64,000 nucleotides of DNA from Marinobacterium sp. LSUCC0821 (GTDB lineage Bacteria; Pseudomonadota; Gammaproteobacteria; Pseudomonadales; Balneatricaceae): contig NZ_CP051666.1 in the NCBI RefSeq assembly GCF_012848475.1, positions 1,015,501 through 1,079,500 on the forward strand. Reading direction: 5' to 3'. The notes beneath the pieces are model-generated. The model was not told the origin of the DNA. It was given only the letters and a program-made list of their open reading frames with translations, and made no database searches. Positions within the stretch are counted from its first letter, which is position 1. Every line of letters starts with the position of its first letter. Positions 1-64,000 of this stretch are shown here, one piece after another. Both the position numbers and the translations under genes were made by a program.

Positions 1-223
1 CTTGTGCAAGATGGAGTTTAAAATCGGGAAAACCCGCTGTATTAAAGCGCTTACAGAAACGGTTAACTGTAGGCTCACTCACCTGTGCAGCGCGCGCCAA
101 AACAGCAATAGAGGAGCGCGTAGCAGCCTGCGGATCAGCAAGAATCACCTCTGCCACCTTACGTTCAGACCGATTCAATGAGTCAAGTTCGTTACTGATC
201 TCTTGAACAATATTGGTCGCCAT
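1..223 (-). CDS. hexR: HexR-like RpiR-family transcriptional regulator, 5' part only
   Basis: The gene runs off the left edge of the window; 74 N-terminal codons are visible. They encode an RpiR-type helix-turn-helix domain, including [13 protein letters not shown], a segment [19 protein letters not shown] and [11 protein letters not shown]. HexR represses or activates Entner-Doudoroff and lower glycolysis genes in gammaproteobacteria and responds to KDPG; that is family knowledge. It is divergent from gap, which is a known HexR target, so control of gap and pykA is likely. The ATG at 223 is chosen over the in-frame ATG at 232 because AGGAG lies 9 nt before it, while it directly abuts the upstream ATG. 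The sugar-binding SIS domain is outside the window, so another RpiR member cannot be excluded. Confidence 0.8.
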
Positions 224-625
224 CGCGTTCATCTCCTAACACTTAAAACTCAATACTAATCTGGTACTCAGTTCGCATAAATTATTAAATCTGCGCCACT
301 GACTCTTGAATCAATCCTGATACCCAACTCAATTGGTAAGAAGATTCAACAAAGAAGTTACTAAATTACCGAGAGAGATTAACAAAACTGAAAAGAAATT
401 ACTTCATTTTTGTATCAATTACATAAAAATGAGTATCTGCCTAGTGAACCAAAATGAGAGCAAATAACCCTTACAACCCATTAAATATTGAAATATACAT
501 AGAGATAGATGGTATAAAGAGTTTGGCAGCAGCTATTGTACTAAAGTTAAAAAAGGGTAAAAATGTACGTAATTTTACAACATTTATAAATTAACTAACT
601 TACCTAGAGCTAACTTGCCTAAAAA
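224..625. other. hexR-gap divergent intergenic region
   Basis: AT-rich region holding the divergent promoters of hexR and gap. It contains scattered TGTA/TTAC half-sites, for example TGTATCAATTACA at 411-423 and TGTACGTAATTTTACA at 564-579. These resemble the TGTAAT/ATTACA arms of published HexR operators, but none matches exactly. No ORF with a ribosome binding site and no RNA gene was recognised here. Confidence 0.5.
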
Positions 626-1687
<1,062 letters not shown>

Positions 1688-1697
1688 ATCAAAACTG

Positions 1698-1727
1698 AAT
1701 AAGCCAGGCCTCTATGCCTGGCTTATT
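1698..1727 (+). terminator. stem-loop after gap
   Basis: A perfect 12-bp inverted repeat, AATAAGCCAGGC and GCCTGGCTTATT, with a 6-nt loop begins 11 nt after the gap stop codon. There is no long T-run, so it may only attenuate transcription into pykA or protect the gap mRNA end. Confidence 0.6.
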
Positions 1728-1757
1728 CGTGATATAACATACTCTTAACACAAGAGT

Positions 1758-1792
1758 GTTTTGATTAGTCGGACTTAATGATTAATCAAAAC
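1758..1792. promoter_or_regulatory. inverted repeat upstream of pykA
   Basis: A perfect 10-bp inverted repeat, GTTTTGATTA at 1758-1767 and TAATCAAAAC at 1783-1792, lies about 47 nt before the pykA start. It could be an operator or a leader hairpin. No protein is assigned. Confidence 0.4.
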
Positions 1793-1838
1793 ATTTTTGC
1801 TGATGCACTAACTGTGTCAGCCCATTTAAGGATTGATA

Positions 1839-3287
1839 ATGGAACGCAGAACGAAGATTGTAGCGACCCTTGGCCCAGCAACTGACAGTCCAGAGGTGCT
1901 AGAGCGCCTAATCCAAGCAGGCGTCAATGTGGTGCGCCTCAACTTCTCGCACGGCAGCCCTGAAGACCACAAAAATCGCGCTGCGATGGTACGTGAAGCA
2001 GCTGCAAAAGCGGGTCGATTCGTCGCTATCTTGGGTGATTTGCAAGGCCCAAAAATTCGTATTGCACGATTCACCAATACAAAAATCCAGCTTGCCGTCG
2101 GAGATAAGTTCGCCCTTGATGCCTCAATGGATAAGACCGCAGGTACACAAGAGGCGGTTGGCATCGATTATGAAGCCCTCGTCGATGACTGCGATGTGGG
2201 TGATCTTCTGCTACTTGATGATGGCCGCGTGCAACTTCGCGTTACAGAGAAAAAACCACAGCGCCTAGAGTGTGAAGTGGTGATTGGTGGCCCTCTTTCA
2301 AACAACAAAGGGATCAACCGTCAAGGCGGCGGTCTCTCTGCGGGTGCACTGACAGATAAAGACCGTGCAGACATTAAAACAGCAGCTGAAATTGACGTGG
2401 ATTACCTAGCCGTATCCTTCCCAAGGTCGGGCGATGATATGCGCCAAGCTCGCACCCTGATGAAAGCGGCAGGCGGCAATGCAGGACTGGTCGCTAAAAT
2501 TGAACGCGCAGAGACTGTTAGCTGTGTTGAGAACATCGACGAGATCATTCGCGCATCTGACAGCGTCATGGTGGCACGTGGCGACCTGGGTGTAGAGATT
2601 GGTGATGCAGAACTCATCGGCATCCAAAAACTGATCATCGCACGTGCTCGCACACTCAATAAAACAGTTATCACAGCCACCCAGATGATGGAGTCGATGA
2701 TCAGCAGCCCAATGCCAACACGTGCAGAGGTATTCGACGTTGCGAACGCCGTACTGGATGGTACCGACGCTGTCATGCTTTCAGCAGAGACAGCGGCAGG
2801 TGACTACCCTATCGAAACGGTAGAGGCAATGGCACGCGTTATCATCGGTGCAGAGAAGAACCGCTCTTCTCAGGTCTCTAAACACCGCATGGATGAAGAG
2901 TTCACCAACGTTGATGAGTCCATCGCACTGGCTGCAATGTACACTGCAAACCACCTGAAAGGTGTTAAAGCGATCATCTCCATGACAGAGACCGGTGCTA
3001 CCCCGCTACTGATGTCGCGCATCCGTTCAGGCCTGCCGATATATGCGTTTTCACAACACCCAAAAACCCAGACACGCGTTGCACTCTACCGCGGTGTTAA
3101 AACCGTCCCATTCGACAGTGCTGACATCCCTAACCAGGAGGTCAACCAGCGCGCTGTAGACGAGCTACTGCGTCGTGGCGTTGTGTCAGAAGGCGATATC
3201 GTACTCATCACTAAAGGTGACTACGTCAACGCACAGGGCGGCACCAACACCATGAAGATCGTCCGCGTCGGCACCGCGATTCAGTAA
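1839..3287 (+). CDS. pykA: pyruvate kinase, PykA type
   Basis: Converts phosphoenolpyruvate and ADP to pyruvate and ATP in the cytoplasm. The 482 residues match the E. coli PykA (AMP-activated) form closely. GDLQGPKIR is at residues 66-74, the catalytic Lys220 is in AKIERAE, the magnesium and substrate loop [12 protein letters not shown] is at 244-255, and TATQMMESM is near 279-287. The start is the ATG at 1839; an in-frame TTG six nt upstream is ignored because AAGGA at about 1827-1831 has proper spacing only to the ATG. It lies downstream of gap on the same strand, separated by a stem-loop and an inverted repeat, so it may have its own promoter. Confidence 0.96.
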
Positions 3288-3307
3288 ATTCTACTGTCAA
3301 CCTCTGT

Positions 3308-3752
3308 GGGTCTGACCTCCGGTCTGACCCAACCCTATAAGCATCTTCCAGAGATCTGAGCGTAACTCGACAGTGGGGTCAGTCCAGAGGACAGACCCCA
3401 ACACCCAAACCAACTACGCAGCTCCGGGTCTGACCTATGGTCTGACCCAACTCTAGCAGCATCTTCCAGAGACTCAGCGTAATTCGACAGCGGGGTCAGT
3501 CCAGAGGACAGACCCCGGCGCCCTATCCAACCACAAAGCGCCGGGTCTGACCTATGGTCTGACCAAACCCTATCAGCATCTTCCAGAGACCTTAGCGTAA
3601 TTCGACAGTGGGGTCAGTCCATAGGACAGACCCCAACACCCTATCCAACCACAAAGCGCCCGGTCTGACCTATGGTCTGACCCAACTCTCGCAACATCTT
3701 CCAGAATCCTGGGCGTAACTTAACAGCGGGGTCAGTCCAAAGGAGAGACCAC
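3308..3752. repeat. four-unit palindromic repeat array, period about 118 bp
   Basis: Four units begin at 3308, 3426, 3543 and 3661, giving steps of 118, 117 and 118 bp. Each unit has one hairpin core of GGTCTGACC-type halves, a spacer with CCAAC and TCTTCCAGA, and a second core of the form GGGGTCAGTCC...GGACAGACCCC. The array fills the gap between the convergent pykA and gtrA-like genes, as BIME/REP clusters usually do. No ORF is credible in it. The spacers match the scaffold of the repeats at 37457 and 43012. Confidence 0.9.
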
Positions 3753-3769
3753 GGTGTACTGAACCAACC

Positions 3770-4171
3770 CTATCTAAACACCCAAAGCCTTGCCAAAACG
3801 AAGGTCAGCAACGGCACAACAAAAATCATCGGCACAACTGCAAATAGGTAATCAACCTGCAACACTCCAGTGACGACCCAAACAGCAAATGAGTTTAGAA
3901 GCAATCCCGATAAAGCCACTACCAAAAACCTAAATTGATAGTTAAAGGCCTTGTGTATTTTTTCGCCTTGCGTTTGTATGCGAAATGTCCAGAAAAAATG
4001 GCCGGAGTAAGAGAAAAAGAAAGCAATAAGAAAGGCTATCAAATTGGCTAACATTGGCTCCATATACCAACCCAAAATGCCATAGACAAGCGCATGCACA
4101 CCTGTAGCTATCAAACCCACTGATGCGAACTTCGAGAGCTGAACTAAAAGAGAAAGCAGCTTAGTGGACAC
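3770..4171 (-). CDS. GtrA-family membrane protein, putative lipid-linked sugar flippase
   Basis: A 133-residue, very hydrophobic protein with about four membrane segments, typical of the GtrA/DPMS family (for example GVHALVYGILGWY, IAFLIAFFFSYSGHFFWTF, PLLTFVLARLWVF). Family members help flip undecaprenyl-phosphate sugars across the inner membrane. It is the third gene of an operon with a GtrB-like glycosyltransferase (4 nt upstream) and a GT39-like transferase, a classical trio for adding a sugar to a periplasmic acceptor. The acceptor, perhaps lipid A, O-antigen or protein, cannot be told from sequence. Confidence 0.85.
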   Translation of the reverse strand: MSTKLLSLLVQLSKFASVGLIATGVHALVYGILGWYMEPMLANLIAFLIAFFFSYSGHFFWTFRIQTQGEKIHKAFNYQFRFLVVALSGLLLNSFAVWVVTGVLQVDYLFAVVPMIFVVPLLTFVLARLWVFR

Positions 4172-4174
4172 AGC

Positions 4175-5149
4175 CTACTTTTCAGCCTCTTCGTCAAAAC
4201 CCACTTTTTCACGAATCAGATAAATCGGACGACGCTTGGTTTCAATAAAGATTCGTCCTATATACTCTCCAACAACACCCAGCCCCATAAGAATGGCGCC
4301 ATTGAAGAAGAGCATAATAGCGACTAGCGAGGGGTAACCTGCCACACTATTACCATACAGGAGCGTATCCACCACAACGTAGAGAAGATATAACGCAGAG
4401 AAGACCGACAATCCAAAACCAAGATAGGTCCAAATACGCAATGGCGTAGTGCTAAACGAGAAGATACCATCCAGAGCAAAGTTCCAAAGTTTCCAACTAC
4501 CCCACTTACCCTCGCCAGCGAAACGCTCTTCACGCTTAAAATAGAGCTGTGTCGTTTTAAAGCCTAACCAAGCAAATAAACCCTTCATGAATCGCGTTCG
4601 CTCAGGAAGCTGCTTAAGCGCTTCAACTACTCGCCTATCCATCAAACGGAAATCACCCGCATTATCTGGCAGATCTACTTCACTGACGCGACTAAAAAGC
4701 TTATAAAAACCATTCGCTGTAAAGCGTTTCATAAAACTATCTGTCGAGCGATCCGAGCGAATCGCCAATACAACATCGAAACCTTCTTGCCACTTGGCGA
4801 TCATATCTGGGATCAACTCTGGAGGATCTTGCAGATCGACATCCATCGGAATCACAACATCACCGCTGCATAACTCTAACCCAGCCGTTAAGGCCGGCTC
4901 TTTACCAAAGTTACGCGATAGATCTACTACCTTGATGTTTGGGTAATCAGTCCTCAACTCACAAAGCTGCGTGTAGGTGGTATCACGACTTCCATCATTC
5001 ACACAGACAATCTCGTAATCTAAGCCAGTCGATTTCAGAATCGGTGTAATACGCTCAAAAAAAGGAGTAAGACTCTCCGACTCATTAAAGACAGGAACAA
5101 CAATCGAGAGAAGAGGAGAAGATGGAGTAGCGCTCACAGGCAAGGTCAC
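4175..5149 (-). CDS. GT2-family glycosyltransferase, GtrB/DPM1-like
   Basis: Likely transfers a sugar from a nucleotide sugar to polyprenyl phosphate on the cytoplasmic face. It has 324 residues. The N-terminal GT-A domain starts with LSIVVPVFNESESL and contains VCVNDGSRD, the metal-binding MDVDLQDPP and GDFRLMDRRV. Two membrane helices follow, near residues 235-265 and 275-300 (YLGFGLSVFSALYLLYVV; MLFFNGAILMGLGVVGEYIGR). Its start overlaps the stop of the upstream transferase gene by 4 nt (ATGA), so the two are translationally coupled. The sugar transferred is unknown. Confidence 0.9.
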   Translation of the reverse strand: MTLPVSATPSSPLLSIVVPVFNESESLTPFFERITPILKSTGLDYEIVCVNDGSRDTTYTQLCELRTDYPNIKVVDLSRNFGKEPALTAGLELCSGDVVIPMDVDLQDPPELIPDMIAKWQEGFDVVLAIRSDRSTDSFMKRFTANGFYKLFSRVSEVDLPDNAGDFRLMDRRVVEALKQLPERTRFMKGLFAWLGFKTTQLYFKREERFAGEGKWGSWKLWNFALDGIFSFSTTPLRIWTYLGFGLSVFSALYLLYVVVDTLLYGNSVAGYPSLVAIMLFFNGAILMGLGVVGEYIGRIFIETKRRPIYLIREKVGFDEEAEK

Positions 5150-6612
5150 TTATTTATGGATGGTGGTATAGCAATGTATTCAATTTGAATCGGTTTGTCA
5201 GCTTTTGATGGGTGCCAAATGAATGCGCGGCGCTTTGCATCTGAAAGTTTGAATCCTTTAGACTCAATAAAATCACTCATAGAAGCAGATAATGCCTGCC
5301 CTGCCAGCCAAGCAACCAGCACACCATCTTCCGAAATATCATTATCAGAAACCCATGGCGATTTAACTAAATCGGCATCAATACGCACGCGTAACTTCTT
5401 GCCACCACTAGAGGTAATCAAACCACCCAACCAATCAGTAGCTGCAACGATTTTAATTTGCGATCCTGTCTCAGATTGATAAGCAGATCTAAGCTCACGA
5501 GCGATTTCTGCTTGGGGCCACAGAGTACGCATAGGCTTATCACTCATATCCGCGCGGTAGATATGCTGAACAGCATAAAGCACACCAACTAAAGGTAGTA
5601 ACAGCAGAGCACCCAAAATGATTCGTCGTGCTCGAGCATCCGTAATCCGACCACCCAAGAAGTAGAGCACCACCAAGCCACAGAAATTAAACATAGGCGT
5701 GCCCCACATAGGCTTAAGCCCCATGCCCGCAATAACTGGCAGTAGAGCAACCATCACAACAGGGGCAACAACAACCAACCATAGGAAGGTGGTTTTATCA
5801 GCAAGACGAGCCGCCTTAGCCACTAATGCACTGCGCCCCACTAAGCCACCAACTATAAGTAAAATTACAAAAAATAGATGGTCAGCCAGCTGTGCAGCTA
5901 TGAACGAGACACTGTCCGCAATACCACCACTACTCGCACGATCTTGTGCGTAGTGAATAGGAAGAAAATCGGAATCGATTAAGTACGACACCTGTGGCCA
6001 GGCAATGACCAAAAAGAGAATACCCGTTAACCAAGGGCCTATACCTTTAAATGAGCTACGCCCAGCTGGAGTCACTAGCAACCAGATGAATACCCATAAA
6101 AGCAGGATTCCTGCAGAGTACTTCGACCAAACCATCGCACCCGCAATTACGCCCAACGCAAACCAATAGAAAAGCTTCTGAGTAGATACCGCCCGCCAAA
6201 CAACTAGAGTCGCCATAGCCCATAACGGCATCTGCAACACATTGTGGTTAAATTCCGGCGTTGGCCAGTGGTAGTAGAAGATAGAGCTCGTAAGCAGCGT
6301 AGCGACTAGTGCTTTCTGCTTGCCGATAAACTCTCTGCTTAAGAGATAGATAGCAATATAGGCAACAACTATTGAGAGCTGAGAGAGTAGATAGACAGCC
6401 TCAACCTTACCAGTGATACCTATGAATAGATCGAGCAACAAGCCAGGTAGGTTTGGATGTTTGTAGTTTGCGATGACACCTTCACCACTGAGAGTCATTA
6501 GTTCAGCGACATCGAGCGGGAGCGCGGTGTGGAAGGCAGGTGCTATTAGGCCCCAAACAAGGATTTGGAGTGTAATTAGAAGCCAAAGTGAATAGCGTTC
6601 GATGAAGTTCAT
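5146..6612 (-). CDS. GT39/ArnT-like polytopic glycosyltransferase
   Basis: An integral membrane transferase of about 488 residues, presumed to move a sugar from a polyprenyl-phosphate donor to a periplasmic acceptor. The N-terminal half has many membrane segments and an early acidic residue after the first helix (LPLDVAELMTLSGEG), as in the PMT/ArnT family; a soluble C-terminal part begins after about residue 355. I chose the ATG at 6612. A longer frame starts at 6642, but those ten codons lie inside a palindromic repeat. No good ribosome binding site precedes 6612, so the start is uncertain. First gene of the operon with the GtrB- and GtrA-like genes. Confidence 0.8.
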   Translation of the reverse strand: MNFIERYSLWLLITLQILVWGLIAPAFHTALPLDVAELMTLSGEGVIANYKHPNLPGLLLDLFIGITGKVEAVYLLSQLSIVVAYIAIYLLSREFIGKQKALVATLLTSSIFYYHWPTPEFNHNVLQMPLWAMATLVVWRAVSTQKLFYWFALGVIAGAMVWSKYSAGILLLWVFIWLLVTPAGRSSFKGIGPWLTGILFLVIAWPQVSYLIDSDFLPIHYAQDRASSGGIADSVSFIAAQLADHLFFVILLIVGGLVGRSALVAKAARLADKTTFLWLVVVAPVVMVALLPVIAGMGLKPMWGTPMFNFCGLVVLYFLGGRITDARARRIILGALLLLPLVGVLYAVQHIYRADMSDKPMRTLWPQAEIARELRSAYQSETGSQIKIVAATDWLGGLITSSGGKKLRVRIDADLVKSPWVSDNDISEDGVLVAWLAGQALSASMSDFIESKGFKLSDAKRRAFIWHPSKADKPIQIEYIAIPPSINK

Positions 6613-6618
6613 AACAAA

Positions 6619-6664
6619 GGGGTCAGAGTAGACTTGCAACAAGTTGTAAGACTACTCTGACCCC
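6619..6664. repeat. GGGGTCAGAGT palindrome A
   Basis: Inverted repeat with outer arms GGGGTCAGAGTAG and CTACTCTGACCCC (separated by ACTTGCAAC/GTTGTAAGA), six nt upstream of the GT39-like start codon. It belongs to a family of six in this window (see 8032, 9787, 20982, 39312 and 43285). Confidence 0.85.
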
Positions 6665-6687
6665 GACGTCGTAACAATGTTTGGACA

Positions 6688-6715
6688 TAAAAAAAGAGGG
6701 GCTAAAAGCCCCTCT
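6688..6715 (-). terminator. rho-independent terminator of the porin gene
   Basis: Stem AGAGGGGCT/AGCCCCTCT at 6695-6715, followed on the minus strand by a run of seven or eight T. It lies about 40 nt past the porin stop codon. Confidence 0.9.
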
Positions 6716-6753
6716 ACTATCTAACAAGCTGCTGAGTCTAGCTCAGCGCTAAA

Positions 6754-7701
6754 TTAGAATGCGTAAGATAGACGAACGCCGAAGATATCTTTAGAAGCTG
6801 TAGTGTTGTACTCAGCAGAACCAGCACCAACGATTACGTCAGCGCCAGCGATACCAGCAACATCTTCTAGAGTGTAAGAACCGAAGATACGATCTTCTTC
6901 GTTAGCACCGTTTTCGTTCTTCTGCATAGCAACACCAAAGCCCATGTAAGAAGCATTGATGTTAGAAGACTTAGCAGTACCTTTCTTACCGTAAGAAACG
7001 TTAAGAGCAACACCGTTTAGGTCCATGCCAGCAGTAGCAGATACACCAGTAGTACCAGCAGCTGAATCATCTTCAATAGCAGCTTTAACAGATACACCTG
7101 AAACTGCAGTAGAAAGACCTAGAACAACTGAAGTGTCAGCATCAGTGATGCGCGAAGCAACAGAAACACCTAGGTTATCAATAGAAGTAAGGTTAACCTG
7201 AACGTTACCAGAGTTACGACCGAAAATCGCAGAGTTCTCGTAACCACCAGCCAATGCAGCAGCAGCAGCAGTTGAAGTTGCTAGGCCGTTAGAAGTGTTA
7301 GCTGCTTCGAAAGTATCAGCACCTGAAGAGAATGCTTTGAAAGTTTCGAATTCACCAAGCTGTACGTTTGCATCTGCATTACCAATAGTTAGCGTAACGT
7401 CATCGAATGCAATTGCTTCGGTAGAAGTAAAAGTGCTTTCGATAAGAGTAGAACCACCAGCTGTAGTAGCAGCCTGGGCGTTTGTTGAACCCATATTTAG
7501 GTTTACAGTAGCACCGTAAGATGCGAACGCACCGTTAGCGCCTTCTGAACGGCCAGAAACAGCTAGCTGTACACGACCAGCAGTAGCAGTAGCGCCGTCA
7601 GTATCAGTTACCTGGTAACGAGCAGAACCGCCGATAGTTAGGTCAGCCATTGCTGGTGCAGAGATCGCAGTAGCGATCGCGATTGCAAGAATCTTTTTCA
7701 T
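6754..7701 (-). CDS. outer-membrane porin
   Basis: A 315-residue secreted beta-barrel protein. It has a clear signal peptide, MKKILAIAIATAISAPAMA followed by DLTIGG, alternating beta-strand composition, many Gly/Ala/Thr/Ser residues and a C-terminal aromatic residue (GVRLSYAF) as recognised by the BAM machinery. The closest type is the Gram-negative general porin (Porin_4/OmpC-like) family; the solute is not evident. GGAGA lies 8 nt before the start. It is monocistronic with a strong terminator and an AT-rich upstream region, suggesting high expression. Confidence 0.85.
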   Translation of the reverse strand: MKKILAIAIATAISAPAMADLTIGGSARYQVTDTDGATATAGRVQLAVSGRSEGANGAFASYGATVNLNMGSTNAQAATTAGGSTLIESTFTSTEAIAFDDVTLTIGNADANVQLGEFETFKAFSSGADTFEAANTSNGLATSTAAAAALAGGYENSAIFGRNSGNVQVNLTSIDNLGVSVASRITDADTSVVLGLSTAVSGVSVKAAIEDDSAAGTTGVSATAGMDLNGVALNVSYGKKGTAKSSNINASYMGFGVAMQKNENGANEEDRIFGSYTLEDVAGIAGADVIVGAGSAEYNTTASKDIFGVRLSYAF

Positions 7702-8187
7702 TTGGAAATCTCCAGAATTTTTAATTTAAGCCTCAAATATCCGGCCAAATCTTCGTCAATGTACGGATACACCAAACCCGTTTGGCTTTGGACAGAATGC
7801 ACTTTAGCGCCCGATATTACTGAGGTCAACTTAGGTTTTACAAAAAGTTCCCACAATTCCAACTTTTTCTTGTTAATTTTCTGTTAAGAAAACGCATAAA
7901 CTATAAAAATCATTTAAAAACATACACTTATATTAATTGTTCAGCTTTAGTTAATTTTGATATTTTTTTGTTATATAGAACCTATTATTTTGGAATATAA
8001 TCTATTTTCAAAGAATTAGCAGAATTTACCTGGGGTCAGAGTCATTCATGCGAATGACTCTGACCCCGACATAAAACCACTCCCAAATCCAACACCGATG
8101 TAGTAAACTTACAGAAATTATTAAAAATCGATCTATTAATCGATATATGTAAGTTAAATTACGTAAAAAGAGACGTTCGAGGACGAT
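7702..8187. other. porin-pgi divergent intergenic region
   Basis: Contains the porin promoter on the minus side, a GGGGTCAGAGT palindrome at 8032-8067 and the pgi leader. Before pgi there are two ATCGAT palindromes (8127-8132 and 8139-8144). A GTAAGTTAAATTAC element at 8149-8162 overlaps ATTACGTAAAAA, the motif repeated four times before gap. These are candidate HexR sites. A short open frame at 7702-7887 has no coding features and is not annotated. Confidence 0.5.
8032..8067. repeat. GGGGTCAGAGT palindrome B
   Basis: Near-perfect 36-bp palindrome: GGGGTCAGAGTCATTC, a four-base ATGC loop, then the complementary arm. The inner stem (TCATTC/GAATGA) differs from palindromes A, C, D and F yet still pairs, so the structure and not the sequence is kept. 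Confidence 0.9.
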
Positions 8188-9777
8188 ATGAACCTACTTA
8201 GCTCTTCAGTAACATGGAAAAAGTTACAACAATTAGCAAACGAGACTACTAACGATCGTATTGCTGACTATTTCTCAGCCGATAAGAAGCGCTTCGATAA
8301 GATGAGCATTCGCTTAGGTGAGCTTTTCCTCGACTACTCTAAAAACAAGATTAACGACGATGTATTAAAAGCACTGATCGATCTTGTTGAGCACTCCTCT
8401 CTTCGCCAGCGCCGCGCTCAGATGTTTAGCGGCGACATTGTAAACGTTACAGAGAAACGACCTGTCCTACATACCGCCTTGCGTAACCGCGGCGAAGAAC
8501 CTGTCATCGTTGATGGCAAGGATGTAATGCCAGAGATTCGTGCGAGCCTAACTAAGCTGAAAGAGTTTAGTGAGAAAGTACGCAGCGGTGAGTGGAAAGG
8601 CTTTAAAGGCAACCGTATTACTGACGTCGTAAACATAGGTATAGGTGGTTCTGACCTTGGCCCTAATATGGTGGTACGCGCCCTACTTCAAAATAAACAC
8701 CCTGACTTGAAGTTCCACTTCATCTCAAACGTAGATGGCCAACATATAAAGAAAGCTTTAAAAGGCCTGGATGCTAAATCGACACTATTTGTTGTCTCTA
8801 CTAAGACCTTCTCTACCCAAGAGACTCTACTGAACGCTAAAACCGCACGCCGCTGGTTCCGTGAACAGACCGGTGGTCATGAGGACATCAGCCAACACTT
8901 TGTAGCGGTTTCAACAAACCAAGCCGCTGCGATGGAGTTTGGTATTGCCCAAGAGAACATCTTTGAATTCTGGGCATGGGTTGGTGGTCGCTACTCGCTT
9001 TGGTCATCTATCGGATTACCCATCGCACTATCAATCGGATATGACGCTTTTATAGAGATGCTGGAAGGCGCCTACGAGATGGACCGCCACTTTGTAGAAG
9101 CCCCGATGGATAAGAACATGCCTGTGCTTATGGCATTGATTGGCATTTGGCATATCAACTTCCTAGGTGCAGAGACTCAGGCGATTATCCCTTACGACCA
9201 AGCGCTGCATCAGCTACCTGCTTTCCTACAGCAGTTGGATATGGAGTCAAACGGCAAGTCAGTTGATATCAATGGAGACCCAGTTGATTACGCAACGGGG
9301 CCTATCGTTTGGGGGCAGACTGGCTCTAATGGCCAACACGCCTTCTTCCAGCTTCTGCATCAGGGTACACGCTACGTCCCAATCGACTTTATCGCATCCC
9401 TTGAAGCTGATGAGCAGACGGAAGAGCACCACTTCGCACTACTCACTAACATGCTTGCTCAAGCAAACGCATTTATGAATGGTGATGATTCGGATGGCTT
9501 GCTTGAGTACCAAACCTGTCCAGGTAACCGCCCGAGTAACGTGATTTTGATGGATAAAATTAGCCCACGCAGCCTAGGTGCACTTATTGCCCTCTACGAA
9601 CACAAAGTCTTTGTACAAGGGGCAATCTGGAACATCAACTCTTTTGACCAGTGGGGTGTACAGCTTGGTAAGCGCCTAGCGAATGAGATTAGTCATAACA
9701 TTGGTGAGTCGACTAAGGATTATGACCAGTCTACACAAGGTCTGATGGCGCTTGTTCGCAAACACATGAAATCATAA
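8188..9777 (+). CDS. pgi: glucose-6-phosphate isomerase
   Basis: Interconverts glucose-6-phosphate and fructose-6-phosphate in the cytoplasm. The 529 residues fit the long bacterial PGI form. Motifs seen are VNIGIGGSDLGP, the PGI signature in VGGRYSLWSSIGLP, EEHHFALLTNM and, near the C-terminus, GVQLGKRLANE. GAGGA lies 5 nt before the start. It is monocistronic: a palindromic repeat follows 9 nt after the stop. The shared 12-bp motif with gap suggests common control, probably by HexR. It links the sugar island downstream (glucose and fructose release) with gap and pykA. Confidence 0.97.
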   Translation: MNLLSSSVTWKKLQQLANETTNDRIADYFSADKKRFDKMSIRLGELFLDYSKNKINDDVLKALIDLVEHSSLRQRRAQMFSGDIVNVTEKRPVLHTALRNRGEEPVIVDGKDVMPEIRASLTKLKEFSEKVRSGEWKGFKGNRITDVVNIGIGGSDLGPNMVVRALLQNKHPDLKFHFISNVDGQHIKKALKGLDAKSTLFVVSTKTFSTQETLLNAKTARRWFREQTGGHEDISQHFVAVSTNQAAAMEFGIAQENIFEFWAWVGGRYSLWSSIGLPIALSIGYDAFIEMLEGAYEMDRHFVEAPMDKNMPVLMALIGIWHINFLGAETQAIIPYDQALHQLPAFLQQLDMESNGKSVDINGDPVDYATGPIVWGQTGSNGQHAFFQLLHQGTRYVPIDFIASLEADEQTEEHHFALLTNMLAQANAFMNGDDSDGLLEYQTCPGNRPSNVILMDKISPRSLGALIALYEHKVFVQGAIWNINSFDQWGVQLGKRLANEISHNIGESTKDYDQSTQGLMALVRKHMKS

Positions 9778-9786
9778 TCCAACATC

Positions 9787-9822
9787 GGGGTCAGAGTAGT
9801 CTTATTAGACTACTCTGACCCC
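9787..9822. repeat. GGGGTCAGAGT palindrome C
   Basis: Perfect palindrome: GGGGTCAGAGTAGTCT, TTAT loop, AGACTACTCTGACCCC. It begins 9 nt after the pgi stop codon and may act as a transcription end or mRNA 3' stabiliser, although no T-run follows. Confidence 0.92.
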
Positions 9823-9895
9823 GTCATCAACTGGTTTGATTCACATCTTTCAGGTAAGGTCACTGTTCATCAATAATCCATGAATTTCATTACAG

Positions 9896-10639
9896 ATGAA
9901 CTCTCTACTTCGCCCAAAGCCAACTATCTTCATCGCAACCGCCGTTGCTATTTTTCTACTTAACCAGTCTCTATTTAGCACCGTAAACGCCATTGGAGCC
10001 TATCTCCCTGAGAGTCTATGGGTGCTCATTACCAACCTTGGCGATACCTCTGTGGCACTGGCCATTATTCTTGCACTTTATGCATACAAACAAGACTCGG
10101 GGGTTCGCCTGCTAATCGTAGCGATCATCGGTACTTTGGTTATTCAGGGGCTGAAACATCTATTTGGTGTAGACCGCCCGCCAGTAGCTTTAGATTTGAA
10201 TAGTTTTCACCTAATCGGTTCCACGGTTAAATCCCCCTCTTTCCCATCCGGCCATACCGCAACTGCATTTATCGGTGCTGGTATTCTGGCGGCCCAGTAT
10301 CCGCTTACTTGGGTTAAGCGAGTCGTTTTGATTTGCGCTGGTCTAATAGGTCTATCGAGAATCATGATGGGTGTGCACTGGCCTTTTGATGTCTTGATTG
10401 GTGCAATACTTGGCTGGGTTATTGGATACTACGGATATCAGAAGTTAATGACCGTGCAATTTAATAAACGACTATCAACCTGGATTAGTGGCGCTGTCGT
10501 TCTAATCATTCTGATTAACGCTATAACTTATCACCTACCCTATAGCGAGTTTTGGCCAACGGTCTATGTTCACTATGCAGCGGTAGCATTAGCACTTATT
10601 GGCGCGTTTCGTGCGGTTAAAGTTCTTACTAAGGGGTGA
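9896..10639 (+). CDS. PAP2-family membrane phosphatase
   Basis: A 247-residue inner-membrane protein with about six helices and the full PAP2 motif set: KHLFGVDRP at residues 87-95, PSGHT at 117-121, and SRIMMGVHWPFDV at 154-166 with Arg155, His161 and Asp165. Relatives dephosphorylate phosphatidylglycerophosphate, undecaprenyl pyrophosphate or related lipids (PgpB/YbjG type). The substrate is not evident. The next gene starts 8 nt after its stop, so the two are probably cotranscribed. Confidence 0.88.
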   Translation: MNSLLRPKPTIFIATAVAIFLLNQSLFSTVNAIGAYLPESLWVLITNLGDTSVALAIILALYAYKQDSGVRLLIVAIIGTLVIQGLKHLFGVDRPPVALDLNSFHLIGSTVKSPSFPSGHTATAFIGAGILAAQYPLTWVKRVVLICAGLIGLSRIMMGVHWPFDVLIGAILGWVIGYYGYQKLMTVQFNKRLSTWISGAVVLIILINAITYHLPYSEFWPTVYVHYAAVALALIGAFRAVKVLTKG

Positions 10640-10646
10640 TCGAGCT

Positions 10647-11456
10647 ATGAAAATTATGACTGTTTTTAAGCGAATAACAGTAGTAGTAACTTTTATCTAT
10701 TTTTCAGCATGCGGGTATATGTACTTCGCTCAGGACTCATTGATCTTTAAACCTACACACGAAGTAAAGCCGGTAACCGAAGTATTTCCCGGTGCTAGCG
10801 AATATTGGATTAGCACCACAGAGGGCAATACCCTTCAAACCTGGTACAAACCTGCCTCTTCAGGTAAAGAGACTCTGGTCTATCTACATGGCAATGCGGG
10901 CAACCTGAGTACTCGTGGACGTTTGATCAATATTCTCTCTGAAGATGATCGCGGTCTTCTGATCTTTAGCTGGGGTGGTTTTGGTATGAGCGAAGGCCAG
11001 CCCAGTGAGCAGAGCTTCTATAGTGATGCACGAGCAGTATTTGATTGGTTAGAGAGTAACAAAGGACTTAAGGCTAGCGATCTTATTGTCTACGGGGAGT
11101 CTTTGGGTACTGGTGTCGCTGTGCAGTTGGCGACAGAACTGAACTTTAAAGGCGTTATTCTCGCCGCACCTTATACATCTATCGCGCAGATGGCTGCGAA
11201 CGACTACCCTTGGCTGCCGGTTAATCTACTTCTCAACCATCGCTTCGACTCAATTGATAAAGTCACAGCGATCACCGAACCCTTGGTCGTGATGCATTCG
11301 ACTGATGATGACACCATTCCTTTTGAACAGGGAGAGTTGTTGTTTAAAGCTGCTACTGAGCCGAAGTTGTTTATGCCTTTTACTGATCGGCAGCATACGA
11401 AGTTTCGGTCTGAGGATGTTGATCGGGCAATTCGGTGGATATTGGACAAGCAATGA
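10647..11456 (+). CDS. alpha/beta hydrolase, BEM46/ABHD13-like
   Basis: A 269-residue protein with one N-terminal membrane segment (residues about 8-24) and a periplasm-facing or membrane-tethered hydrolase domain. HGNAGNLSTRG (81-91) is the oxyanion region. The nucleophile elbow GESLG places Ser152; HSTDDDTIPF and RQHTKF supply the likely Asp and His. I chose the ATG at 10647 because AAGGGG sits before it and overlaps the end of the upstream gene; the longer frame from 10599 begins with TTG inside that gene. A weak lipobox-like FSAC at residues 19-22 lacks the usual Leu. Substrate unknown. Confidence 0.8.
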   Translation: MKIMTVFKRITVVVTFIYFSACGYMYFAQDSLIFKPTHEVKPVTEVFPGASEYWISTTEGNTLQTWYKPASSGKETLVYLHGNAGNLSTRGRLINILSEDDRGLLIFSWGGFGMSEGQPSEQSFYSDARAVFDWLESNKGLKASDLIVYGESLGTGVAVQLATELNFKGVILAAPYTSIAQMAANDYPWLPVNLLLNHRFDSIDKVTAITEPLVVMHSTDDDTIPFEQGELLFKAATEPKLFMPFTDRQHTKFRSEDVDRAIRWILDKQ

Positions 11457-11495
11457 ATAGCAGAAAAGGATCATGAACTTGGCGCGAGACTGAGA

Positions 11496-11565
11496 TATAC
11501 AAATCGCTTTGCGATTTGATCGCGGCTTGCCCTTTGGGCAATGCGCTCCTACAGGCACTCTGTAG
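11496..11565. repeat. cluster of small hairpins (REP-like)
   Basis: Contains AAATCGC/GCGATTT (11501-11517), TTGCCC/GGGCAA and CTACAG/CTGTAG inverted repeats, with a GCTCCTAC box. Similar GTAGGAGC-type palindromes occur at 26140 and 48454. It lies between the convergent hydrolase and sucD. Confidence 0.6.
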
Positions 11566-11602
11566 AAATTTTAGAGATGACGTAAGAACGGCTTAAAACA
11601 AA

Positions 11603-11624
11603 AAAGCGACCCTAGGGTCGCTTT
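11603..11624 (-). terminator. terminator of the suc operon
   Basis: A 22-bp perfect palindrome with half AAAGCGACCCT. Read on the minus strand it is followed by a T-rich run (TTTTTTG). It lies 20 nt after the sucD stop codon. Confidence 0.88.
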
Positions 11625-11644
11625 CCTTCATAGCTAGTAACGAA

Positions 11645-12526
11645 TTACTTCATTGCCCAGCCAGTCACTTCAGATAGGGCTTTGCCGATATCTGCTAGTG
11701 AACGTACAGTTTTAACACCTGCGTCTTCTAGTGCTGCGAACTTCTCGTCTGCAGTACCTTTACCGCCAGAGATGATTGCACCAGCGTGGCCCATGCGTTT
11801 ACCTGGAGGAGCTGTTACACCAGCGATGTACGACACAACAGGTTTAGTTACGTTTGCTTTGATGTAAGCAGCCGCTTCTTCTTCTGCTGAACCACCGATC
11901 TCACCGATCATTACAATCGCTTCAGTCTGTGGGTCGTTCTGGAACATCTCTAGGATATCGATGAAGTTAGAACCAGGGATTGGGTCACCACCGATACCAA
12001 CACAAGTAGACTGACCGAAGCCAGCGTCAGTTGTCTGTTTAACCGCTTCGTACGTAAGAGTACCAGAGCGTGAAACGATACCAACTTTACCTGGTAGGTG
12101 GATGTGACCTGGCATGATACCAATCTTACATTCGCCCGGCGTGATAACACCTGGACAGTTAGGACCGATTAGACGCACGCCTAGCTCATCACACTTAACT
12201 TTACACTGAAGCATGTCCATTACTGGGATGTGCTCTGTGATACATACGATTAGTTTGATGCCAGCGTTAGCCGCTTCAAGGATCGAATCTTTACAGAACG
12301 CAGCTGGTACGTAGATTACTGATGCTTCTGCGCCAGTCTGTTCTACTGCTTCTTTAACTGTGTTGAATACAGGAAGGCCTAGGTGAGTTGAGCCACCTTT
12401 ACCTGGAGTAACACCACCAACCATTTTGGTGCCGTACGCGATAGCCTGTTCAGAGTGGAAAGTACCCTGACCACCAGTGAAACCCTGACAGATTACTTTG
12501 GTGTCTTTGTTAATTAGTACTGACAT
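11645..12526 (-). CDS. sucD: succinyl-CoA synthetase, alpha subunit
   Basis: Forms with SucC the enzyme that makes ATP or GTP from succinyl-CoA in the TCA cycle. The 293 residues are typical. CoA-binding [23 protein letters not shown] and the loop with the phosphorylated His, [17 protein letters not shown], are visible. sucC lies 2 nt upstream, and the terminator after this gene marks the end of the suc operon. Confidence 0.97.
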
Positions 12527-12528
12527 GA

Positions 12529-13695
12529 TTAGTTGCCTCCTGCTGCTTTAACTGCTTGCTGTGCAGCGTCAGTCAGACTGGTTGCCGCGATGATATCCAA
12601 ACCAGATTCAGATAGCAGTTTAGAGCCGAGGTCAGCGTTGTTACCTTCAAGACGAACAACAACAGGTACACTTACACCCACTTCTTTAACAGCGCCGATG
12701 ATACCTTCTGCGATAAGGTCACAACGAACGATACCACCGAAGATGTTTACAAGAACTGCTTTAACTTTGTCATCTTCTAGGATGATCTTGAACGCTTCAG
12801 TTACGCGCTCTTTAGTCGCGCCGCCACCAACGTCAAGGAAGTTAGCTGGGAAACCACCGTGAAGAGAAACGATGTCCATAGTACCCATTGCAAGGCCAGC
12901 ACCGTTAACCATACAGCCGATGTTACCAGTGAGTGCAACGTAGTTAAGATCCCACTCAGCCGCACGTGCTTCACGAGCGTCTTCCTGTGATGGATCTTCC
13001 ATCGCCTGGATGTCTTTGTGACGGTATACAGAGTTACCATCGATAACGATTTTCGCATCTAGACAGTGAAGGTTGCCTGCATCAGTGATTACTAGAGGGT
13101 TGATCTCTAGAAGTGCTAGGTCTTTCTCTTCGAACATTTTCGCAAGACCCATGAAGATGCTTACGAACTGTTTGATCTGGTCACCCTGAAGACCAAGCTG
13201 GAACGCAAGTTCACGGCCCTGGTATGGCTGAGCACCAGTTAGCGGATCGATAGTCGCTTTAAGAATCTTCTCTGGAGTTTCGTGCGCAACTTTCTCAATC
13301 TCAACACCACCTTCAGTTGACGCCATGAAAACAATACGGCGTGAAGAGCGGTCTACAACTGCACCAAGATACAGTTCGTTTGCGATGTCTGTGCAAGTCT
13401 CTACAAGAATCTTAGAAACTGGCTGACCGTTCGCGTCAGTCTGGTAAGTTACAAGGTTTTTACCCAACCAGTTAGCTGCAAATGCCTGCGCTTCTGCTGG
13501 AGAGTCTACCAATTTCACACCGCCCGCTTTACCGCGGCCACCAGCGTGTACCTGTGCTTTAACAACCCACTTGTCGCCGCCAATTTTTTTGGCTGCTTCA
13601 GCGGCTGCTTCCGGCGTATCGACTGCAATGCCCTGAGACACTGGCAGACCGTACTGTGCAAACAGCTGCTTGCCCTGATACTCGTGAAGATTCAT
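12529..13695 (-). CDS. sucC: succinyl-CoA synthetase, beta subunit
   Basis: Nucleotide- and succinate-binding subunit, 388 residues, ATP-grasp fold. It starts [16 protein letters not shown], contains [17 protein letters not shown] in the ATP-grasp region, and LEINPLVIT and [11 protein letters not shown] in the C-terminal ligase domain. It is 2 nt upstream of sucD. The 107-nt gap to lpd contains no clear terminator, so transcription from sucA probably continues. Confidence 0.97.
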
Positions 13696-13802
13696 TCTTT
13701 AATCCGTTACTTAGTCGGTTATACGAACATGGGGGTCACCCCATGCAACGTGCAGTAAAAGGTGCTAACGAGCTTGTGGCTCGCCGCACCTAGTTACAGC
13801 GA

Positions 13803-15242
<1,440 letters not shown>

Positions 15243-15284
15243 CTATTCCCTGTCTTTAAGCAACTTTAGATTGCGATTCTGCTA

Positions 15285-16496
15285 TTAAACGTCAAGAAGC
15301 ATACGTGCTGGATCTTCCAGCAGGTCCTTGATAGTAACCAAGAATTGTACCGCTTCCTTACCATCGATCATACGGTGGTCGTAAGAGAGCGCTAGGTACA
15401 TCATTGGCAGAATTTCAACCTGACCATTCACAGCCATTGGACGATCTTGGATCTTGTGCATACCAAGGATCGCAGTCTGTGGTGGGTTAAGAATTGGCGT
15501 AGACATTAGCGAACCAAACACACCACCGTTAGTGATAGTGAAGGTACCGCCCTGCATATCTTCCATGCCCAGTTTGCCGTCACGGCCACGCTTACCGAAG
15601 TCAGCGATAGTCGCTTCAACTTCTGCAAGGCTCATCGCGTCTGTATCGCGAAGTACTGGAACCATAAGACCACGATCAGTAGATACCGCTACACCAATAT
15701 CCTGGTAGCCGTGGTAAACCATATCGTTGCCATCGATTGATGCGTTTACAGCTGGGAAGCGTTTTAGCGCTTCAGTTGCTGCTTTAACGAAGAACGACAT
15801 AAAGCCTAGACGTGTACCGCCGTGAACCTTCTCAAACAGATCTTTGTACTGTTTGCGAAGCTCCATCACTGGCTTCATGTTCACTTCGTTGTAAGTTGTT
15901 AGCATTGCTGCGTTCTGCTGTGCTTCAACAAGACGTTTAGCGATAGTTGCACGTAGACGTGTCATTGGTACACGTTTAGAGATGCGCTCACCCGCTGGAA
16001 CATTCAATGGAGCAACTGCTGGTGCAGAAGCCGCTGGAACTGCTGCTGGAGCAGATGCCGCTGGCTTAGAAGCAAGGTAGTTCATCACATCTTCTTTAGT
16101 GATTCCGCCATTCTTGCCTGTCGCAGGAATCTTGCTTGCATCAAGACCGTTTTCGTCGATCAGTTTGCGCGCTGCTGGGCCAACTTTATCAGCATCACCC
16201 GCTGGTGCTGCTTCAGCTGCTGGAGCTGCCGCTGCTGCTGGAGCCGATGCGCCTGCTGCGCCCGCTTCAAATTTAGCAAGGATCTCTTCGCTAAGAACGG
16301 TCTCGCCCTCACCTTTTAGGATCTCTGTGATCACACCATCAGCTGGTGCAACAACTTCCAGAACAACCTTATCAGTTTCAATATCAACGATGAGTTCATC
16401 AGCTGATACAGCTTCACCCGGCTGTTTGTGCCATGTAGCGACTGTACCGTCTGCTACTGATTCCGGAAAAGTAGGCGCTTTAATTTCCATTGACAT
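15285..16496 (-). CDS. sucB: 2-oxoglutarate dehydrogenase E2, dihydrolipoyl succinyltransferase
   Basis: Core of the 2-oxoglutarate dehydrogenase complex, 403 residues. One lipoyl domain with the modified Lys43 in IETDKVVLE is followed by an Ala/Pro-rich linker (about 83-100). The peripheral-subunit binding domain [16 protein letters not shown] comes next, then a second Ala/Pro linker and the catalytic domain ending with [20 protein letters not shown] precedes the ATG at 16496 at good spacing; a second ATG lies two codons in. The gene is 49 nt downstream of sucA. Confidence 0.97.
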
Positions 16497-16545
16497 GCTA
16501 TTTCCTTTATTGCCTTAAGCTCGTCTTGTGAACGAATTCTTTCTA

Positions 16546-19377
16546 TTAACCGTTAAGTGCGTCGTTAACCAATTTCTCTTGCTGCTCTGCGTGTACAGAC
16601 ATGTAACCTACTGCAGGTGCTGCAGCGTGTGGACGGCCAACACCGTCTAGGTGAATCTCTGGTTTCACGCGGCGAAGCGCAGCGCGCATGTGGTGCTGAC
16701 TACAGTACCAAGCACCCTGGTTCATTGGCTCTTCCTGACACCAAACCACTGATTTCAGATTCTTGTACTTAGCAAGCTCTTCAACCAACTGCTCTTCTGG
16801 GAATGGGTAAAGCTGCTCGATACGAACGATTGCAACGTTCTGCTGAGCAAGCTCTTCACGACGGTTGTATAGGTCGTAGTAAACCTTACCGCTACACATC
16901 ACTACGCGATCAACTTTGTTTGCATCTAGCGCATCCACTTCACCAATCACTGGCTGGAAGGTACCTTCTGCTAGCTCTTCAAGTGTCGAGATCGCCTGCT
17001 TGTGACGAAGTAGAGATTTAGGCGACATGATCACCAACGGCTTGCGAAGTGGGCGAATCACCTGACGACGCATGAGGTGGAAGATCTGTGCTGGTGTAGT
17101 AGGCACACAAACCTGCATGTTGTGCTCTGCACATAGTTGCAAGTAACGCTCTAGACGCGCTGAGGAGTGCTCTGGGCCCTGACCTTCAAAACCGTGCGGT
17201 AGAAGCATAGTCAGACCACATAGACGCTGCCACTTCTGCTCACCAGAGGTGATGAACTGGTCGATAACAACCTGCGCACCGTTTGCGAAGTCACCGAACT
17301 GAGCTTCCCAAATAACCAATGCATTAGGTGTAGTCGTTGAGTAACCATATTCAAATGCAAGAACCGCTTCCTCAGAGAGGTAAGAGTCGTGAATTGTGAA
17401 TGGCGGCTGATCTGGTGCCATGTTCGCAAGTGGCGTGTAGATGTGCGCATCTTTCTGGTCATGCAGTACCGCGTGACGGTGCGAGAAGGTACCACGACCT
17501 ACATCCTGACCTGTCAAACGAATTGGGTGACCTTCAGCCATGATCGTTGCATAAGCAAGTGTCTCAGCAAAGCCCCAGTTAGCAGCCATCGCACCGTGTG
17601 CCATCTTCTGACGATCTTCATAGATCTTAGCAACCTGGCGCTGTACAGCGAATCCTTCAGGAACAGTAGCGATGTTAGACGCAAGTTCTTGAAGCAGTTT
17701 GATATCAACACGAGTATCACACTCGAATGACCACTTGTGGCCAAGGTACGGCGTCCAGTCAACAAACAGTTTGCTATTAGGCTCAAGTACTAGTGAGTGA
17801 GCAACGTGTTGGCCATTTTCAAGTGCCGCACGGTAATCCTGCTCCATCGCTTTGCTCTGCTCAGCGTTAATCACGCCTTCGCCGATCAACTTAGCTGCGT
17901 ATAGCTCACGCGTAGTCTTCTGCTTTTTGATCACATCGTACATCAGTGGCTGAGTACCGCTTGGCTCATCCGCTTCGTTGTGACCACGACGACGGTAACA
18001 AACAAGGTCGATTACGACGTCGCGTTTAAATTCATTACGGTAATCAACAGCAAGCTGAGTGACGAAGCGAACCGCTTCTGGATCATCACCGTTCACGTGG
18101 AAGATAGGCGCCTGAACCATCTTAGCGACATCAGTACAGTACTCAGTAGAGCGAGCATCTTCCTGCTTAGAAGTGGTGAAACCAACCTGGTTGTTGATCA
18201 CGATATGGATAGTACCGCCGGTCTTGTATGCGCGCGTCTGAGACATCTGAAGTGTCTCCATCACAACGCCCTGACCTGCGAATGCCGCATCACCGTGGAT
18301 GTTTACAGGTACTACAGTAGTACCTACTGGATCTTCACGGCGATCCTGACGAGCACGTACAGAACCTTCAACTACTGGCGCTACGATCTCAAGGTGAGAT
18401 GGGTTGAACGCCATCGCGATGTGAACTTCACCGCCGTCGGTCAATACGTTAGAAGAGAAACCCTGATGGTACTTAACGTCACCAGATGTCTCTACAAGTT
18501 TCTTACCTTCAAACTCGCTGAATAGGTCTGCAGGGTTCTTACCGAAGATGTTTACCAGTGTATTTAGACGACCGCGGTGCGCCATACCGATAACAACTTC
18601 TTTGGCACCAAGCTTGCCGGCACGCTGAATCAGAGTGTTAAGAGAGACGATCAGTGATTCGCCACCCTCAAGACCGAAGCGTTTAGCACCAGCGAAGCGT
18701 GAACCAAGGTACTTCTCAAGACCTTCAGCTGCAGTTAGGCGCTCTAGCACCATCATCTTCTTATCAGCTGGTACTACAGGGTGTGCACGAGTTGGCTCTA
18801 GACGAGACTGAAGCCATACACGCTCTTCAGTATTAACGATGTGCATGTACTCAGTACCCACCGTTGTACAGTAAGTCTGTTTAAGGCCATCAATAATTTC
18901 ACGAAGTGTTGCTTCCTCTTTACCAAACTGCAGATCACCCAACTGGAATACAGTGTCGAAATCCGCTTCAGATAACTCATGGTAACGAGGATTTAAGTCA
19001 GCAATAGCTTCACGCTGAAGTAGATTCAGCGGGTCGATATTAGCGACCTGGTGACCACGTACTCGGTAAGCGTTGAATAGTGCTAGTGCACGAACCTGTT
19101 TTTTCTCGTGTTCAGAGCTTACAGATGAAACTGCTGCTGGCTGAGCACGTTTTTGATTCTTTGCGATATATTGGAAATGTTCGCGAATCGGCGCGAGGGG
19201 AACATCTTGAGAGAAGTTGTCGCCGACTTTAGGGAGTTTATCAAACTCTTCTCGCCACTCAGTTGGAACAGAGTTCGGATCGAGAAGGTAGGTTTCGTAT
19301 AGCTGCTCCACATAGGAGAGGTTGCCGCCGTATAGATGAGCATTCTTCCAGAGTTGCTCCATCAGACCGTCTTGCAT
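16546..19377 (-). CDS. sucA: 2-oxoglutarate dehydrogenase E1
   Basis: Thiamine-diphosphate enzyme that decarboxylates 2-oxoglutarate, 943 residues, the usual length. The N-terminal segment with LWKNAHLYGGNLSYVEQLY is typical. MAHRGRLNTLVNIFGK and GDDPEAVRFV fall in the ThDP-binding half, and LPHGFEGQGPEHSSARLERYLQL in the transketolase-like half. It heads the minus-strand sucA-sucB-lpd-sucC-sucD operon. Its promoter must lie in 19378-19698, shared with a divergent membrane-protein gene. Confidence 0.97.
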   Translation of the reverse strand: MQDGLMEQLWKNAHLYGGNLSYVEQLYETYLLDPNSVPTEWREEFDKLPKVGDNFSQDVPLAPIREHFQYIAKNQKRAQPAAVSSVSSEHEKKQVRALALFNAYRVRGHQVANIDPLNLLQREAIADLNPRYHELSEADFDTVFQLGDLQFGKEEATLREIIDGLKQTYCTTVGTEYMHIVNTEERVWLQSRLEPTRAHPVVPADKKMMVLERLTAAEGLEKYLGSRFAGAKRFGLEGGESLIVSLNTLIQRAGKLGAKEVVIGMAHRGRLNTLVNIFGKNPADLFSEFEGKKLVETSGDVKYHQGFSSNVLTDGGEVHIAMAFNPSHLEIVAPVVEGSVRARQDRREDPVGTTVVPVNIHGDAAFAGQGVVMETLQMSQTRAYKTGGTIHIVINNQVGFTTSKQEDARSTEYCTDVAKMVQAPIFHVNGDDPEAVRFVTQLAVDYRNEFKRDVVIDLVCYRRRGHNEADEPSGTQPLMYDVIKKQKTTRELYAAKLIGEGVINAEQSKAMEQDYRAALENGQHVAHSLVLEPNSKLFVDWTPYLGHKWSFECDTRVDIKLLQELASNIATVPEGFAVQRQVAKIYEDRQKMAHGAMAANWGFAETLAYATIMAEGHPIRLTGQDVGRGTFSHRHAVLHDQKDAHIYTPLANMAPDQPPFTIHDSYLSEEAVLAFEYGYSTTTPNALVIWEAQFGDFANGAQVVIDQFITSGEQKWQRLCGLTMLLPHGFEGQGPEHSSARLERYLQLCAEHNMQVCVPTTPAQIFHLMRRQVIRPLRKPLVIMSPKSLLRHKQAISTLEELAEGTFQPVIGEVDALDANKVDRVVMCSGKVYYDLYNRREELAQQNVAIVRIEQLYPFPEEQLVEELAKYKNLKSVVWCQEEPMNQGAWYCSQHHMRAALRRVKPEIHLDGVGRPHAAAPAVGYMSVHAEQQEKLVNDALNG

Positions 19378-19698
19378 TATTTAATCACCCTCGTTGCGGG
19401 GGATATGGACCTCCAAAGCTCTTTTGAAGCCTCTTCATCCTTCACCCTGCTGATTCTATTTTCTCATTTCAGCTGTTTATCGAGACCCACCCCGATAAAA
19501 CTTGCGTAGTGTACGCCTTTTACACACCTTATAACACCGGTGTTTTTTCAATTTTATACTAAAGTAATCAATGTTTTATCGCTGTATGGAATAAGGTAAT
19601 TCGTTTGTATTTTAAGAACGGCTTTTTATGCGCGTTTGGCTATTAAGTAAGAGTTTTTTGAACTATGTTAGTGGCAATTTCACGCACAAGGAGAGACC
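19378..19698. other. intergenic region between sucA and the divergent membrane-protein gene
   Basis: 321 bp carrying divergent promoters. No exact -35/-10 pair stands out on the sucA side. On the plus side AAGGAG lies before the GTG start at 19699. No repeat, RNA gene or operator was recognised. Confidence 0.4.
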
Positions 19699-20994
19699 GT
19701 GAAGCAGTTTTTGACCCTTCGATCTGTGTCGAGCATGACACTTTTTGGCGCTATGCTCACAACATTAGCAACACAGATCAAAATTACTGACCTGACTACT
19801 CTCTCCGGCGCACTTATCTGGATCTACACACTACTCTCGTTTGGCAATCTAAAAGAGAAACAGAAACGCCAAATTGGAACGCTTTTTACTATAGGGACAC
19901 TCTGCCTGCTAATCGCCTTCACCATCAAGCCAAGCGGCGATGCACTAGAGCCACTTATATATGCCAACCAATTAATTATCACACTACTTGCGGCCGTTTC
20001 GTTTCTTCGAACGATTGCCAGCATCAATAGTGATAGTCAGCTGGCTTCCGGGAAAAGCTCAATAGCCAGAACTCTATTAGGCAGCCATATTATCGGCGCG
20101 GTTATCAATATATCAGCAACCCAGCTGTTTGCTGATCGCATTCAAAGAGAGAGCAAACTATCAAGACTCCAGGCCATCACACTATCCAGGGCATTTGGAA
20201 TCTGCGCCTTTTGGTCTCCCTTCTTTGCTGCAATGGGCGTCACACTCACAACCGCAGCAGGCGCACAACTCTCAACACTCGTTGTTTGGGGCTTACCCGT
20301 TGCACTAGTCAGCCTCGCCTTCACCTACTTCCAGGTCGCTAAAGCCGCGTTATCCGAACCTTTCCACGGCTACCCTGTATCTTTTGAAAGCTTAGCACTC
20401 CCAGTATCGCTTGCTGCATTGGTATTGATAGCGCACTTCGGCATGCCATCAATATCGGTCATCGTTTTGGTCTCAATGACTAGCGTACTGATGACACTGA
20501 TAATTGCCGCATTGAAAGCCAAACTATCTAAGGTTACACATCATATTCACGATGGGCTTGCCGACTCATCAGGGGAGGTTTCCCTTTTTCTTGCCGCTGC
20601 CGTTTTAGCGACTGGAATTAGCGCACTGTTAGGTGCAACCGAATTAAAACTAACACCAAATCAGTTTGGCCCCTTTGAAGCTTCAGCAACACTTTGCATT
20701 CTTATTGGTTTAGCGATGATTGGTGTGCACCCAGTAACATCCAACCTAATTACTGGCACACTCCTTGTGCCTGTGGTTACCGATCCAAATCTACTAGGCA
20801 TGACACTTCTTTTTGCCTGGTCACTTGGAGTGACCGTATCACCACTCTCTGGCAGCCAGATTCTTTTGCAAGCAAGGTATGGCGTGAGGGCGAGAGATTT
20901 GATGCAAGCAAACCTGCCCTATCTTGGGTTGATGTTGCCAGTCTGTTTTGGGGTGCTTTATCTATACGGGATTATCTATATGGGGTCAGAGTAG
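19699..20994 (+). CDS. polytopic membrane protein, possible ion or organic-acid transporter
   Basis: I do not recognise a specific family. The 431 residues are mostly hydrophobic with about 11 predicted membrane segments. Two conserved-looking re-entrant-type segments occur in the C-terminal half: GVHPVTSNLITGTLL and SPLSGSQILLQARYGVRARD, reminiscent of the ion transporter superfamily in general shape only. Start is GTG with AAGGAG 5 nt upstream. It stands alone on the plus strand and splits the sdh and suc operons. The last codons and the TAG stop are supplied by a GGGGTCAGAGTAG palindrome (MGSE end), so the original C-terminus may have been different. Confidence 0.7.
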   Translation: MKQFLTLRSVSSMTLFGAMLTTLATQIKITDLTTLSGALIWIYTLLSFGNLKEKQKRQIGTLFTIGTLCLLIAFTIKPSGDALEPLIYANQLIITLLAAVSFLRTIASINSDSQLASGKSSIARTLLGSHIIGAVINISATQLFADRIQRESKLSRLQAITLSRAFGICAFWSPFFAAMGVTLTTAAGAQLSTLVVWGLPVALVSLAFTYFQVAKAALSEPFHGYPVSFESLALPVSLAALVLIAHFGMPSISVIVLVSMTSVLMTLIIAALKAKLSKVTHHIHDGLADSSGEVSLFLAAAVLATGISALLGATELKLTPNQFGPFEASATLCILIGLAMIGVHPVTSNLITGTLLVPVVTDPNLLGMTLLFAWSLGVTVSPLSGSQILLQARYGVRARDLMQANLPYLGLMLPVCFGVLYLYGIIYMGSE

Positions 20995-21027
20995 TCTAAC
21001 AAGGATTTGCTAGACTACTCTGACCCC
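20982..21027. repeat. GGGGTCAGAGT palindrome D
   Basis: Arms GGGGTCAGAGTAGTCTA and TAGACTACTCTGACCCC with a 12-nt loop. Its left arm overlaps the 3' end of the membrane-protein gene and contains that gene's stop codon. Confidence 0.92.
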
Positions 21028-21070
21028 GGAATCTCATGACCCAACCTTTTCCGCGTTTCCCAGAAAAACA

Positions 21071-21093
21071 AAAACCCGCCGAAGCGGGTTTTT
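21071..21093 (-). terminator. terminator of the sdh operon (bidirectional)
   Basis: AAAACCCGC, CGAA loop, GCGGGTTTTT; on the minus strand the stem is also followed by a T-rich run. It is 22 nt after the sdhB stop codon and can also end plus-strand transcription. Confidence 0.9.
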
Positions 21094-21114
21094 CTTTCAC
21101 ACGAACCTTTGTTA

Positions 21115-21819
21115 TTAGGTTGCCTGCGAGATAAGCATGTTACGGATCTTACCAATCGCTTTGGTTGGGTTAAGACCTTTTGGACATACGTTTACACAGT
21201 TCATGATGCCGTGGCAGCGGAATACGCTGAATGGGTCATCAAGATCAGCTAGACGCTCGCGTGTTGCGGTGTCGCGGCTATCTGCAAGGAAACGGTACGC
21301 CTGTAGCAAGCCAGATGGACCGATGAACTTGTCTGGATTCCACCAGAACGAAGGACAAGAGGTCGAACAACATGCACAAAGGATACACTCGTATAGACCA
21401 TCAAGTTCTGCACGCTCTTCTGGAGACTGCAGACGCTCGATCGCTGGAGCTGGTGTATCGTTGATCAAGAATGGCTTGATCTTCTCGTACTGCTTGTAGA
21501 ACTGAGTCATATCGATAACAAGGTCACGAATAACTGGCAGACCTGGAAGCGGACGAAGAACTAGCTTGTCGTTTTTAACCACTTCAGAAAGCGGAGTAAT
21601 ACAAGCAAGACCATTCTTACCGTTCATGTTTAGACCATCCGAACCACACACACCTTCACGGCATGAGCGACGGTAGGTCAACGTTGTGTCTTTCTCTTTG
21701 AGCAACTGGAGAAGATCCAGCACCATGATGTCCTTACCGCCAGGGATATCAATGTGGATATCCTGCATGTAAGGAGCATCATCGATCTCAGGATTGTAGC
21801 GGTATACACTCACTAGCAT
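21115..21819 (-). CDS. sdhB: succinate dehydrogenase iron-sulfur subunit
   Basis: Complex II subunit carrying the three Fe-S clusters, 234 residues. The 2Fe-2S site is SCREGVCGSDGLNMNG. The 4Fe-4S and 3Fe-4S ligands are in CILCACCSTSCPSFWW and CHGIMNCVNVCPKGLNP. A strong AAGGAG overlaps the sdhA stop codon. Last gene of sdhC-sdhD-sdhA-sdhB. Confidence 0.97.
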   Translation of the reverse strand: MLVSVYRYNPEIDDAPYMQDIHIDIPGGKDIMVLDLLQLLKEKDTTLTYRRSCREGVCGSDGLNMNGKNGLACITPLSEVVKNDKLVLRPLPGLPVIRDLVIDMTQFYKQYEKIKPFLINDTPAPAIERLQSPEERAELDGLYECILCACCSTSCPSFWWNPDKFIGPSGLLQAYRFLADSRDTATRERLADLDDPFSVFRCHGIMNCVNVCPKGLNPTKAIGKIRNMLISQAT

Positions 21820-21831
21820 CTTAATGGCTCC

Positions 21832-23607
21832 TTAGTAAGTTCGAACTTTCGGTGCGAATGCTGGAACGGTTTTCGGTGCAAAGTTAACTGCACGTTTACC
21901 GACAGACTTATCCGCTGGGTAGAACACAGAGTGGCATAGCCAGTTTTCGTCATCACGTTCTGTGAAGTCGTTACGAGCATGCGCACCACGAGACTCTTTA
22001 CGAACCTCAGCTGCGATAGCAGTTGCTTCAGCAACTTCCATCAAGTTCTCAAGCTCAAGCGCTTCGATACGAGAGGTGTTAAATGCACCGCTCTTATCGT
22101 CTAGGTGTAGGTTATTCACACGCTGACGAATCTCTGCAAGCTTAGCTAGACCAATCTGCATTGACTCACCATCACGGAATACACCGAAGTAAAGCTGCAT
22201 GGTGTTCTGAAGATCTTTACGAACATCAGCTACTTTCTCACCGCCAGTCGAGTTATTTAGACGGTTCAAGCGAGCCATTGCCGCTTCGATATCAGCTTCA
22301 GTAGCATCAAGAGCTTCGTAGCCATCACGCATCTGCTGTTCGATCTGGATACCCACAGCGCGACCGAATACAACAAGGTCAAGAAGTGAGTTACCACCGA
22401 GACGGTTAGCACCGTGAACAGATACACAAGCCACTTCACCTGCAGCAAATAGACCTGGAACGATCTTATCTTCACCAGTTACTGGGTCTGGGTTGATCGC
22501 CTGACCACCAATGTTGGTAGCAACACCACCCATCTGGTAGTGACAAGTAGGTACTACTGGGATTGGTTCTTTAACTGGGTCAGCAGCAGCGAATGTCTGA
22601 GACAGCTCACAGATACCAGGAAGACGAGAGTGAAGAACCTCTTCACCTAGGTGATCAAGTTTCAAGTAAACGTGATCGCCATCTGGACCACAGCCACGAC
22701 CTTCTAGAATCTCAAGGATCATAGAACGTGCAACTACGTCACGACCTGCAAGGTCTTTAGCGTTTGGCGCGTAACGCTCCATGAAGCGCTCGCCATCTTT
22801 GTTTACAAGGTAACCACCTTCACCACGACAACCTTCAGTTACAAGCACACCAGCGCCTGCAATACCGGTTGGGTGGAACTGCCACATCTCCATATCCTGC
22901 GCAGCAACACCAGCACGCAGAGCCATACCCATACCGTCACCAGTATTGATCAATGCGTTAGTTGTTGAAGCGTAGATACGACCTGCACCGCCAGTAGCGA
23001 GTACAGTTGCTTTAGCTTTAATGTAAACCGTTTCACCAGTTTCGATACAGATTGCGATAGTACCTACAACAGCACCTTCAGCATTCTTAACAAGATCAAC
23101 CGCGTACCATTCGTTAAGGAATGTAGTACCGGCTTTCATGTTTGCCTGGTAAAGCGTGTGAAGTAGCGCGTGACCTGTACGGTCAGCAGCAGCACAAGTA
23201 CGTGCAGCCTGGCCACCTTCACCGAAGTTCTTAGACTGACCACCGAATGGACGCTGGTAGATACGACCTGTCTCAGTACGTGAGAAAGGAAGACCCATGT
23301 GATCAAGTTCGAATACAGCACGTGGACCTACAGAACACATGTACTCGATAGCATCTTGGTCACCGATGTAGTCAGAACCCTTAACGGTGTCATACATGTG
23401 CCAGCGCCAATCGTCATTTGGATCAGCTGAAGCGATTGCACATGTAATACCACCCTGCGCAGACACAGTGTGCGAACGCGTTGGGAATACTTTAGTTACA
23501 CAGGCAGTGTTAAGGCCAGACTGAGCCAACTGCAGTGCTGCGCGCATACCTGCGCCGCCGCCACCTACTACGATGGCATCAAATGTAAGCGTACGAAGCT
23601 TAGTCAT
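21832..23607 (-). CDS. sdhA: succinate dehydrogenase flavoprotein subunit
   Basis: Catalytic subunit of complex II, 591 residues. FAD-binding [16 protein letters not shown] is near the start, and His46 in SHTVSAQGG is the residue that covalently binds FAD in the family. [21 protein letters not shown] and the C-terminal [17 protein letters not shown] are typical. It lies 3 nt after sdhD and 12 nt before sdhB. Confidence 0.97.
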
Positions 23608-23610
23608 TGA

Positions 23611-23964
23611 TTAAACCCCCCACAGAATCTGAACGCCCCATACCACGTAGATAAACGCGAGCAGGCCACAAACAGACTGGAAAACAAAACGGATACCGGT
23701 TGGTTTGATGTAGTCAGTAGAGATAGACCACATACCGATCCAAGAGTGCGCTACTAGTGAAAGCAGAGCCAATAGGGAGAAGATGCGCATCGCCGTACCT
23801 TCGAACAGACCCTTCCACGTGTTGTAGTCAAGATCTGGATTAAGCAGTACGTACGCAACCATAAAGATCGAGTAAGACGCTAGGACAACAGCAGTTACAC
23901 GCTGCATCATCCAATCATATAGGCCACTACGACCAAAGCTAGTAATAGAAGTTACCATACCCAA
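23611..23964 (-). CDS. sdhD: succinate dehydrogenase membrane anchor subunit D
   Basis: Small hydrophobic anchor, 117 residues with three membrane helices. The segment SLVAHSWIGMWSISTDYIKP carries the His and the Asp-Tyr region expected near haem b and the quinone site. The start overlaps the end of sdhC by 13 nt, indicating coupled translation. Confidence 0.94.
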   Translation of the reverse strand: MGMVTSITSFGRSGLYDWMMQRVTAVVLASYSIFMVAYVLLNPDLDYNTWKGLFEGTAMRIFSLLALLSLVAHSWIGMWSISTDYIKPTGIRFVFQSVCGLLAFIYVVWGVQILWGV

Positions 23965-24329
23965 ACTCCTGCCAGCAGAATTGCAACAGCAGACAGAGCT
24001 AGCGTTACTTTCGCAGCAGCTTTGCCTGATTCAATCTCTTCACAGTAACCCGCATCCATTACTAGGTGCTTGATACCAGCGAAGAAGTGGTAGAACAGCG
24101 CAGATAGAAGACCCCAAGCGATTAGCTTAGCTAGGAACGAGTCAGTCAACAGTTCAGCAGCTGCATCGAAACCTTCTTGAGACTCAAGAGAGAGGCTCAG
24201 TGCGTACATCATGAAGATCGAGCCAAAGAATAGCGCGAGTCCCGATACACGGTGAAGGATTGACGTTACAGCCGGTAGCGGCTGTTTAATTGTACGAAGA
24301 TCGAGGTTTACAGGTCGTTTTTTGTTCAC
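23952..24329 (-). CDS. sdhC: succinate dehydrogenase cytochrome b556 subunit C
   Basis: First gene of the sdh operon, 125 residues with three membrane helices. KKRPVNLDLRTIKQPLPAV followed by SILHRVSG is the family signature with the quinone-site Ser and Arg; HFFAGIKHLVMDAG holds the haem-ligand His region. It is divergent from gltA across 456 bp. Confidence 0.95.
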   Translation of the reverse strand: MNKKRPVNLDLRTIKQPLPAVTSILHRVSGLALFFGSIFMMYALSLSLESQEGFDAAAELLTDSFLAKLIAWGLLSALFYHFFAGIKHLVMDAGYCEEIESGKAAAKVTLALSAVAILLAGVWVW

Positions 24330-24448
24330 GGCTCTAGTTCACACTTTTGTGCCCTTCTACGGGGCCTCGGTTACTAGTTAGTACCTGGTATACGGTGGCA
24401 ATATTGCAACCGATCAGGACGACGAAGAAATTTACTTTATGCACTATG

Positions 24449-24464
24449 GAAATAAGCTTATTTC
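24449..24464. promoter_or_regulatory. 16-bp perfect palindrome between sdhC and gltA
   Basis: GAAATAAGCTTATTTC is a perfect palindrome 120 bp upstream of sdhC and 321 bp upstream of gltA. It is flanked by GCAC and GTGC further out. A dimeric regulator site acting on sdh, gltA or both is likely; the protein is unknown. Confidence 0.5.
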
Positions 24465-24660
24465 AATTTGTGCAGTGCGCAATTTCCGAGTCGTGATTAT
24501 ACCAATCGAACCTTTTTTGACAATCGAACTTAGCGCGTATTAGCCAATGGTTTAATACGATAAGAACCAATAACCATGCAATTTGCGCCAAACCCCCAAC
24601 TAAAGGGGCATATATCATTTTGCAATTAGATTATGACTTTTGCGCTGCACAAAACTAACG

Positions 24661-24688
24661 TTGACAAAGATTTTCGCGTCACTATAGT
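24661..24688 (+). promoter_or_regulatory. sigma-70 promoter of gltA
   Basis: TTGACA at 24661-24666 and TATAGT at 24683-24688 are 16 bp apart. Transcription would start near 24695, giving a leader of about 90 nt before gltA. Confidence 0.8.
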
Positions 24689-24785
24689 GAAACCGCCTTA
24701 TAGAGATCCAAGCCACCCTTGGATACCCTCTTGAGAAGCTCAGTAAACCCTACTGAGCTGTAACGGATATAGATAGGAGCCTACA

Positions 24786-26069
24786 ATGGCTGAGAAATTT
24801 GCACGTTTAAGTATTGATGGTCTGGAAAAAGAGATCCAGCTTCCAATCTACAGTGGCACAGAAGGTCCAGATGTTATCGACGTTCGCCCACTAACTGGCG
24901 AAGGCCTTTTCACTTACGACCCAGGATTTGTATCAACTGCGTCATGTGAATCTAAAATCACCTACATCGACGGTAACAACGGTGTACTTCTTCACCGCGG
25001 CTACCCAATTGAAGAGCTTGCAGAGCACTCAGACTACCTAGAAGTGTGTTACCTACTTCTTAATGGCGAACTGCCAACACCTGAGCAGAAAGAGAAGTTT
25101 GACTACACTGTTGCTAACCACACAATGGTTCATGAGCAACTACGTACCTTCTTCCAAGGTTTCCGTCGTGATGCACACCCAATGGCTATTATGTGTGGTG
25201 TAGTAGGTGCACTTTCAGCGTTCTACCACGACTCACTCGATATCAATAACCCATACCACCGTGAAGTGTGTGCGTACCGCCTAATCGCGAAAATGCCTAC
25301 TCTTGCGGCTATGTGTTACAAGTTCTCAATCGGCCAGCCGTTCATCTACCCACGTAATGATCTTGGTTACGCAGAGAACTTCCTGCAGATGATGTTTGCA
25401 ACGCCTTGTTCTGATTACGAGATCAATCCAGTACTTGCTCGCGCAATGGATCGTATCTTCACACTGCACGCAGACCACGAGCAGAACGCATCGACTTCGA
25501 CTGTACGCCTAGCGGGTTCATCAGGCGCTAACCCATTTGCTTGTATTGCAGCAGGTATCGCAGCACTTTGGGGCCCTGCACACGGCGGTGCTAACGAAGC
25601 TGTACTTAAGATGCTTGCTGAGATCGGTTCGGTTGAAAACATCCCAGCATTTATTGAGAAAGCGAAAGATCCTAACGATCCGTTCCGTCTAATGGGCTTC
25701 GGTCACCGCGTATACCGCAACTTCGACCCACGCTCACGTGTTATGAAACAGACTTGTGACGAGGTTCTTGCAGAACTGGGTATCGTTGATGACCCAATGC
25801 TAGATATCGCGAAAGAACTTGAGCGTATCGCCCTTGAAGATGAGTACTTTGTAAGCCGTAAGCTCTACCCTAACGTAGACTTCTACTCAGGTATCATCTT
25901 GAAAGCGATCGGTATCCCAACTTCAATGTTTACCGTAATCTTCGCCCTATCTCGCACAATCGGCTGGATCTCTCACTGGAACGAGTTCCACTCAAGCCCG
26001 AACAAGATCGGTCGTCCTCGCCAGCTATACACTGGTGCAGAGAAACGCAAACACCCACGCGCTAAGTAA
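24786..26069 (+). CDS. gltA: citrate synthase, type II (hexameric)
   Basis: Condenses oxaloacetate and acetyl-CoA, the entry to the TCA cycle. The 427 residues are the normal length for the NADH-regulated Gram-negative form. [17 protein letters not shown] and [14 protein letters not shown] contain catalytic His residues, and the end [20 protein letters not shown] is typical. TAGGAGCCTACA precedes the start. Divergent from sdhCDAB; followed by a strong terminator, so it is monocistronic. Confidence 0.98.
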
Positions 26070-26084
26070 TTAGAACGTAGGTTT

Positions 26085-26112
26085 AAAAAACCCAGCTTCG
26101 GCTGGGTTTTTT
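26085..26112 (+). terminator. gltA terminator
   Basis: AAAAAACCCAGC, TTCG tetraloop, GCTGGGTTTTTT. Strong rho-independent structure 15 nt after the gltA stop codon. Confidence 0.95.
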
Positions 26113-26139
26113 ATTGGTCGGCATCCCTCCGGGGAACCT

Positions 26140-26160
26140 CCTACAGACGCACCCTGTAGG
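26140..26160. repeat. CCTACAG/CTGTAGG inverted repeat
   Basis: A 7-bp inverted repeat with a 7-nt loop, inside a region of small repeats (26120-26180). It resembles the hairpins at 11496 and 48454 and lies between the gltA terminator and the agl promoter. Confidence 0.55.
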
Positions 26161-26191
26161 AACCTCCCCACAGGGGTGGTGAAATCTACCT

Positions 26192-26213
26192 TCGCACACG
26201 CAATAAATTTAAG
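26192..26213 (+). promoter_or_regulatory. conserved upstream element, agl copy
   Basis: TCGCACACGC followed by AATAAATTTAAG. Almost the same element stands before the GH32 gene (35961-35982), and a looser one before the last GH13 gene (37578-37608). It always lies upstream of the LacI-type operator and may be an activator site or UP-like element. Confidence 0.5.
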
Positions 26214-26276
26214 AAGTAATTAAGTTACATCTGAGACTTGTTACTTAATCGTTCTTTGTTAGTATCTTTATCCAAG

Positions 26277-26290
26277 CTAAATCGTTTAAG
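26277..26290. promoter_or_regulatory. LacI-type operator before the ABC transporter
   Basis: CTAAATCGTTTAAG, an imperfect palindrome with the central CG typical of LacI-family operators. It is identical to the site at 37649-37662 and one base different from that at 36036-36049. It lies 61 nt before the binding-protein start and inside the longer open frame that begins at 26238, a further reason to reject that start. Confidence 0.75.
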
Positions 26291-26351
26291 TAAAACCTTA
26301 AGTAATTTAGTTTTCTTACGAGAATATTTTCCAAAGTGCGGAGAAAAAATA

Positions 26352-27710
26352 ATGAAAACAGCATTTAAACCTAGCTTGCTAGCACTAGCAGTAGGCCTAT
26401 CATCTTCAGCTATGGCTGCTGATCTAATGTACCCAATTGGTGAAGGCGCATTCAGCTGGGACGCATACAATAAATTTGCTGCTGCAAATGACTTTACTGG
26501 TGAAACCCTCACCATGACAGGTGCTACAACAGGTAACGATGCACAGCGCTACCGTAACCTTTACGCTTACTTCACTGAAGCAACTGGCGCTAAAGTAGAA
26601 TACTCTGGTTCTGAAAGCTTCGAGCAGGATATAGTTATCGCTTCTAAAGCTGGCGGTCTTCCAGACGTATCTGCATTCCCTCAGCCTGGTCTTGCAAAAG
26701 ACCTAGCGAAAGGCGGCTTCATCAAAGAACTTACAGCAGAACAAGATGCTCGCATCCGCAATGATTTTGCAGCAGGTAACTCATGGGCTGACCTAGGTAC
26801 TTTTGATAACGGTAAAGGCGGTAAATCGCTATTCGGTATCTTCTTCGGTACTGACGTTAAATCTCTTGTTTGGTACTCACCAGAGCAGTTCGAGGAAGGC
26901 GGATACGAAATTCCTCATACTCAGGAAGAACTTATGGCTCTGAGCAAGCAGATCGTAGCTGATGGTGGCACACCTTGGTGTATCGGTTTAGGTTCAGGTG
27001 CAGCTACTGGCTGGCCAGCAACAGACTGGGTTGAAGATATGATGCTTCGCACTGTCTCTGTTGAAGAGTACGATCAGTGGGTTGCTAACGACATGAAGTT
27101 CAACGACCCTCGTGTAATCAATGCAATCGAGAAGTACGGTGAATTCGTTCACGCTGCTGGCTTTGCTGATGGTGGTCCAGAAGCTGCTGCATCTGTCGAC
27201 TTCCGCGACAGCCCAGATGGTCTATTTGAGCTTCCACCAAAATGTTACATGCACCGTCAAGCTTCATTCATTCCAATCTTCTTCCCAGAAGGTGTAGAGA
27301 TGGGTAAAGATGCTGACTTCTTCTACTTCCCACCTTTCGAAGCAAACGCTGAACTTGGTCGTCCAGTATTAGGTTCTGGTGGTCTAGTATCTCCATTCAA
27401 TGATCGTCCGGTAACTACTGCATTCATCAACTTCCTGCAGACACCTATCGCACACGAAATCATGATGGCTCAGGGTCAGTTCTTGACTCCGCACAAAGAT
27501 GCGAACCTAGATATCTATACTAGCGATACTCAGCGCCAGCTTGGTGAGATCCTTACTACTGCAACAAGCTTCCGTTTCGACGGTTCTGACTTGATGCCAG
27601 GTGAGATTGGCACTAACGCTTTCTGGACTGGCATGGTTGACTACACTACCGGTACAGACGCTAAGACTGTTGCTGATGCAATCCAGAAACGTTGGGATAG
27701 CATTAAGTAA
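26352..27710 (+). CDS. aglE: alpha-glucoside ABC transporter, periplasmic binding protein (AglE-like)
   Basis: Extracytoplasmic solute receptor, 452 residues. The signal peptide ends at about residue 22 (SSSAMA, then ADLMYP). The middle and end closely match rhizobial AglE: WCIGLGSGAATGWPATDW, RDSPDGLFELPPKCYMHRQ and ATSFRFDGSDLMPGEIG. AglE takes sucrose, maltose, trehalose and related alpha-glucosides in Sinorhizobium. I use the ATG at 26352, with GGAGA 8 nt upstream. A longer frame from 26238 would include the operator and lack a signal peptide at its N-terminus. First gene of the operon with aglF, aglG and aglK. Confidence 0.9.
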   Translation: MKTAFKPSLLALAVGLSSSAMAADLMYPIGEGAFSWDAYNKFAAANDFTGETLTMTGATTGNDAQRYRNLYAYFTEATGAKVEYSGSESFEQDIVIASKAGGLPDVSAFPQPGLAKDLAKGGFIKELTAEQDARIRNDFAAGNSWADLGTFDNGKGGKSLFGIFFGTDVKSLVWYSPEQFEEGGYEIPHTQEELMALSKQIVADGGTPWCIGLGSGAATGWPATDWVEDMMLRTVSVEEYDQWVANDMKFNDPRVINAIEKYGEFVHAAGFADGGPEAAASVDFRDSPDGLFELPPKCYMHRQASFIPIFFPEGVEMGKDADFFYFPPFEANAELGRPVLGSGGLVSPFNDRPVTTAFINFLQTPIAHEIMMAQGQFLTPHKDANLDIYTSDTQRQLGEILTTATSFRFDGSDLMPGEIGTNAFWTGMVDYTTGTDAKTVADAIQKRWDSIK

Positions 27711-27722
27711 TTCGCGTTAAAT

Positions 27723-27776
27723 AGGGTTTTCTTTTCAGAAAACCCTACATCTATACGGCCCGGTCTCTCCGGGCCG
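27723..27776 (+). terminator. two hairpins between the binding protein and permease genes
   Basis: AGGGTTTTC/GAAAACCCT (27723-27746) and CGGCCCGG/CCGGGCCG (27756-27776), the second followed by ATTTTAAT. Such structures usually give partial termination or protect the upstream mRNA, so that binding protein is made in excess over permease. Confidence 0.75.
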
Positions 27777-27798
27777 ATTTTAATCTAGGAGAGTGATA

Positions 27799-28776
27799 AT
27801 GAGCCCATTGGTTCAGGGTATAGTAACCATCGCACTTGGCGTTGGTGGTAGCATTGCCTACTTTTACCTATCAAATCTATTTCTCGACAAGGTTCTCTTC
27901 CCTGCACGCGGTGAGAACATTTCAAGAAACATAAACCGCGCAAATACGATTAGACCCTGGTTATTTCTTGGTCCAACGGCTTTGTTGCTTGCTATTTATC
28001 TCTTCTACCCTGTAGTTGGCTCTTTCGTACGCTCACTGTACAACCGTGATGGTGATCTCTTTATAGGTTTTGACAACTACACAACATTTTTCGCTTCAGA
28101 TGGCTTTCAAACAGCCTTCATGAACAATGCTTTATGGGCGCTAGTTGTTCCCGCCCTATCGACATTCCTAGGCCTTGTTATCGCTCAATTAACAGACCAG
28201 TTAAAGTGGGGAAACATTGCCAAATCTATTATCTTTATGCCAATGGCAATCTCTTTTGTCGGTGCTTCACTGATTTGGAAATTTGTCTACGCAAACGATC
28301 CAGACATAGGTCTGATTAATGCAATACGCGGCTCTTTCGGCCTAGAATCAATGGATCCATTACAGGTACCTTTTTGGAATAATCTATTTCTCATGGTGAT
28401 TCTGATTTGGGTACAGACCGGATTTGCAATGGTCATTCTATCTGCTGCTCTACGAGGTATTCCAGACGAGACTATTGAAGCGGCTATCATTGATGGAGCC
28501 AACCCATTCCAAGTTTTTTTCAAAATCCAAATACCACAAATCACAACAACAATCGTAGTTGTATGGACAACTATCACTATTCTAGTCCTGAAGGTATTCG
28601 ATATCGTTTATGCCATGACAGGCGGTAACTTCGACACTCAAATTCTACCGAGTTACATGATGCAGTTTATGTTCCGTGATGATGGTCGAGCGACTGCTAT
28701 TGCAGTTGTCATTATGCTTATTGTCTCACCAGTAATGATTCAAAACGTTCGTCAAGCACGACGTGAGATGAGATAA
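27799..28776 (+). CDS. aglF: alpha-glucoside ABC transporter permease (AglF-like)
   Basis: Inner-membrane permease of the MalF type, 325 residues, about seven or eight helices. An extra N-terminal helix precedes the core, and the cytoplasmic EAA loop is seen in ETIEAAIIDGANPFQVFFKIQIPQ. The ATG at 27799 is used because TAGGAG lies 7-8 nt upstream; the frame can be extended two codons to a GTG. It is 10 nt before aglG. Confidence 0.9.
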   Translation: MSPLVQGIVTIALGVGGSIAYFYLSNLFLDKVLFPARGENISRNINRANTIRPWLFLGPTALLLAIYLFYPVVGSFVRSLYNRDGDLFIGFDNYTTFFASDGFQTAFMNNALWALVVPALSTFLGLVIAQLTDQLKWGNIAKSIIFMPMAISFVGASLIWKFVYANDPDIGLINAIRGSFGLESMDPLQVPFWNNLFLMVILIWVQTGFAMVILSAALRGIPDETIEAAIIDGANPFQVFFKIQIPQITTTIVVVWTTITILVLKVFDIVYAMTGGNFDTQILPSYMMQFMFRDDGRATAIAVVIMLIVSPVMIQNVRQARREMR

Positions 28777-28786
28777 GGAGTAGACC

Positions 28787-29941
28787 ATGGATAATATTGC
28801 AGGCAAAAAATCAGCTCTGACCTGGGCAACTCGACTAACAGTTTTTGCACTTGTTGTAATCTGGTTAATCCCAACGACAGGTCTCTTAGTTTCATCCTTC
28901 CGAGATCGTGATCAGATTTCCGCTACGGGCTGGTGGTTATCCCCTTTCTCTGTCGAACAGGGCCTCCGCGGTAGAACAACTATCGAAGGTGTAATCAAAG
29001 AGGGTGATACATATATCTCTAGAGGTTCACTTTTCGATGATGAAGAGATATTAAAATCGGTAGGAGATACACGCCCTCCTATTTCAGCGTTTGGTACAAC
29101 CGGTCGCGATCCAGGCAAATACCCATCTGGTGAGTTAGCCGACATAGGCAAGGGCAACAAACTAGTAGTTAATGCCGATGGTACTTATGAGTTTTTCTCT
29201 TCTAAAGCTCCTGGAAGCACAGGACAGCGCGTATATGTAATCGCATCTATGCCACCTGACTTTTCTTTTGAGAACTACATAACTGTGTTAACAGCTGACA
29301 AAATGGATGTTGCTTTCATAAACACACTGACGGTTACCATCCCAACGACCATTATCCCGATTTTAATGGCAGCCTTTGCTGCATACGCACTAGCTTGGAT
29401 GGATTTTAAAGGCCGAGGGTTGCTTCTGGGCGCAGTTGTAGCGGCACTTGTTGTGCCACTGCAGCTTGCACTCGTACCCGCCTTACAACTACACAACGCT
29501 GTAGGTATCGGGCAAAGTTTTCTAGGGATCTGGTTAGCACACAGCGCGTTTGGACAACCTCTTGCTGTCTATCTACTTAGAAACTATATGATCGGATTAC
29601 CTAAAGACATCATAGAATCAGCACGTGTTGATGGAGCAACTGACTTTCAGGTATTTGTGAGAATAGTATTACCGCTCTCCTTCCCTGCTTTAGCATCATT
29701 TGCAATTTTCCAGTTCCTATGGACTTGGAATGACCTACTGGTTGCGAAGGTCTTCCTTCCCTCAGCAGACGAAGCAAAAGTTATGACCGTAAAAATTGCT
29801 GATGACCTGCTTGGTTCACGCGGCGGTGATTGGGGCATTTTAGCGACAGCCGCTTTCGTATCGATTGCAGTACCTCTACTAGTATTCTTTACACTGCAAC
29901 GCTACCTCGTACGTGGATTACTGTCTGGGTCAGTTAAATAA
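28787..29941 (+). CDS. aglG: alpha-glucoside ABC transporter permease (AglG-like)
   Basis: MalG-type permease, 384 residues, with an N-terminal helix, a long periplasmic loop (about residues 40-160) and five core helices. The EAA loop is DIIESARVDGATDFQVFVRIVLPLS. The large loop is characteristic of AglG and makes it longer than MalG (296 residues in E. coli). It pairs with AglF and the AglK ATPase. Confidence 0.9.
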   Translation: MDNIAGKKSALTWATRLTVFALVVIWLIPTTGLLVSSFRDRDQISATGWWLSPFSVEQGLRGRTTIEGVIKEGDTYISRGSLFDDEEILKSVGDTRPPISAFGTTGRDPGKYPSGELADIGKGNKLVVNADGTYEFFSSKAPGSTGQRVYVIASMPPDFSFENYITVLTADKMDVAFINTLTVTIPTTIIPILMAAFAAYALAWMDFKGRGLLLGAVVAALVVPLQLALVPALQLHNAVGIGQSFLGIWLAHSAFGQPLAVYLLRNYMIGLPKDIIESARVDGATDFQVFVRIVLPLSFPALASFAIFQFLWTWNDLLVAKVFLPSADEAKVMTVKIADDLLGSRGGDWGILATAAFVSIAVPLLVFFTLQRYLVRGLLSGSVK

Positions 29942-30038
29942 ATAAGAATGTGGTTGTAGACAACTACTGTCAGTTAGAAATTAGATCTAATCCATTAGTG
30001 GGTAGTAGATCAAAAACCTTTAAAAGAGGGAGCCAAAA

Positions 30039-31124
30039 ATGGCTGAATTAAAACTTAGTGGTGTTCGCAAGACTTATGGCGGCGAAATTGATGTTCTAAA
30101 AAACATCAATCTAGAGATTAACCAAGGCGAGCTAGTTGTATTTGTTGGACCTTCTGGTTGCGGTAAATCAACACTTCTCCGAATGATTGCAGGCCTTGAA
30201 AAGATCTCTGACGGCACCCTAGAAATCGATGGCCAGGTAGTAAATGATGTGCCACCTGCACAGCGTGGCATAGCCATGGTTTTCCAAAGCTACGCGCTCT
30301 ACCCTCACATGACGGTGCGTGACAATATGTCTTTCGCACTGACTCTAGCGAAAAAATCTAAAGAAGAGATTAACGAAGCAGTAAACAAAGCTGCTGATAT
30401 TCTTCAGCTGTCGGATTACCTTGATCGCTTACCAAAAGCGCTTTCAGGTGGTCAGCGCCAACGCGTGGCTATCGGTCGAGCTATTGTTCGTGACCCTAAG
30501 GTATACCTATTTGATGAGCCTCTATCAAACCTTGACGCAGCTCTTCGTGTAGCAACTCGAATTGAGATTGCTCGCCTTAAAGAATCGATGCCAGACAGCA
30601 CTATGATCTACGTAACTCACGATCAGGTTGAGGCCATGACTTTAGCTTCACGCATCGTTGTACTTGCGGACAAAGGCATTGCCCAAGTAGGTACGCCGCT
30701 AGAGCTTTATGAGACACCAGAGAATGAATTTGTTGCTCAGTTTATCGGTTCCCCTTCAATGAACCTGCTTAGTGGTGAAATTGTTGCTACCGGTACGCAG
30801 ACAACAGTGAAACTTGATGCCGGCGGAACAGCGACCTCATCAATCGCAACGAATAATGACCAACTAGGTGCACGAGTTAATATTGGTGTACGCCCAGAAG
30901 ACTTTGAAATCTGTGAAGGTGATGACTGGTTCTTCCAGGGTAAAGTTGACATCACAGAGGCACTTGGTGAAGTAACATTAATGTACTTCGAGCCAATCAA
31001 TGGAGCAGATCCTGTCGTAGGCAAGCTACAAGGCATCCATAAGGACGTACGCGGTACAACTGCCAAATTCTCTGTTGCTCCAGAGAAAGTTCATCTGTTC
31101 AAAAACGGCATTACAATGCGCTAA
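30039..31124 (+). CDS. aglK: alpha-glucoside ABC transporter ATPase (AglK/MsmK-like)
   Basis: CUT1-family ATPase, 361 residues. Walker A is GPSGCGKST (about 37-45), Q-loop VFQSYALYPHMTV, signature LSGGQRQRVAIGRA, Walker B VYLFDEPLSNLD and a switch His in YVTHDQVEA. A C-terminal TOBE-type domain (about 240-361) includes NIGVRPEDFEI. GAGGGAG precedes the start. The 97-nt gap after aglG holds a 12-bp palindrome, ATTAGATCTAAT (29980-29991), but no terminator. Confidence 0.93.
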   Translation: MAELKLSGVRKTYGGEIDVLKNINLEINQGELVVFVGPSGCGKSTLLRMIAGLEKISDGTLEIDGQVVNDVPPAQRGIAMVFQSYALYPHMTVRDNMSFALTLAKKSKEEINEAVNKAADILQLSDYLDRLPKALSGGQRQRVAIGRAIVRDPKVYLFDEPLSNLDAALRVATRIEIARLKESMPDSTMIYVTHDQVEAMTLASRIVVLADKGIAQVGTPLELYETPENEFVAQFIGSPSMNLLSGEIVATGTQTTVKLDAGGTATSSIATNNDQLGARVNIGVRPEDFEICEGDDWFFQGKVDITEALGEVTLMYFEPINGADPVVGKLQGIHKDVRGTTAKFSVAPEKVHLFKNGITMR

Positions 31125-31151
31125 GCGCGAAGAATTAATTAGTAACTAACT

Positions 31152-31189
31152 ATCCCGGCTCATTGACTATATGAGGCCGGGATTTTTTT
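31152..31189 (+). terminator. rho-independent terminator after aglK
   Basis: ATCCCGGCTCAT pairs, with one bulge, with ATGAGGCCGGGAT, followed by seven T. It lies 27 nt after the aglK stop and 16 nt before the GH13 gene, so that gene is either read through or has a promoter in this short interval. Confidence 0.85.
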
Positions 31190-31204
31190 AAGGAAAACGA
31201 AGCT

Positions 31205-32791
31205 ATGAATACGGATTGGTGGAAAGGCGCGGTCATTTATCAGATTTATCCGCGCTCATATCAGGATTCAAATAACGACGGAATCGGTGATATCCCAGGT
31301 ATCACCTCACGTTTGGAACACATAGCAAACCTAGGTGCTGACGCCATTTGGTTATCACCTATTTTTACATCGCCCATGAAAGATATGGGTTATGACGTTT
31401 CAGATTACTGCGATATCGATCCGTCGTTTGGCACGTTGGCTGACTTCGACGCTATGATCGAAAAAGCTCACGCTCTCGGTTTGAAAGTCATGATAGATCA
31501 GGTGATTAGCCACTCATCAAACGAGCATCCGTTCTTTCAGCAGAGCCGAATGGACAAAACAAATGATAAGGCTGACTGGTATGTATGGGCAGATCCAAAC
31601 CCAGATGGCAGTGCTCCAAATAACTGGCAAGCAATCTTTGGTGGTATAGGCTGGAGTTGGGAACCACGTCGTCGCCAGTACTACCAGCACAACTTCTTGG
31701 CTGAACAGCCGGACTTCAACTTCCACAACCCTGAAGTGCAGCAGTACCATCTAGATAATATGCGCTTTTGGTTAGATCGAGGTGTTGACGGTTTCCGTCT
31801 AGATACTGTGAACTTCTACTTCCATGACAAGCTGCTTCGTAACGACCCAGCGAATCCAAAAACAGATCCAGAAAAAGGTGAGTGGAATCCATACCACTAC
31901 CTTTACCATATGTTCTCCAAAAACCAGCCAGAGAACCTGGTATTTCTGCAGAGGATGCGTGCCCTATTGGATGAGTACGATGATCGTACTTTGGTCGGTG
32001 AAGTGGGTGAAGCACACCACCCCATCGAGATTATGGGACAGTATACGACTGACAATCGCTTACACATGGCGTATTCGTTTGAGATGCTTAGCTATCAATT
32101 CACTCCTAAACACTTCCGCCATCAGGTTGAGGCTTTCTTTGAAGGAGCTCCTAACGGCTGGCCATGCTGGGCATTTTCGAACCACGACGTAGTACGTCAC
32201 GCTAGTCGCTGGTACAAAGAGGGCATGGATCGTAATGACCTTGCTAAGCTTGCAGGTGCGTTGCTGCTAACCCAACAAGGTTCGATCTGTATCTATCAAG
32301 GTGAAGAGATGGGGCAGCTTGAGACTAACCTTGAATACAGTGAACTTACCGATCCTCAAGGAATTCGTTTCTGGCCTGAAGATAAAGGCCGCGATGGTTG
32401 TCGAACACCAATGACTTGGAGCGCCAACGAGACCAACGGCGGTTTCGGCAATGTTAAACCTTGGCTTCCAGTTAAACAGCCTCAGCTAGAGCGTTCCGCA
32501 GATACTCAAGTGGGGGTCGATGGCTCTGTATTTGAAACCTATCGTGAGATTCTGAAGATTCGCGGCGAGTCGCAGGCGCTACGCACTGGAGCTACTGAGT
32601 ACATCACTTCAGACGAAGCTATCTTAGACTTCATTCGTGGCGGAGAGATTCAGTGTATTTTCAACCTCTCTGATAAAGCTCAAAGCTACACAGCGAAAAA
32701 CGGCACGGTGCTCATCAGCAACCAAGCTGAAGAGCATAATGGTCAATTTACGCTTAAAACTAATGGTTTTGTCCTGCTTCGACTGAACTAA
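31205..32791 (+). CDS. aglA: GH13 alpha-glucosidase (AglA-like)
   Basis: Cytoplasmic alpha-glucosidase, 528 residues, no signal peptide. GH13 regions: MIDQVISHSS, nucleophile Asp200 in GFRLD, acid/base Glu266 in LVGEVGE and transition-state Asp328 in SNHD; the subfamily motif is QPDFNFHN (168-175). The residue after the nucleophile is Thr201. In maltase/isomaltase studies Thr there goes with alpha-1,4 (maltose-type) and Val with alpha-1,6 specificity, so maltose, sucrose or similar is expected. It follows the transporter genes, as aglA does in rhizobia. Confidence 0.9.
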   Translation: MNTDWWKGAVIYQIYPRSYQDSNNDGIGDIPGITSRLEHIANLGADAIWLSPIFTSPMKDMGYDVSDYCDIDPSFGTLADFDAMIEKAHALGLKVMIDQVISHSSNEHPFFQQSRMDKTNDKADWYVWADPNPDGSAPNNWQAIFGGIGWSWEPRRRQYYQHNFLAEQPDFNFHNPEVQQYHLDNMRFWLDRGVDGFRLDTVNFYFHDKLLRNDPANPKTDPEKGEWNPYHYLYHMFSKNQPENLVFLQRMRALLDEYDDRTLVGEVGEAHHPIEIMGQYTTDNRLHMAYSFEMLSYQFTPKHFRHQVEAFFEGAPNGWPCWAFSNHDVVRHASRWYKEGMDRNDLAKLAGALLLTQQGSICIYQGEEMGQLETNLEYSELTDPQGIRFWPEDKGRDGCRTPMTWSANETNGGFGNVKPWLPVKQPQLERSADTQVGVDGSVFETYREILKIRGESQALRTGATEYITSDEAILDFIRGGEIQCIFNLSDKAQSYTAKNGTVLISNQAEEHNGQFTLKTNGFVLLRLN

Positions 32792-32871
32792 GAAGCATTA
32801 GGGTCTATTAGGTCTGACATTGAGCAATGTACTGGCCAATAGATCCTTTTTTATTTCTGCGGAGATACACA

Positions 32872-34548
32872 ATGAAATATAACGGATTTGAGCGTAAATG
32901 GTGGAAAGAACAAGTGGTCTACCAGATCTACCCTCGCTCATTTAAAGACTCCAACGGTGATGGCATTGGCGATATTCAGGGCATCATCTCGGAGCTTGAT
33001 TACCTTAAGGATTTGGGTGTCAATATTATCTGGCTCAGCCCCCATTTCGACTCACCCAATGACGATAACGGCTACGATATTCGCGACTACCGCAAAGTGA
33101 TGGATGAGTTCGGCACAATGGCAGACTTCGATGAGATGCTCGCTGGCATCAAAGAACGCGATATGAAGCTGATTATCGATCTTGTGGTTAACCACTCCAG
33201 TGATGAGCACGAGTGGTTCGAACAGAGCAAGTCCTCAAAAGATTCTCCCTACCGTAATTACTATATCTGGAAACCTGGAAAAGATGGCGCACCGCCCAAT
33301 AATTTTCCCGCCTTCTTTGGCGGCTCCGCTTGGGAGCAATCTGGCCAAGACGGCGAGTACTATCTGCACTACTTCGGTAAAAAGCAGCCGGATCTTAACT
33401 GGGAGAACCCCAAGCTGCGCAGTGAAATCTATGAACTGATGCGTTTCTGGCTAGACAAAGGGGTAGATGGCTTCCGTATGGACGTTATCCCGTTGATTTC
33501 AAAAGATCAAAACTACCCTGACCTAGATGCCGAGACCCTGCACCACCCAGAGACATTCTATGCATCCGGTCCTCGGCTGCACGAATTCCTGCACGAGATG
33601 AACAACGAGGTGATGTCACAGTACGACGCATTTTCGGTAGGCGAGTGTTTCGGTATCAATGCCGCGCGAGCACAGCGTCTAACTGACGAACGTAGGAGAG
33701 AACTTGATCTGGCCTTTATCTTTGATATCGCGCGAGTAGGTAGAGACAACTGGCGCCAGACTGGCTGGGCCCTACCCGATTGGAAAGGGCTCTTCTCCGT
33801 TCAGGCGGGAGCAGATCAGTTCCACTGGCCTACCATTTTTTTGACCAATCACGACAACCCTCGAGCTGTTAGTACCTTCGGGAACGCCTCAGCCGAATAT
33901 CGTGACCAGTCTGCTAAGTTGCTAGCGATGCTGCTGCTGACACAGAAAGGCACTCCCTTCATCTATCAAGGTGAAGAGATCGACATGACCAACTACAACT
34001 TCACTGACTTTAGCCAGTTTGATGATATTGAAGTGCGAGGCATGCTGCCTCAGGTAACCGAAAATGGAGTTCCGCAATCAGAGTATCTCTACCATCTAAA
34101 CCAGACGGGGCGTGACCATGCGCGCACGCCGATGCAGTGGAGTGATGCGCCAAACGCTGGATTCACCAGCGGTGAAAAGAGCTGGTTCTTAGTAAATCCA
34201 AATTTTAGCGACATCAATGTGAAGGCAAACCAGCAAGATCCGAACTCCGTACTGGCCTTCCATAAGCAGCTTCTATCGTATCGCAAAGAGAATCTAGATC
34301 TAATCTATGGCGACTACTACGATATCGATCCCGATCATGGCTCAGTATTTGCCTATTCCCGTTCGACCGAAACATGCACCCACCTTGTGGTTCTTAACAT
34401 GTCGAACGAGGCGATCGCCTTCGTGCTGCCAGAGCAGTTCGACGGATACGATTGCACTCTGTCGAACTACCCTAACAAGAGCAAAATCACTCAATCTACA
34501 GCTAATCTAAGACCATGGGAGGCTCGGCTTTACCGATTAGCCATGTAA
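32872..34548 (+). CDS. GH13 oligo-1,6-glucosidase-type enzyme
   Basis: Cytoplasmic GH13 enzyme, 558 residues. Nucleophile Asp204 is in GFRMDVIPLISK, acid/base Glu258 in FSVGECF, Asp328 in LTNHD, and QPDLNWENP at 172-180 is the oligo-1,6-glucosidase subfamily (GH13_31) mark. Val205 after the nucleophile predicts alpha-1,6 linkages such as isomaltose; the usual DVIN is DVIP here. The ATG at 32872 is chosen because GGAGA lies 7 nt upstream; an upstream in-frame start at 32827 has no binding site. Its 3' end overlaps the convergent GH1 gene by 12 nt. Confidence 0.87.
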   Translation: MKYNGFERKWWKEQVVYQIYPRSFKDSNGDGIGDIQGIISELDYLKDLGVNIIWLSPHFDSPNDDNGYDIRDYRKVMDEFGTMADFDEMLAGIKERDMKLIIDLVVNHSSDEHEWFEQSKSSKDSPYRNYYIWKPGKDGAPPNNFPAFFGGSAWEQSGQDGEYYLHYFGKKQPDLNWENPKLRSEIYELMRFWLDKGVDGFRMDVIPLISKDQNYPDLDAETLHHPETFYASGPRLHEFLHEMNNEVMSQYDAFSVGECFGINAARAQRLTDERRRELDLAFIFDIARVGRDNWRQTGWALPDWKGLFSVQAGADQFHWPTIFLTNHDNPRAVSTFGNASAEYRDQSAKLLAMLLLTQKGTPFIYQGEEIDMTNYNFTDFSQFDDIEVRGMLPQVTENGVPQSEYLYHLNQTGRDHARTPMQWSDAPNAGFTSGEKSWFLVNPNFSDINVKANQQDPNSVLAFHKQLLSYRKENLDLIYGDYYDIDPDHGSVFAYSRSTETCTHLVVLNMSNEAIAFVLPEQFDGYDCTLSNYPNKSKITQSTANLRPWEARLYRLAM

Positions 34549-35889
34549 TAAAAAATTCTTAAAGGCAAGAGCGCTCCCCTTGGGATAGCGCTCTTGTGTT
34601 TCATAATCAACGTAGACAATCCCAAACCGCTGTGAATAGCCAAACGCCCACTCAAAGTTGTCCATTAGTGACCAGGCGTAATAGCCTTTCACTGGAACCC
34701 CTGAGGATATTGCTCGATCAACAGCGCCTAAATGTGTTTGAAAATACCTTTGACGCTGCGCATCCTCGCATTTGCCACTTACAATAACGTCATCCGTAGC
34801 AGCGCCATTCTCGGTAATAAACCAAGTTGGCATAGGCCAGCTTGCTTGGAGCTCTTTAAGAAGCTGTTCTAAACCCTCTGGATATACTTCCCATCCAATA
34901 TGAGTTCGCTCAACATTTGGAATATTTACTTGTTCATACCCCCTAATATTATCAGCTTGCTCTATAACCGCTCTGGTGTAGTAGTTAACACCAACAAAGT
35001 CGATGGGCTGACTAATTAAATCGAGATCTTCTGGCTTAAAGAGATCGCTCATAGATAGGTTCGGCAGATCTAAACATTCTGGGGGTTTCTTGCCATTTAA
35101 AGGATCGAACCAAAAATCGTTCAATTCAGCCTGATGGATTTCAGCCGCTTTTTGATCACGTTCAGAGGATGTATGTGGAAATGACACTATTGGATTAATC
35201 ACAATACCAAGCTGAGCCGAGGGGTTAATCTCTCTCATTTTCTTGATCGCTTTGCCATGTGCCATCAAAAGTCCCTTACCTACAGCCATCGCTTCATAGC
35301 GATCTGTCTTACCAGGAGCGTGAATCCCTAGATCAAAACTCAAGAAGCTAGAGCACCATGGTTCATTATGTGTCGCCCAATACTTAACACGGTTTCCATA
35401 GCGTTCCATTACCAAAGCCGCATAATCGGAAAACAGATTTTGAACGTCAGAATTTGTCCAGCCACCGATCTGCTGAAGATGGTCTGGTAGATCCCAGTGA
35501 TAGAGAGTGAGCATCGGCTCAATGCCTCTCGCTAACATTCCATCGATCAACCTTTCATAGAACAACAAACCTAATTCATTAGGATTGCCATTGATATCTA
35601 CAACGCGTGGCCAAGCAATAGAAAATCGGTAAGAACTAAAACCAAGCGATTTGATGAGATCTAAATCCTCTTCGAAAAGGTGGTAGTGATCACAAGCAAC
35701 ACCACCCGTTGAACCATCTAAAATTCGCCCCTTCTCTTCACAAAACGCATCCCAAATCGAAGCCAAGCGACCATCAAGGGTAGCTGCACCTTCAATCTGA
35801 TAACTCGAAGTAGCAACTCCCCAGACAAAATCCTTGCTGCGCATTATTGATGTTTCGCTTATCAACTCATCAATTTTTATTTTATTCAT
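34537..35889 (-). CDS. GH1 beta-glucosidase
   Basis: Cytoplasmic GH1 glycosidase of 450 residues. The N-terminal signature is FVWGVATSSYQIEGA. The acid/base Glu176 is in ATHNEPW, the nucleophile Glu360 in ITENGAA, and the substrate-site SLMDNFEWAFGYSQRFGIVYVDY comes near the end. It probably hydrolyses cellobiose, laminaribiose or other beta-glucosides. The ATG at 35889 has a modest GGAT before it; Met16 at 35844 is also possible, since the domain begins just after it, but has no binding site. Divergent from the GH32 gene and convergent with the GH13 gene. Confidence 0.9.
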   Translation of the reverse strand: MNKIKIDELISETSIMRSKDFVWGVATSSYQIEGAATLDGRLASIWDAFCEEKGRILDGSTGGVACDHYHLFEEDLDLIKSLGFSSYRFSIAWPRVVDINGNPNELGLLFYERLIDGMLARGIEPMLTLYHWDLPDHLQQIGGWTNSDVQNLFSDYAALVMERYGNRVKYWATHNEPWCSSFLSFDLGIHAPGKTDRYEAMAVGKGLLMAHGKAIKKMREINPSAQLGIVINPIVSFPHTSSERDQKAAEIHQAELNDFWFDPLNGKKPPECLDLPNLSMSDLFKPEDLDLISQPIDFVGVNYYTRAVIEQADNIRGYEQVNIPNVERTHIGWEVYPEGLEQLLKELQASWPMPTWFITENGAATDDVIVSGKCEDAQRQRYFQTHLGAVDRAISSGVPVKGYYAWSLMDNFEWAFGYSQRFGIVYVDYETQERYPKGSALAFKNFLLHG

Positions 35890-35960
35890 TGTTTATCCAT
35901 ACCCTAGATCTCATTGATGTCACAAGACTACCCTGCCCTCTAAAAACTTACAGGCACTTT

Positions 35961-35982
35961 TCGCACACGCGGTAAATTTAAG
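35961..35982 (+). promoter_or_regulatory. conserved upstream element, GH32/GH1 copy
   Basis: TCGCACACGC followed by GGTAAATTTAAG, nearly identical to the element at 26192. It is in the divergent GH1-GH32 region, so it could serve either gene. Confidence 0.5.
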
Positions 35983-36035
35983 AGGAAGTTAAGTGCATTT
36001 ACGATACTTACAGAGCAACAGATTTGATACGATTT

Positions 36036-36049
36036 CTAAAACGTTTAAG
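36036..36049. promoter_or_regulatory. LacI-type operator before the GH32 gene
   Basis: CTAAAACGTTTAAG, palindromic except for one pair, with the core AAACGTTT. It differs by one base from the sites at 26277 and 37649 and lies 40 nt before the GH32 start. Confidence 0.75.
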
Positions 36050-36089
36050 AAAACGTAAAAACCATCATTACCTGATAATTTCTACCTTA

Positions 36090-37460
36090 ATGTCTAAGCC
36101 AATCCACGCATCTGATCTACAGCATTTCCAAGCCCCAAAAGGCTGGATAAACGATCCTAATGGATTGGTCTATTGCAATGAAACCTATCACCTCTTCTAC
36201 CAGCATCATCCTGATGGGATGACCTGGGGGCCGATGCATTGGGGGCATGCTACTTCAAAAGATCTAGAAACCTGGTCTCATAAACCGATCACTCTAGTTC
36301 CAGACGAGCTTGGCGCATGCTTTTCTGGTAGTGCGGTTGTTGATTGGAAAGATAGTTCAGGCCTATTTAAAGGCAAATCAGGCCTAGTTGCTTTCTATAC
36401 TGTGCATCGCGAGTTAGATGGTTTTGATCGCGGTTACATTCAGGATCAGTGCATTGCATATTCAAGTGATGGTGGTGAGAGCTGGACTAAATACGAAAAT
36501 AACCCGGTTCTTCTTAATCCAGGATTTTCTGATTTTCGCGATCCTAAGGTCTTTTGGCATGAAGAGAGTCAGCACTGGATTATGTGTTTGGCAACACGTC
36601 AAAGCATTAGTTTTTATAGATCTAAAAACCTGACCAAATGGCAATTTTGTTCTGAGTTTGGTGAGGGGCAAGGTGCACATGAGTGGCACCCGTGGGAGTG
36701 CCCTGACCTATTTAAACTAACTTCCGAATCAGGTGAATCTGCTTGGGTACTCATTGTTGGCATCGGCATGAGCCCAGATGTTCATTTTGGCTCATACACA
36801 CAATATTTTGTGGGTAGTTTTGATGGTAAAACTTTCACTAATGCGAATAACCCCGAGACAATTCTCTATCTAGATGAGGGGCGTGATTACTACGCTACTC
36901 AAAGCTGGTCCGACGCCCCCAATGGTGCGCGACTTGGCATCTCTTGGATGAATAACTGGCGATATGCAAACGAGATACCTGCCGTGATTCGTCGCGGTCA
37001 GATGGGGATCCCACGCTCATTTAAACTGGTTAGTTGTGATGAGGGATTACGAGTTGCGCAAAGTTTCGCACCTGAGATTGCTTTGGATCGTCTACTTGAA
37101 GAGGAACTTAATGATCAGGAGTTTCTGACTCTAGATACTGCAACAAATGAGCACGGTAAAGCGACCATCAATTTTGCAGTGCACAGTGTTGTTGAGCTTC
37201 GTTTTGCTAGTGCGACCGATCAGATCAATATCGCACGTACCGAGACCGGTTTTACTATTCAGATGGTTCGTATCAGTGATTCAAGTGACTTGCTGTTTAA
37301 AGAGAACTTCTCTCACGACTACACACGTTCGTTTGCTTACTCCTCTTCTGAAATAACCATTGAGTGGTTGGTGACTCCTTTTGGTGTGGAGCTTCTATTG
37401 GCTGATGGGTTGGTGAGTGTAACGCAGCTGTTTGAGACTGCTGGACTCTCTGCCGACTGA
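36090..37460 (+). CDS. GH32 beta-fructofuranosidase (sucrose hydrolase)
   Basis: Cytoplasmic invertase-type enzyme, 456 residues, no signal peptide. The nucleophile Asp22 is in WINDPNG, the stabiliser Asp151 in FRDPK, and the acid/base Glu203 in WECPDLF. It has a five-blade propeller followed by a short beta-sandwich end. The open frame reaches back to 36024, but that would translate the operator at 36036, so the ATG at 36090 is preferred despite a weak binding site. It probably splits imported sucrose or short fructans. The TGA stop lies inside a dispersed repeat (from 37457), so the C-terminus may have been reshaped. Confidence 0.9.
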   Translation: MSKPIHASDLQHFQAPKGWINDPNGLVYCNETYHLFYQHHPDGMTWGPMHWGHATSKDLETWSHKPITLVPDELGACFSGSAVVDWKDSSGLFKGKSGLVAFYTVHRELDGFDRGYIQDQCIAYSSDGGESWTKYENNPVLLNPGFSDFRDPKVFWHEESQHWIMCLATRQSISFYRSKNLTKWQFCSEFGEGQGAHEWHPWECPDLFKLTSESGESAWVLIVGIGMSPDVHFGSYTQYFVGSFDGKTFTNANNPETILYLDEGRDYYATQSWSDAPNGARLGISWMNNWRYANEIPAVIRRGQMGIPRSFKLVSCDEGLRVAQSFAPEIALDRLLEEELNDQEFLTLDTATNEHGKATINFAVHSVVELRFASATDQINIARTETGFTIQMVRISDSSDLLFKENFSHDYTRSFAYSSSEITIEWLVTPFGVELLLADGLVSVTQLFETAGLSAD

Positions 37461-37560
37461 AAAAGCGGATGACAGGCTGAAGGCCTGTCACCTGCATACT
37501 GAACCAACTACGAAGCTGCCGTGACTGGCTTCAGCCTGTCAACGGCTCTACCAGCGTCTT
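37457..37560. repeat. modular hairpin repeat, copy 2
   Basis: Begins CTGAAAAAGCGGATGACAGG, then hairpin GACAGGCT/AGGCCTGTC, a spacer ACTGAACCAACTACGAAGC, a second hairpin around TGGCTTCAGCC, and ends AGCGTCTTCCAGA. The same order is found at 43012-43125. Spacer and end also match the 3308-3752 array, which carries a different hairpin core. Confidence 0.85.
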
Positions 37561-37596
37561 CCAGACACAGATCCGTTCGCACCCGCGTAACGTTTC

Positions 37597-37643
37597 AGCA
37601 AATTTAAGCTCGAAAAACCGTTGCCTCTCCCCTTAAATTTGCT
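37597..37643. repeat. 12-bp inverted repeat with AAATTTAAG core
   Basis: AGCAAATTTAAG at 37597-37608 and its exact complement CTTAAATTTGCT at 37632-37643, 23 nt apart, just upstream of the operator at 37649. One arm belongs to the conserved upstream element shared with 26192 and 35961. Confidence 0.7.
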
Positions 37644-37648
37644 AGCAT

Positions 37649-37662
37649 CTAAATCGTTTAAG
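37649..37662. promoter_or_regulatory. LacI-type operator before the third GH13 gene
   Basis: CTAAATCGTTTAAG, identical to the site before aglE (26277). It lies 24 nt before the GH13 start, where a bound repressor would block the promoter or early elongation. Confidence 0.75.
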
Positions 37663-37686
37663 TAATTTCTTATTAGGAGCACAGGG

Positions 37687-39306
37687 ATGGCCAGTTCAAA
37701 CCCTTGGTGGAAAGGCGGAATCATCTATCAAATTTACCCACGCAGCTACATGGATAGTCGCGGGGACGGCATTGGCGATCTTAAAGGCATCACCATGAAG
37801 CTTGAGTATGTCGCTTCGTTAGGCGTTGATGCTATCTGGCTCTCACCTTTCTTCAAATCACCGATGAAAGACTTTGGTTACGACGTAAGCGACTACCGCG
37901 ATACCGATCCAATGTTCGGAACCATCGACGATTTCAAAGCTCTGGTTGCTGAAGCTCATCGCCTCAACATAAAGGTGATGATCGACCAGGTTATTAGCCA
38001 CAGCTCTGATCAACATGAGTGGTTCCAGGAGAGTCGTTCATCACGTACCAACGCAAAAGCGGACTGGTATGTGTGGGCAGATCCTAAAGAGGATGGCACA
38101 CCTCCAAACAACTGGCTATCTATCTTCGGTGGCTCAGCATGGCAGTGGGATACTCGTCGTCAGCAGTACTATCTGCACAACTTCCTTGTAAGCCAGCCAG
38201 ATCTGAACTTCCATAACCCTGAGGTGCGCAAAGCCAATCTTGATAACATGCGTTTCTGGTTGGATCTTGGAGTAGATGGTTTCCGCTTGGATACGGTTAA
38301 CCTCTACTACCACGATGCTGAACTTCGTGATAACCCACCTTGGCCTGCAGATCAGCTTCCAACAGGGGGCATTCCTCGCAGCAACCCATTCTCGCGCCAG
38401 CGTCACATCTATAACTTGAGCCGACCAGAAAACCTCGCATTCCTGCAAGATATGCGCAAACTAATGGATGAATACCCTGAAACAACCTTGGTAGGTGAGA
38501 TTGGAGTGGACCCATACAGTGCACTTGAGCGTGTAGCAGAGTACACCAGTGGCGGTGACAAACTTCACATGGCTTACACCTTTGACCTGCTAGAAGAGCA
38601 ACACGATACGGAATACATCCGCACAGTATTACGAAACTTCCGCGCAGGCGCAGGCGATGCTTGGCCATGCTGGGCAATCTCTAACCACGACGTACAGCGC
38701 AGTGCTACTCGTTGGGGTCGTGATGAGGATCCAACGCGCTTCCCACAGGTATCACTAGCAATGCTAATGAGCCTTCGCGGCAGTGTATGCCTCTACCAGG
38801 GTGAAGAGCTTGGCCTACCTCAAGCCGATGTACCGTTTGAGAAACTTCAGGACCCCTATGGCATTGAGTTCTGGCCTGAATACAAGGGCCGTGATGGCTG
38901 TCGTACCCCGATGCCATGGACAGACAGTGACCACGGCGGTTTTGCTCTAGTAGAGCCTTGGCTTCCAGTCGATGCAAACCACCTACCCCTTTCAGTCTCA
39001 GAGCAGGACCAAGAGGCTAACTCTGTTCTAAACGCTGTTCGGACATTTATCCATTGGCGTCAGAAACAGAGTGCACTGATCGATGGCGAGATGGAGCTTG
39101 TTGAAAATACGGGCGATGCTCTTATTTTCAAACGATGCAATCAGGAGCAGAAGCTATTAGTCGCTATCAATATGACGGGGAACGATATCTTCCTGCCTTG
39201 GAGCGAAGAGGTGAAATCGGTGCATACTGAGCACGGATTCACTGGACGTTTCATTGATGGCGAGATTCAACTGCCAGCTTACCAAGCGCTGTTTGCAGAG
39301 ATCTAA
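37687..39306 (+). CDS. GH13 alpha-glucosidase, second AglA-like enzyme
   Basis: Cytoplasmic enzyme of 539 residues, similar in layout to the GH13 enzyme at 31205. Nucleophile Asp202 is in GFRLDTVN, acid/base Glu271 in LVGEIG, Asp335 in SNHD, and QPDLNFHN at 170-177. Thr203 after the nucleophile again predicts alpha-1,4 or sucrose-type substrates. It carries the insert DNPPWPADQLPTGG (about 215-228) absent from the 32872 enzyme. GGAGC precedes the ATG by 7 nt. It has its own operator and is followed by the LacI gene. Confidence 0.9.
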   Translation: MASSNPWWKGGIIYQIYPRSYMDSRGDGIGDLKGITMKLEYVASLGVDAIWLSPFFKSPMKDFGYDVSDYRDTDPMFGTIDDFKALVAEAHRLNIKVMIDQVISHSSDQHEWFQESRSSRTNAKADWYVWADPKEDGTPPNNWLSIFGGSAWQWDTRRQQYYLHNFLVSQPDLNFHNPEVRKANLDNMRFWLDLGVDGFRLDTVNLYYHDAELRDNPPWPADQLPTGGIPRSNPFSRQRHIYNLSRPENLAFLQDMRKLMDEYPETTLVGEIGVDPYSALERVAEYTSGGDKLHMAYTFDLLEEQHDTEYIRTVLRNFRAGAGDAWPCWAISNHDVQRSATRWGRDEDPTRFPQVSLAMLMSLRGSVCLYQGEELGLPQADVPFEKLQDPYGIEFWPEYKGRDGCRTPMPWTDSDHGGFALVEPWLPVDANHLPLSVSEQDQEANSVLNAVRTFIHWRQKQSALIDGEMELVENTGDALIFKRCNQEQKLLVAINMTGNDIFLPWSEEVKSVHTEHGFTGRFIDGEIQLPAYQALFAEI

Positions 39307-39311
39307 CAAAC

Positions 39312-39362
39312 GGGGTCAGAGTCGTCTTATTAGACAACTCTTAATTTGATTACTCAGACCCC
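39312..39362. repeat. GGGGTCAGAGT palindrome E (degenerate)
   Basis: Left arm GGGGTCAGAGTCGTCT with an inner hairpin to AGACAACTC, then a right arm ACTCAGACCCC displaced by about 11 nt. It appears to be a decayed or rearranged member of the family and lies 15 nt before the lacI-type gene. Confidence 0.75.
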
Positions 39363-39377
39363 AGTGTAGGAAACGCT

Positions 39378-40421
39378 ATGACCAAAAAAATGACCATTAA
39401 AGATGTCGCCAAAGCGATCGGTGTATCGACAGCCACTATCTCTAATGCCTTTAATAGACCAGACCAGCTATCAGAAGCCCTACGCACTCGCATTCTTGCC
39501 CAGTGTAAAGAGCTAGGCTACGTAGGACCAAGTGCTGCTGGGCGCTATTTAAGGACTGGTCGTAGCGGGGTTGTTGGGGTGGTGCTTAGTGATCGCCTTG
39601 CTCACTCAATGAATGATTACGTTGGCAGTCACTTTCTATCAGGTTTAGCTGAAGAGTTTGATAAGGCACACATCAACATGCTGCTGCTCTCAGCTCGCGA
39701 TATGGATCAGTCCAATCGTCAGCGCCTGCACGAATCGATGGTTGATGGCTTTATCGTCTATGGCTCTGTGCCCAGCGGTAAAACCCTCGATCACCTCTTG
39801 CGGCAGCAAAAACGCTTAATCGTTGTCGATCACTTTCTTAAGGGCTACGCATCTATCAATATCGATAACCGCTCTTCATCGCGAGTCATCACAGAACATG
39901 CCCTGAAGCATAACCCCAAGAAAATTGCGATTATGGGCCTTAGGTTGAACTCCGATACTGAGATGAAAATGGTGCAAGAGGCAGATCTCGATAACCTTGG
40001 GCTGACTCTCTCTATCGACCGCTTAAACGGCACCTTCGATGCATTAGATGCAGCCGGTATTGCACGGCCTTGGAATCGCATATGGAACCTACCGGCTAAC
40101 GATCATAATCTTGCCAGCAGAGCCGCTTTTGAAGCGTTGAGTTCTCCCGATAGACCTGACCTATTCATCTGCCAGTCTGATGTCATTGCCATCGCCACCC
40201 GCGCCATGGCAACACAGATGGGAATTAAGATTCCAGATGAGATTAAAATTGTCGGTTTTGATGGCATCCCCCAGGCACAAAACTTTCACCCCACCATTAC
40301 AACTATTCAGCAACACTCCACCGAGAAGGGTCGCATGGCCGCCAAGCTGTTTATTGATGGCAAAACCAAAGATGATGTCATCATGCCGACTGAGCTGTTA
40401 ATCGGAGAGTCTTGTCCTTAA
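39378..40421 (+). CDS. LacI-family repressor of the sugar island
   Basis: Transcription factor of 347 residues. The N-terminal helix-turn-helix is TIKDVAKAIGVSTATISNAF with hinge region GPSAAGRYLRTGRSGVVGVV, followed by a periplasmic-binding-protein-like sensor domain (about 60-347) with DGFIVYGSVPSG and VGFDGIPQA. It is the only regulator gene in the sugar cluster and is the best candidate for the three CTAAA(A/T)CGTTTAAG operators. No copy of that operator stands before its own start, so it may not be autoregulated through this sequence. The effector sugar is unknown. Confidence 0.92.
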   Translation: MTKKMTIKDVAKAIGVSTATISNAFNRPDQLSEALRTRILAQCKELGYVGPSAAGRYLRTGRSGVVGVVLSDRLAHSMNDYVGSHFLSGLAEEFDKAHINMLLLSARDMDQSNRQRLHESMVDGFIVYGSVPSGKTLDHLLRQQKRLIVVDHFLKGYASINIDNRSSSRVITEHALKHNPKKIAIMGLRLNSDTEMKMVQEADLDNLGLTLSIDRLNGTFDALDAAGIARPWNRIWNLPANDHNLASRAAFEALSSPDRPDLFICQSDVIAIATRAMATQMGIKIPDEIKIVGFDGIPQAQNFHPTITTIQQHSTEKGRMAAKLFIDGKTKDDVIMPTELLIGESCP

Positions 40422-40434
40422 ATCAAGGCAACAA

Positions 40435-40456
40435 AAAAGGCGCCTAAGCGCCTTTT
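40435..40456. terminator. terminator after the LacI-family gene (bidirectional)
   Basis: AAAAGGCGC, CTAA loop, GCGCCTTTT; T-rich on both sides, so it can also end the convergent small gene. Confidence 0.9.
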
Positions 40457-40476
40457 CATTTATTTTGATTCAACTA

Positions 40477-40710
40477 TTAGTGAGCACGCATCAGTGGTGA
40501 GCTAAATACTTGAGAGACAGCGCGTTTGTTAACGATCTGCTCCACCTTAGCTTTCACTTTAGCAACTGCAGCTTTAACAACCTTAGCCATCTCTTCACGA
40601 CGAAGTTGTGCAGCGTACCACTCAACAAGCTGAATTTTCTGGGTTTCAGAAAGATCGTTGCTATCAAGTAGTTCAAGTAGTGTCTGTTGATCTAGGATTT
40701 GTGACTTCAT
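40477..40710 (-). CDS. small hypothetical protein, 77 residues
   Basis: Not recognised. The protein is predicted to be almost wholly helical, with an acidic first half (LLELLDSNDLSETQKIQLVE) and a basic Lys/Val/Ala second half (KVVKAAVAKVKAKVEQIV) that could form an amphipathic helix or coiled coil. I use the ATG at 40710 because GGGAG lies 8 nt upstream; the ATG at 40725 has no binding site. It is monocistronic between two terminators. Translation signals and codon usage look real, but no function is proposed. Confidence 0.65.
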   Translation of the reverse strand: MKSQILDQQTLLELLDSNDLSETQKIQLVEWYAAQLRREEMAKVVKAAVAKVKAKVEQIVNKRAVSQVFSSPLMRAH

Positions 40711-40813
40711 TTTGTCGGCTCCCATCGTTAATTTAAGATGGGACTAATATATACGACCAAGGTCTAACTACTCAACGGATCTATTTTCACAGGATTGATG
40801 AGTTTTATTCAAT

Positions 40814-40847
40814 AAAAAAGGACACCCTAGATGGGTGTCCTTTTTTT
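40814..40847 (-). terminator. prpE terminator
   Basis: AAAAAAGGACACCC, TAGAT loop, GGGTGTCCTTTTTTT. It lies about 30 nt after the prpE stop codon and is T-rich in both directions. Confidence 0.92.
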
Positions 40848-40859
40848 GGGGTCAGACCC
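40848..40859. repeat. half-element GGGGTCAGACCC
   Basis: A 12-bp GGGGTCAGACCC immediately after the terminator. It resembles one arm of the GGGGTCAG repeat families and may be a solo or decayed copy. Confidence 0.5.
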
Positions 40860-40875
40860 GCAACGTTGAATCAGA

Positions 40876-42768
40876 TTAACCCGAAATCATCCCATGCTCA
40901 CGCATGATACCTTCGATCTCTGGCAAGCTTGCTGGATCGTCGATAGTTGAAGGTACAGTGTATTCCTGGCCATCTGCAATCTGACGAAGCAGTTTACGAA
41001 GAATCTTACCTGAACGCGTTTTAGGTAGACGCTTAACAATGAGCGCACGTTTGAAACAAGCGATAGGGCCAATCTCTTTACGGATGCTAGCAACAAGCTC
41101 TGCTTCAAGCTGCTCGTTTGAGATATCCACGCCATCTTTAAGGATCACAAGACCAATTGGTTCCTGGCCTTTCAGCTGCTCTTGGATACCGATAACAGCA
41201 CACTCTGCAACCGCATTATGCGCAGCAACAATCTCTTCCATCTCACCCGTTGATAAACGGTGACCGGCAACGTTAATCACATCATCGGTACGACCCATGA
41301 TGAATACGTAACCATCTTCATCCTTGTAGCCGCCGTCACCCGAAGTGTAGAAGCCTTCAACATCTGATAGGTAACCTGATTTGAAGCGCTCGAAATCACC
41401 CCAAACAGTCGGTAGACAGCTTGGTGGAAGTGGTAATTTGATTGCAATAGAGCCCTGCACACCTGCAGGCAGTTCATTACCCGCTTCATCAACGATCTGC
41501 ACGTTAAAGCCTGGGCTAGGCAGCGTTGCAGAACCTGGCTTAGGCGGCATAGGTTCAACACCCATTAGGTTGCCACAAATTGCCCAACCTGTTTCAGTCT
41601 GCCACCAGTGGTCAACTACAGGTTTGCCTGTCTTCTCGATAGTCCAATCGTAAGTTGGAGGGTCAAGACGCTCACCCGCCATGAAGATAGTCTGAAGGTT
41701 CGAAAGGTCATACTTGCCCACCTCAAGCGCTTCTGGATCCTCTTTCTTAATCGCACGGAACGCAGTTGGCGCAGCAAATAGAATCTTCGCTTTGTACTCT
41801 TCACACACACGCCAGAAAGCGCCTGCATCCGGAGTACGAACTGGCTTACCTTCGTAAACGATCGTTGTACAGCCAGCTAGAAGTGGTCCATAAACAATGT
41901 ATGAGTGACCTACAACCCAACCCACATCAGAAGCGGCCCAGAATACATCGCCGGCTTTCACGTTGTAGATCGCTTTCATTGAGTAGTTCAGTGCTGTCGC
42001 ATGACCACCGTTATCACGAACAACACCCTTTGGCTTACCAGTGGTACCTGAGGTGTAGAGGATGTACAGAGGATCAGTACCCTTAACTGGAACTGGCGCT
42101 ACTGCAGGGGCTTTAGCCATCTCTGCAGACCAATCGCAATCACGGGCATTGTTTAGTTCAGCCAATGCCTGTTCACGCTGGAAAACCACCACACTGCTAG
42201 GCTTGTGCGAAGAGAGCTCAATCGCTTCATCGACCATAGGTTTGTATGGAAGCACTTTAGCCACTTCAATACCGCATGATGCCGAAACGATCACTTTCGG
42301 CTCAGCATCTTCAATACGCACTGCAAGTTCGTGAGGTGCGAAACCACCGAATACAACAGAGTGAATCGCTCCTAGACGCGCAACGGCCAGCATGGCAACA
42401 ACGGCTTCAGGAATCATCGGCATATAGATAACGACACGATCGCCCTTTTCCACACCCTTAGACTGCAGGACACCGGCAAAGCGAGAGACCTGATCTTTAA
42501 GTTCAGAGTAGGTAATTGTCTGCTTAGTGTTAGTTACAGGCGAATCGTAAAGCATCGCTGCTTGGTCACCACGGCCTTGCTCAACATGGTAATCAACCGC
42601 CATGTAACAGGTGTTCATCTCACCATCAGCGAACCAACGATCAATACCATTCTCATCTTTGGATAGAATAGTTTTTGGTTGGCTAAACCAAGGAAGGTCT
42701 GCCGCTTTTTCTGCCCAGAATAGTTCCGGGGTTTCGATCGATTTGCTGTACTCACTCTGATAAGACAT
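40876..42768 (-). CDS. prpE: propionyl-CoA synthetase (PrpE-type acyl-CoA ligase)
   Basis: Activates propionate (and probably acetate) to its CoA ester, 630 residues. AMP-binding loop YTSGTTGKPKGVVRD, WWQTETGW, GRTDDVINVAGHRLSTGE and the catalytic, acetylatable Lys in LPKTRSGKILRKLLR are present. The segment LPLPPSCLPTVWGD is more typical of PrpE/ACSS3 than of Acs, and the length fits PrpE (about 630) rather than Acs (about 650). No other methylcitrate-cycle gene is nearby. An 18-bp palindrome 213 bp upstream (42981) may be its operator. Acs cannot be fully excluded. Confidence 0.85.
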   Translation of the reverse strand: MSYQSEYSKSIETPELFWAEKAADLPWFSQPKTILSKDENGIDRWFADGEMNTCYMAVDYHVEQGRGDQAAMLYDSPVTNTKQTITYSELKDQVSRFAGVLQSKGVEKGDRVVIYMPMIPEAVVAMLAVARLGAIHSVVFGGFAPHELAVRIEDAEPKVIVSASCGIEVAKVLPYKPMVDEAIELSSHKPSSVVVFQREQALAELNNARDCDWSAEMAKAPAVAPVPVKGTDPLYILYTSGTTGKPKGVVRDNGGHATALNYSMKAIYNVKAGDVFWAASDVGWVVGHSYIVYGPLLAGCTTIVYEGKPVRTPDAGAFWRVCEEYKAKILFAAPTAFRAIKKEDPEALEVGKYDLSNLQTIFMAGERLDPPTYDWTIEKTGKPVVDHWWQTETGWAICGNLMGVEPMPPKPGSATLPSPGFNVQIVDEAGNELPAGVQGSIAIKLPLPPSCLPTVWGDFERFKSGYLSDVEGFYTSGDGGYKDEDGYVFIMGRTDDVINVAGHRLSTGEMEEIVAAHNAVAECAVIGIQEQLKGQEPIGLVILKDGVDISNEQLEAELVASIRKEIGPIACFKRALIVKRLPKTRSGKILRKLLRQIADGQEYTVPSTIDDPASLPEIEGIMREHGMISG

Positions 42769-42980
42769 CGTGGATCCCTTTAGCTTTTAAACGATTAATC
42801 CTTAAGAAAAGGCCGATTGTTGACACTTTTTCTCAATTTATGGATGCAACCTTACACAATAAATCGACAGTTTTATTTAATACTTAAGGCGATAGATACA
42901 AGGGAATACAGGGAAGAGAGCCGTATTTCGGGATATTCAGGGGGTATTAGATTTAGGTCTAATATGAAGTAGCGATTAGA

Positions 42981-42998
42981 CAGATTGTCGACAATCTG
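42981..42998. promoter_or_regulatory. 18-bp perfect palindrome upstream of prpE
   Basis: CAGATTGTCGACAATCTG is a perfect palindrome in the prpE-panD interval. The TTGTCGACAA centre has the shape of GntR/FCD-family operators. Its distance from prpE (213 bp) allows a role in prpE control, but that is inference. Confidence 0.5.
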
Positions 42999-43011
42999 AA
43001 GATTGTACTAT

Positions 43012-43125
43012 CTGAAAAAGCGGATGACAGGCTAAAAGCCTGCCAGCAAAACACTAAACTAACTACAGAGTCGCAGTGACTGGCTTTCAGCCTGTCATCT
43101 GCCTTATCCGCGTCTTCCAGACATT
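43012..43125. repeat. modular hairpin repeat, copy 3
   Basis: Starts with the same CTGAAAAAGCGGATGACAGG as the copy at 37457, followed by GACAGGCT/AGCCTG, a spacer with ACTAAACTAACTACAGAG, a second hairpin GGCTTTCAGCC and the end CGCGTCTTCCAGACATTC. It leads directly into the 51-bp tandem repeats. Confidence 0.85.
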
Positions 43126-43126
43126 C

Positions 43127-43279
43127 ACCGCTCTTTGCCATCCATGGCACCGCGGCATACCGTTCGTCCTGAACATAACCGCTCCTTGCCATCCATGGCA
43201 CCGCGGCATACCGTTCGTCCTGAACATAACCGCTCCTTGCCATCCATGGCACCGCGGCATACCGTTCGTCCTGAACATA
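43127..43279. repeat. three tandem 51-bp repeats
   Basis: Units at 43127-43177, 43178-43228 and 43229-43279. Units 2 and 3 are identical and unit 1 differs by one base. Each contains GCCATCCATGGC and CACCGCGGCA. Because 51 is a multiple of three, the array is open in several frames on both strands; these frames lack binding sites and are not genes. Confidence 0.95.
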
Positions 43280-43284
43280 AAAAA

Positions 43285-43332
43285 GGGGTCAGAGTAGTCG
43301 AGCATGCAGGCATGTTCGACTACTCTGACCCC
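43285..43332. repeat. GGGGTCAGAGT palindrome F
   Basis: Outer arms GGGGTCAGAGTAGTCGA and its complement TCGACTACTCTGACCCC, with a further inner GCATG/CATG pair. It lies 10 nt beyond the panD stop codon. Confidence 0.92.
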
Positions 43333-43342
43333 GATGTCTAAA

Positions 43343-43777
43343 TTACATATCTGCAGTTTGAACAGGAATCGCGTTCTTAGATGAGGTCATCTTGTTACGC
43401 GCACGCAATGCGTCGTCACTGATACTTGGGTCATACTCATTTTGAGCGTTTTCGAAGTAGCAGAGTGTTGGCTGGTGAAACTTCGCCTCTTCATCATCTA
43501 GCTGAACATAGGCAGCGATAATGAGTAGGTCACCTTTGTTCGCACGGTGTGCAGCAGCACCATTCACCGAGATAACCCCACTACCCGCTTCAGCACGAAT
43601 AGCGTAGGTGGTAAAACGCTCACCATTGTTGATGTTGTAGATGTGGATCATTTCGTATTCACGAATACCCGATGCATCTAAAAGATCAGAGTCGATAGCA
43701 CATGAGCCTTCGTAGTGAAGCTCTGCGTGAGTCGCTGTTACACGGTGAAGTTTTGCCTTCAAAAATGTTTGGTACAT
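43343..43777 (-). CDS. panD: aspartate 1-decarboxylase precursor
   Basis: Makes beta-alanine for pantothenate. The 144-residue proenzyme self-cleaves at Gly24-Ser25 in YEGSCAID to form the pyruvoyl group on Ser25. Lys9, Tyr22 and the NGAAAHR segment are conserved. The usual length is about 126 residues; the last 20 or so ([19 protein letters not shown]) are an extension rich in polar residues. The stop codon lies next to palindrome F, which is a possible reason for the altered tail. No panB or panC is nearby. Confidence 0.93.
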
Positions 43778-44006
43778 CTCAGAGATACCTCTCTTTGTTT
43801 CGCGTGCCTACTGCTGGTTAAAAGACCACCAATAGGAAATTGGCGCGGATGATATAGCTTTTTCTTCTGGATCTCACCATTTTCAAAAAAATATCAACTA
43901 AAGATGCAATTTACATGAGTTCTATTCAAATAAGCTTGAACACTTATCAGGCAAGGCGATGCCACTTTGATGTATCATTGCGCCCCTTAAAGCTAGGTCC
44001 GAATAA

Positions 44007-47000
44007 ATGATAAGCAAGGATGTGCGCGTGCGCGATTACAAAGCGATAGAAGCTCAACTAAAACAACTACTTGAAGAACGCATTTTGATGCTCGATGGTG
44101 CCATGGGTACTATGATTCAAGGCTACAAGTTAGAAGAGGCTGACTACCGTGGCACGCGCTTTGCTGACTGGCATTGCGATGTTAAAGGCAACAACGACCT
44201 GCTAGTGCTAACCCAGCCGCAGATTATTGAAGAGATCCACTACAAGTACCTTCTAGCGGGTGCTGACATTATCGAGACCAACTCATTTAACGCCACCACT
44301 ATCGCAATGGCTGACTATGAGATGGAAGAACTCAACCGTGAGATCAACGTAGAGGCTGCACGCGTTGCACGTCGTGCCGTCGATCGCATGAACGCAGAGA
44401 CGCCAGACCGTCCTCGTTTTGTTGCCGGTGTCCTTGGCCCAACAAACCGCACAGCGACAATCTCTCCTGATGTAAACGATCCAGGTTTCCGCAATGTCAC
44501 TTTCGATCAGTTGGTAGTAGCTTATACAGAGTCTATCGACGGTCTTGTTGAGGGTGGCTCAGACATCATTTTGATTGAGACCATCTTCGATACCCTAAAC
44601 GCCAAAGCAGCTGTATTTGCTTGTGAGCAGTACTTCGACGATCACGGTTTCCGTCTTCCTGTGATGATCAGCGGAACCATTACTGACGCCTCGGGCCGTA
44701 CCCTTTCAGGCCAGACAACTGAAGCCTTCTACAACTCGTTACGCCACGCTAAACCACTCTCAATTGGCCTTAACTGTGCATTGGGGCCGAAAGAGCTTCG
44801 CCAGTACGTAGAGGAGCTTTCGCGTATCTCCGACACCTATGTATCGGTTCACCCTAACGCTGGTCTACCAAATGCCTTCGGTGAATATGATGAAACCGCA
44901 CAGCAGATGCGCGATGAGATTGCCGACTGGGCTAAAGATGGTTTTGTAAATATTGTGGGTGGCTGTTGTGGCACCACGCCTGAGCACATCCGCGTGATTC
45001 GTGAAGGTGTGATTAAACAATCACCTCGCAAGATTCCTGAAATCGCAATTGAGTGTCGTTTAGCCGGTCTTGAACCACTGACTATTGGCCCTGAAACGTT
45101 ATTTGTGAACGTGGGTGAGCGTACTAACGTTACCGGTTCTGCAAAATTCCGTCGTCTCATTAAAGAGGGCGACTACGAGACCGCACTTGAAGTAGCGCGT
45201 CAGCAGGTTGAGAGCGGTGCCCAGATCATCGATATCAACATGGATGAGGGTATGCTCGATGCGGAAGCGGCAATGTGCCGTTTCTTAAACCTGATTGCTT
45301 CAGAGCCAGATATCTCTCGAGTGCCTATTATGATCGACTCTTCAAAATGGGAGATCATTGAAGAGGGTCTAAAACGAATTCAAGGTAAGGGCGTTGTTAA
45401 CTCAATTAGCCTCAAAGAGGGCGAAGAGAAGTTTATCGCTCAGGCAAAACTGGTTAGACGTTACGGTGCTGCTGTTGTGGTTATGGCCTTCGATGAAGTG
45501 GGCCAGGCAGATACCTATGAACGAAAGATTGAGATCTGTGAACGCTCGTACCGCGTCCTGGTCGATAAAGTGGGCTTCCCTCCAGAAGATATTATTTTCG
45601 ATCCAAACATCTTCGCTATCGCCACCGGCATCGAAGAGCACGACAACTACGCCGTCGACTTCATAGAAGCGACAGCATGGATCAAGCGCAATCTGCCACA
45701 CGCCATGATCTCTGGCGGGGTTTCTAACGTCTCATTCTCTTTCCGTGGTAACGACAAAGTTCGTGAAGCAATCCACTGTGTATTCCTGTACCACGCCATT
45801 AAAAACGGTATGGATATGGGTATCGTCAACGCGGGTCAACTTGCTATCTATTATGACCTCCCAGAAGCACTTCGAAAGCACGTTGAAGATATCGTCTTGA
45901 ACCGTCGTGAAGATGGTACAGAGCGCATGCTTGAACATGCAGAGCAGTACCGCGGCGATGCAGCAATGCAGGCAGCAGGTGCTGACCTTGCGTGGCGCGA
46001 ACTCCCAGTTGAAGAGCGCCTTTCACATGCGTTAGTCAAAGGTATCACCGACTACATCGATGAAGATACGGAAGAGTGTCGTAAGCTCTACCCTCGCCCA
46101 CTTCTAGTTATTGAAGGGCCGTTGATGAGCGGTATGGGAATTGTCGGCGACCTATTTGGCGCCGGTAAGATGTTCCTGCCACAGGTTGTTAAGTCTGCGC
46201 GTGTAATGAAGAAAGCGGTAGCCTACCTCATGCCATTTATCGAGGCTGAAAAAGAGGGTAGCGAGTCGAGCTCAGCCGGCAAAGTGATCATGGCAACCGT
46301 AAAGGGTGACGTGCACGATATCGGTAAAAACATCGTAGGCGTAGTACTGCAATGTAACAACTTCGAAATCGTCGATCTTGGCGTTATGGTGCCAGCTGAG
46401 ACCATTCTTAGAACGGCGCGCGAACAGAACGCGGACATCATCGGTCTATCGGGCCTCATTACTCCATCACTTGATGAGATGGTACACGTTGCAAAAGAGA
46501 TGCAGCGCCAAGGTTTCGATATCCCACTTATGATCGGTGGCGCAACCACATCTAAAGCGCACACTGCCGTGAAGATTGAGCCCTGCTACAAGAACAACCT
46601 AGTGGTGCATGTCACCAACGCCTCACGATCTGTAGGTGTAGCCTCTGCCCTACTCTCTAAAGAGCGCCACCAAGCCTTTGTGGATGAGACTCGTACAGAG
46701 TACGAAGCAGTGCGTGAGCGCCACCATGCACGTCAGAACGAGCAGCGCCGCGTCAATATCGATGCTGCACGCGCCAATTCTGAACCGGTTAATTGGGAAG
46801 GCTACGTTCCACCAGTCCCAAAAGAGCCTGGCGTGCATGTTCTAAAAGAGATCCCACTTGAGTCACTGGTTGATTACATCGACTGGACACCTTTCTTCCA
46901 ATCTTGGGAGCTTGCTGGAAAATACCCACGCATTTTGACTGATGAGGTCGTAGGCGAACAGGCAACGAAACTCTTTGCCGATGCCAAGGTGATGCTTGCA

Positions 47001-47738
47001 GATATTATCGCCAACAAGCGACTTGAAGCGCGAGCTGTGGTGGGTCTATTCCCTGCTAACCGTGTAGGGGACGACGTTGAACTCTATACTGACGAGGCAC
47101 GCCATACACCACTGATGACAGTTCACCACCTGCGCCAACAGACTCAGAAGATAGAGGGCAAATACAACCACTGTCTTTCTGATTATGTCGCTAACAAAGA
47201 TAGCAATACCGCAGACTACCTAGGTGCCTTTGCCGTTACTGCAGGTATAGGTGTTGATGAGATGGTGGCTGAGTTTGAAAAGGACCACGACGACTACCAG
47301 TCAATTATGGTGAAAGCACTTGCAGACCGCTTAGCAGAAGCACTTGCTGAGAAGATGCACGCCGATGTGCGTCGCAACTACTGGGGTTACGCATCAGATG
47401 AGAGCCTCGATAACGAAGCACTTATTCGCGAAGAGTACGTCGGCATCCGCCCTGCACCTGGCTACCCTGCTTGCCCAGACCATACCGAGAAGGGCCTGTT
47501 ATGGGAGCTATTGGATGTCGAGGCAAATATCGGCATGACCCTTACCGACAGCTACGCAATGCTGCCAACAGCAGCGGTTAGCGGTTGGTACTTTAGCCAT
47601 CCAGAAGCTAAGTACTTTGGTGTCGCTAAAATCAGCGAAGATCAGGTCGAAGATTACGCCCACCGCAAAGGGATGTCGTTATCTGAAGCCGAGCGTTGGT
47701 TGGCGCCAAACCTTGGGTATGAGCCGGAGTCGCTCTGA
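44007..47738 (+). CDS. metH: cobalamin-dependent methionine synthase
   Basis: Transfers the methyl group of methyltetrahydrofolate to homocysteine via B12. The 1243 residues contain all four modules: a homocysteine domain (about 20-345) with zinc ligands Cys257, Cys320 and Cys321, and a folate domain (about 365-620, starting after [12 protein letters not shown]). The B12 domain has the lower-ligand His770 in DVHDIGKN and [13 protein letters not shown]. The activation domain has [15 protein letters not shown]. No cobalamin riboswitch was recognised in the 229-nt upstream region. Monocistronic. Confidence 0.97.
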
Positions 47739-47770
47739 TCGCTTGATAAGCGGTTGACCAAAATGCGGGG

Positions 47771-48382
47771 GACAGGCTGAAGGCCTGTCATCGGTCTTTG
47801 AGTTAAAACTAGATAAGATGCGTTCTACTCGCCTAAAGGCGACCAGCCTTACTTTTCCCTTGTCGGAAAAGTAAGCAAAAGGACACCCCGCTCCTTCGGC
47901 CTTCGGCACACTGCGCGCGATACTCTTTTTCTGAAGCTTATCAGGACCGCACAAGGTCGGCATCCTGCCTCCGTTGTGCTCTTCGGCCGTCCATGGCCTC
48001 AGCCTGACAAGCCCTTAACCGAAAAAGAGCACCGTGCTCGTTCTCAGTCGGACGGGGAACCGGGGTGCCTAATTCGAATCTCGTGCCAGCCGTCCACGTC
48101 CGATCGAGAGTGAGTACGATGGTTTTTCACGATTATGAGTTCAATCGGCTGAGGCCCGGATGGCCGAAGTCTGCAACGGAGGCAGGAGCCGACTTTGCAG
48201 TGTCCTATTGGACTTCAGTGAAAAATCATTGAACGGAGCGTGCCGCAGGCCGAGTGAGCGTGGTCAGTTTTTGGGTACTTTTTGCTGACCAAAAAGTAGC
48301 AATGGCCAGCCTTTAGGCTGGGTATTCGCTTTTGATTTTGATCTGGCTTTTAACTAAACCTCAGGTGTCTGGCTTTAGCCTG
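47771..48382. repeat. long imperfect inverted repeat, about 610 bp
   Basis: The metH-icd interval folds back on itself around a TTCGAA at 48073-48078. Matched pairs moving outward: GGCCTCAGCC (47995-48004) with GGCTGAGGCC (48147-48156); TCCTGCCTCCGTTG (47963-47976) with its exact complement (48174-48187); GCCTAAAGGC (47831-47840) with GCCTTTAGGC (48309-48318); CAGGCT (47773-47778) with AGCCTG (48377-48382). All have midpoints between 48,074 and 48,078, so there are few net indels. Pairing between these blocks is partial. There is no transposase and no convincing ORF. Single copy in this window. Confidence 0.85.
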
Positions 48383-48453
48383 AGATAGACTCTCTTCGCG
48401 TTCTACAGTTAACAGCGAATGAAAGGCTTAAGGCCTGTCACCGGAGCTTCTTG

Positions 48454-48518
48454 GTAGGAGCTAGCTCGAAGAGCGACGCGATTTAATTATTCGCTTCGCC
48501 CTGCGGGCTAGCTCCTAC
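48454..48518. repeat. GTAGGAGCTAGC inverted repeat (REP-like)
   Basis: Perfect 12-bp arms GTAGGAGCTAGC (48454-48465) and GCTAGCTCCTAC (48507-48518) with inner CGAAGAGCGACGCG-type sequence. It resembles the GTAGGAGC REP elements common in gammaproteobacteria and lies between the long inverted repeat and the icd leader. Confidence 0.8.
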
Positions 48519-48643
48519 GCCAACATTTCGATAGAAGCGGATACCTTATAACCAACCCGACTTAACTTGTAGCAAATCGACATATTCTCCAATAGCAGTA
48601 CAGACCCCTTGTACTATATAAAATAGCTCTAAGGAGACGTATA

Positions 48644-48685
48644 ATGCGCGCTGCGAAAACCTACGCAGATTCCTATGGAGAGTAG
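48644..48685 (+). CDS. possible 13-residue leader peptide before icd
   Basis: A short frame, MRAAKTYADSYGE, with an ideal AAGGAG 7 nt before the ATG, stops 60 nt before icd. The stop codon overlaps the 5' arm of a hairpin (48684-48708). Strong translation signals in front of a short peptide followed by a hairpin are the layout of a translation-coupled leader. No similar peptide is known to me, and it could be fortuitous. Confidence 0.35.
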   Translation: MRAAKTYADSYGE

Positions 48686-48708
48686 AACGAGGTCACAAAC
48701 TTCGTTCT
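48684..48708 (+). promoter_or_regulatory. hairpin between the leader ORF and icd
   Basis: Seven-bp perfect stem AGAACGA/TCGTTCT with an 11-nt loop, beginning at the leader stop codon and ending 37 nt before the icd ATG. No T-run follows. Confidence 0.45.
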
Positions 48709-48745
48709 CAATGGAATCCAATTTGATAACATTTCGGGGACTAGA

Positions 48746-50968
48746 ATGGCTAAAAAACCAAGTACTATCGTCTACACCCTTACAGACGAAGCACCGGCGC
48801 TTGCGACCGCATCCTTCCTGCCAATTATTCGTAAATTTGCTAAATCAGCTGACATCAATGTTGAGCTATGTGATATCTCTCTTGCAGGGCGTATCCTTTC
48901 TTCGTTCCCAGAGTACCTGAACGATCAACAGAAAGTTGAAGACGGCCTTGCTCAGCTAGGCGATATGACAGCTGATCCAAACCTTAACCTGATCAAACTG
49001 CCAAACATCTCTGCATCTGTACCGCAGTTGAAAGCAGCGATTGCTGAACTTCAGGCTCAGGGTTACCACATTCCAGATTTCCCAGATGCTGCACGCAACG
49101 ATAAAGAGCAAGAGATCCGTGATCGCTACTCTAAAATCCTTGGTTCTGCTGTTAACCCTGTTCTACGTCAGGGCAACTCAGACCGTCGCGCACCAGCAGC
49201 TGTAAAAGCTTTCGCTCGCAAACACCCACATAGCATGGGTCAGTGGAGCAAAGCGTCACGTACTCACGCTGACTACATGAACGGCGGCGACTTCTTCTCT
49301 AGTGAACAGGCTGTCACTATGGAGAAAGATACTAAAGTACGCATCGAATTCATCTGCGGCGATGGCAACATCACTGTTAAGAAAGAGCTAAGCCTTCTTA
49401 AAGGTGAAGTACTTGATGGCATGTTCATGAGTGCCAAAGCGCTTCGTAACTTCTTCGAAGAGACTCTTCAGGACTGTAAAGAGTCTGGCGTAATGTGGTC
49501 TCTACACGTTAAAGCGACGATGATGAAGGTTTCACACCCTATCGTTTTCGGTCACGCGGTAACCGTGTTCTACAAAGAGGTTTGGGACAAGTGGGGCGAG
49601 AAGTTCCAAGAGATCGGTGTTAACCCTAACAACGGTCTAAACAGCGTTTACGAAAAGATCGCTGAGCTACCAAACTCTGTGCGCGAAGAGATCCTTCACG
49701 ACATCCACGAAGCAGCTATGCACCGTCCAGAGATGGCGATGGTTGATTCGGTTAAAGGCATCACTAACCTTCACATCCCATCTGACGTAATCGTTGACGC
49801 ATCTATGCCTGCAATGATCCGTAACTCAGGCAAGATGTGGGGCCAGGATGGTAAAGCTAAAGATACTAAAGCAGTAATGCCAGAAAGTACTTACGCTCGC
49901 ATCTACCAAGAGATGATCAACTTCTGTAAAACTCACGGCGCATTCGATCCAACTACTATGGGTACAGTACCTAACGTAGGTCTAATGGCGATGAAAGCTG
50001 AAGAGTACGGTTCGCACGATAAGACTTTCGAGATGACTGAAGATGGCATCATGCGCGTTGTTGCTGAAGACGGCACAGTGCTAATGGGTCACAAAGTCGA
50101 GAAAGGCGACATCTGGCGCGCATGTCAGACTAAAGATGCTGCGATCCGCGACTGGGTTAAACTAGCCGTGACACGTGCTCGTCAGTCTAACACTCCTGCT
50201 ATCTTCTGGTTGGATGCAGAGCGTGCACACGATCGTGAACTTCGTAAGAAAGTTGAGCTTTATCTACAAGAGCATGACACTGAAGGTCTAGATCTTCGAA
50301 TCATGTCTTACGTACGCGCTATGCGCTCTACTTGTGAGCGCCTAATCCGTGGCCTAGATACTATCTCTGTAACGGGTAACGTTCTACGTGACTACCTAAC
50401 TGACCTATTCCCAATCATGGAACTGGGTACATCTGCGAAGATGCTATCTGTAGTACCAATGCTTGCGGGCGGTGGTATGTACGAAACAGGTGCAGGCGGT
50501 TCAGCACCTAAACACGTACAGCAGGTACTTGAAGAGAACCACCTACGTTGGGACTCTCTAGGTGAATTCCTAGCACTTGCAGTATCTCTAGAAGAGCTCG
50601 GCATCAAAGAGAACAAACCACGCGCTAAAGTGCTAGCTGAAACTCTAGATCGCGCTACTGGCCTACTACTTGATAAAGGTAAATCACCTTCACGTCGTAC
50701 TGGCGAACTAGATAACCGTGGCAGCCACTTCTACTTGGCTCTTTACTGGGCTCAGCAGATTGTTGACCAGACTGAAGATGCTGAACTAGCTAAACTATTC
50801 GCACCAGTTGCTGAAGCGTTGACTAGCGGTGAAGCGAAGATCCTTGAAGAGCTTTCAGCAGTTCAAGGTTCACCTGCAGATATCCAGGGCTACTACCACG
50901 CACCGATGGAACTTGTTGAAAAAGTGATGCGCCCAAGTGCAACACTGAACGCAGTGATCGATGCTTAA
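48746..50968 (+). CDS. icd: isocitrate dehydrogenase, monomeric NADP-dependent
   Basis: Oxidises isocitrate to 2-oxoglutarate, supplying NADPH. The 740 residues and the sequence ([20 protein letters not shown] at the start, [49 protein letters not shown]) are those of the monomeric type (IDH-II), not the dimeric E. coli Icd. GGGG lies 7 nt before the ATG. It is followed by a strong terminator and preceded by a possible leader peptide. Confidence 0.97.
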
Positions 50969-50984
50969 TCGGTAGACCAGCATT

Positions 50985-51010
50985 AAAAAACCCGCTTCGG
51001 CGGGTTTTTT
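50985..51010 (+). terminator. icd terminator (bidirectional)
   Basis: AAAAAACCCGC, TTCG tetraloop, GCGGGTTTTTT. It is also usable by the convergent permease gene, whose stop is 17 nt away. Confidence 0.95.
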
Positions 51011-51026
51011 GTTGTCTGTGTTAACT

Positions 51027-51887
51027 CTAGGCCTTAGCCCTAACCGTCAACACCCCACCAAAGACAATTAGCACCATGCCAAGAATGGTGATCCAATCTA
51101 GCGTCTCATCCCAGATCATCCAGCCCACTAGCGAGGCAATAATGACTGAGCTATAGGTGAAGGGGCCCAAGTAACCTGCAGGGGCACTGTGGTACGCACG
51201 AGTAATAGAGAGCTGTGCGATGGTGGATAAGCCAGCAATAATGGCGACCCCTGCAAGCTCAACCCATCCCATTGGCATCCAATCTTGGAAAGCCAGTGGC
51301 GCGCTAAATAGCGAAGAGAAAAAAGCAAAGTAGAAGACTACACGCCGTGAAGGTTCCGTATCCTTCATCATACGGATCACAACCTTCGCAAAACCACCCA
51401 ATAGCGCACCAAGCAGACCCAACAGCAGGACCCACTGCATACTCTCCCTATCTGGGTTGAGCACTAGCGCTACACCTGTAAAACCAATGGGTAGTGACCA
51501 GATCAAAATCGGCGAGATCCGCTCTCTCAGAAACCAGAGCGCAAGCAGAGGCATAAAGAGTGGTGCTGTCTGCTTTAGAAGCGCAGCTGTACCCAAGGGT
51601 AGATGGGTCCAGGAGTAGTAGAGGCAGGCCATTGCCGACACACCCACAGCAGCACGTGTTACATGAAGGTGTATTCTTGAAGTACGTAACGACACGCCTT
51701 TACCCAGAAAGACGATCGGCAGCATTATTAGCAAACCCAGGGCATTGCGAAGAAAGACAAGCTGCGCCACCGGCAGTGAATCGGCAAGAAGACGAATCAC
51801 AATACCCGTGACTACAAGCACTGCCTCCGCGAAAATAATCAGCAGAATACCCTTTAAGCGCTGATTATCGATCTCTAGCTGATCCAA
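51027..51887 (-). CDS. DMT-superfamily permease (two EamA domains)
   Basis: Inner-membrane protein of 286 residues with ten predicted helices in two EamA repeats. QLVFLRNALGLLIMLPIV falls in the first, and the second ends with SLVGWMIWDETLDWITILGMVLIVFGGVL, the typical EamA closing helix. Family members export amino acids or metabolites such as S-adenosylmethionine. The substrate cannot be predicted. It lies 40 nt downstream of the peptidase gene on the same strand, so they may be cotranscribed. Confidence 0.85.
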   Translation of the reverse strand: MDQLEIDNQRLKGILLIIFAEAVLVVTGIVIRLLADSLPVAQLVFLRNALGLLIMLPIVFLGKGVSLRTSRIHLHVTRAAVGVSAMACLYYSWTHLPLGTAALLKQTAPLFMPLLALWFLRERISPILIWSLPIGFTGVALVLNPDRESMQWVLLLGLLGALLGGFAKVVIRMMKDTEPSRRVVFYFAFFSSLFSAPLAFQDWMPMGWVELAGVAIIAGLSTIAQLSITRAYHSAPAGYLGPFTYSSVIIASLVGWMIWDETLDWITILGMVLIVFGGVLTVRAKA

Positions 51888-51927
51888 GATGGCGTACTAA
51901 CCTAGTTTATGAATTCAGGATTAAAAT

Positions 51928-54843
51928 CTACAGGGTAAATTGTTGATAGTTTGCAGGCAGCTTTTCAGCTAACGAGCTATTGGTCACTATAGCTGTTAAC
52001 CCTTTCGCTGGGTCAGCAAGATATAACTCTGTTACTCGCTTAACATCTTCCAGTGTTACCGCAAGAATGCGGGCACGAAACTCCATGCGCTGCTCTGGTG
52101 TACGACCAAACAGGCCATTCATAAAGGTCGCTTTAGCCTCGCCCGCCGGCGAACCCGGCTTATCCATTGAGCCGACCACACCGAGAATCGCCTCTTCTAA
52201 CTGAGCCTCAGTCGCGCCCGTATTCAACAACCACTCGATTGAACGATCAAACTCTTGCACCGTCTCAACTGTGCGTGGGTCACGGTAGGAGAAGAATCTA
52301 AACAGGGCATCACCACTATCCTGACTCGCACCCGAGCCATACGCACCACCCTGCTCACGAACTGCACGGTGCAGATAGCCGTTTCTTAGCAGTTCGCCCA
52401 CCACCGTAAGCGGTGCTGAATCCAAATGAGCAACTGGCACAGTTGGATAAACTTTTGAACAGAAACTCACCTGCGTATTCACTAGCCAAGCCTGTGCGCT
52501 AATAGTCTCTGTAGTTTCAACAACAAACGGTGTAGCAAGAGCGCTACTTTGAGTGAGACGTTTAAACTGCTCGGAAAACTGCTGAACAAACACCTGCTGA
52601 TGCTCATCATCAGCCACCAACAACGCCTGCGGTTTCGACGCAACAACTAGTGCATGAATAGCCTGCAGTTCAGCTGCGAGTGTTTCCACTCCAGCCTTCT
52701 CTTTAACCTGCTCAGCTAACTCACGCGCCAATATAATTGATGGTAAACCACGTGAACGGTTAGATAGTGCGGCACCTGCAGCAAGACCTGCACTTGCAAC
52801 CAACATCGCCAGCGAATGTCCCTGGCCCGACACTGATTGCTCTTTACGAGATGCATTTTGTGCAACTAACTCTGCAATGCGTGAGTACTCATTAAATGGC
52901 GCACTGGTCAGCATATCGACCATCAACTCAGATAGAGCGACCTGATTTACCGCCAATCCTTTACCAGAAAGCGTCAAGATTGCGCGCATATCTGCTGGCT
53001 GGTCAGTCGCACCTCTGGCATTGAGGTAGGCATGAATACCGCCACTAACAGCGCTCTCAAGGGCCTGATGCTCTTTATAGGTACGACCCGCACTACCAAG
53101 CTCAGTCAGACACTGTGTATAGAGAGGGAATAGCGCTTGCTGACGATCTGTCAGTGCAGGCACATCAAAGAAAATCTGCTGATAAACCAAACCATTGGTC
53201 CCGGCACTGTACCAATTGATACCAGGCATCACCTCCGCACCTGTTGGGAAGTGGATCTCTGAAGGGACATCATCAAGTGTCACCTTAGGTAGAACACCTG
53301 GGTCATCCTGTTGTGCCTGTCGTGCCTCAAGCGCTTGAGCTTGCTCATCAATCGCTTGTAGCTGCTCATTAGTAAGCGATGCTTTCAATTGCGCAAGGCG
53401 AGCAGCTTCAGCTTCATCCTTACGCTCGCTCAACTCAGTATCTGGACGCAGCGTTAATAGGAGACGGTGCGGATTATCTAACAACCACTCCTTCACTAGG
53501 TTAGGTATATAGGCTGGATCTTCAATTTCAATACGCATCTGATCCAGTACAGTATCGATATTGAGACTGGCTATAGGATCACCACGGTGTATCGCACTTG
53601 ATAGAGAAGCCAAAATCAGCGACATCCCAAAGGGGTAGTGATCGCCAGTAATTTCACGCTGTTGCAGTTCTAATTGGTGCAATTGCGCGGCAACCATCGA
53701 TTGGTCAACGCCCTTCTCTACCACCTCTGCAAGCGTGTCGAGCACCATCTGCTCGAAAGCACGCCCGTGCTCTGGATCACTCCCCTCAATGCCACACATG
53801 AAAGAGATCTCGCGATTGGAGTCCTCTACACCACAAAGCGGTGATGGAGCGGCGCCCAAATCAGTCGACTCTAACACAGCACGCAGAGGCGAACTTGAGT
53901 TATCCAATAGCACGCGCGATAGCAACTGCCCCTGCAGCTCAGCCTTCAGGTCAATCGATGGTTTAGTGAGCCATGCCAGTACATGGTGGGTTTTGCCTTC
54001 AACCTCACCTTGATCAAGTGCATAGGCCTCCTCCACACGAATCGGTGCAAAGTAGCGCTTCTCACTCGGTACCGAGAGCTCAATATCACTCTTCTCAAAA
54101 CGAGCAAGCGCTTGCCGATCAAAACGCGCTTGCAACTCACCCACTTCGATATCACCAAAGGTCATGAAGGTCGCGTTGGATGGGTGGTAGTGAGTACGAT
54201 GGAACTCGCGCAGCTGTTCGTAGCTTAGATCTGGAATATCTGCAGGTTCACCACCGGAGTTGAAGTGGTAAGTGGTGGTCGGGAATAGGTATTTAGACAC
54301 TGCCTGCCATAAGGTCGAAGTGACAGAGCTCATCGCCCCTTTCATCTCATTGAAAACGACCCCTTTAAAGAGAAGATCAGATTCAAGATTTCCCGCCTCA
54401 GCAAATTCCACACGGTGACCCTCCTGGGCAAAATCAAGTGGATCTAGGCGTGGAAAGAAAACAGCATCAAGGTAGACATCTAGTAGGTTGAAGTAGTCTT
54501 TACGATTCTGGCTAGCAAATGGGTAGGCGGTCCAATCACTACTGGTAAAGGCGTTCATAAATGTATTCAGTGAACGGCGCGTCATCATAAAGAAGGGGTC
54601 GCGCACTGGGTATCGCTCACTACCACACAGGGCTGTGTGCTCTAGAATATGGGCAACACCGGTTGAATCTTCTGGCATGGTGCGAAACGCTACCAAAAAG
54701 ACGTTTTCATCGTAGTCACTGGCTAGATGGTAATGACGCGCACCCGTAGCGATGTGCTCGAACTCTGACATCTCTACATTTAAAGAGTGGATCATCTCAG
54801 AGCGAATAAAACGAAAACTTGGGTGTGCCTTAACTACAGTCAT
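51928..54843 (-). CDS. M16C zinc metallopeptidase, PreP/Cym1-like
   Basis: Large peptidase of 971 residues resembling presequence protease. The inverted zinc motif HILEH places His65, Glu68 and His69; a further Glu is expected in VVFNEMKGAM (about 155-165). The second M16 half carries the substrate-clamping sequence EQGGAYGSGASQDSGDALFRFFSYRDPR near the C-terminus. No signal peptide is visible, so it probably degrades short peptides in the cytoplasm. The ATG at 54843 starts MTVVKAHPSF. Confidence 0.9.
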   Translation of the reverse strand: MTVVKAHPSFRFIRSEMIHSLNVEMSEFEHIATGARHYHLASDYDENVFLVAFRTMPEDSTGVAHILEHTALCGSERYPVRDPFFMMTRRSLNTFMNAFTSSDWTAYPFASQNRKDYFNLLDVYLDAVFFPRLDPLDFAQEGHRVEFAEAGNLESDLLFKGVVFNEMKGAMSSVTSTLWQAVSKYLFPTTTYHFNSGGEPADIPDLSYEQLREFHRTHYHPSNATFMTFGDIEVGELQARFDRQALARFEKSDIELSVPSEKRYFAPIRVEEAYALDQGEVEGKTHHVLAWLTKPSIDLKAELQGQLLSRVLLDNSSSPLRAVLESTDLGAAPSPLCGVEDSNREISFMCGIEGSDPEHGRAFEQMVLDTLAEVVEKGVDQSMVAAQLHQLELQQREITGDHYPFGMSLILASLSSAIHRGDPIASLNIDTVLDQMRIEIEDPAYIPNLVKEWLLDNPHRLLLTLRPDTELSERKDEAEAARLAQLKASLTNEQLQAIDEQAQALEARQAQQDDPGVLPKVTLDDVPSEIHFPTGAEVMPGINWYSAGTNGLVYQQIFFDVPALTDRQQALFPLYTQCLTELGSAGRTYKEHQALESAVSGGIHAYLNARGATDQPADMRAILTLSGKGLAVNQVALSELMVDMLTSAPFNEYSRIAELVAQNASRKEQSVSGQGHSLAMLVASAGLAAGAALSNRSRGLPSIILARELAEQVKEKAGVETLAAELQAIHALVVASKPQALLVADDEHQQVFVQQFSEQFKRLTQSSALATPFVVETTETISAQAWLVNTQVSFCSKVYPTVPVAHLDSAPLTVVGELLRNGYLHRAVREQGGAYGSGASQDSGDALFRFFSYRDPRTVETVQEFDRSIEWLLNTGATEAQLEEAILGVVGSMDKPGSPAGEAKATFMNGLFGRTPEQRMEFRARILAVTLEDVKRVTELYLADPAKGLTAIVTNSSLAEKLPANYQQFTL

Positions 54844-55047
54844 TTAATATTTTGCCTACAAAAAAATTACCGGAAAGATTCTACAGAAATTACTTCCCAA
54901 CCGCACGAACAGATCACCAAAACCCCAGTATTCATAAGGTTTTAACGGAATATTTATAAATTAAAACTTGAAAAAACCAGAAAAATACCCAAGATAGATG
55001 GTAGGAATTAAATGACCAACGTTCTAACAAATAATTAAGAGGACATT

Positions 55048-55728
55048 ATGGCCACGTACGACTCGATTAACACTCAAGTGACAGGTGCTGTTCGCGATAC
55101 CAATAAGATGATTCGCAACACTTACATGCTGCTTGCGATGACTATGGTATTCAGCACTGTAACTGCTGCTATCTCTATGGCAATGAACCCTCCGTTCATC
55201 GTCTACCTTGGAAGTGTGATTGCTAGCTTCATCCTGCTATTTGTTATTAACAAAAAGCAAAATACAGCTGCAGCACTACCGCTCACATTCCTTTTCACAG
55301 GTCTCATGGGCTTTGGATTGGGTCCAATCCTTAACCACTACCTAGCACTACCTAATGGTGGTCAGATCGTGACTACAGCGCTTGGTATGACTGCAGTGAC
55401 CTTCTTCGGACTAACAGCGTATGTGATGAACACCCGTAAAGATTTCAGCTTTATGGGTGGCTTCCTAGCAGCAGGCTCAATTGTGCTTCTTGTCGCTATG
55501 CTTGCGATGTTTATCCTACCTATGTTCGGTGTGAACATCTCTGGCATGCAGCTAGCATTCTCTGCTGCGGTAGTATTCTTGATGGCTGGTTTCCTTCTTT
55601 ACGACACTAGCAACATCATCAACGGTAACTACAACAACTACATCATGGCGACTGTGGGTCTATACCTAAACGTATACAACCTGTTTGTACACCTGCTTAG
55701 CCTAGTTGGCGCATTTAACGACGACTAA
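55048..55728 (+). CDS. Bax inhibitor-1 family protein (YccA/YbhL-like)
   Basis: Inner-membrane protein of 226 residues with seven helices. The family segments GLTAYVMNTRKDFSFMGGFL and YDTSNIINGNYNNYIMATVGLYLNVYN are present. E. coli YccA modulates the FtsH protease; other BI-1 proteins leak calcium. TTAAGAGGAC precedes the ATG. Monocistronic with a strong terminator. Confidence 0.92.
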   Translation: MATYDSINTQVTGAVRDTNKMIRNTYMLLAMTMVFSTVTAAISMAMNPPFIVYLGSVIASFILLFVINKKQNTAAALPLTFLFTGLMGFGLGPILNHYLALPNGGQIVTTALGMTAVTFFGLTAYVMNTRKDFSFMGGFLAAGSIVLLVAMLAMFILPMFGVNISGMQLAFSAAVVFLMAGFLLYDTSNIINGNYNNYIMATVGLYLNVYNLFVHLLSLVGAFNDD

Positions 55729-55746
55729 TACTCGTATTGAACGTCC

Positions 55747-55779
55747 AAAAAAATCCCCGCTTAGTGCGGGGATTTTTTT
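55747..55779. terminator. bidirectional terminator after the BI-1 gene
   Basis: AAAAAAATCCCCGC, TTAGT loop, GCGGGGATTTTTTT. Serves the BI-1 gene and probably the convergent cysG operon, whose last stop codon is 48 nt away. Confidence 0.95.
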
Positions 55780-55826
55780 GTTCTATTTGCAGGCTCCTAA
55801 AGCAACCAACTCTTTAAGCAACCCAA

Positions 55827-57251
55827 TCAAGCAACCGCCTCGATATACTCAGGTAGCTCAACAGCCGCTTGTTCACCGAACCAAGCGAGCTTCTCTTGAA
55901 GCTTAACCACCTCACCGACAATCAGCAGCGCAGGGCCAGGCAACTGAGCTAGATTTTGTCGCTCAACAATATTGGCCAGCGTTCCCGTCAGCACCTGCTG
56001 ATCTTTACAGGTTCCCTTAGATACAATCGCGATCGGTGTAGCGCTATCTTTGCCAGCGCCCACCAATCCAGACACTATATCTGGGAGAGTATGCAGACCC
56101 ATGTAGAAAACCAGCGTCTGGTTCTCTACTGCTAATTCATTAAAGTCGAGTGCATTTTTACGACTCTTGAGCTGACCGGTAACAAAGCGCACCGACTGAG
56201 CATAGTCTCTATGGGTTAAGGGAATTCCAGCATAGCTACTACACGCGCTGGCAGCTGTAATACCTGGCACCACTTGAAAAGGCACGCCCTGCTCATGCAG
56301 CGTTTCTAACTCCTCACCACCACGTCCAAAGATAAAAGGATCACCCCCCTTCAGACGAACAACTCGCTTACCCTGCTTAGCAAGATCAACAAGAAGTTGA
56401 TTAATATCCTCTTGTGCTAGGGCGTGATTAGAGCGGCGCTTACCAACAAATATTAGATCTGCATCACGACGACACAAATCCAACACCTCTGCAGAGACTA
56501 GTGCATCGTAGAGCACTACATCTGCCTGCTGCATGAGCCGCAGCGCTTTAAATGTAAGCAACTCAGGATCACCAGGTCCTGCACCAACCAGATAGACCTC
56601 ACCTGTCGGCTGCTGGCCATCTGACTGCTCTATCTGCTGCGCTAAGAGACGCTCTGCTTCATCTAACTGTCCGGCATAGACCTTTTCAGCGACAGGTCCC
56701 TCAAAGACACTCTCCCAAAAAGCGCGACGGCCATTGATATGGGAAAATTTCGCTTGAACCTGCTTACGGAAACGCCCTACAAGAGTACCCAACTGGCTGT
56801 AACTCTGAGGAATTAATGTCTCCAATTTCGCACGAAGGTTCCTCGCCAAGACAGGCGCTTTGCCTGCAGATGATATACCAATCACTATGGGTGAACGGTC
56901 AACGATTGCTGGAAAGATAAAGGTACAAAGCTCTGGGCTATCAACCACGTTCACTTGAACGGAAGCATTTTTAGCATCCACAGAGATACGACGATTGAGC
57001 ATATCGTTATCCGTTGCAGCTACAACAAGCACCTTGCCCTTTAGCTGAACTGGGTGGTACTCGCCCACTTCAACAGAGCCACCTGAGGCTACAACAAGTT
57101 CGGACAACTCGGGATCAACTGCAAGGGCTACTACCTCAACCTTTGCACCAGCACGCGTTAGCAAACGCGCTTTGCGCAGAGCAACTTCGCCACCGCCCAC
57201 TAAAAGAATCGATCTATCTTTAAGATCAAAAAAGAGTGGTATGTATTCCAT
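55827..57251 (-). CDS. cysG: siroheme synthase (multifunctional CysG)
   Basis: Makes siroheme for sulfite reductase, 474 residues. The N-terminal dehydrogenase/ferrochelatase domain has LLVGGGEVALRKARLL (residues about 15-30). The C-terminal uroporphyrinogen III methyltransferase has VYLVGAGPGDPELLTFKALR and RLKGGDPFIFGRGGEE. I use the ATG at 57251, with GGAGG 5 nt upstream; the frame extends nine codons further without a site. Fourth in the cysI-cluster order (TauE-like, cysI, DUF934, cysH, cysG). Confidence 0.95.
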   Translation of the reverse strand: MEYIPLFFDLKDRSILLVGGGEVALRKARLLTRAGAKVEVVALAVDPELSELVVASGGSVEVGEYHPVQLKGKVLVVAATDNDMLNRRISVDAKNASVQVNVVDSPELCTFIFPAIVDRSPIVIGISSAGKAPVLARNLRAKLETLIPQSYSQLGTLVGRFRKQVQAKFSHINGRRAFWESVFEGPVAEKVYAGQLDEAERLLAQQIEQSDGQQPTGEVYLVGAGPGDPELLTFKALRLMQQADVVLYDALVSAEVLDLCRRDADLIFVGKRRSNHALAQEDINQLLVDLAKQGKRVVRLKGGDPFIFGRGGEELETLHEQGVPFQVVPGITAASACSSYAGIPLTHRDYAQSVRFVTGQLKSRKNALDFNELAVENQTLVFYMGLHTLPDIVSGLVGAGKDSATPIAIVSKGTCKDQQVLTGTLANIVERQNLAQLPGPALLIVGEVVKLQEKLAWFGEQAAVELPEYIEAVA

Positions 57252-57293
57252 AATGCCTCCGGGTGTCCTTACCTTCAACGCGCATGCACTCGC

Positions 57294-57917
57294 TTAAAGC
57301 TGAGTGTGCAATCCGCATTCACGCGTCTCTAGCGCCTTGGTTGGATCAAAATAATCCAACTCATTTGGCAGGCTATGCTCTGCCAAATAGTCATCTAGAT
57401 CCGCTTCACTTAGGTTGAATAGAGGTGCAACCTTAAGCACGCCATCTTTTGAATAGCTCAAAACATCGAGCGTTTGTCGAAACTCTGTCTGATCCTTGCG
57501 AATCGCGTTAAACCAAACATCCGGTTTCAACTCTGCCAAAGCTCGCTGAAACGGTTCAATTTTCACCTGGTAAGAGAAGGCCTCATGTAGCGGATCTGTT
57601 ACATCTGGGATACCTCCCATCAGAACGTTGCGGCGCGCTGCTGTCATCTCAGGAATGTAGGTCACAACATTGAGATTCAGGTCTTTAATTAACTTCTCAG
57701 CAAAACGGTAAGTAGCCGAGGTGTTATAACCAGAGTCAACCCAAAGCACTTTGATATCCGGACGCTGCTGGGCAACCAGATGGAGGATAACCGACTCATA
57801 AGGACGAAAATTGGTGGTCAAAATTGGAGCACTACCCTGCGCCAACGCCCAAGTAACAATCTCTTGCGGGGTTTTACCGATGAGAGATTGGTTTGCTTGT
57901 GTCAGATCTAGTGACAT
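57294..57917 (-). CDS. cysH: phosphoadenylylsulfate (PAPS) reductase
   Basis: Reduces activated sulfate to sulfite with thioredoxin, 207 residues. The C-terminal catalytic ECGLH is at the very end, and VLWVDSGYNTSATYRFAEKL is in the PP-loop-type domain. The paired Cys-Cys motifs of 4Fe-4S APS reductases are absent, so PAPS should be the substrate and an APS kinase must exist somewhere in the genome. It lies 2 nt after the DUF934 gene. Slightly shorter than E. coli CysH (244). Confidence 0.93.
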   Translation of the reverse strand: MSLDLTQANQSLIGKTPQEIVTWALAQGSAPILTTNFRPYESVILHLVAQQRPDIKVLWVDSGYNTSATYRFAEKLIKDLNLNVVTYIPEMTAARRNVLMGGIPDVTDPLHEAFSYQVKIEPFQRALAELKPDVWFNAIRKDQTEFRQTLDVLSYSKDGVLKVAPLFNLSEADLDDYLAEHSLPNELDYFDPTKALETRECGLHTQL

Positions 57918-57919
57918 TG

Positions 57920-58399
57920 TTATACCCCCTGTCTGTATATAGGTTCAGCGATATCTTGCGATGCCTGATAGCGCACCCCGATTTCGGTGTAAGCACGTTC
58001 TAGCGATGCGACATCTTCAGAAAGCGGCAACAACACTGAATCAAACCCACAACGCTCAAGGTAAGCTAAACGATCACGACTTACTTCACCCGAAGCACGA
58101 ATTTCACCGGTGAAACCTGCACGTCGTAATAGACGCGCAAAACTGAAACCACGGCCATCACGCAGTGCTTCGAAGCGCACAACAACTAGGGTAACTTTAT
58201 CTAGTTGCGCTAGCAGCGTATCGATAGACTCCTCAGATGAGATCACTACACCTATTTCTGCTTTCGAAACACTACTCTCAAGTTGCTCTAATCGAGCCAA
58301 TGAAACGATTTGAGTTTGACCTGCAGTGAGCAACTGCTCATCAGAGATTTCACTCCAGCTATCATCATTTACAAACTGGCGGTTTTTAAGCAGTTGCAT
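57920..58399 (-). CDS. DUF934 family protein of sulfate assimilation
   Basis: A 159-residue protein of a family found next to cysI and cysH in many proteobacteria (for example Pseudomonas) but of unresolved role. Visible features: LDKVTLVVVRFEALRDGRGFSFARLLRRAGFTGEIRASG and a conserved Arg-Asp segment DRLAYLERCGFDSVLLP. The ATG at 58399 is preferred because GGAGG lies 6 nt before it; a GTG two codons upstream overlaps that site. The start overlaps the end of cysI by 14 nt, so the two are translationally coupled. Confidence 0.88.
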   Translation of the reverse strand: MQLLKNRQFVNDDSWSEISDEQLLTAGQTQIVSLARLEQLESSVSKAEIGVVISSEESIDTLLAQLDKVTLVVVRFEALRDGRGFSFARLLRRAGFTGEIRASGEVSRDRLAYLERCGFDSVLLPLSEDVASLERAYTEIGVRYQASQDIAEPIYRQGV

Positions 58400-60041
58400 A
58401 TGCACCCTCCTTGAATGGTTCTACACCAACGCGACGCACACAATCGATAAAGCGTTCATCTTCACGTCGAATATCAACATACACCTCTAGAAGGCGCTTT
58501 AAGGTATCTGCAACTTCATCTGCAGCTACAGCACGACCCAACACCTTACCTAGCTGAGCATCTTCACGGCTAGAGCCGCCAATCGTAATTTGATACCAAT
58601 CCTCGCCCTTCTTATCGACACCTAAAATACCAATATGACCGACATGGTGATGGGCACAAGCGTTGATACAACCCGACATATTGAGTCGAATATCACCGAT
58701 GTCATAGAGGTAATCGACATCATCAAATGCATCATTAATCTGCTGAGCTATGTTCAAAGTTTTAGCATTTGCCAACGAACAGAAATCAAAGCCGGGGCAG
58801 ACGATCATATCGGTCAACTTACCAATATTGGCACGCGCTAAATTTGCCTCTACTAAGGAACGCCAGAGTGAATAGAGGTTAGCTTGCTGAACATCTGCCA
58901 ACACCAGATTCTGCTCATGGGTCGAACGGATCTCACCAAAAGAGTAACGGTCAGCTAGATTGGCAACTATATCCATCTGCAGCTCACTGATATCTCCAGG
59001 AGCACCTAGTTGCGGTTTTAACGAAAGCGTTACTGCACGGTAGCCAGGTACCTTATGTGGATGGGTATTATGGCGGTACCAGTGTCGGAACGCCTCATCA
59101 CTCTCCAAATAGCTATCCAAGCTTAGATCGGCCGCAGCGTCCTGTGCATAAGGATGTTTACCAAAAAAAGCTGTTACACGAGCAATCTCAGCTTCAGGTA
59201 TCTGTAGCTCAGTTCCTTTAAGGTGCTGCCACTCTTGCTCGACGAGGTCACGGAATGCATCTTCACCCATCGCTTCAACAAGAATCTTAATACGTGCTTT
59301 GTACTTATTGTCCCTGCGGCCATGTAGGTTGTAGACACGCAAAATAGCCTCAAGGTAGGAGATCAACTCATTCGCAGGCAAAAACTCGCGAATCACCTTG
59401 CCAATTTTTGGCGTACGACCCAAACCACCTCCAACAAGAACCTTAAAGCCTAGCTCGCCTTGCTCACTTTGAATTAGATCCAAGCCGACATCATGAACCT
59501 GAGTAGCAGCTCTATCCTCTGGACCCGATGTTATCGCGATCTTAAATTTACGCGGCAGGTAGGCAAACTCCGGATGCAAGCTTGACCACTGGCGAATCAA
59601 CTCACACCAAGGGCGCGGGTCAGAAACTTCCAGTGCGGAAACACCGGCAAAATGGCTAGTGGTTGTATTACGGATACAGTTACCCGAGGTCTGAATCGCG
59701 TGCAGTTGCACCCTGGCTAGATCAGCTAGAATATCTGGAACCTCTTCTAGTTTCGGCCAGTTAAACTGAATATTAGTGCGCGTTGTAAAGTGCCCATAAC
59801 CACGGTCGAACTTACGCGAAATAGCAGCCAACGCGCGAAGCTGTTCAGAGGTAAAGGTGCCGTAAGGAATAGCAACGCGTAACATTGGCGCCTGACGCTG
59901 AACATAGAGCCCATTCATTAGGCGCAATGCCAAAAATTCATCATCACTCAACTCACCTCTCAAAAAGCGAGCGGTCTGATCACGAAACTGTTCAACACGT
60001 TCGTTTACGATCTGCTGGTCTACATCATTATAGATATACAT
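58386..60041 (-). CDS. cysI: sulfite reductase hemoprotein (nitrite/sulfite reductase family)
   Basis: Reduces sulfite to sulfide, 551 residues. Siroheme and 4Fe-4S ligands are the four Cys in CPGFDFCSLAN and MSGCINACAHHH near the C-terminus; earlier GHFTTRTNIQFNW and TSGNCIRNTTT are siroheme-contact regions. Its form and its DUF934 neighbour match the Pseudomonas-type enzyme, and no cysJ flavoprotein is nearby, so the electron donor may be ferredoxin or another reductase. It lies 25 nt after the TauE-like gene. Confidence 0.93.
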   Translation of the reverse strand: MYIYNDVDQQIVNERVEQFRDQTARFLRGELSDDEFLALRLMNGLYVQRQAPMLRVAIPYGTFTSEQLRALAAISRKFDRGYGHFTTRTNIQFNWPKLEEVPDILADLARVQLHAIQTSGNCIRNTTTSHFAGVSALEVSDPRPWCELIRQWSSLHPEFAYLPRKFKIAITSGPEDRAATQVHDVGLDLIQSEQGELGFKVLVGGGLGRTPKIGKVIREFLPANELISYLEAILRVYNLHGRRDNKYKARIKILVEAMGEDAFRDLVEQEWQHLKGTELQIPEAEIARVTAFFGKHPYAQDAAADLSLDSYLESDEAFRHWYRHNTHPHKVPGYRAVTLSLKPQLGAPGDISELQMDIVANLADRYSFGEIRSTHEQNLVLADVQQANLYSLWRSLVEANLARANIGKLTDMIVCPGFDFCSLANAKTLNIAQQINDAFDDVDYLYDIGDIRLNMSGCINACAHHHVGHIGILGVDKKGEDWYQITIGGSSREDAQLGKVLGRAVAADEVADTLKRLLEVYVDIRREDERFIDCVRRVGVEPFKEGAYATA

Positions 60042-60066
60042 CTTCCCTAACCTCTTTGAACAAGCC

Positions 60067-60867
60067 TTAACTTGCTAAAACAAACTTCAAGCCAATGGTC
60101 ATCAGAAGTGACCCCATAATTGGCTGCATCAACTTAGGCGACAAAGTCGCACCTAGCCTACTTCCCAACCACACACCTGGCAGCGAACCGATAAGCAGTG
60201 AACCCAAAAGGGCAAAATCGACTGTACCTAGCTGGTAGTGCCCAAGCCCTGCGAATCCAGTGATCAAAACTGCGTGCAGAAGGTCGGTACCAACGATCTC
60301 TGCCATACTCCAACGCGGGTAGAGAAGAATAAGAATCGCTGTACCCAAAGCACCTGCACCTACAGAGGAGAGTGTCACCAACACCCCCAGCAAAAGACCG
60401 GCCAAGACAGTAAAAATTGGTCTTAACTCACGCAGTTTGTTAGCAAGCGCTGTACCCGATTTAGCAAGTGCAAACGCTCTAATATGACTGCGAAAAAAGA
60501 CTGCCAGCGAGGTCAGAATAAGCGATATCCCCAAAGTTAAATTGATGATGACCTCAATACTTTCAGGGTTGCTTAGCTGTCCCAACCAGATAAGCGTCAA
60601 CGATGAGGAAGGCACACTACCTAAGAGTAGAAGTGCTGCGACCTTGAACTTAACCAACCCTCTTTTGGCATATTCAAAAATGCCACCCGCTTTAGTTACA
60701 GAGGCGTAGAGTAGATCGGTACTAACAGCAACAGCCGCAGGAACGCCAAAGCCGACCATAAGAATAGGAGTCATTAAGGCACCACCTCCTATACCTGTTA
60801 GGCCGACAACGAAGCCAACAACTAATCCTGCTAAACTGTATAACCAATCCAAGGGACACCTTTGCAT
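60067..60867 (-). CDS. TauE/SafE-family permease, probable sulfur-compound transporter
   Basis: Inner-membrane protein of 266 residues with about eight helices. The family motif GLTGIGGGALMTPIL is at about residues 23-37 and its repeat VTLSSVGAGALGTAILILLYP in the second half. In a cys operon it may move sulfate, sulfite or an organosulfonate. The ATG at 60867 is used, but its binding site is poor. A TTG at 60852, with AAAGG 6 nt before it, would give a start DWLYSLAGL, closer to relatives, and may be the true start. First gene of the minus-strand cys operon. Confidence 0.85.
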   Translation of the reverse strand: MQRCPLDWLYSLAGLVVGFVVGLTGIGGGALMTPILMVGFGVPAAVAVSTDLLYASVTKAGGIFEYAKRGLVKFKVAALLLLGSVPSSSLTLIWLGQLSNPESIEVIINLTLGISLILTSLAVFFRSHIRAFALAKSGTALANKLRELRPIFTVLAGLLLGVLVTLSSVGAGALGTAILILLYPRWSMAEIVGTDLLHAVLITGFAGLGHYQLGTVDFALLGSLLIGSLPGVWLGSRLGATLSPKLMQPIMGSLLMTIGLKFVLAS

Positions 60868-61095
60868 TAGATGCGCACCGCTTGCGCACTTGTTTATATT
60901 CGAAATGGAATATACATGATCGCTTTATATAACTAATAATAATATTTAGTCATCTGGTTAGCTCGAATCGTTATACCCTAAGGTAATATAAAAAGAGTTT
61001 TCTTATAACTTTTAGTATATAAGTAATTTCAATATATTCTTTTTATAAATATAAAATGGTAACCATAATAGCTCTCAGTTATTTGAGGGCCTATT
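60868..61095. promoter_or_regulatory. divergent cys promoter region
   Basis: 228 AT-rich bp between the minus-strand cys operon and cysD. It contains CTTATA (61002-61007) and TATAAG (61018-61023), an inverted repeat that could be a CysB or other LysR-type site. No consensus promoter is clear-cut, and the assignment to CysB rests on gene context. Confidence 0.4.
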
Positions 61096-62013
61096 ATGGA
61101 ACAGCTATCACAACACCGTTTGACTCACCTCCGCGAATTGGAAGCGGAGAGCATCCACATAATTCGTGAAGTCGCTGCAGAGTTTGGCAACCCAGTCATG
61201 CTTTACTCGATCGGGAAAGACTCGTCTGTGATGTTGCACCTTGCGCGCAAGGCCTTCTATCCAGGCAAACCGCCATTCCCATTGCTACATGTAGATACCA
61301 CTTGGAAGTTCCGAGAGATGATTGAGTTCCGGGACAAGATGGCCAAAGAGGCGGGTATGGAACTGCTTGTTCATACCAACCAAGAGGGTGTTGATATGGG
61401 CATCAACCCCGCGATTCATGGCTCAGCTAAACATACTGACCTAATGAAGACGCAGGCGCTGAAACAGGCTCTAAACAAATATCAGTTCGATGCAGCCTTT
61501 GGTGGTGCGCGTCGTGATGAGGAGCGATCTCGCGCGAAAGAGCGAGTATTCAGTTTCCGAGATAAGAACCACCGCTGGGATCCCAAAAACCAGCGTCCTG
61601 AACTGTGGAACATCTACAACACCAAAGTAAATAAAGGTGAGAGCATTCGTGTCTTCCCTCTATCTAACTGGACCGAGCTAGATATCTGGCAATACATATA
61701 CTTAGAGAACATTTCCATAGTCCCACTTTACTACTCAGCGCCACGACCTGTGGTTGATCGTGACGGCATGATTGTGATGGTAGACGACGATCGCCTCCCA
61801 TTAGCTGAAGGTGAGGTGCCACAAGAGAAATCGATTCGCTTTAGAACGCTTGGCTGTTACCCGCTCACTGGAGCTGTCGAATCTACTGCAACTACCCTTC
61901 CAGAGATCATTCAGGAGATGTTGCTAGCAACGACGTCTGAGCGACAAGGGCGTGCGATTGACCATGATGGTGCAGGTTCCATGGAGCAGAAGAAAATTGA
62001 AGGGTACTTCTAA
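61096..62013 (+). CDS. cysD: sulfate adenylyltransferase subunit 2
   Basis: Catalytic subunit of ATP sulfurylase, 305 residues. PP-loop motif [36 protein letters not shown] and the C-terminal [17 protein letters not shown] are typical. It acts with CysN (61 nt downstream) to make adenylylsulfate. Confidence 0.97.
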
Positions 62014-62074
62014 CCTAACAGGTCAGTTTTAAGGTTTAGGTAGCGAGCGTTATAGGATTAATAGGAAGAGAATT

Positions 62075-63733
62075 ATGAGCCACCAGTCAGAGCTAATTGC
62101 GAGCGACATCAACGCATATCTTCAACAACACGAGAACAAAGAGCTGCTTCGCTTCATCACCTGCGGCAGTGTCGATGATGGAAAATCAACTCTGATTGGT
62201 CGTCTTCTTCACGACTCAAAAATGATCTATGAAGATCAGTTAGCTGCGATCCACAACGACAGCAAACGTGTCGGTACAACCGGCGAAGCCCCTGACTTGG
62301 CACTTCTAGTAGATGGTTTGCAAGCAGAGCGTGAGCAAGGTATTACCATTGATGTGGCTTACCGCTACTTCTCAACGGCGAAACGCAAATTCATCATTGC
62401 CGATACACCGGGACATGAGCAGTACACTCGTAATATGGCAACGGGCGCATCCACTGCAGACCTAGCCATCATTTTGATTGATGCCCGTTATGGTGTGCAG
62501 ACCCAGACACGTCGTCACAGTTTTATTGTTTCGCTACTGGGTATTAAGCATGTCGTTGTAGCGATCAATAAGATGGATCTTGTTGAATTCAGCCAAACGC
62601 GATTCAACAAAATTCAGGCAGAGTACACAATTTTGGCTCAGTCACTTGGTATCAAAAACGCACAGTTTGTCCCTATCTCCGCGCTTAAAGGGGATAACGT
62701 CGTCGATCGTTCACTTGAGACACCTTGGTATCAGGGGCCTACCCTCATGGAAGAGTTAGAGGTCGTTACGATTGAAAGCGCTGCTGATGAGAAGTTTTTC
62801 CGTTTTCCAGTCCAGTATGTAAACCGCCCTAATCTTGATTTCCGCGGCTTTGCAGGCACTGTAGCTTCAGGCTCAATTGAGCCAGGTGATCAGATCAAGG
62901 TACTACCTAGCGGTCAAACATCGACGGTTAAATCCATCGTTACGATGGACGGTGACCTAGCAGAGGCCTTTGCTCCTATGTCAGTTACCCTTACGCTTAA
63001 TGATGAGATTGATATCTCTCGCGGTGACATGATCGTAAAGGCTGACTGCCCAGAACTACCTACCCAAGCTTTTTCAGCCAACCTAGTGTGGATGGATCAA
63101 AAGCCGCTACAACTTGGGCGTACCTATGATGTGAAATTTGTCGCGTCACGCTCAGCTGGACGCGTTAGTGCCATCCAATACAAAGTAGACGTCAATACAC
63201 TTGAAAAACAGGCAACTGATCGCCTTGAACTCAATGAGATAGCGGAAGTTGAGCTACAACTTGAACGCCAACTTCTTATCGACCCTTACTCACACAGCCG
63301 CGCAACAGGCGCGTTCATTCTGATCGATCGCCTAACTAACTCCACAGTAGCAGCAGGCATGGTGAGCGCGCTCGCACAAGCTCAGACAGATAACGATATC
63401 TATCAACAGAGTGCAGTAAGTGTCGATCAACGTGCTAATCGCCTTGGACAGTGGCCAAGTATCATCGGGTTCAACAACGCGTCAGAAGCACTGCTATTCA
63501 CCCTAGAGAAGCGACTATTCGATCGTGGTTACTTGCCTGTAGTAAGTGACCAGCGAGAAGCCTTCTCTTCATTGAAGCAGGCCGGTTTGATTGTATTGAC
63601 CGATAAAATTGAGGCTGCAGAGGTGATTGTTGGCAACCACCCTGATGCGCAAATCTATATCGACCCAAGCCTATCTTTGGAATCTCAGCTAGAGTTGATC
63701 ATCTCAAGTCTTGCCGATTTTAAATTGATCTAA
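62075..63733 (+). CDS. cysN: sulfate adenylyltransferase subunit 1 with a degenerate CysC-like tail
   Basis: GTPase that drives ATP sulfurylase, 552 residues against 475 for E. coli CysN. GTPase motifs are GSVDDGKS (31-38), DTPGHE (110-115) and NKMD (165-168), followed by EF-Tu-like beta-barrels to about 440. The extra tail (about 450-552) resembles an APS kinase fused as in Cys[22 protein letters not shown] aligns with the kinase start, but the P-loop GLSGSGKS is replaced by [16 protein letters not shown] corresponds to the conserved AGLIVLTA. The tail is therefore unlikely to bind ATP, and a separate cysC would be required for PAPS. Confidence 0.93.
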
Positions 63734-63738
63734 AACAA

Positions 63739-63770
63739 CCCCAAAGGTGGGCGAAAACCTCACCTTGGGG
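63739..63770 (+). terminator. hairpin after cysN
   Basis: CCCCAAAGGTG pairs, with one bulged A, with CACCTTGGGG. No T-run follows, so it is a weak terminator at best. Confidence 0.45.
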
Positions 63771-63856
63771 TACAATCTTGTGCCATATAAACCACGGTTT
63801 TTGTGTACCTTTTTCACAAAAACCTCATCCTAGATTGGTAGCGGAAGTGAGAGCGA

Positions 63857-64000
63857 ATGAGTGAGTTCTTGATGATTCTGATCAGCACAGTGTTGGTGAA
63901 CAACTTTGTGCTCGTTCAATTTCTCGGTCTCTGCCCGTTTATGGGGGTCTCTAACAAGCTTGAGACTGCAATGGGTATGTCGCTTGCGACCACCTTTGTA
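63857..64000 (+). CDS. rsxA: electron transport complex subunit RsxA/RnfA, 5' part only
   Basis: The first 48 codons of an Rnf/Rsx complex membrane subunit, cut by the window edge. The start [20 protein letters not shown] followed by [18 protein letters not shown] is the family signature, with the conserved Cys in LGLCPF. RsxA forms part of the ion-translocating NADH:ferredoxin oxidoreductase, or SoxR-reducing complex, in the inner membrane. The ATG at 63857 is preceded by a GAGAG-type site. Confidence 0.93.

Follow-up and report, generated by a model that had tools for sequence, protein, structure and literature searches.

The interval between metH and icd in Marinobacterium sp. LSUCC0821 carries a 600-base palindrome that is two differing, back-to-back copies of a scattered repeat. 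Each half is a conserved unit with its own secondary structure. From its sequence features, we consider it probable, although well short of certain, that this element is a dispersed and likely mobile 3′-end repeat that presents paired CsrA sites resembling those of the TwoAYGGAY motif, where CsrA binding, transcription and mobility are all inferred. Coordinates given without a locus name refer to the window, which is the entire 64,000-nucleotide stretch analyzed (positions 1,015,501 to 1,079,500 of contig NZ_CP051666.1, assembly GCF_012848475.1); its genome is called G000.

The initial annotation described nucleotides 47771 through 48382 as an inverted repeat of roughly 610 bp whose halves are diverged reverse complements around a TTCGAA sequence, and this symmetry is evident (center at 48073-48078). 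When the interval is compared with itself on opposite strands, the match is 68% over 47831-48318 (E 1.5e-34). Comparison of the fold with shuffled sequence, as the annotation had proposed, gives -310.6 kcal/mol for the plus strand versus -201.3 +/- 5.5 kcal/mol for dinucleotide shuffles (z -19.8), and the minus strand also exceeds its shuffles (z -14.1). The claimed extent is too large, because matches to other copies place the element at approximately 47814-48353. The outermost pair of blocks that had been assigned to it (47773/48377) lies outside the element, and is a pair of separate REP-like palindromes. These palindromes (GACAGGCTGAAGGCCTGTC and relatives) occur alone elsewhere (window position 37460 and loci L103, L106 and L109), and they likewise border the interval between metH and icd in Marinobacterium sp. 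xm-d-530 (L015), where the element is absent. Another REP-like palindrome (GTAGGAGCTAGC...GCTAGCTCCTAC) adjoins the element at 48454-48518, and it cuts into or shortens other copies (L097 15777-15845; L099 12002-12070). The TACTTTT/AAAAGTA sub-hairpins reported earlier are present, and correspond to the half unit's outer hairpins; two more telling hairpins with GGA loops had been overlooked. The features of the interval are listed below, with element boundaries that are approximate.

44007-47738: open reading frame called metH in the initial annotation, whose name is kept here
47771-47789, no strand: separate REP-like palindrome (former outer left block), found alone elsewhere
47814-48353, no strand: whole element, two inverted half units, left of type A and right of type B, from matches to copies
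47817-48079, minus strand: left half unit, type A, read center outward, from the half-unit alignment
47830-47841, minus strand: left outermost hairpin H1, from sequence (helix 9)
47849-47874, minus strand: left outer hairpin H2, TTACTTTTCC..GGAAAAGTAA (helix 8; 99.5% paired, with double changes in 6 of 10 pairs)
47886-48057, minus strand: left conserved RNA-like core from the covariance models R1/R2, 190.8 bits with R1
47959-47969, minus strand: left hairpin B, GGC[AGGAU]GCC, from fold and alignment
47985-47998, minus strand: left hairpin A, GGCC[AUGGAC]GGCC, from fold and alignment
48072-48079, no strand: center ATTCGAAT, the inner end of both half units, common to most halves
48072-48343, plus strand: right half unit, type B, read center outward, from the half-unit alignment; a solo copy in xm-d-530 shares 97% identity with it
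48094-48263, plus strand: right conserved RNA-like core, 183.5 bits with R1
48153-48165, plus strand: right hairpin A, GGCC[CGGAU]GGCC, from alignment
48181-48190, plus strand: right hairpin B, GGC[AGGA]GCC, from alignment
48276-48298, plus strand: right outer hairpin H2, TACTTTTTGCTGACCAAAAAGTA, from the half-unit covariation count
48306-48321, plus strand: right outermost hairpin H1, from sequence (helix 9)
48360-48384, no strand: separate REP-like palindrome (former outer right block), likewise next to the L015 metH-icd interval, which has no copy
48746-50968: open reading frame called icd in the initial annotation; best relatives by translated search in Marinobacterium sp. xm-d-530 and an Oceanospirillaceae MAG

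A blastn search for further copies, which the annotation had likewise proposed, returned 42 matches at about 13 places in the same genome when the segment was used as the query. Three other genomes of the genus also contain copies, and blastn found none in the 36 other genera sampled. A covariance model (R1) identified 22 units in the window's genome. Reading the copies individually reveals that the recurring unit is the half, of about 265 nucleotides, which occurs alone or paired and also in direct tandem. Solo halves are present in genomes G003 and G002. Seven of the eight copies in G003 are single halves, most of them joined at the center to a short REP (GGCACTGTTGGAGCGGTCTTGAAAAGGCCGCGA), and most copies in the window's genome are inverted pairs, some of which are split by another REP. 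An exact signature (CACCCCGCTC..CTGCGC) searched across the class was found in this genome only, and a 12-mer (GACANGGAYGTC) compared with its reversed control across the order showed an excess in some genomes only, rather than a general one.

At an 80% identity threshold, the halves fall into four subtypes. A solo half located at another site in G003 matches the window's B-type half at 97% identity, whereas the genes flanking the elements share about 70-82% between these genomes, which suggests either recent spread or very strong constraint. At orthologous intergenic sites (L095/L108, L097/L105 and L099/L105), the subtype or form of the element differs between these two genomes, suggesting turnover or gene conversion at old sites. 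A compound site (L102 2800-2900; G000:C1 near 2343.3 kb) combines an A′-type half, GGGGTCTGACCC repeats and a second unit of another subtype (L102 2955-3115), the loop of which carries ACAGGGAUGU.

Each half unit has hairpins H1 and H2 in its outer part, along with a long, branched stem whose tips are hairpins A and B. In an alignment of 21 halves (A2), arranged from the center outward, 34 of the 62 pairs in the consensus structure have changed on both sides. For the named structure, 96.1% of cells are paired and 35 of 67 pairs are doubly changed, a score reached by none of 500 shuffles, and sliding the partners by one to three columns as a control reduces pairing to 38-48%. The strand read from the center outward has far more G-U than A-C cells (103:14; 23 versus 7 when counted by pair position), and it is the more stable strand in all 53 units compared, as well as in 37 of 40 held-out units. 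This bias and this stability difference are the expected marks of selection acting on an RNA that is read center outward.

The apical hairpins A and B carry GGA in their loops in every half that has the apical part, as evident from the alignment and folds. Their stems have been rewritten by compensating changes across subtypes, genera and families (for example GGCC/GGCC and UGAC/GUCA in hairpin A; GGC/GCC, GAC/GUC and GCCUGC/GCAGGC in hairpin B), while GGA is kept in both loops at a separation of about 27 nucleotides. The loops include ACAGGGAUGU, ACAUGGAUGU, CAUGGAUG, CAGGGACUG and CAGGAUG, and GUACAAGGAUGU, present in one unit, fits the CsrA SELEX consensus RUACARGGAUGU at every position. 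Type B departs from the ANGGA consensus in hairpin A (CCGGAUG), where the A is missing.

Some halves also carry optional modules of about 50 nucleotides, inserted at two fixed places, that contribute extra GGA hairpins (GCCAUGGAUGGC, UGCAGGAGCA). Halves with modules display four to five GGA loops on the RNA strand, compared with 0.5-0.9 in shuffles (0 of 60 reached this number), and none on the opposite strand; for individual halves without modules the number is only mildly above that of shuffles. We considered whether the module might be a free repeat, and within the genus it was found only inside these elements. In L163 (about 1515-1570), the two-hairpin module runs opposite to its unit, which suggests that modules can move or invert independently.

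The same architecture extends beyond the genus. A permissive R1 search of the family recovered units in three genomes of another genus, which keep both GGA hairpins on new stems (GGCAGGGACUGCC, GGGGACAUGGAUGUCCCC, GGCACAGGGACGUGCC, GGAACAGGAUGUUCC); when these are added, 95.9% of cells are paired and 37 of 52 pairs are doubly changed. With a second model (R2), every one of the seven genomes of the second genus yields 2-64 units, and a 37-genome sample of the order yields units in two further families (G036 and G040), with 34 genomes negative. Among 22 matches that are mostly from outside the genus, 93.0% of cells are paired and 46 of 52 pairs are doubly changed. We also examined 40 held-out units, none of which had been used in model building. 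Pairing is retained in 92.4% of their cells, with 35 of 52 pairs doubly changed, and a GGA loop is found in hairpin A of 40 of 40 and hairpin B of 39 of 40, spaced 27 or 28 nucleotides apart in all 39, and many of these loops agree with the CsrA SELEX site; these counts are supportive rather than fully independent, because the covariance model favors units that keep GGA. Relatives in G221 and G079 share the same base but have no GGA loops, and those in G221 also have H1 and H2. One relative in G221 adjoins a Guanidine-II riboswitch (L141 1291-1338, minus strand; 40.2 bits versus the Rfam gathering score of 32).

The initial annotation had offered two explanations for arms that remain in register over about 300 nucleotides, namely selection for a long folded structure or an old non-autonomous mobile element. 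The register itself is real. Selection of the arms to pair with one another as a giant hairpin RNA or cruciform has the strong fold of the whole interval in its favor, but a comparison of the arms does not support it. Arms of the same copy share a mean identity of 0.73 and form a predicted duplex of -258 kcal/mol, whereas arms drawn from different copies reach 0.77 and -313 kcal/mol. This lower complementarity within copies indicates that the arms do not coevolve, and the compensatory changes that the annotation had suggested seeking between the arms are confined to the interior of each half. All six complete dimers join unlike subtypes, although some of the six are related and the lack of like-with-like pairs is only suggestive, and units also occur alone or in direct tandem. 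We therefore regard selection for mutual pairing of the arms as very improbable; the arms are in register because each half is separately conserved.

The second explanation fares better, since the copies form a dispersed family located at different places in each genome, although no target-site duplication was found. In its plainest form, this reading holds that the element is a non-autonomous transposable element, MITE-like or REPIN-like, whose hairpins act as single-stranded DNA with GGA loops recognized by a transposase encoded elsewhere, such that CsrA is irrelevant. Sites occupied in one genome and copy-free in another, the near identity of B-type halves between genomes noted above, and the presence of a Y1/RAYT-type transposase in the genome are all consistent with it. 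However, there is no transposase in or beside the copies examined, the strong one-strand G-U bias fits RNA better than DNA, and the loops agree with the CsrA consensus at a fixed spacing. The sole Y1/RAYT-type transposase (148 amino acids; L152 1250-2100, G000:C1 near 1087.3 kb, outside the window) lies amid many copies of GGAACCTCCCCGAAGGGGYGGTGACC, and we rejected it as the spreading enzyme because its flanking repeats are different ones. The ends of the element resemble inverted GATCAAAAGC/GCTTTTGATC, and no clean empty site was found: the candidates at the xm-d-530 metH-icd interval, L107 and L098 all differ in other repeats or genes. Carriage by plasmids or phages was also considered and rejected, as blastn gave no match and the exact pattern had no match in viral contigs. 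On balance, a purely transposable element seems unlikely to us.

Gene order differs between G000 and G003 beside some elements. Segments 92-2248 and 2897-5781 of L109 match 12950-15112 and 12585-9732 of L100 in opposite orientations, as if a rearrangement breakpoint had occurred at an element.

The placement of the element among genes is uneven. Of 22 sites, 14 lie between convergent genes, eight between tandem genes and none between divergent genes, compared with 29 tandem, eight convergent and eight divergent pairs of open reading frames in the window; these counts are approximate, given that open reading frames were called mechanically and that some sites are orthologous between the two genomes. 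The clear solo halves in tandem contexts (L104a, L104b, L107 and L109a) are oriented with the RNA strand running the same way as the genes beside them in four of four cases. Both observations fit a role in 3′ regions that are reached by read-through. Such placement, together with the very stable fold, could also reflect a structured barrier at the ends of mRNAs between convergent genes, which protects the ends or is cut by RNase III and limits antisense read-through, with GGA being secondary. A barrier would require stems, but no invariant pair of GGA loops held at one spacing; solo halves and sites between tandem genes are frequent as well, and neither H1 nor H2 has the U-tract of a terminator. 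For these reasons we consider a simple 3′-end barrier improbable.

The reading that we prefer, in which each half offers paired sites for CsrA/RsmA, follows from the loop matches, the resemblance to TwoAYGGAY and the presence of one csrA in the window's genome. CsrA recognizes GGA in hairpin loops, with the SELEX consensus matched above, and CsrB carries repeats of the form CAGGA(U/A/C)G; the protein can bridge two sites 10-63 nucleotides apart, best above 18 nucleotides (PMC7652899). The elements present GGA apical loops on short hairpins, paired at a bridging distance. No Rfam family reaches its gathering score in the elements tested. The recurring match, on the right strand and at the right place, is TwoAYGGAY (RF01731), which belongs to the same Rfam clan as rsmX (CL00106) and for which CsrA binding has been proposed on motif grounds (PMC4333381). 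Several A-type units and one f2 unit match it weakly, at 25-28 bits (best 28.1), below the gathering threshold of 43. Like TwoAYGGAY, the half unit has G.A-flanked stems and two hairpins at the tip of one stem, with loops of the (A)YGGAY type (AUGGAC and AUGGAU in several subtypes, different GGA loops in the others). It differs in residing within a multi-copy, often inverted intergenic repeat, and in having the additional outer hairpins H1 and H2, for which we found no counterpart in descriptions of TwoAYGGAY.

Other known systems share some of these features. The sponge RNAs CsrB/CsrC and RsmX/Y/Z likewise repeat hairpins with GGA loops and CAGGA(U/A/C)G or ANGGA motifs, but they are encoded by sRNA genes at single loci, each with a promoter and terminator of its own, whereas here every half unit has at least two GGA loops and the units occupy up to dozens of loci. 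REP, BIME and REPIN sequences that are associated with RAYTs are also intergenic palindromic repeats behind genes that form inverted pairs and carry no gene of their own; however, their units measure 20-40 nucleotides rather than about 265, no GTAG-type foot was seen here, and the only RAYT-type gene of this genome is flanked by other repeats. Bacterial MITEs are similarly non-coding and dispersed, with inverted ends and mosaic copies. The present elements differ from MITEs in that neither a target-site duplication nor a parent transposon was found, and in that their internal structure is conserved by covariation.

If the CsrA interpretation is correct, then read-through from a neighboring gene would transcribe a half from the center outward, and hairpins A and B on that transcript would offer a CsrA/RsmA dimer a bivalent site of the kind known from CsrB/RsmZ and suggested for TwoAYGGAY RNAs. 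The copies would thus be dispersed CsrA sites, which could act in cis at the 3′ end of the transcript that carries them or jointly as a decoy pool. Inverted pairs would arise from the repeated placing of units side by side. A near-perfect palindrome of 600 bp is generally unstable, which may be why pairs of unlike subtypes are the ones that survive. In a read-through transcript of a full dimer, fold predictions favor pairing between the arms over local hairpins, which could conceal the GGA loops, and the choice between the two forms would depend on co-transcriptional folding.

CsrA/RsmA governs metabolism, biofilm formation and motility in many Gammaproteobacteria. The antagonists described for it are, to our knowledge, a handful of dedicated small RNAs, and our literature search, conducted mostly outside subscription journals, found no paper that joins CsrA sites with dispersed palindromic repeats. 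A broader proposal, which we advance tentatively and consider somewhat less likely than not, is that this mobile, dispersed family supplies genome-wide decoy or tether sites for CsrA at up to about 60 intergenic places, such that transcription of 3′ ends tunes the Csr/Rsm system. If true, a bivalent CsrA-type site copied to dozens of gene ends would tie selfish repeats to global post-transcriptional control, and would give long palindromic repeats between genes, which otherwise lack an explanation, a possible function. The repeat would also make the proposal that TwoAYGGAY RNAs bind CsrA testable in gammaproteobacteria outside the human gut.
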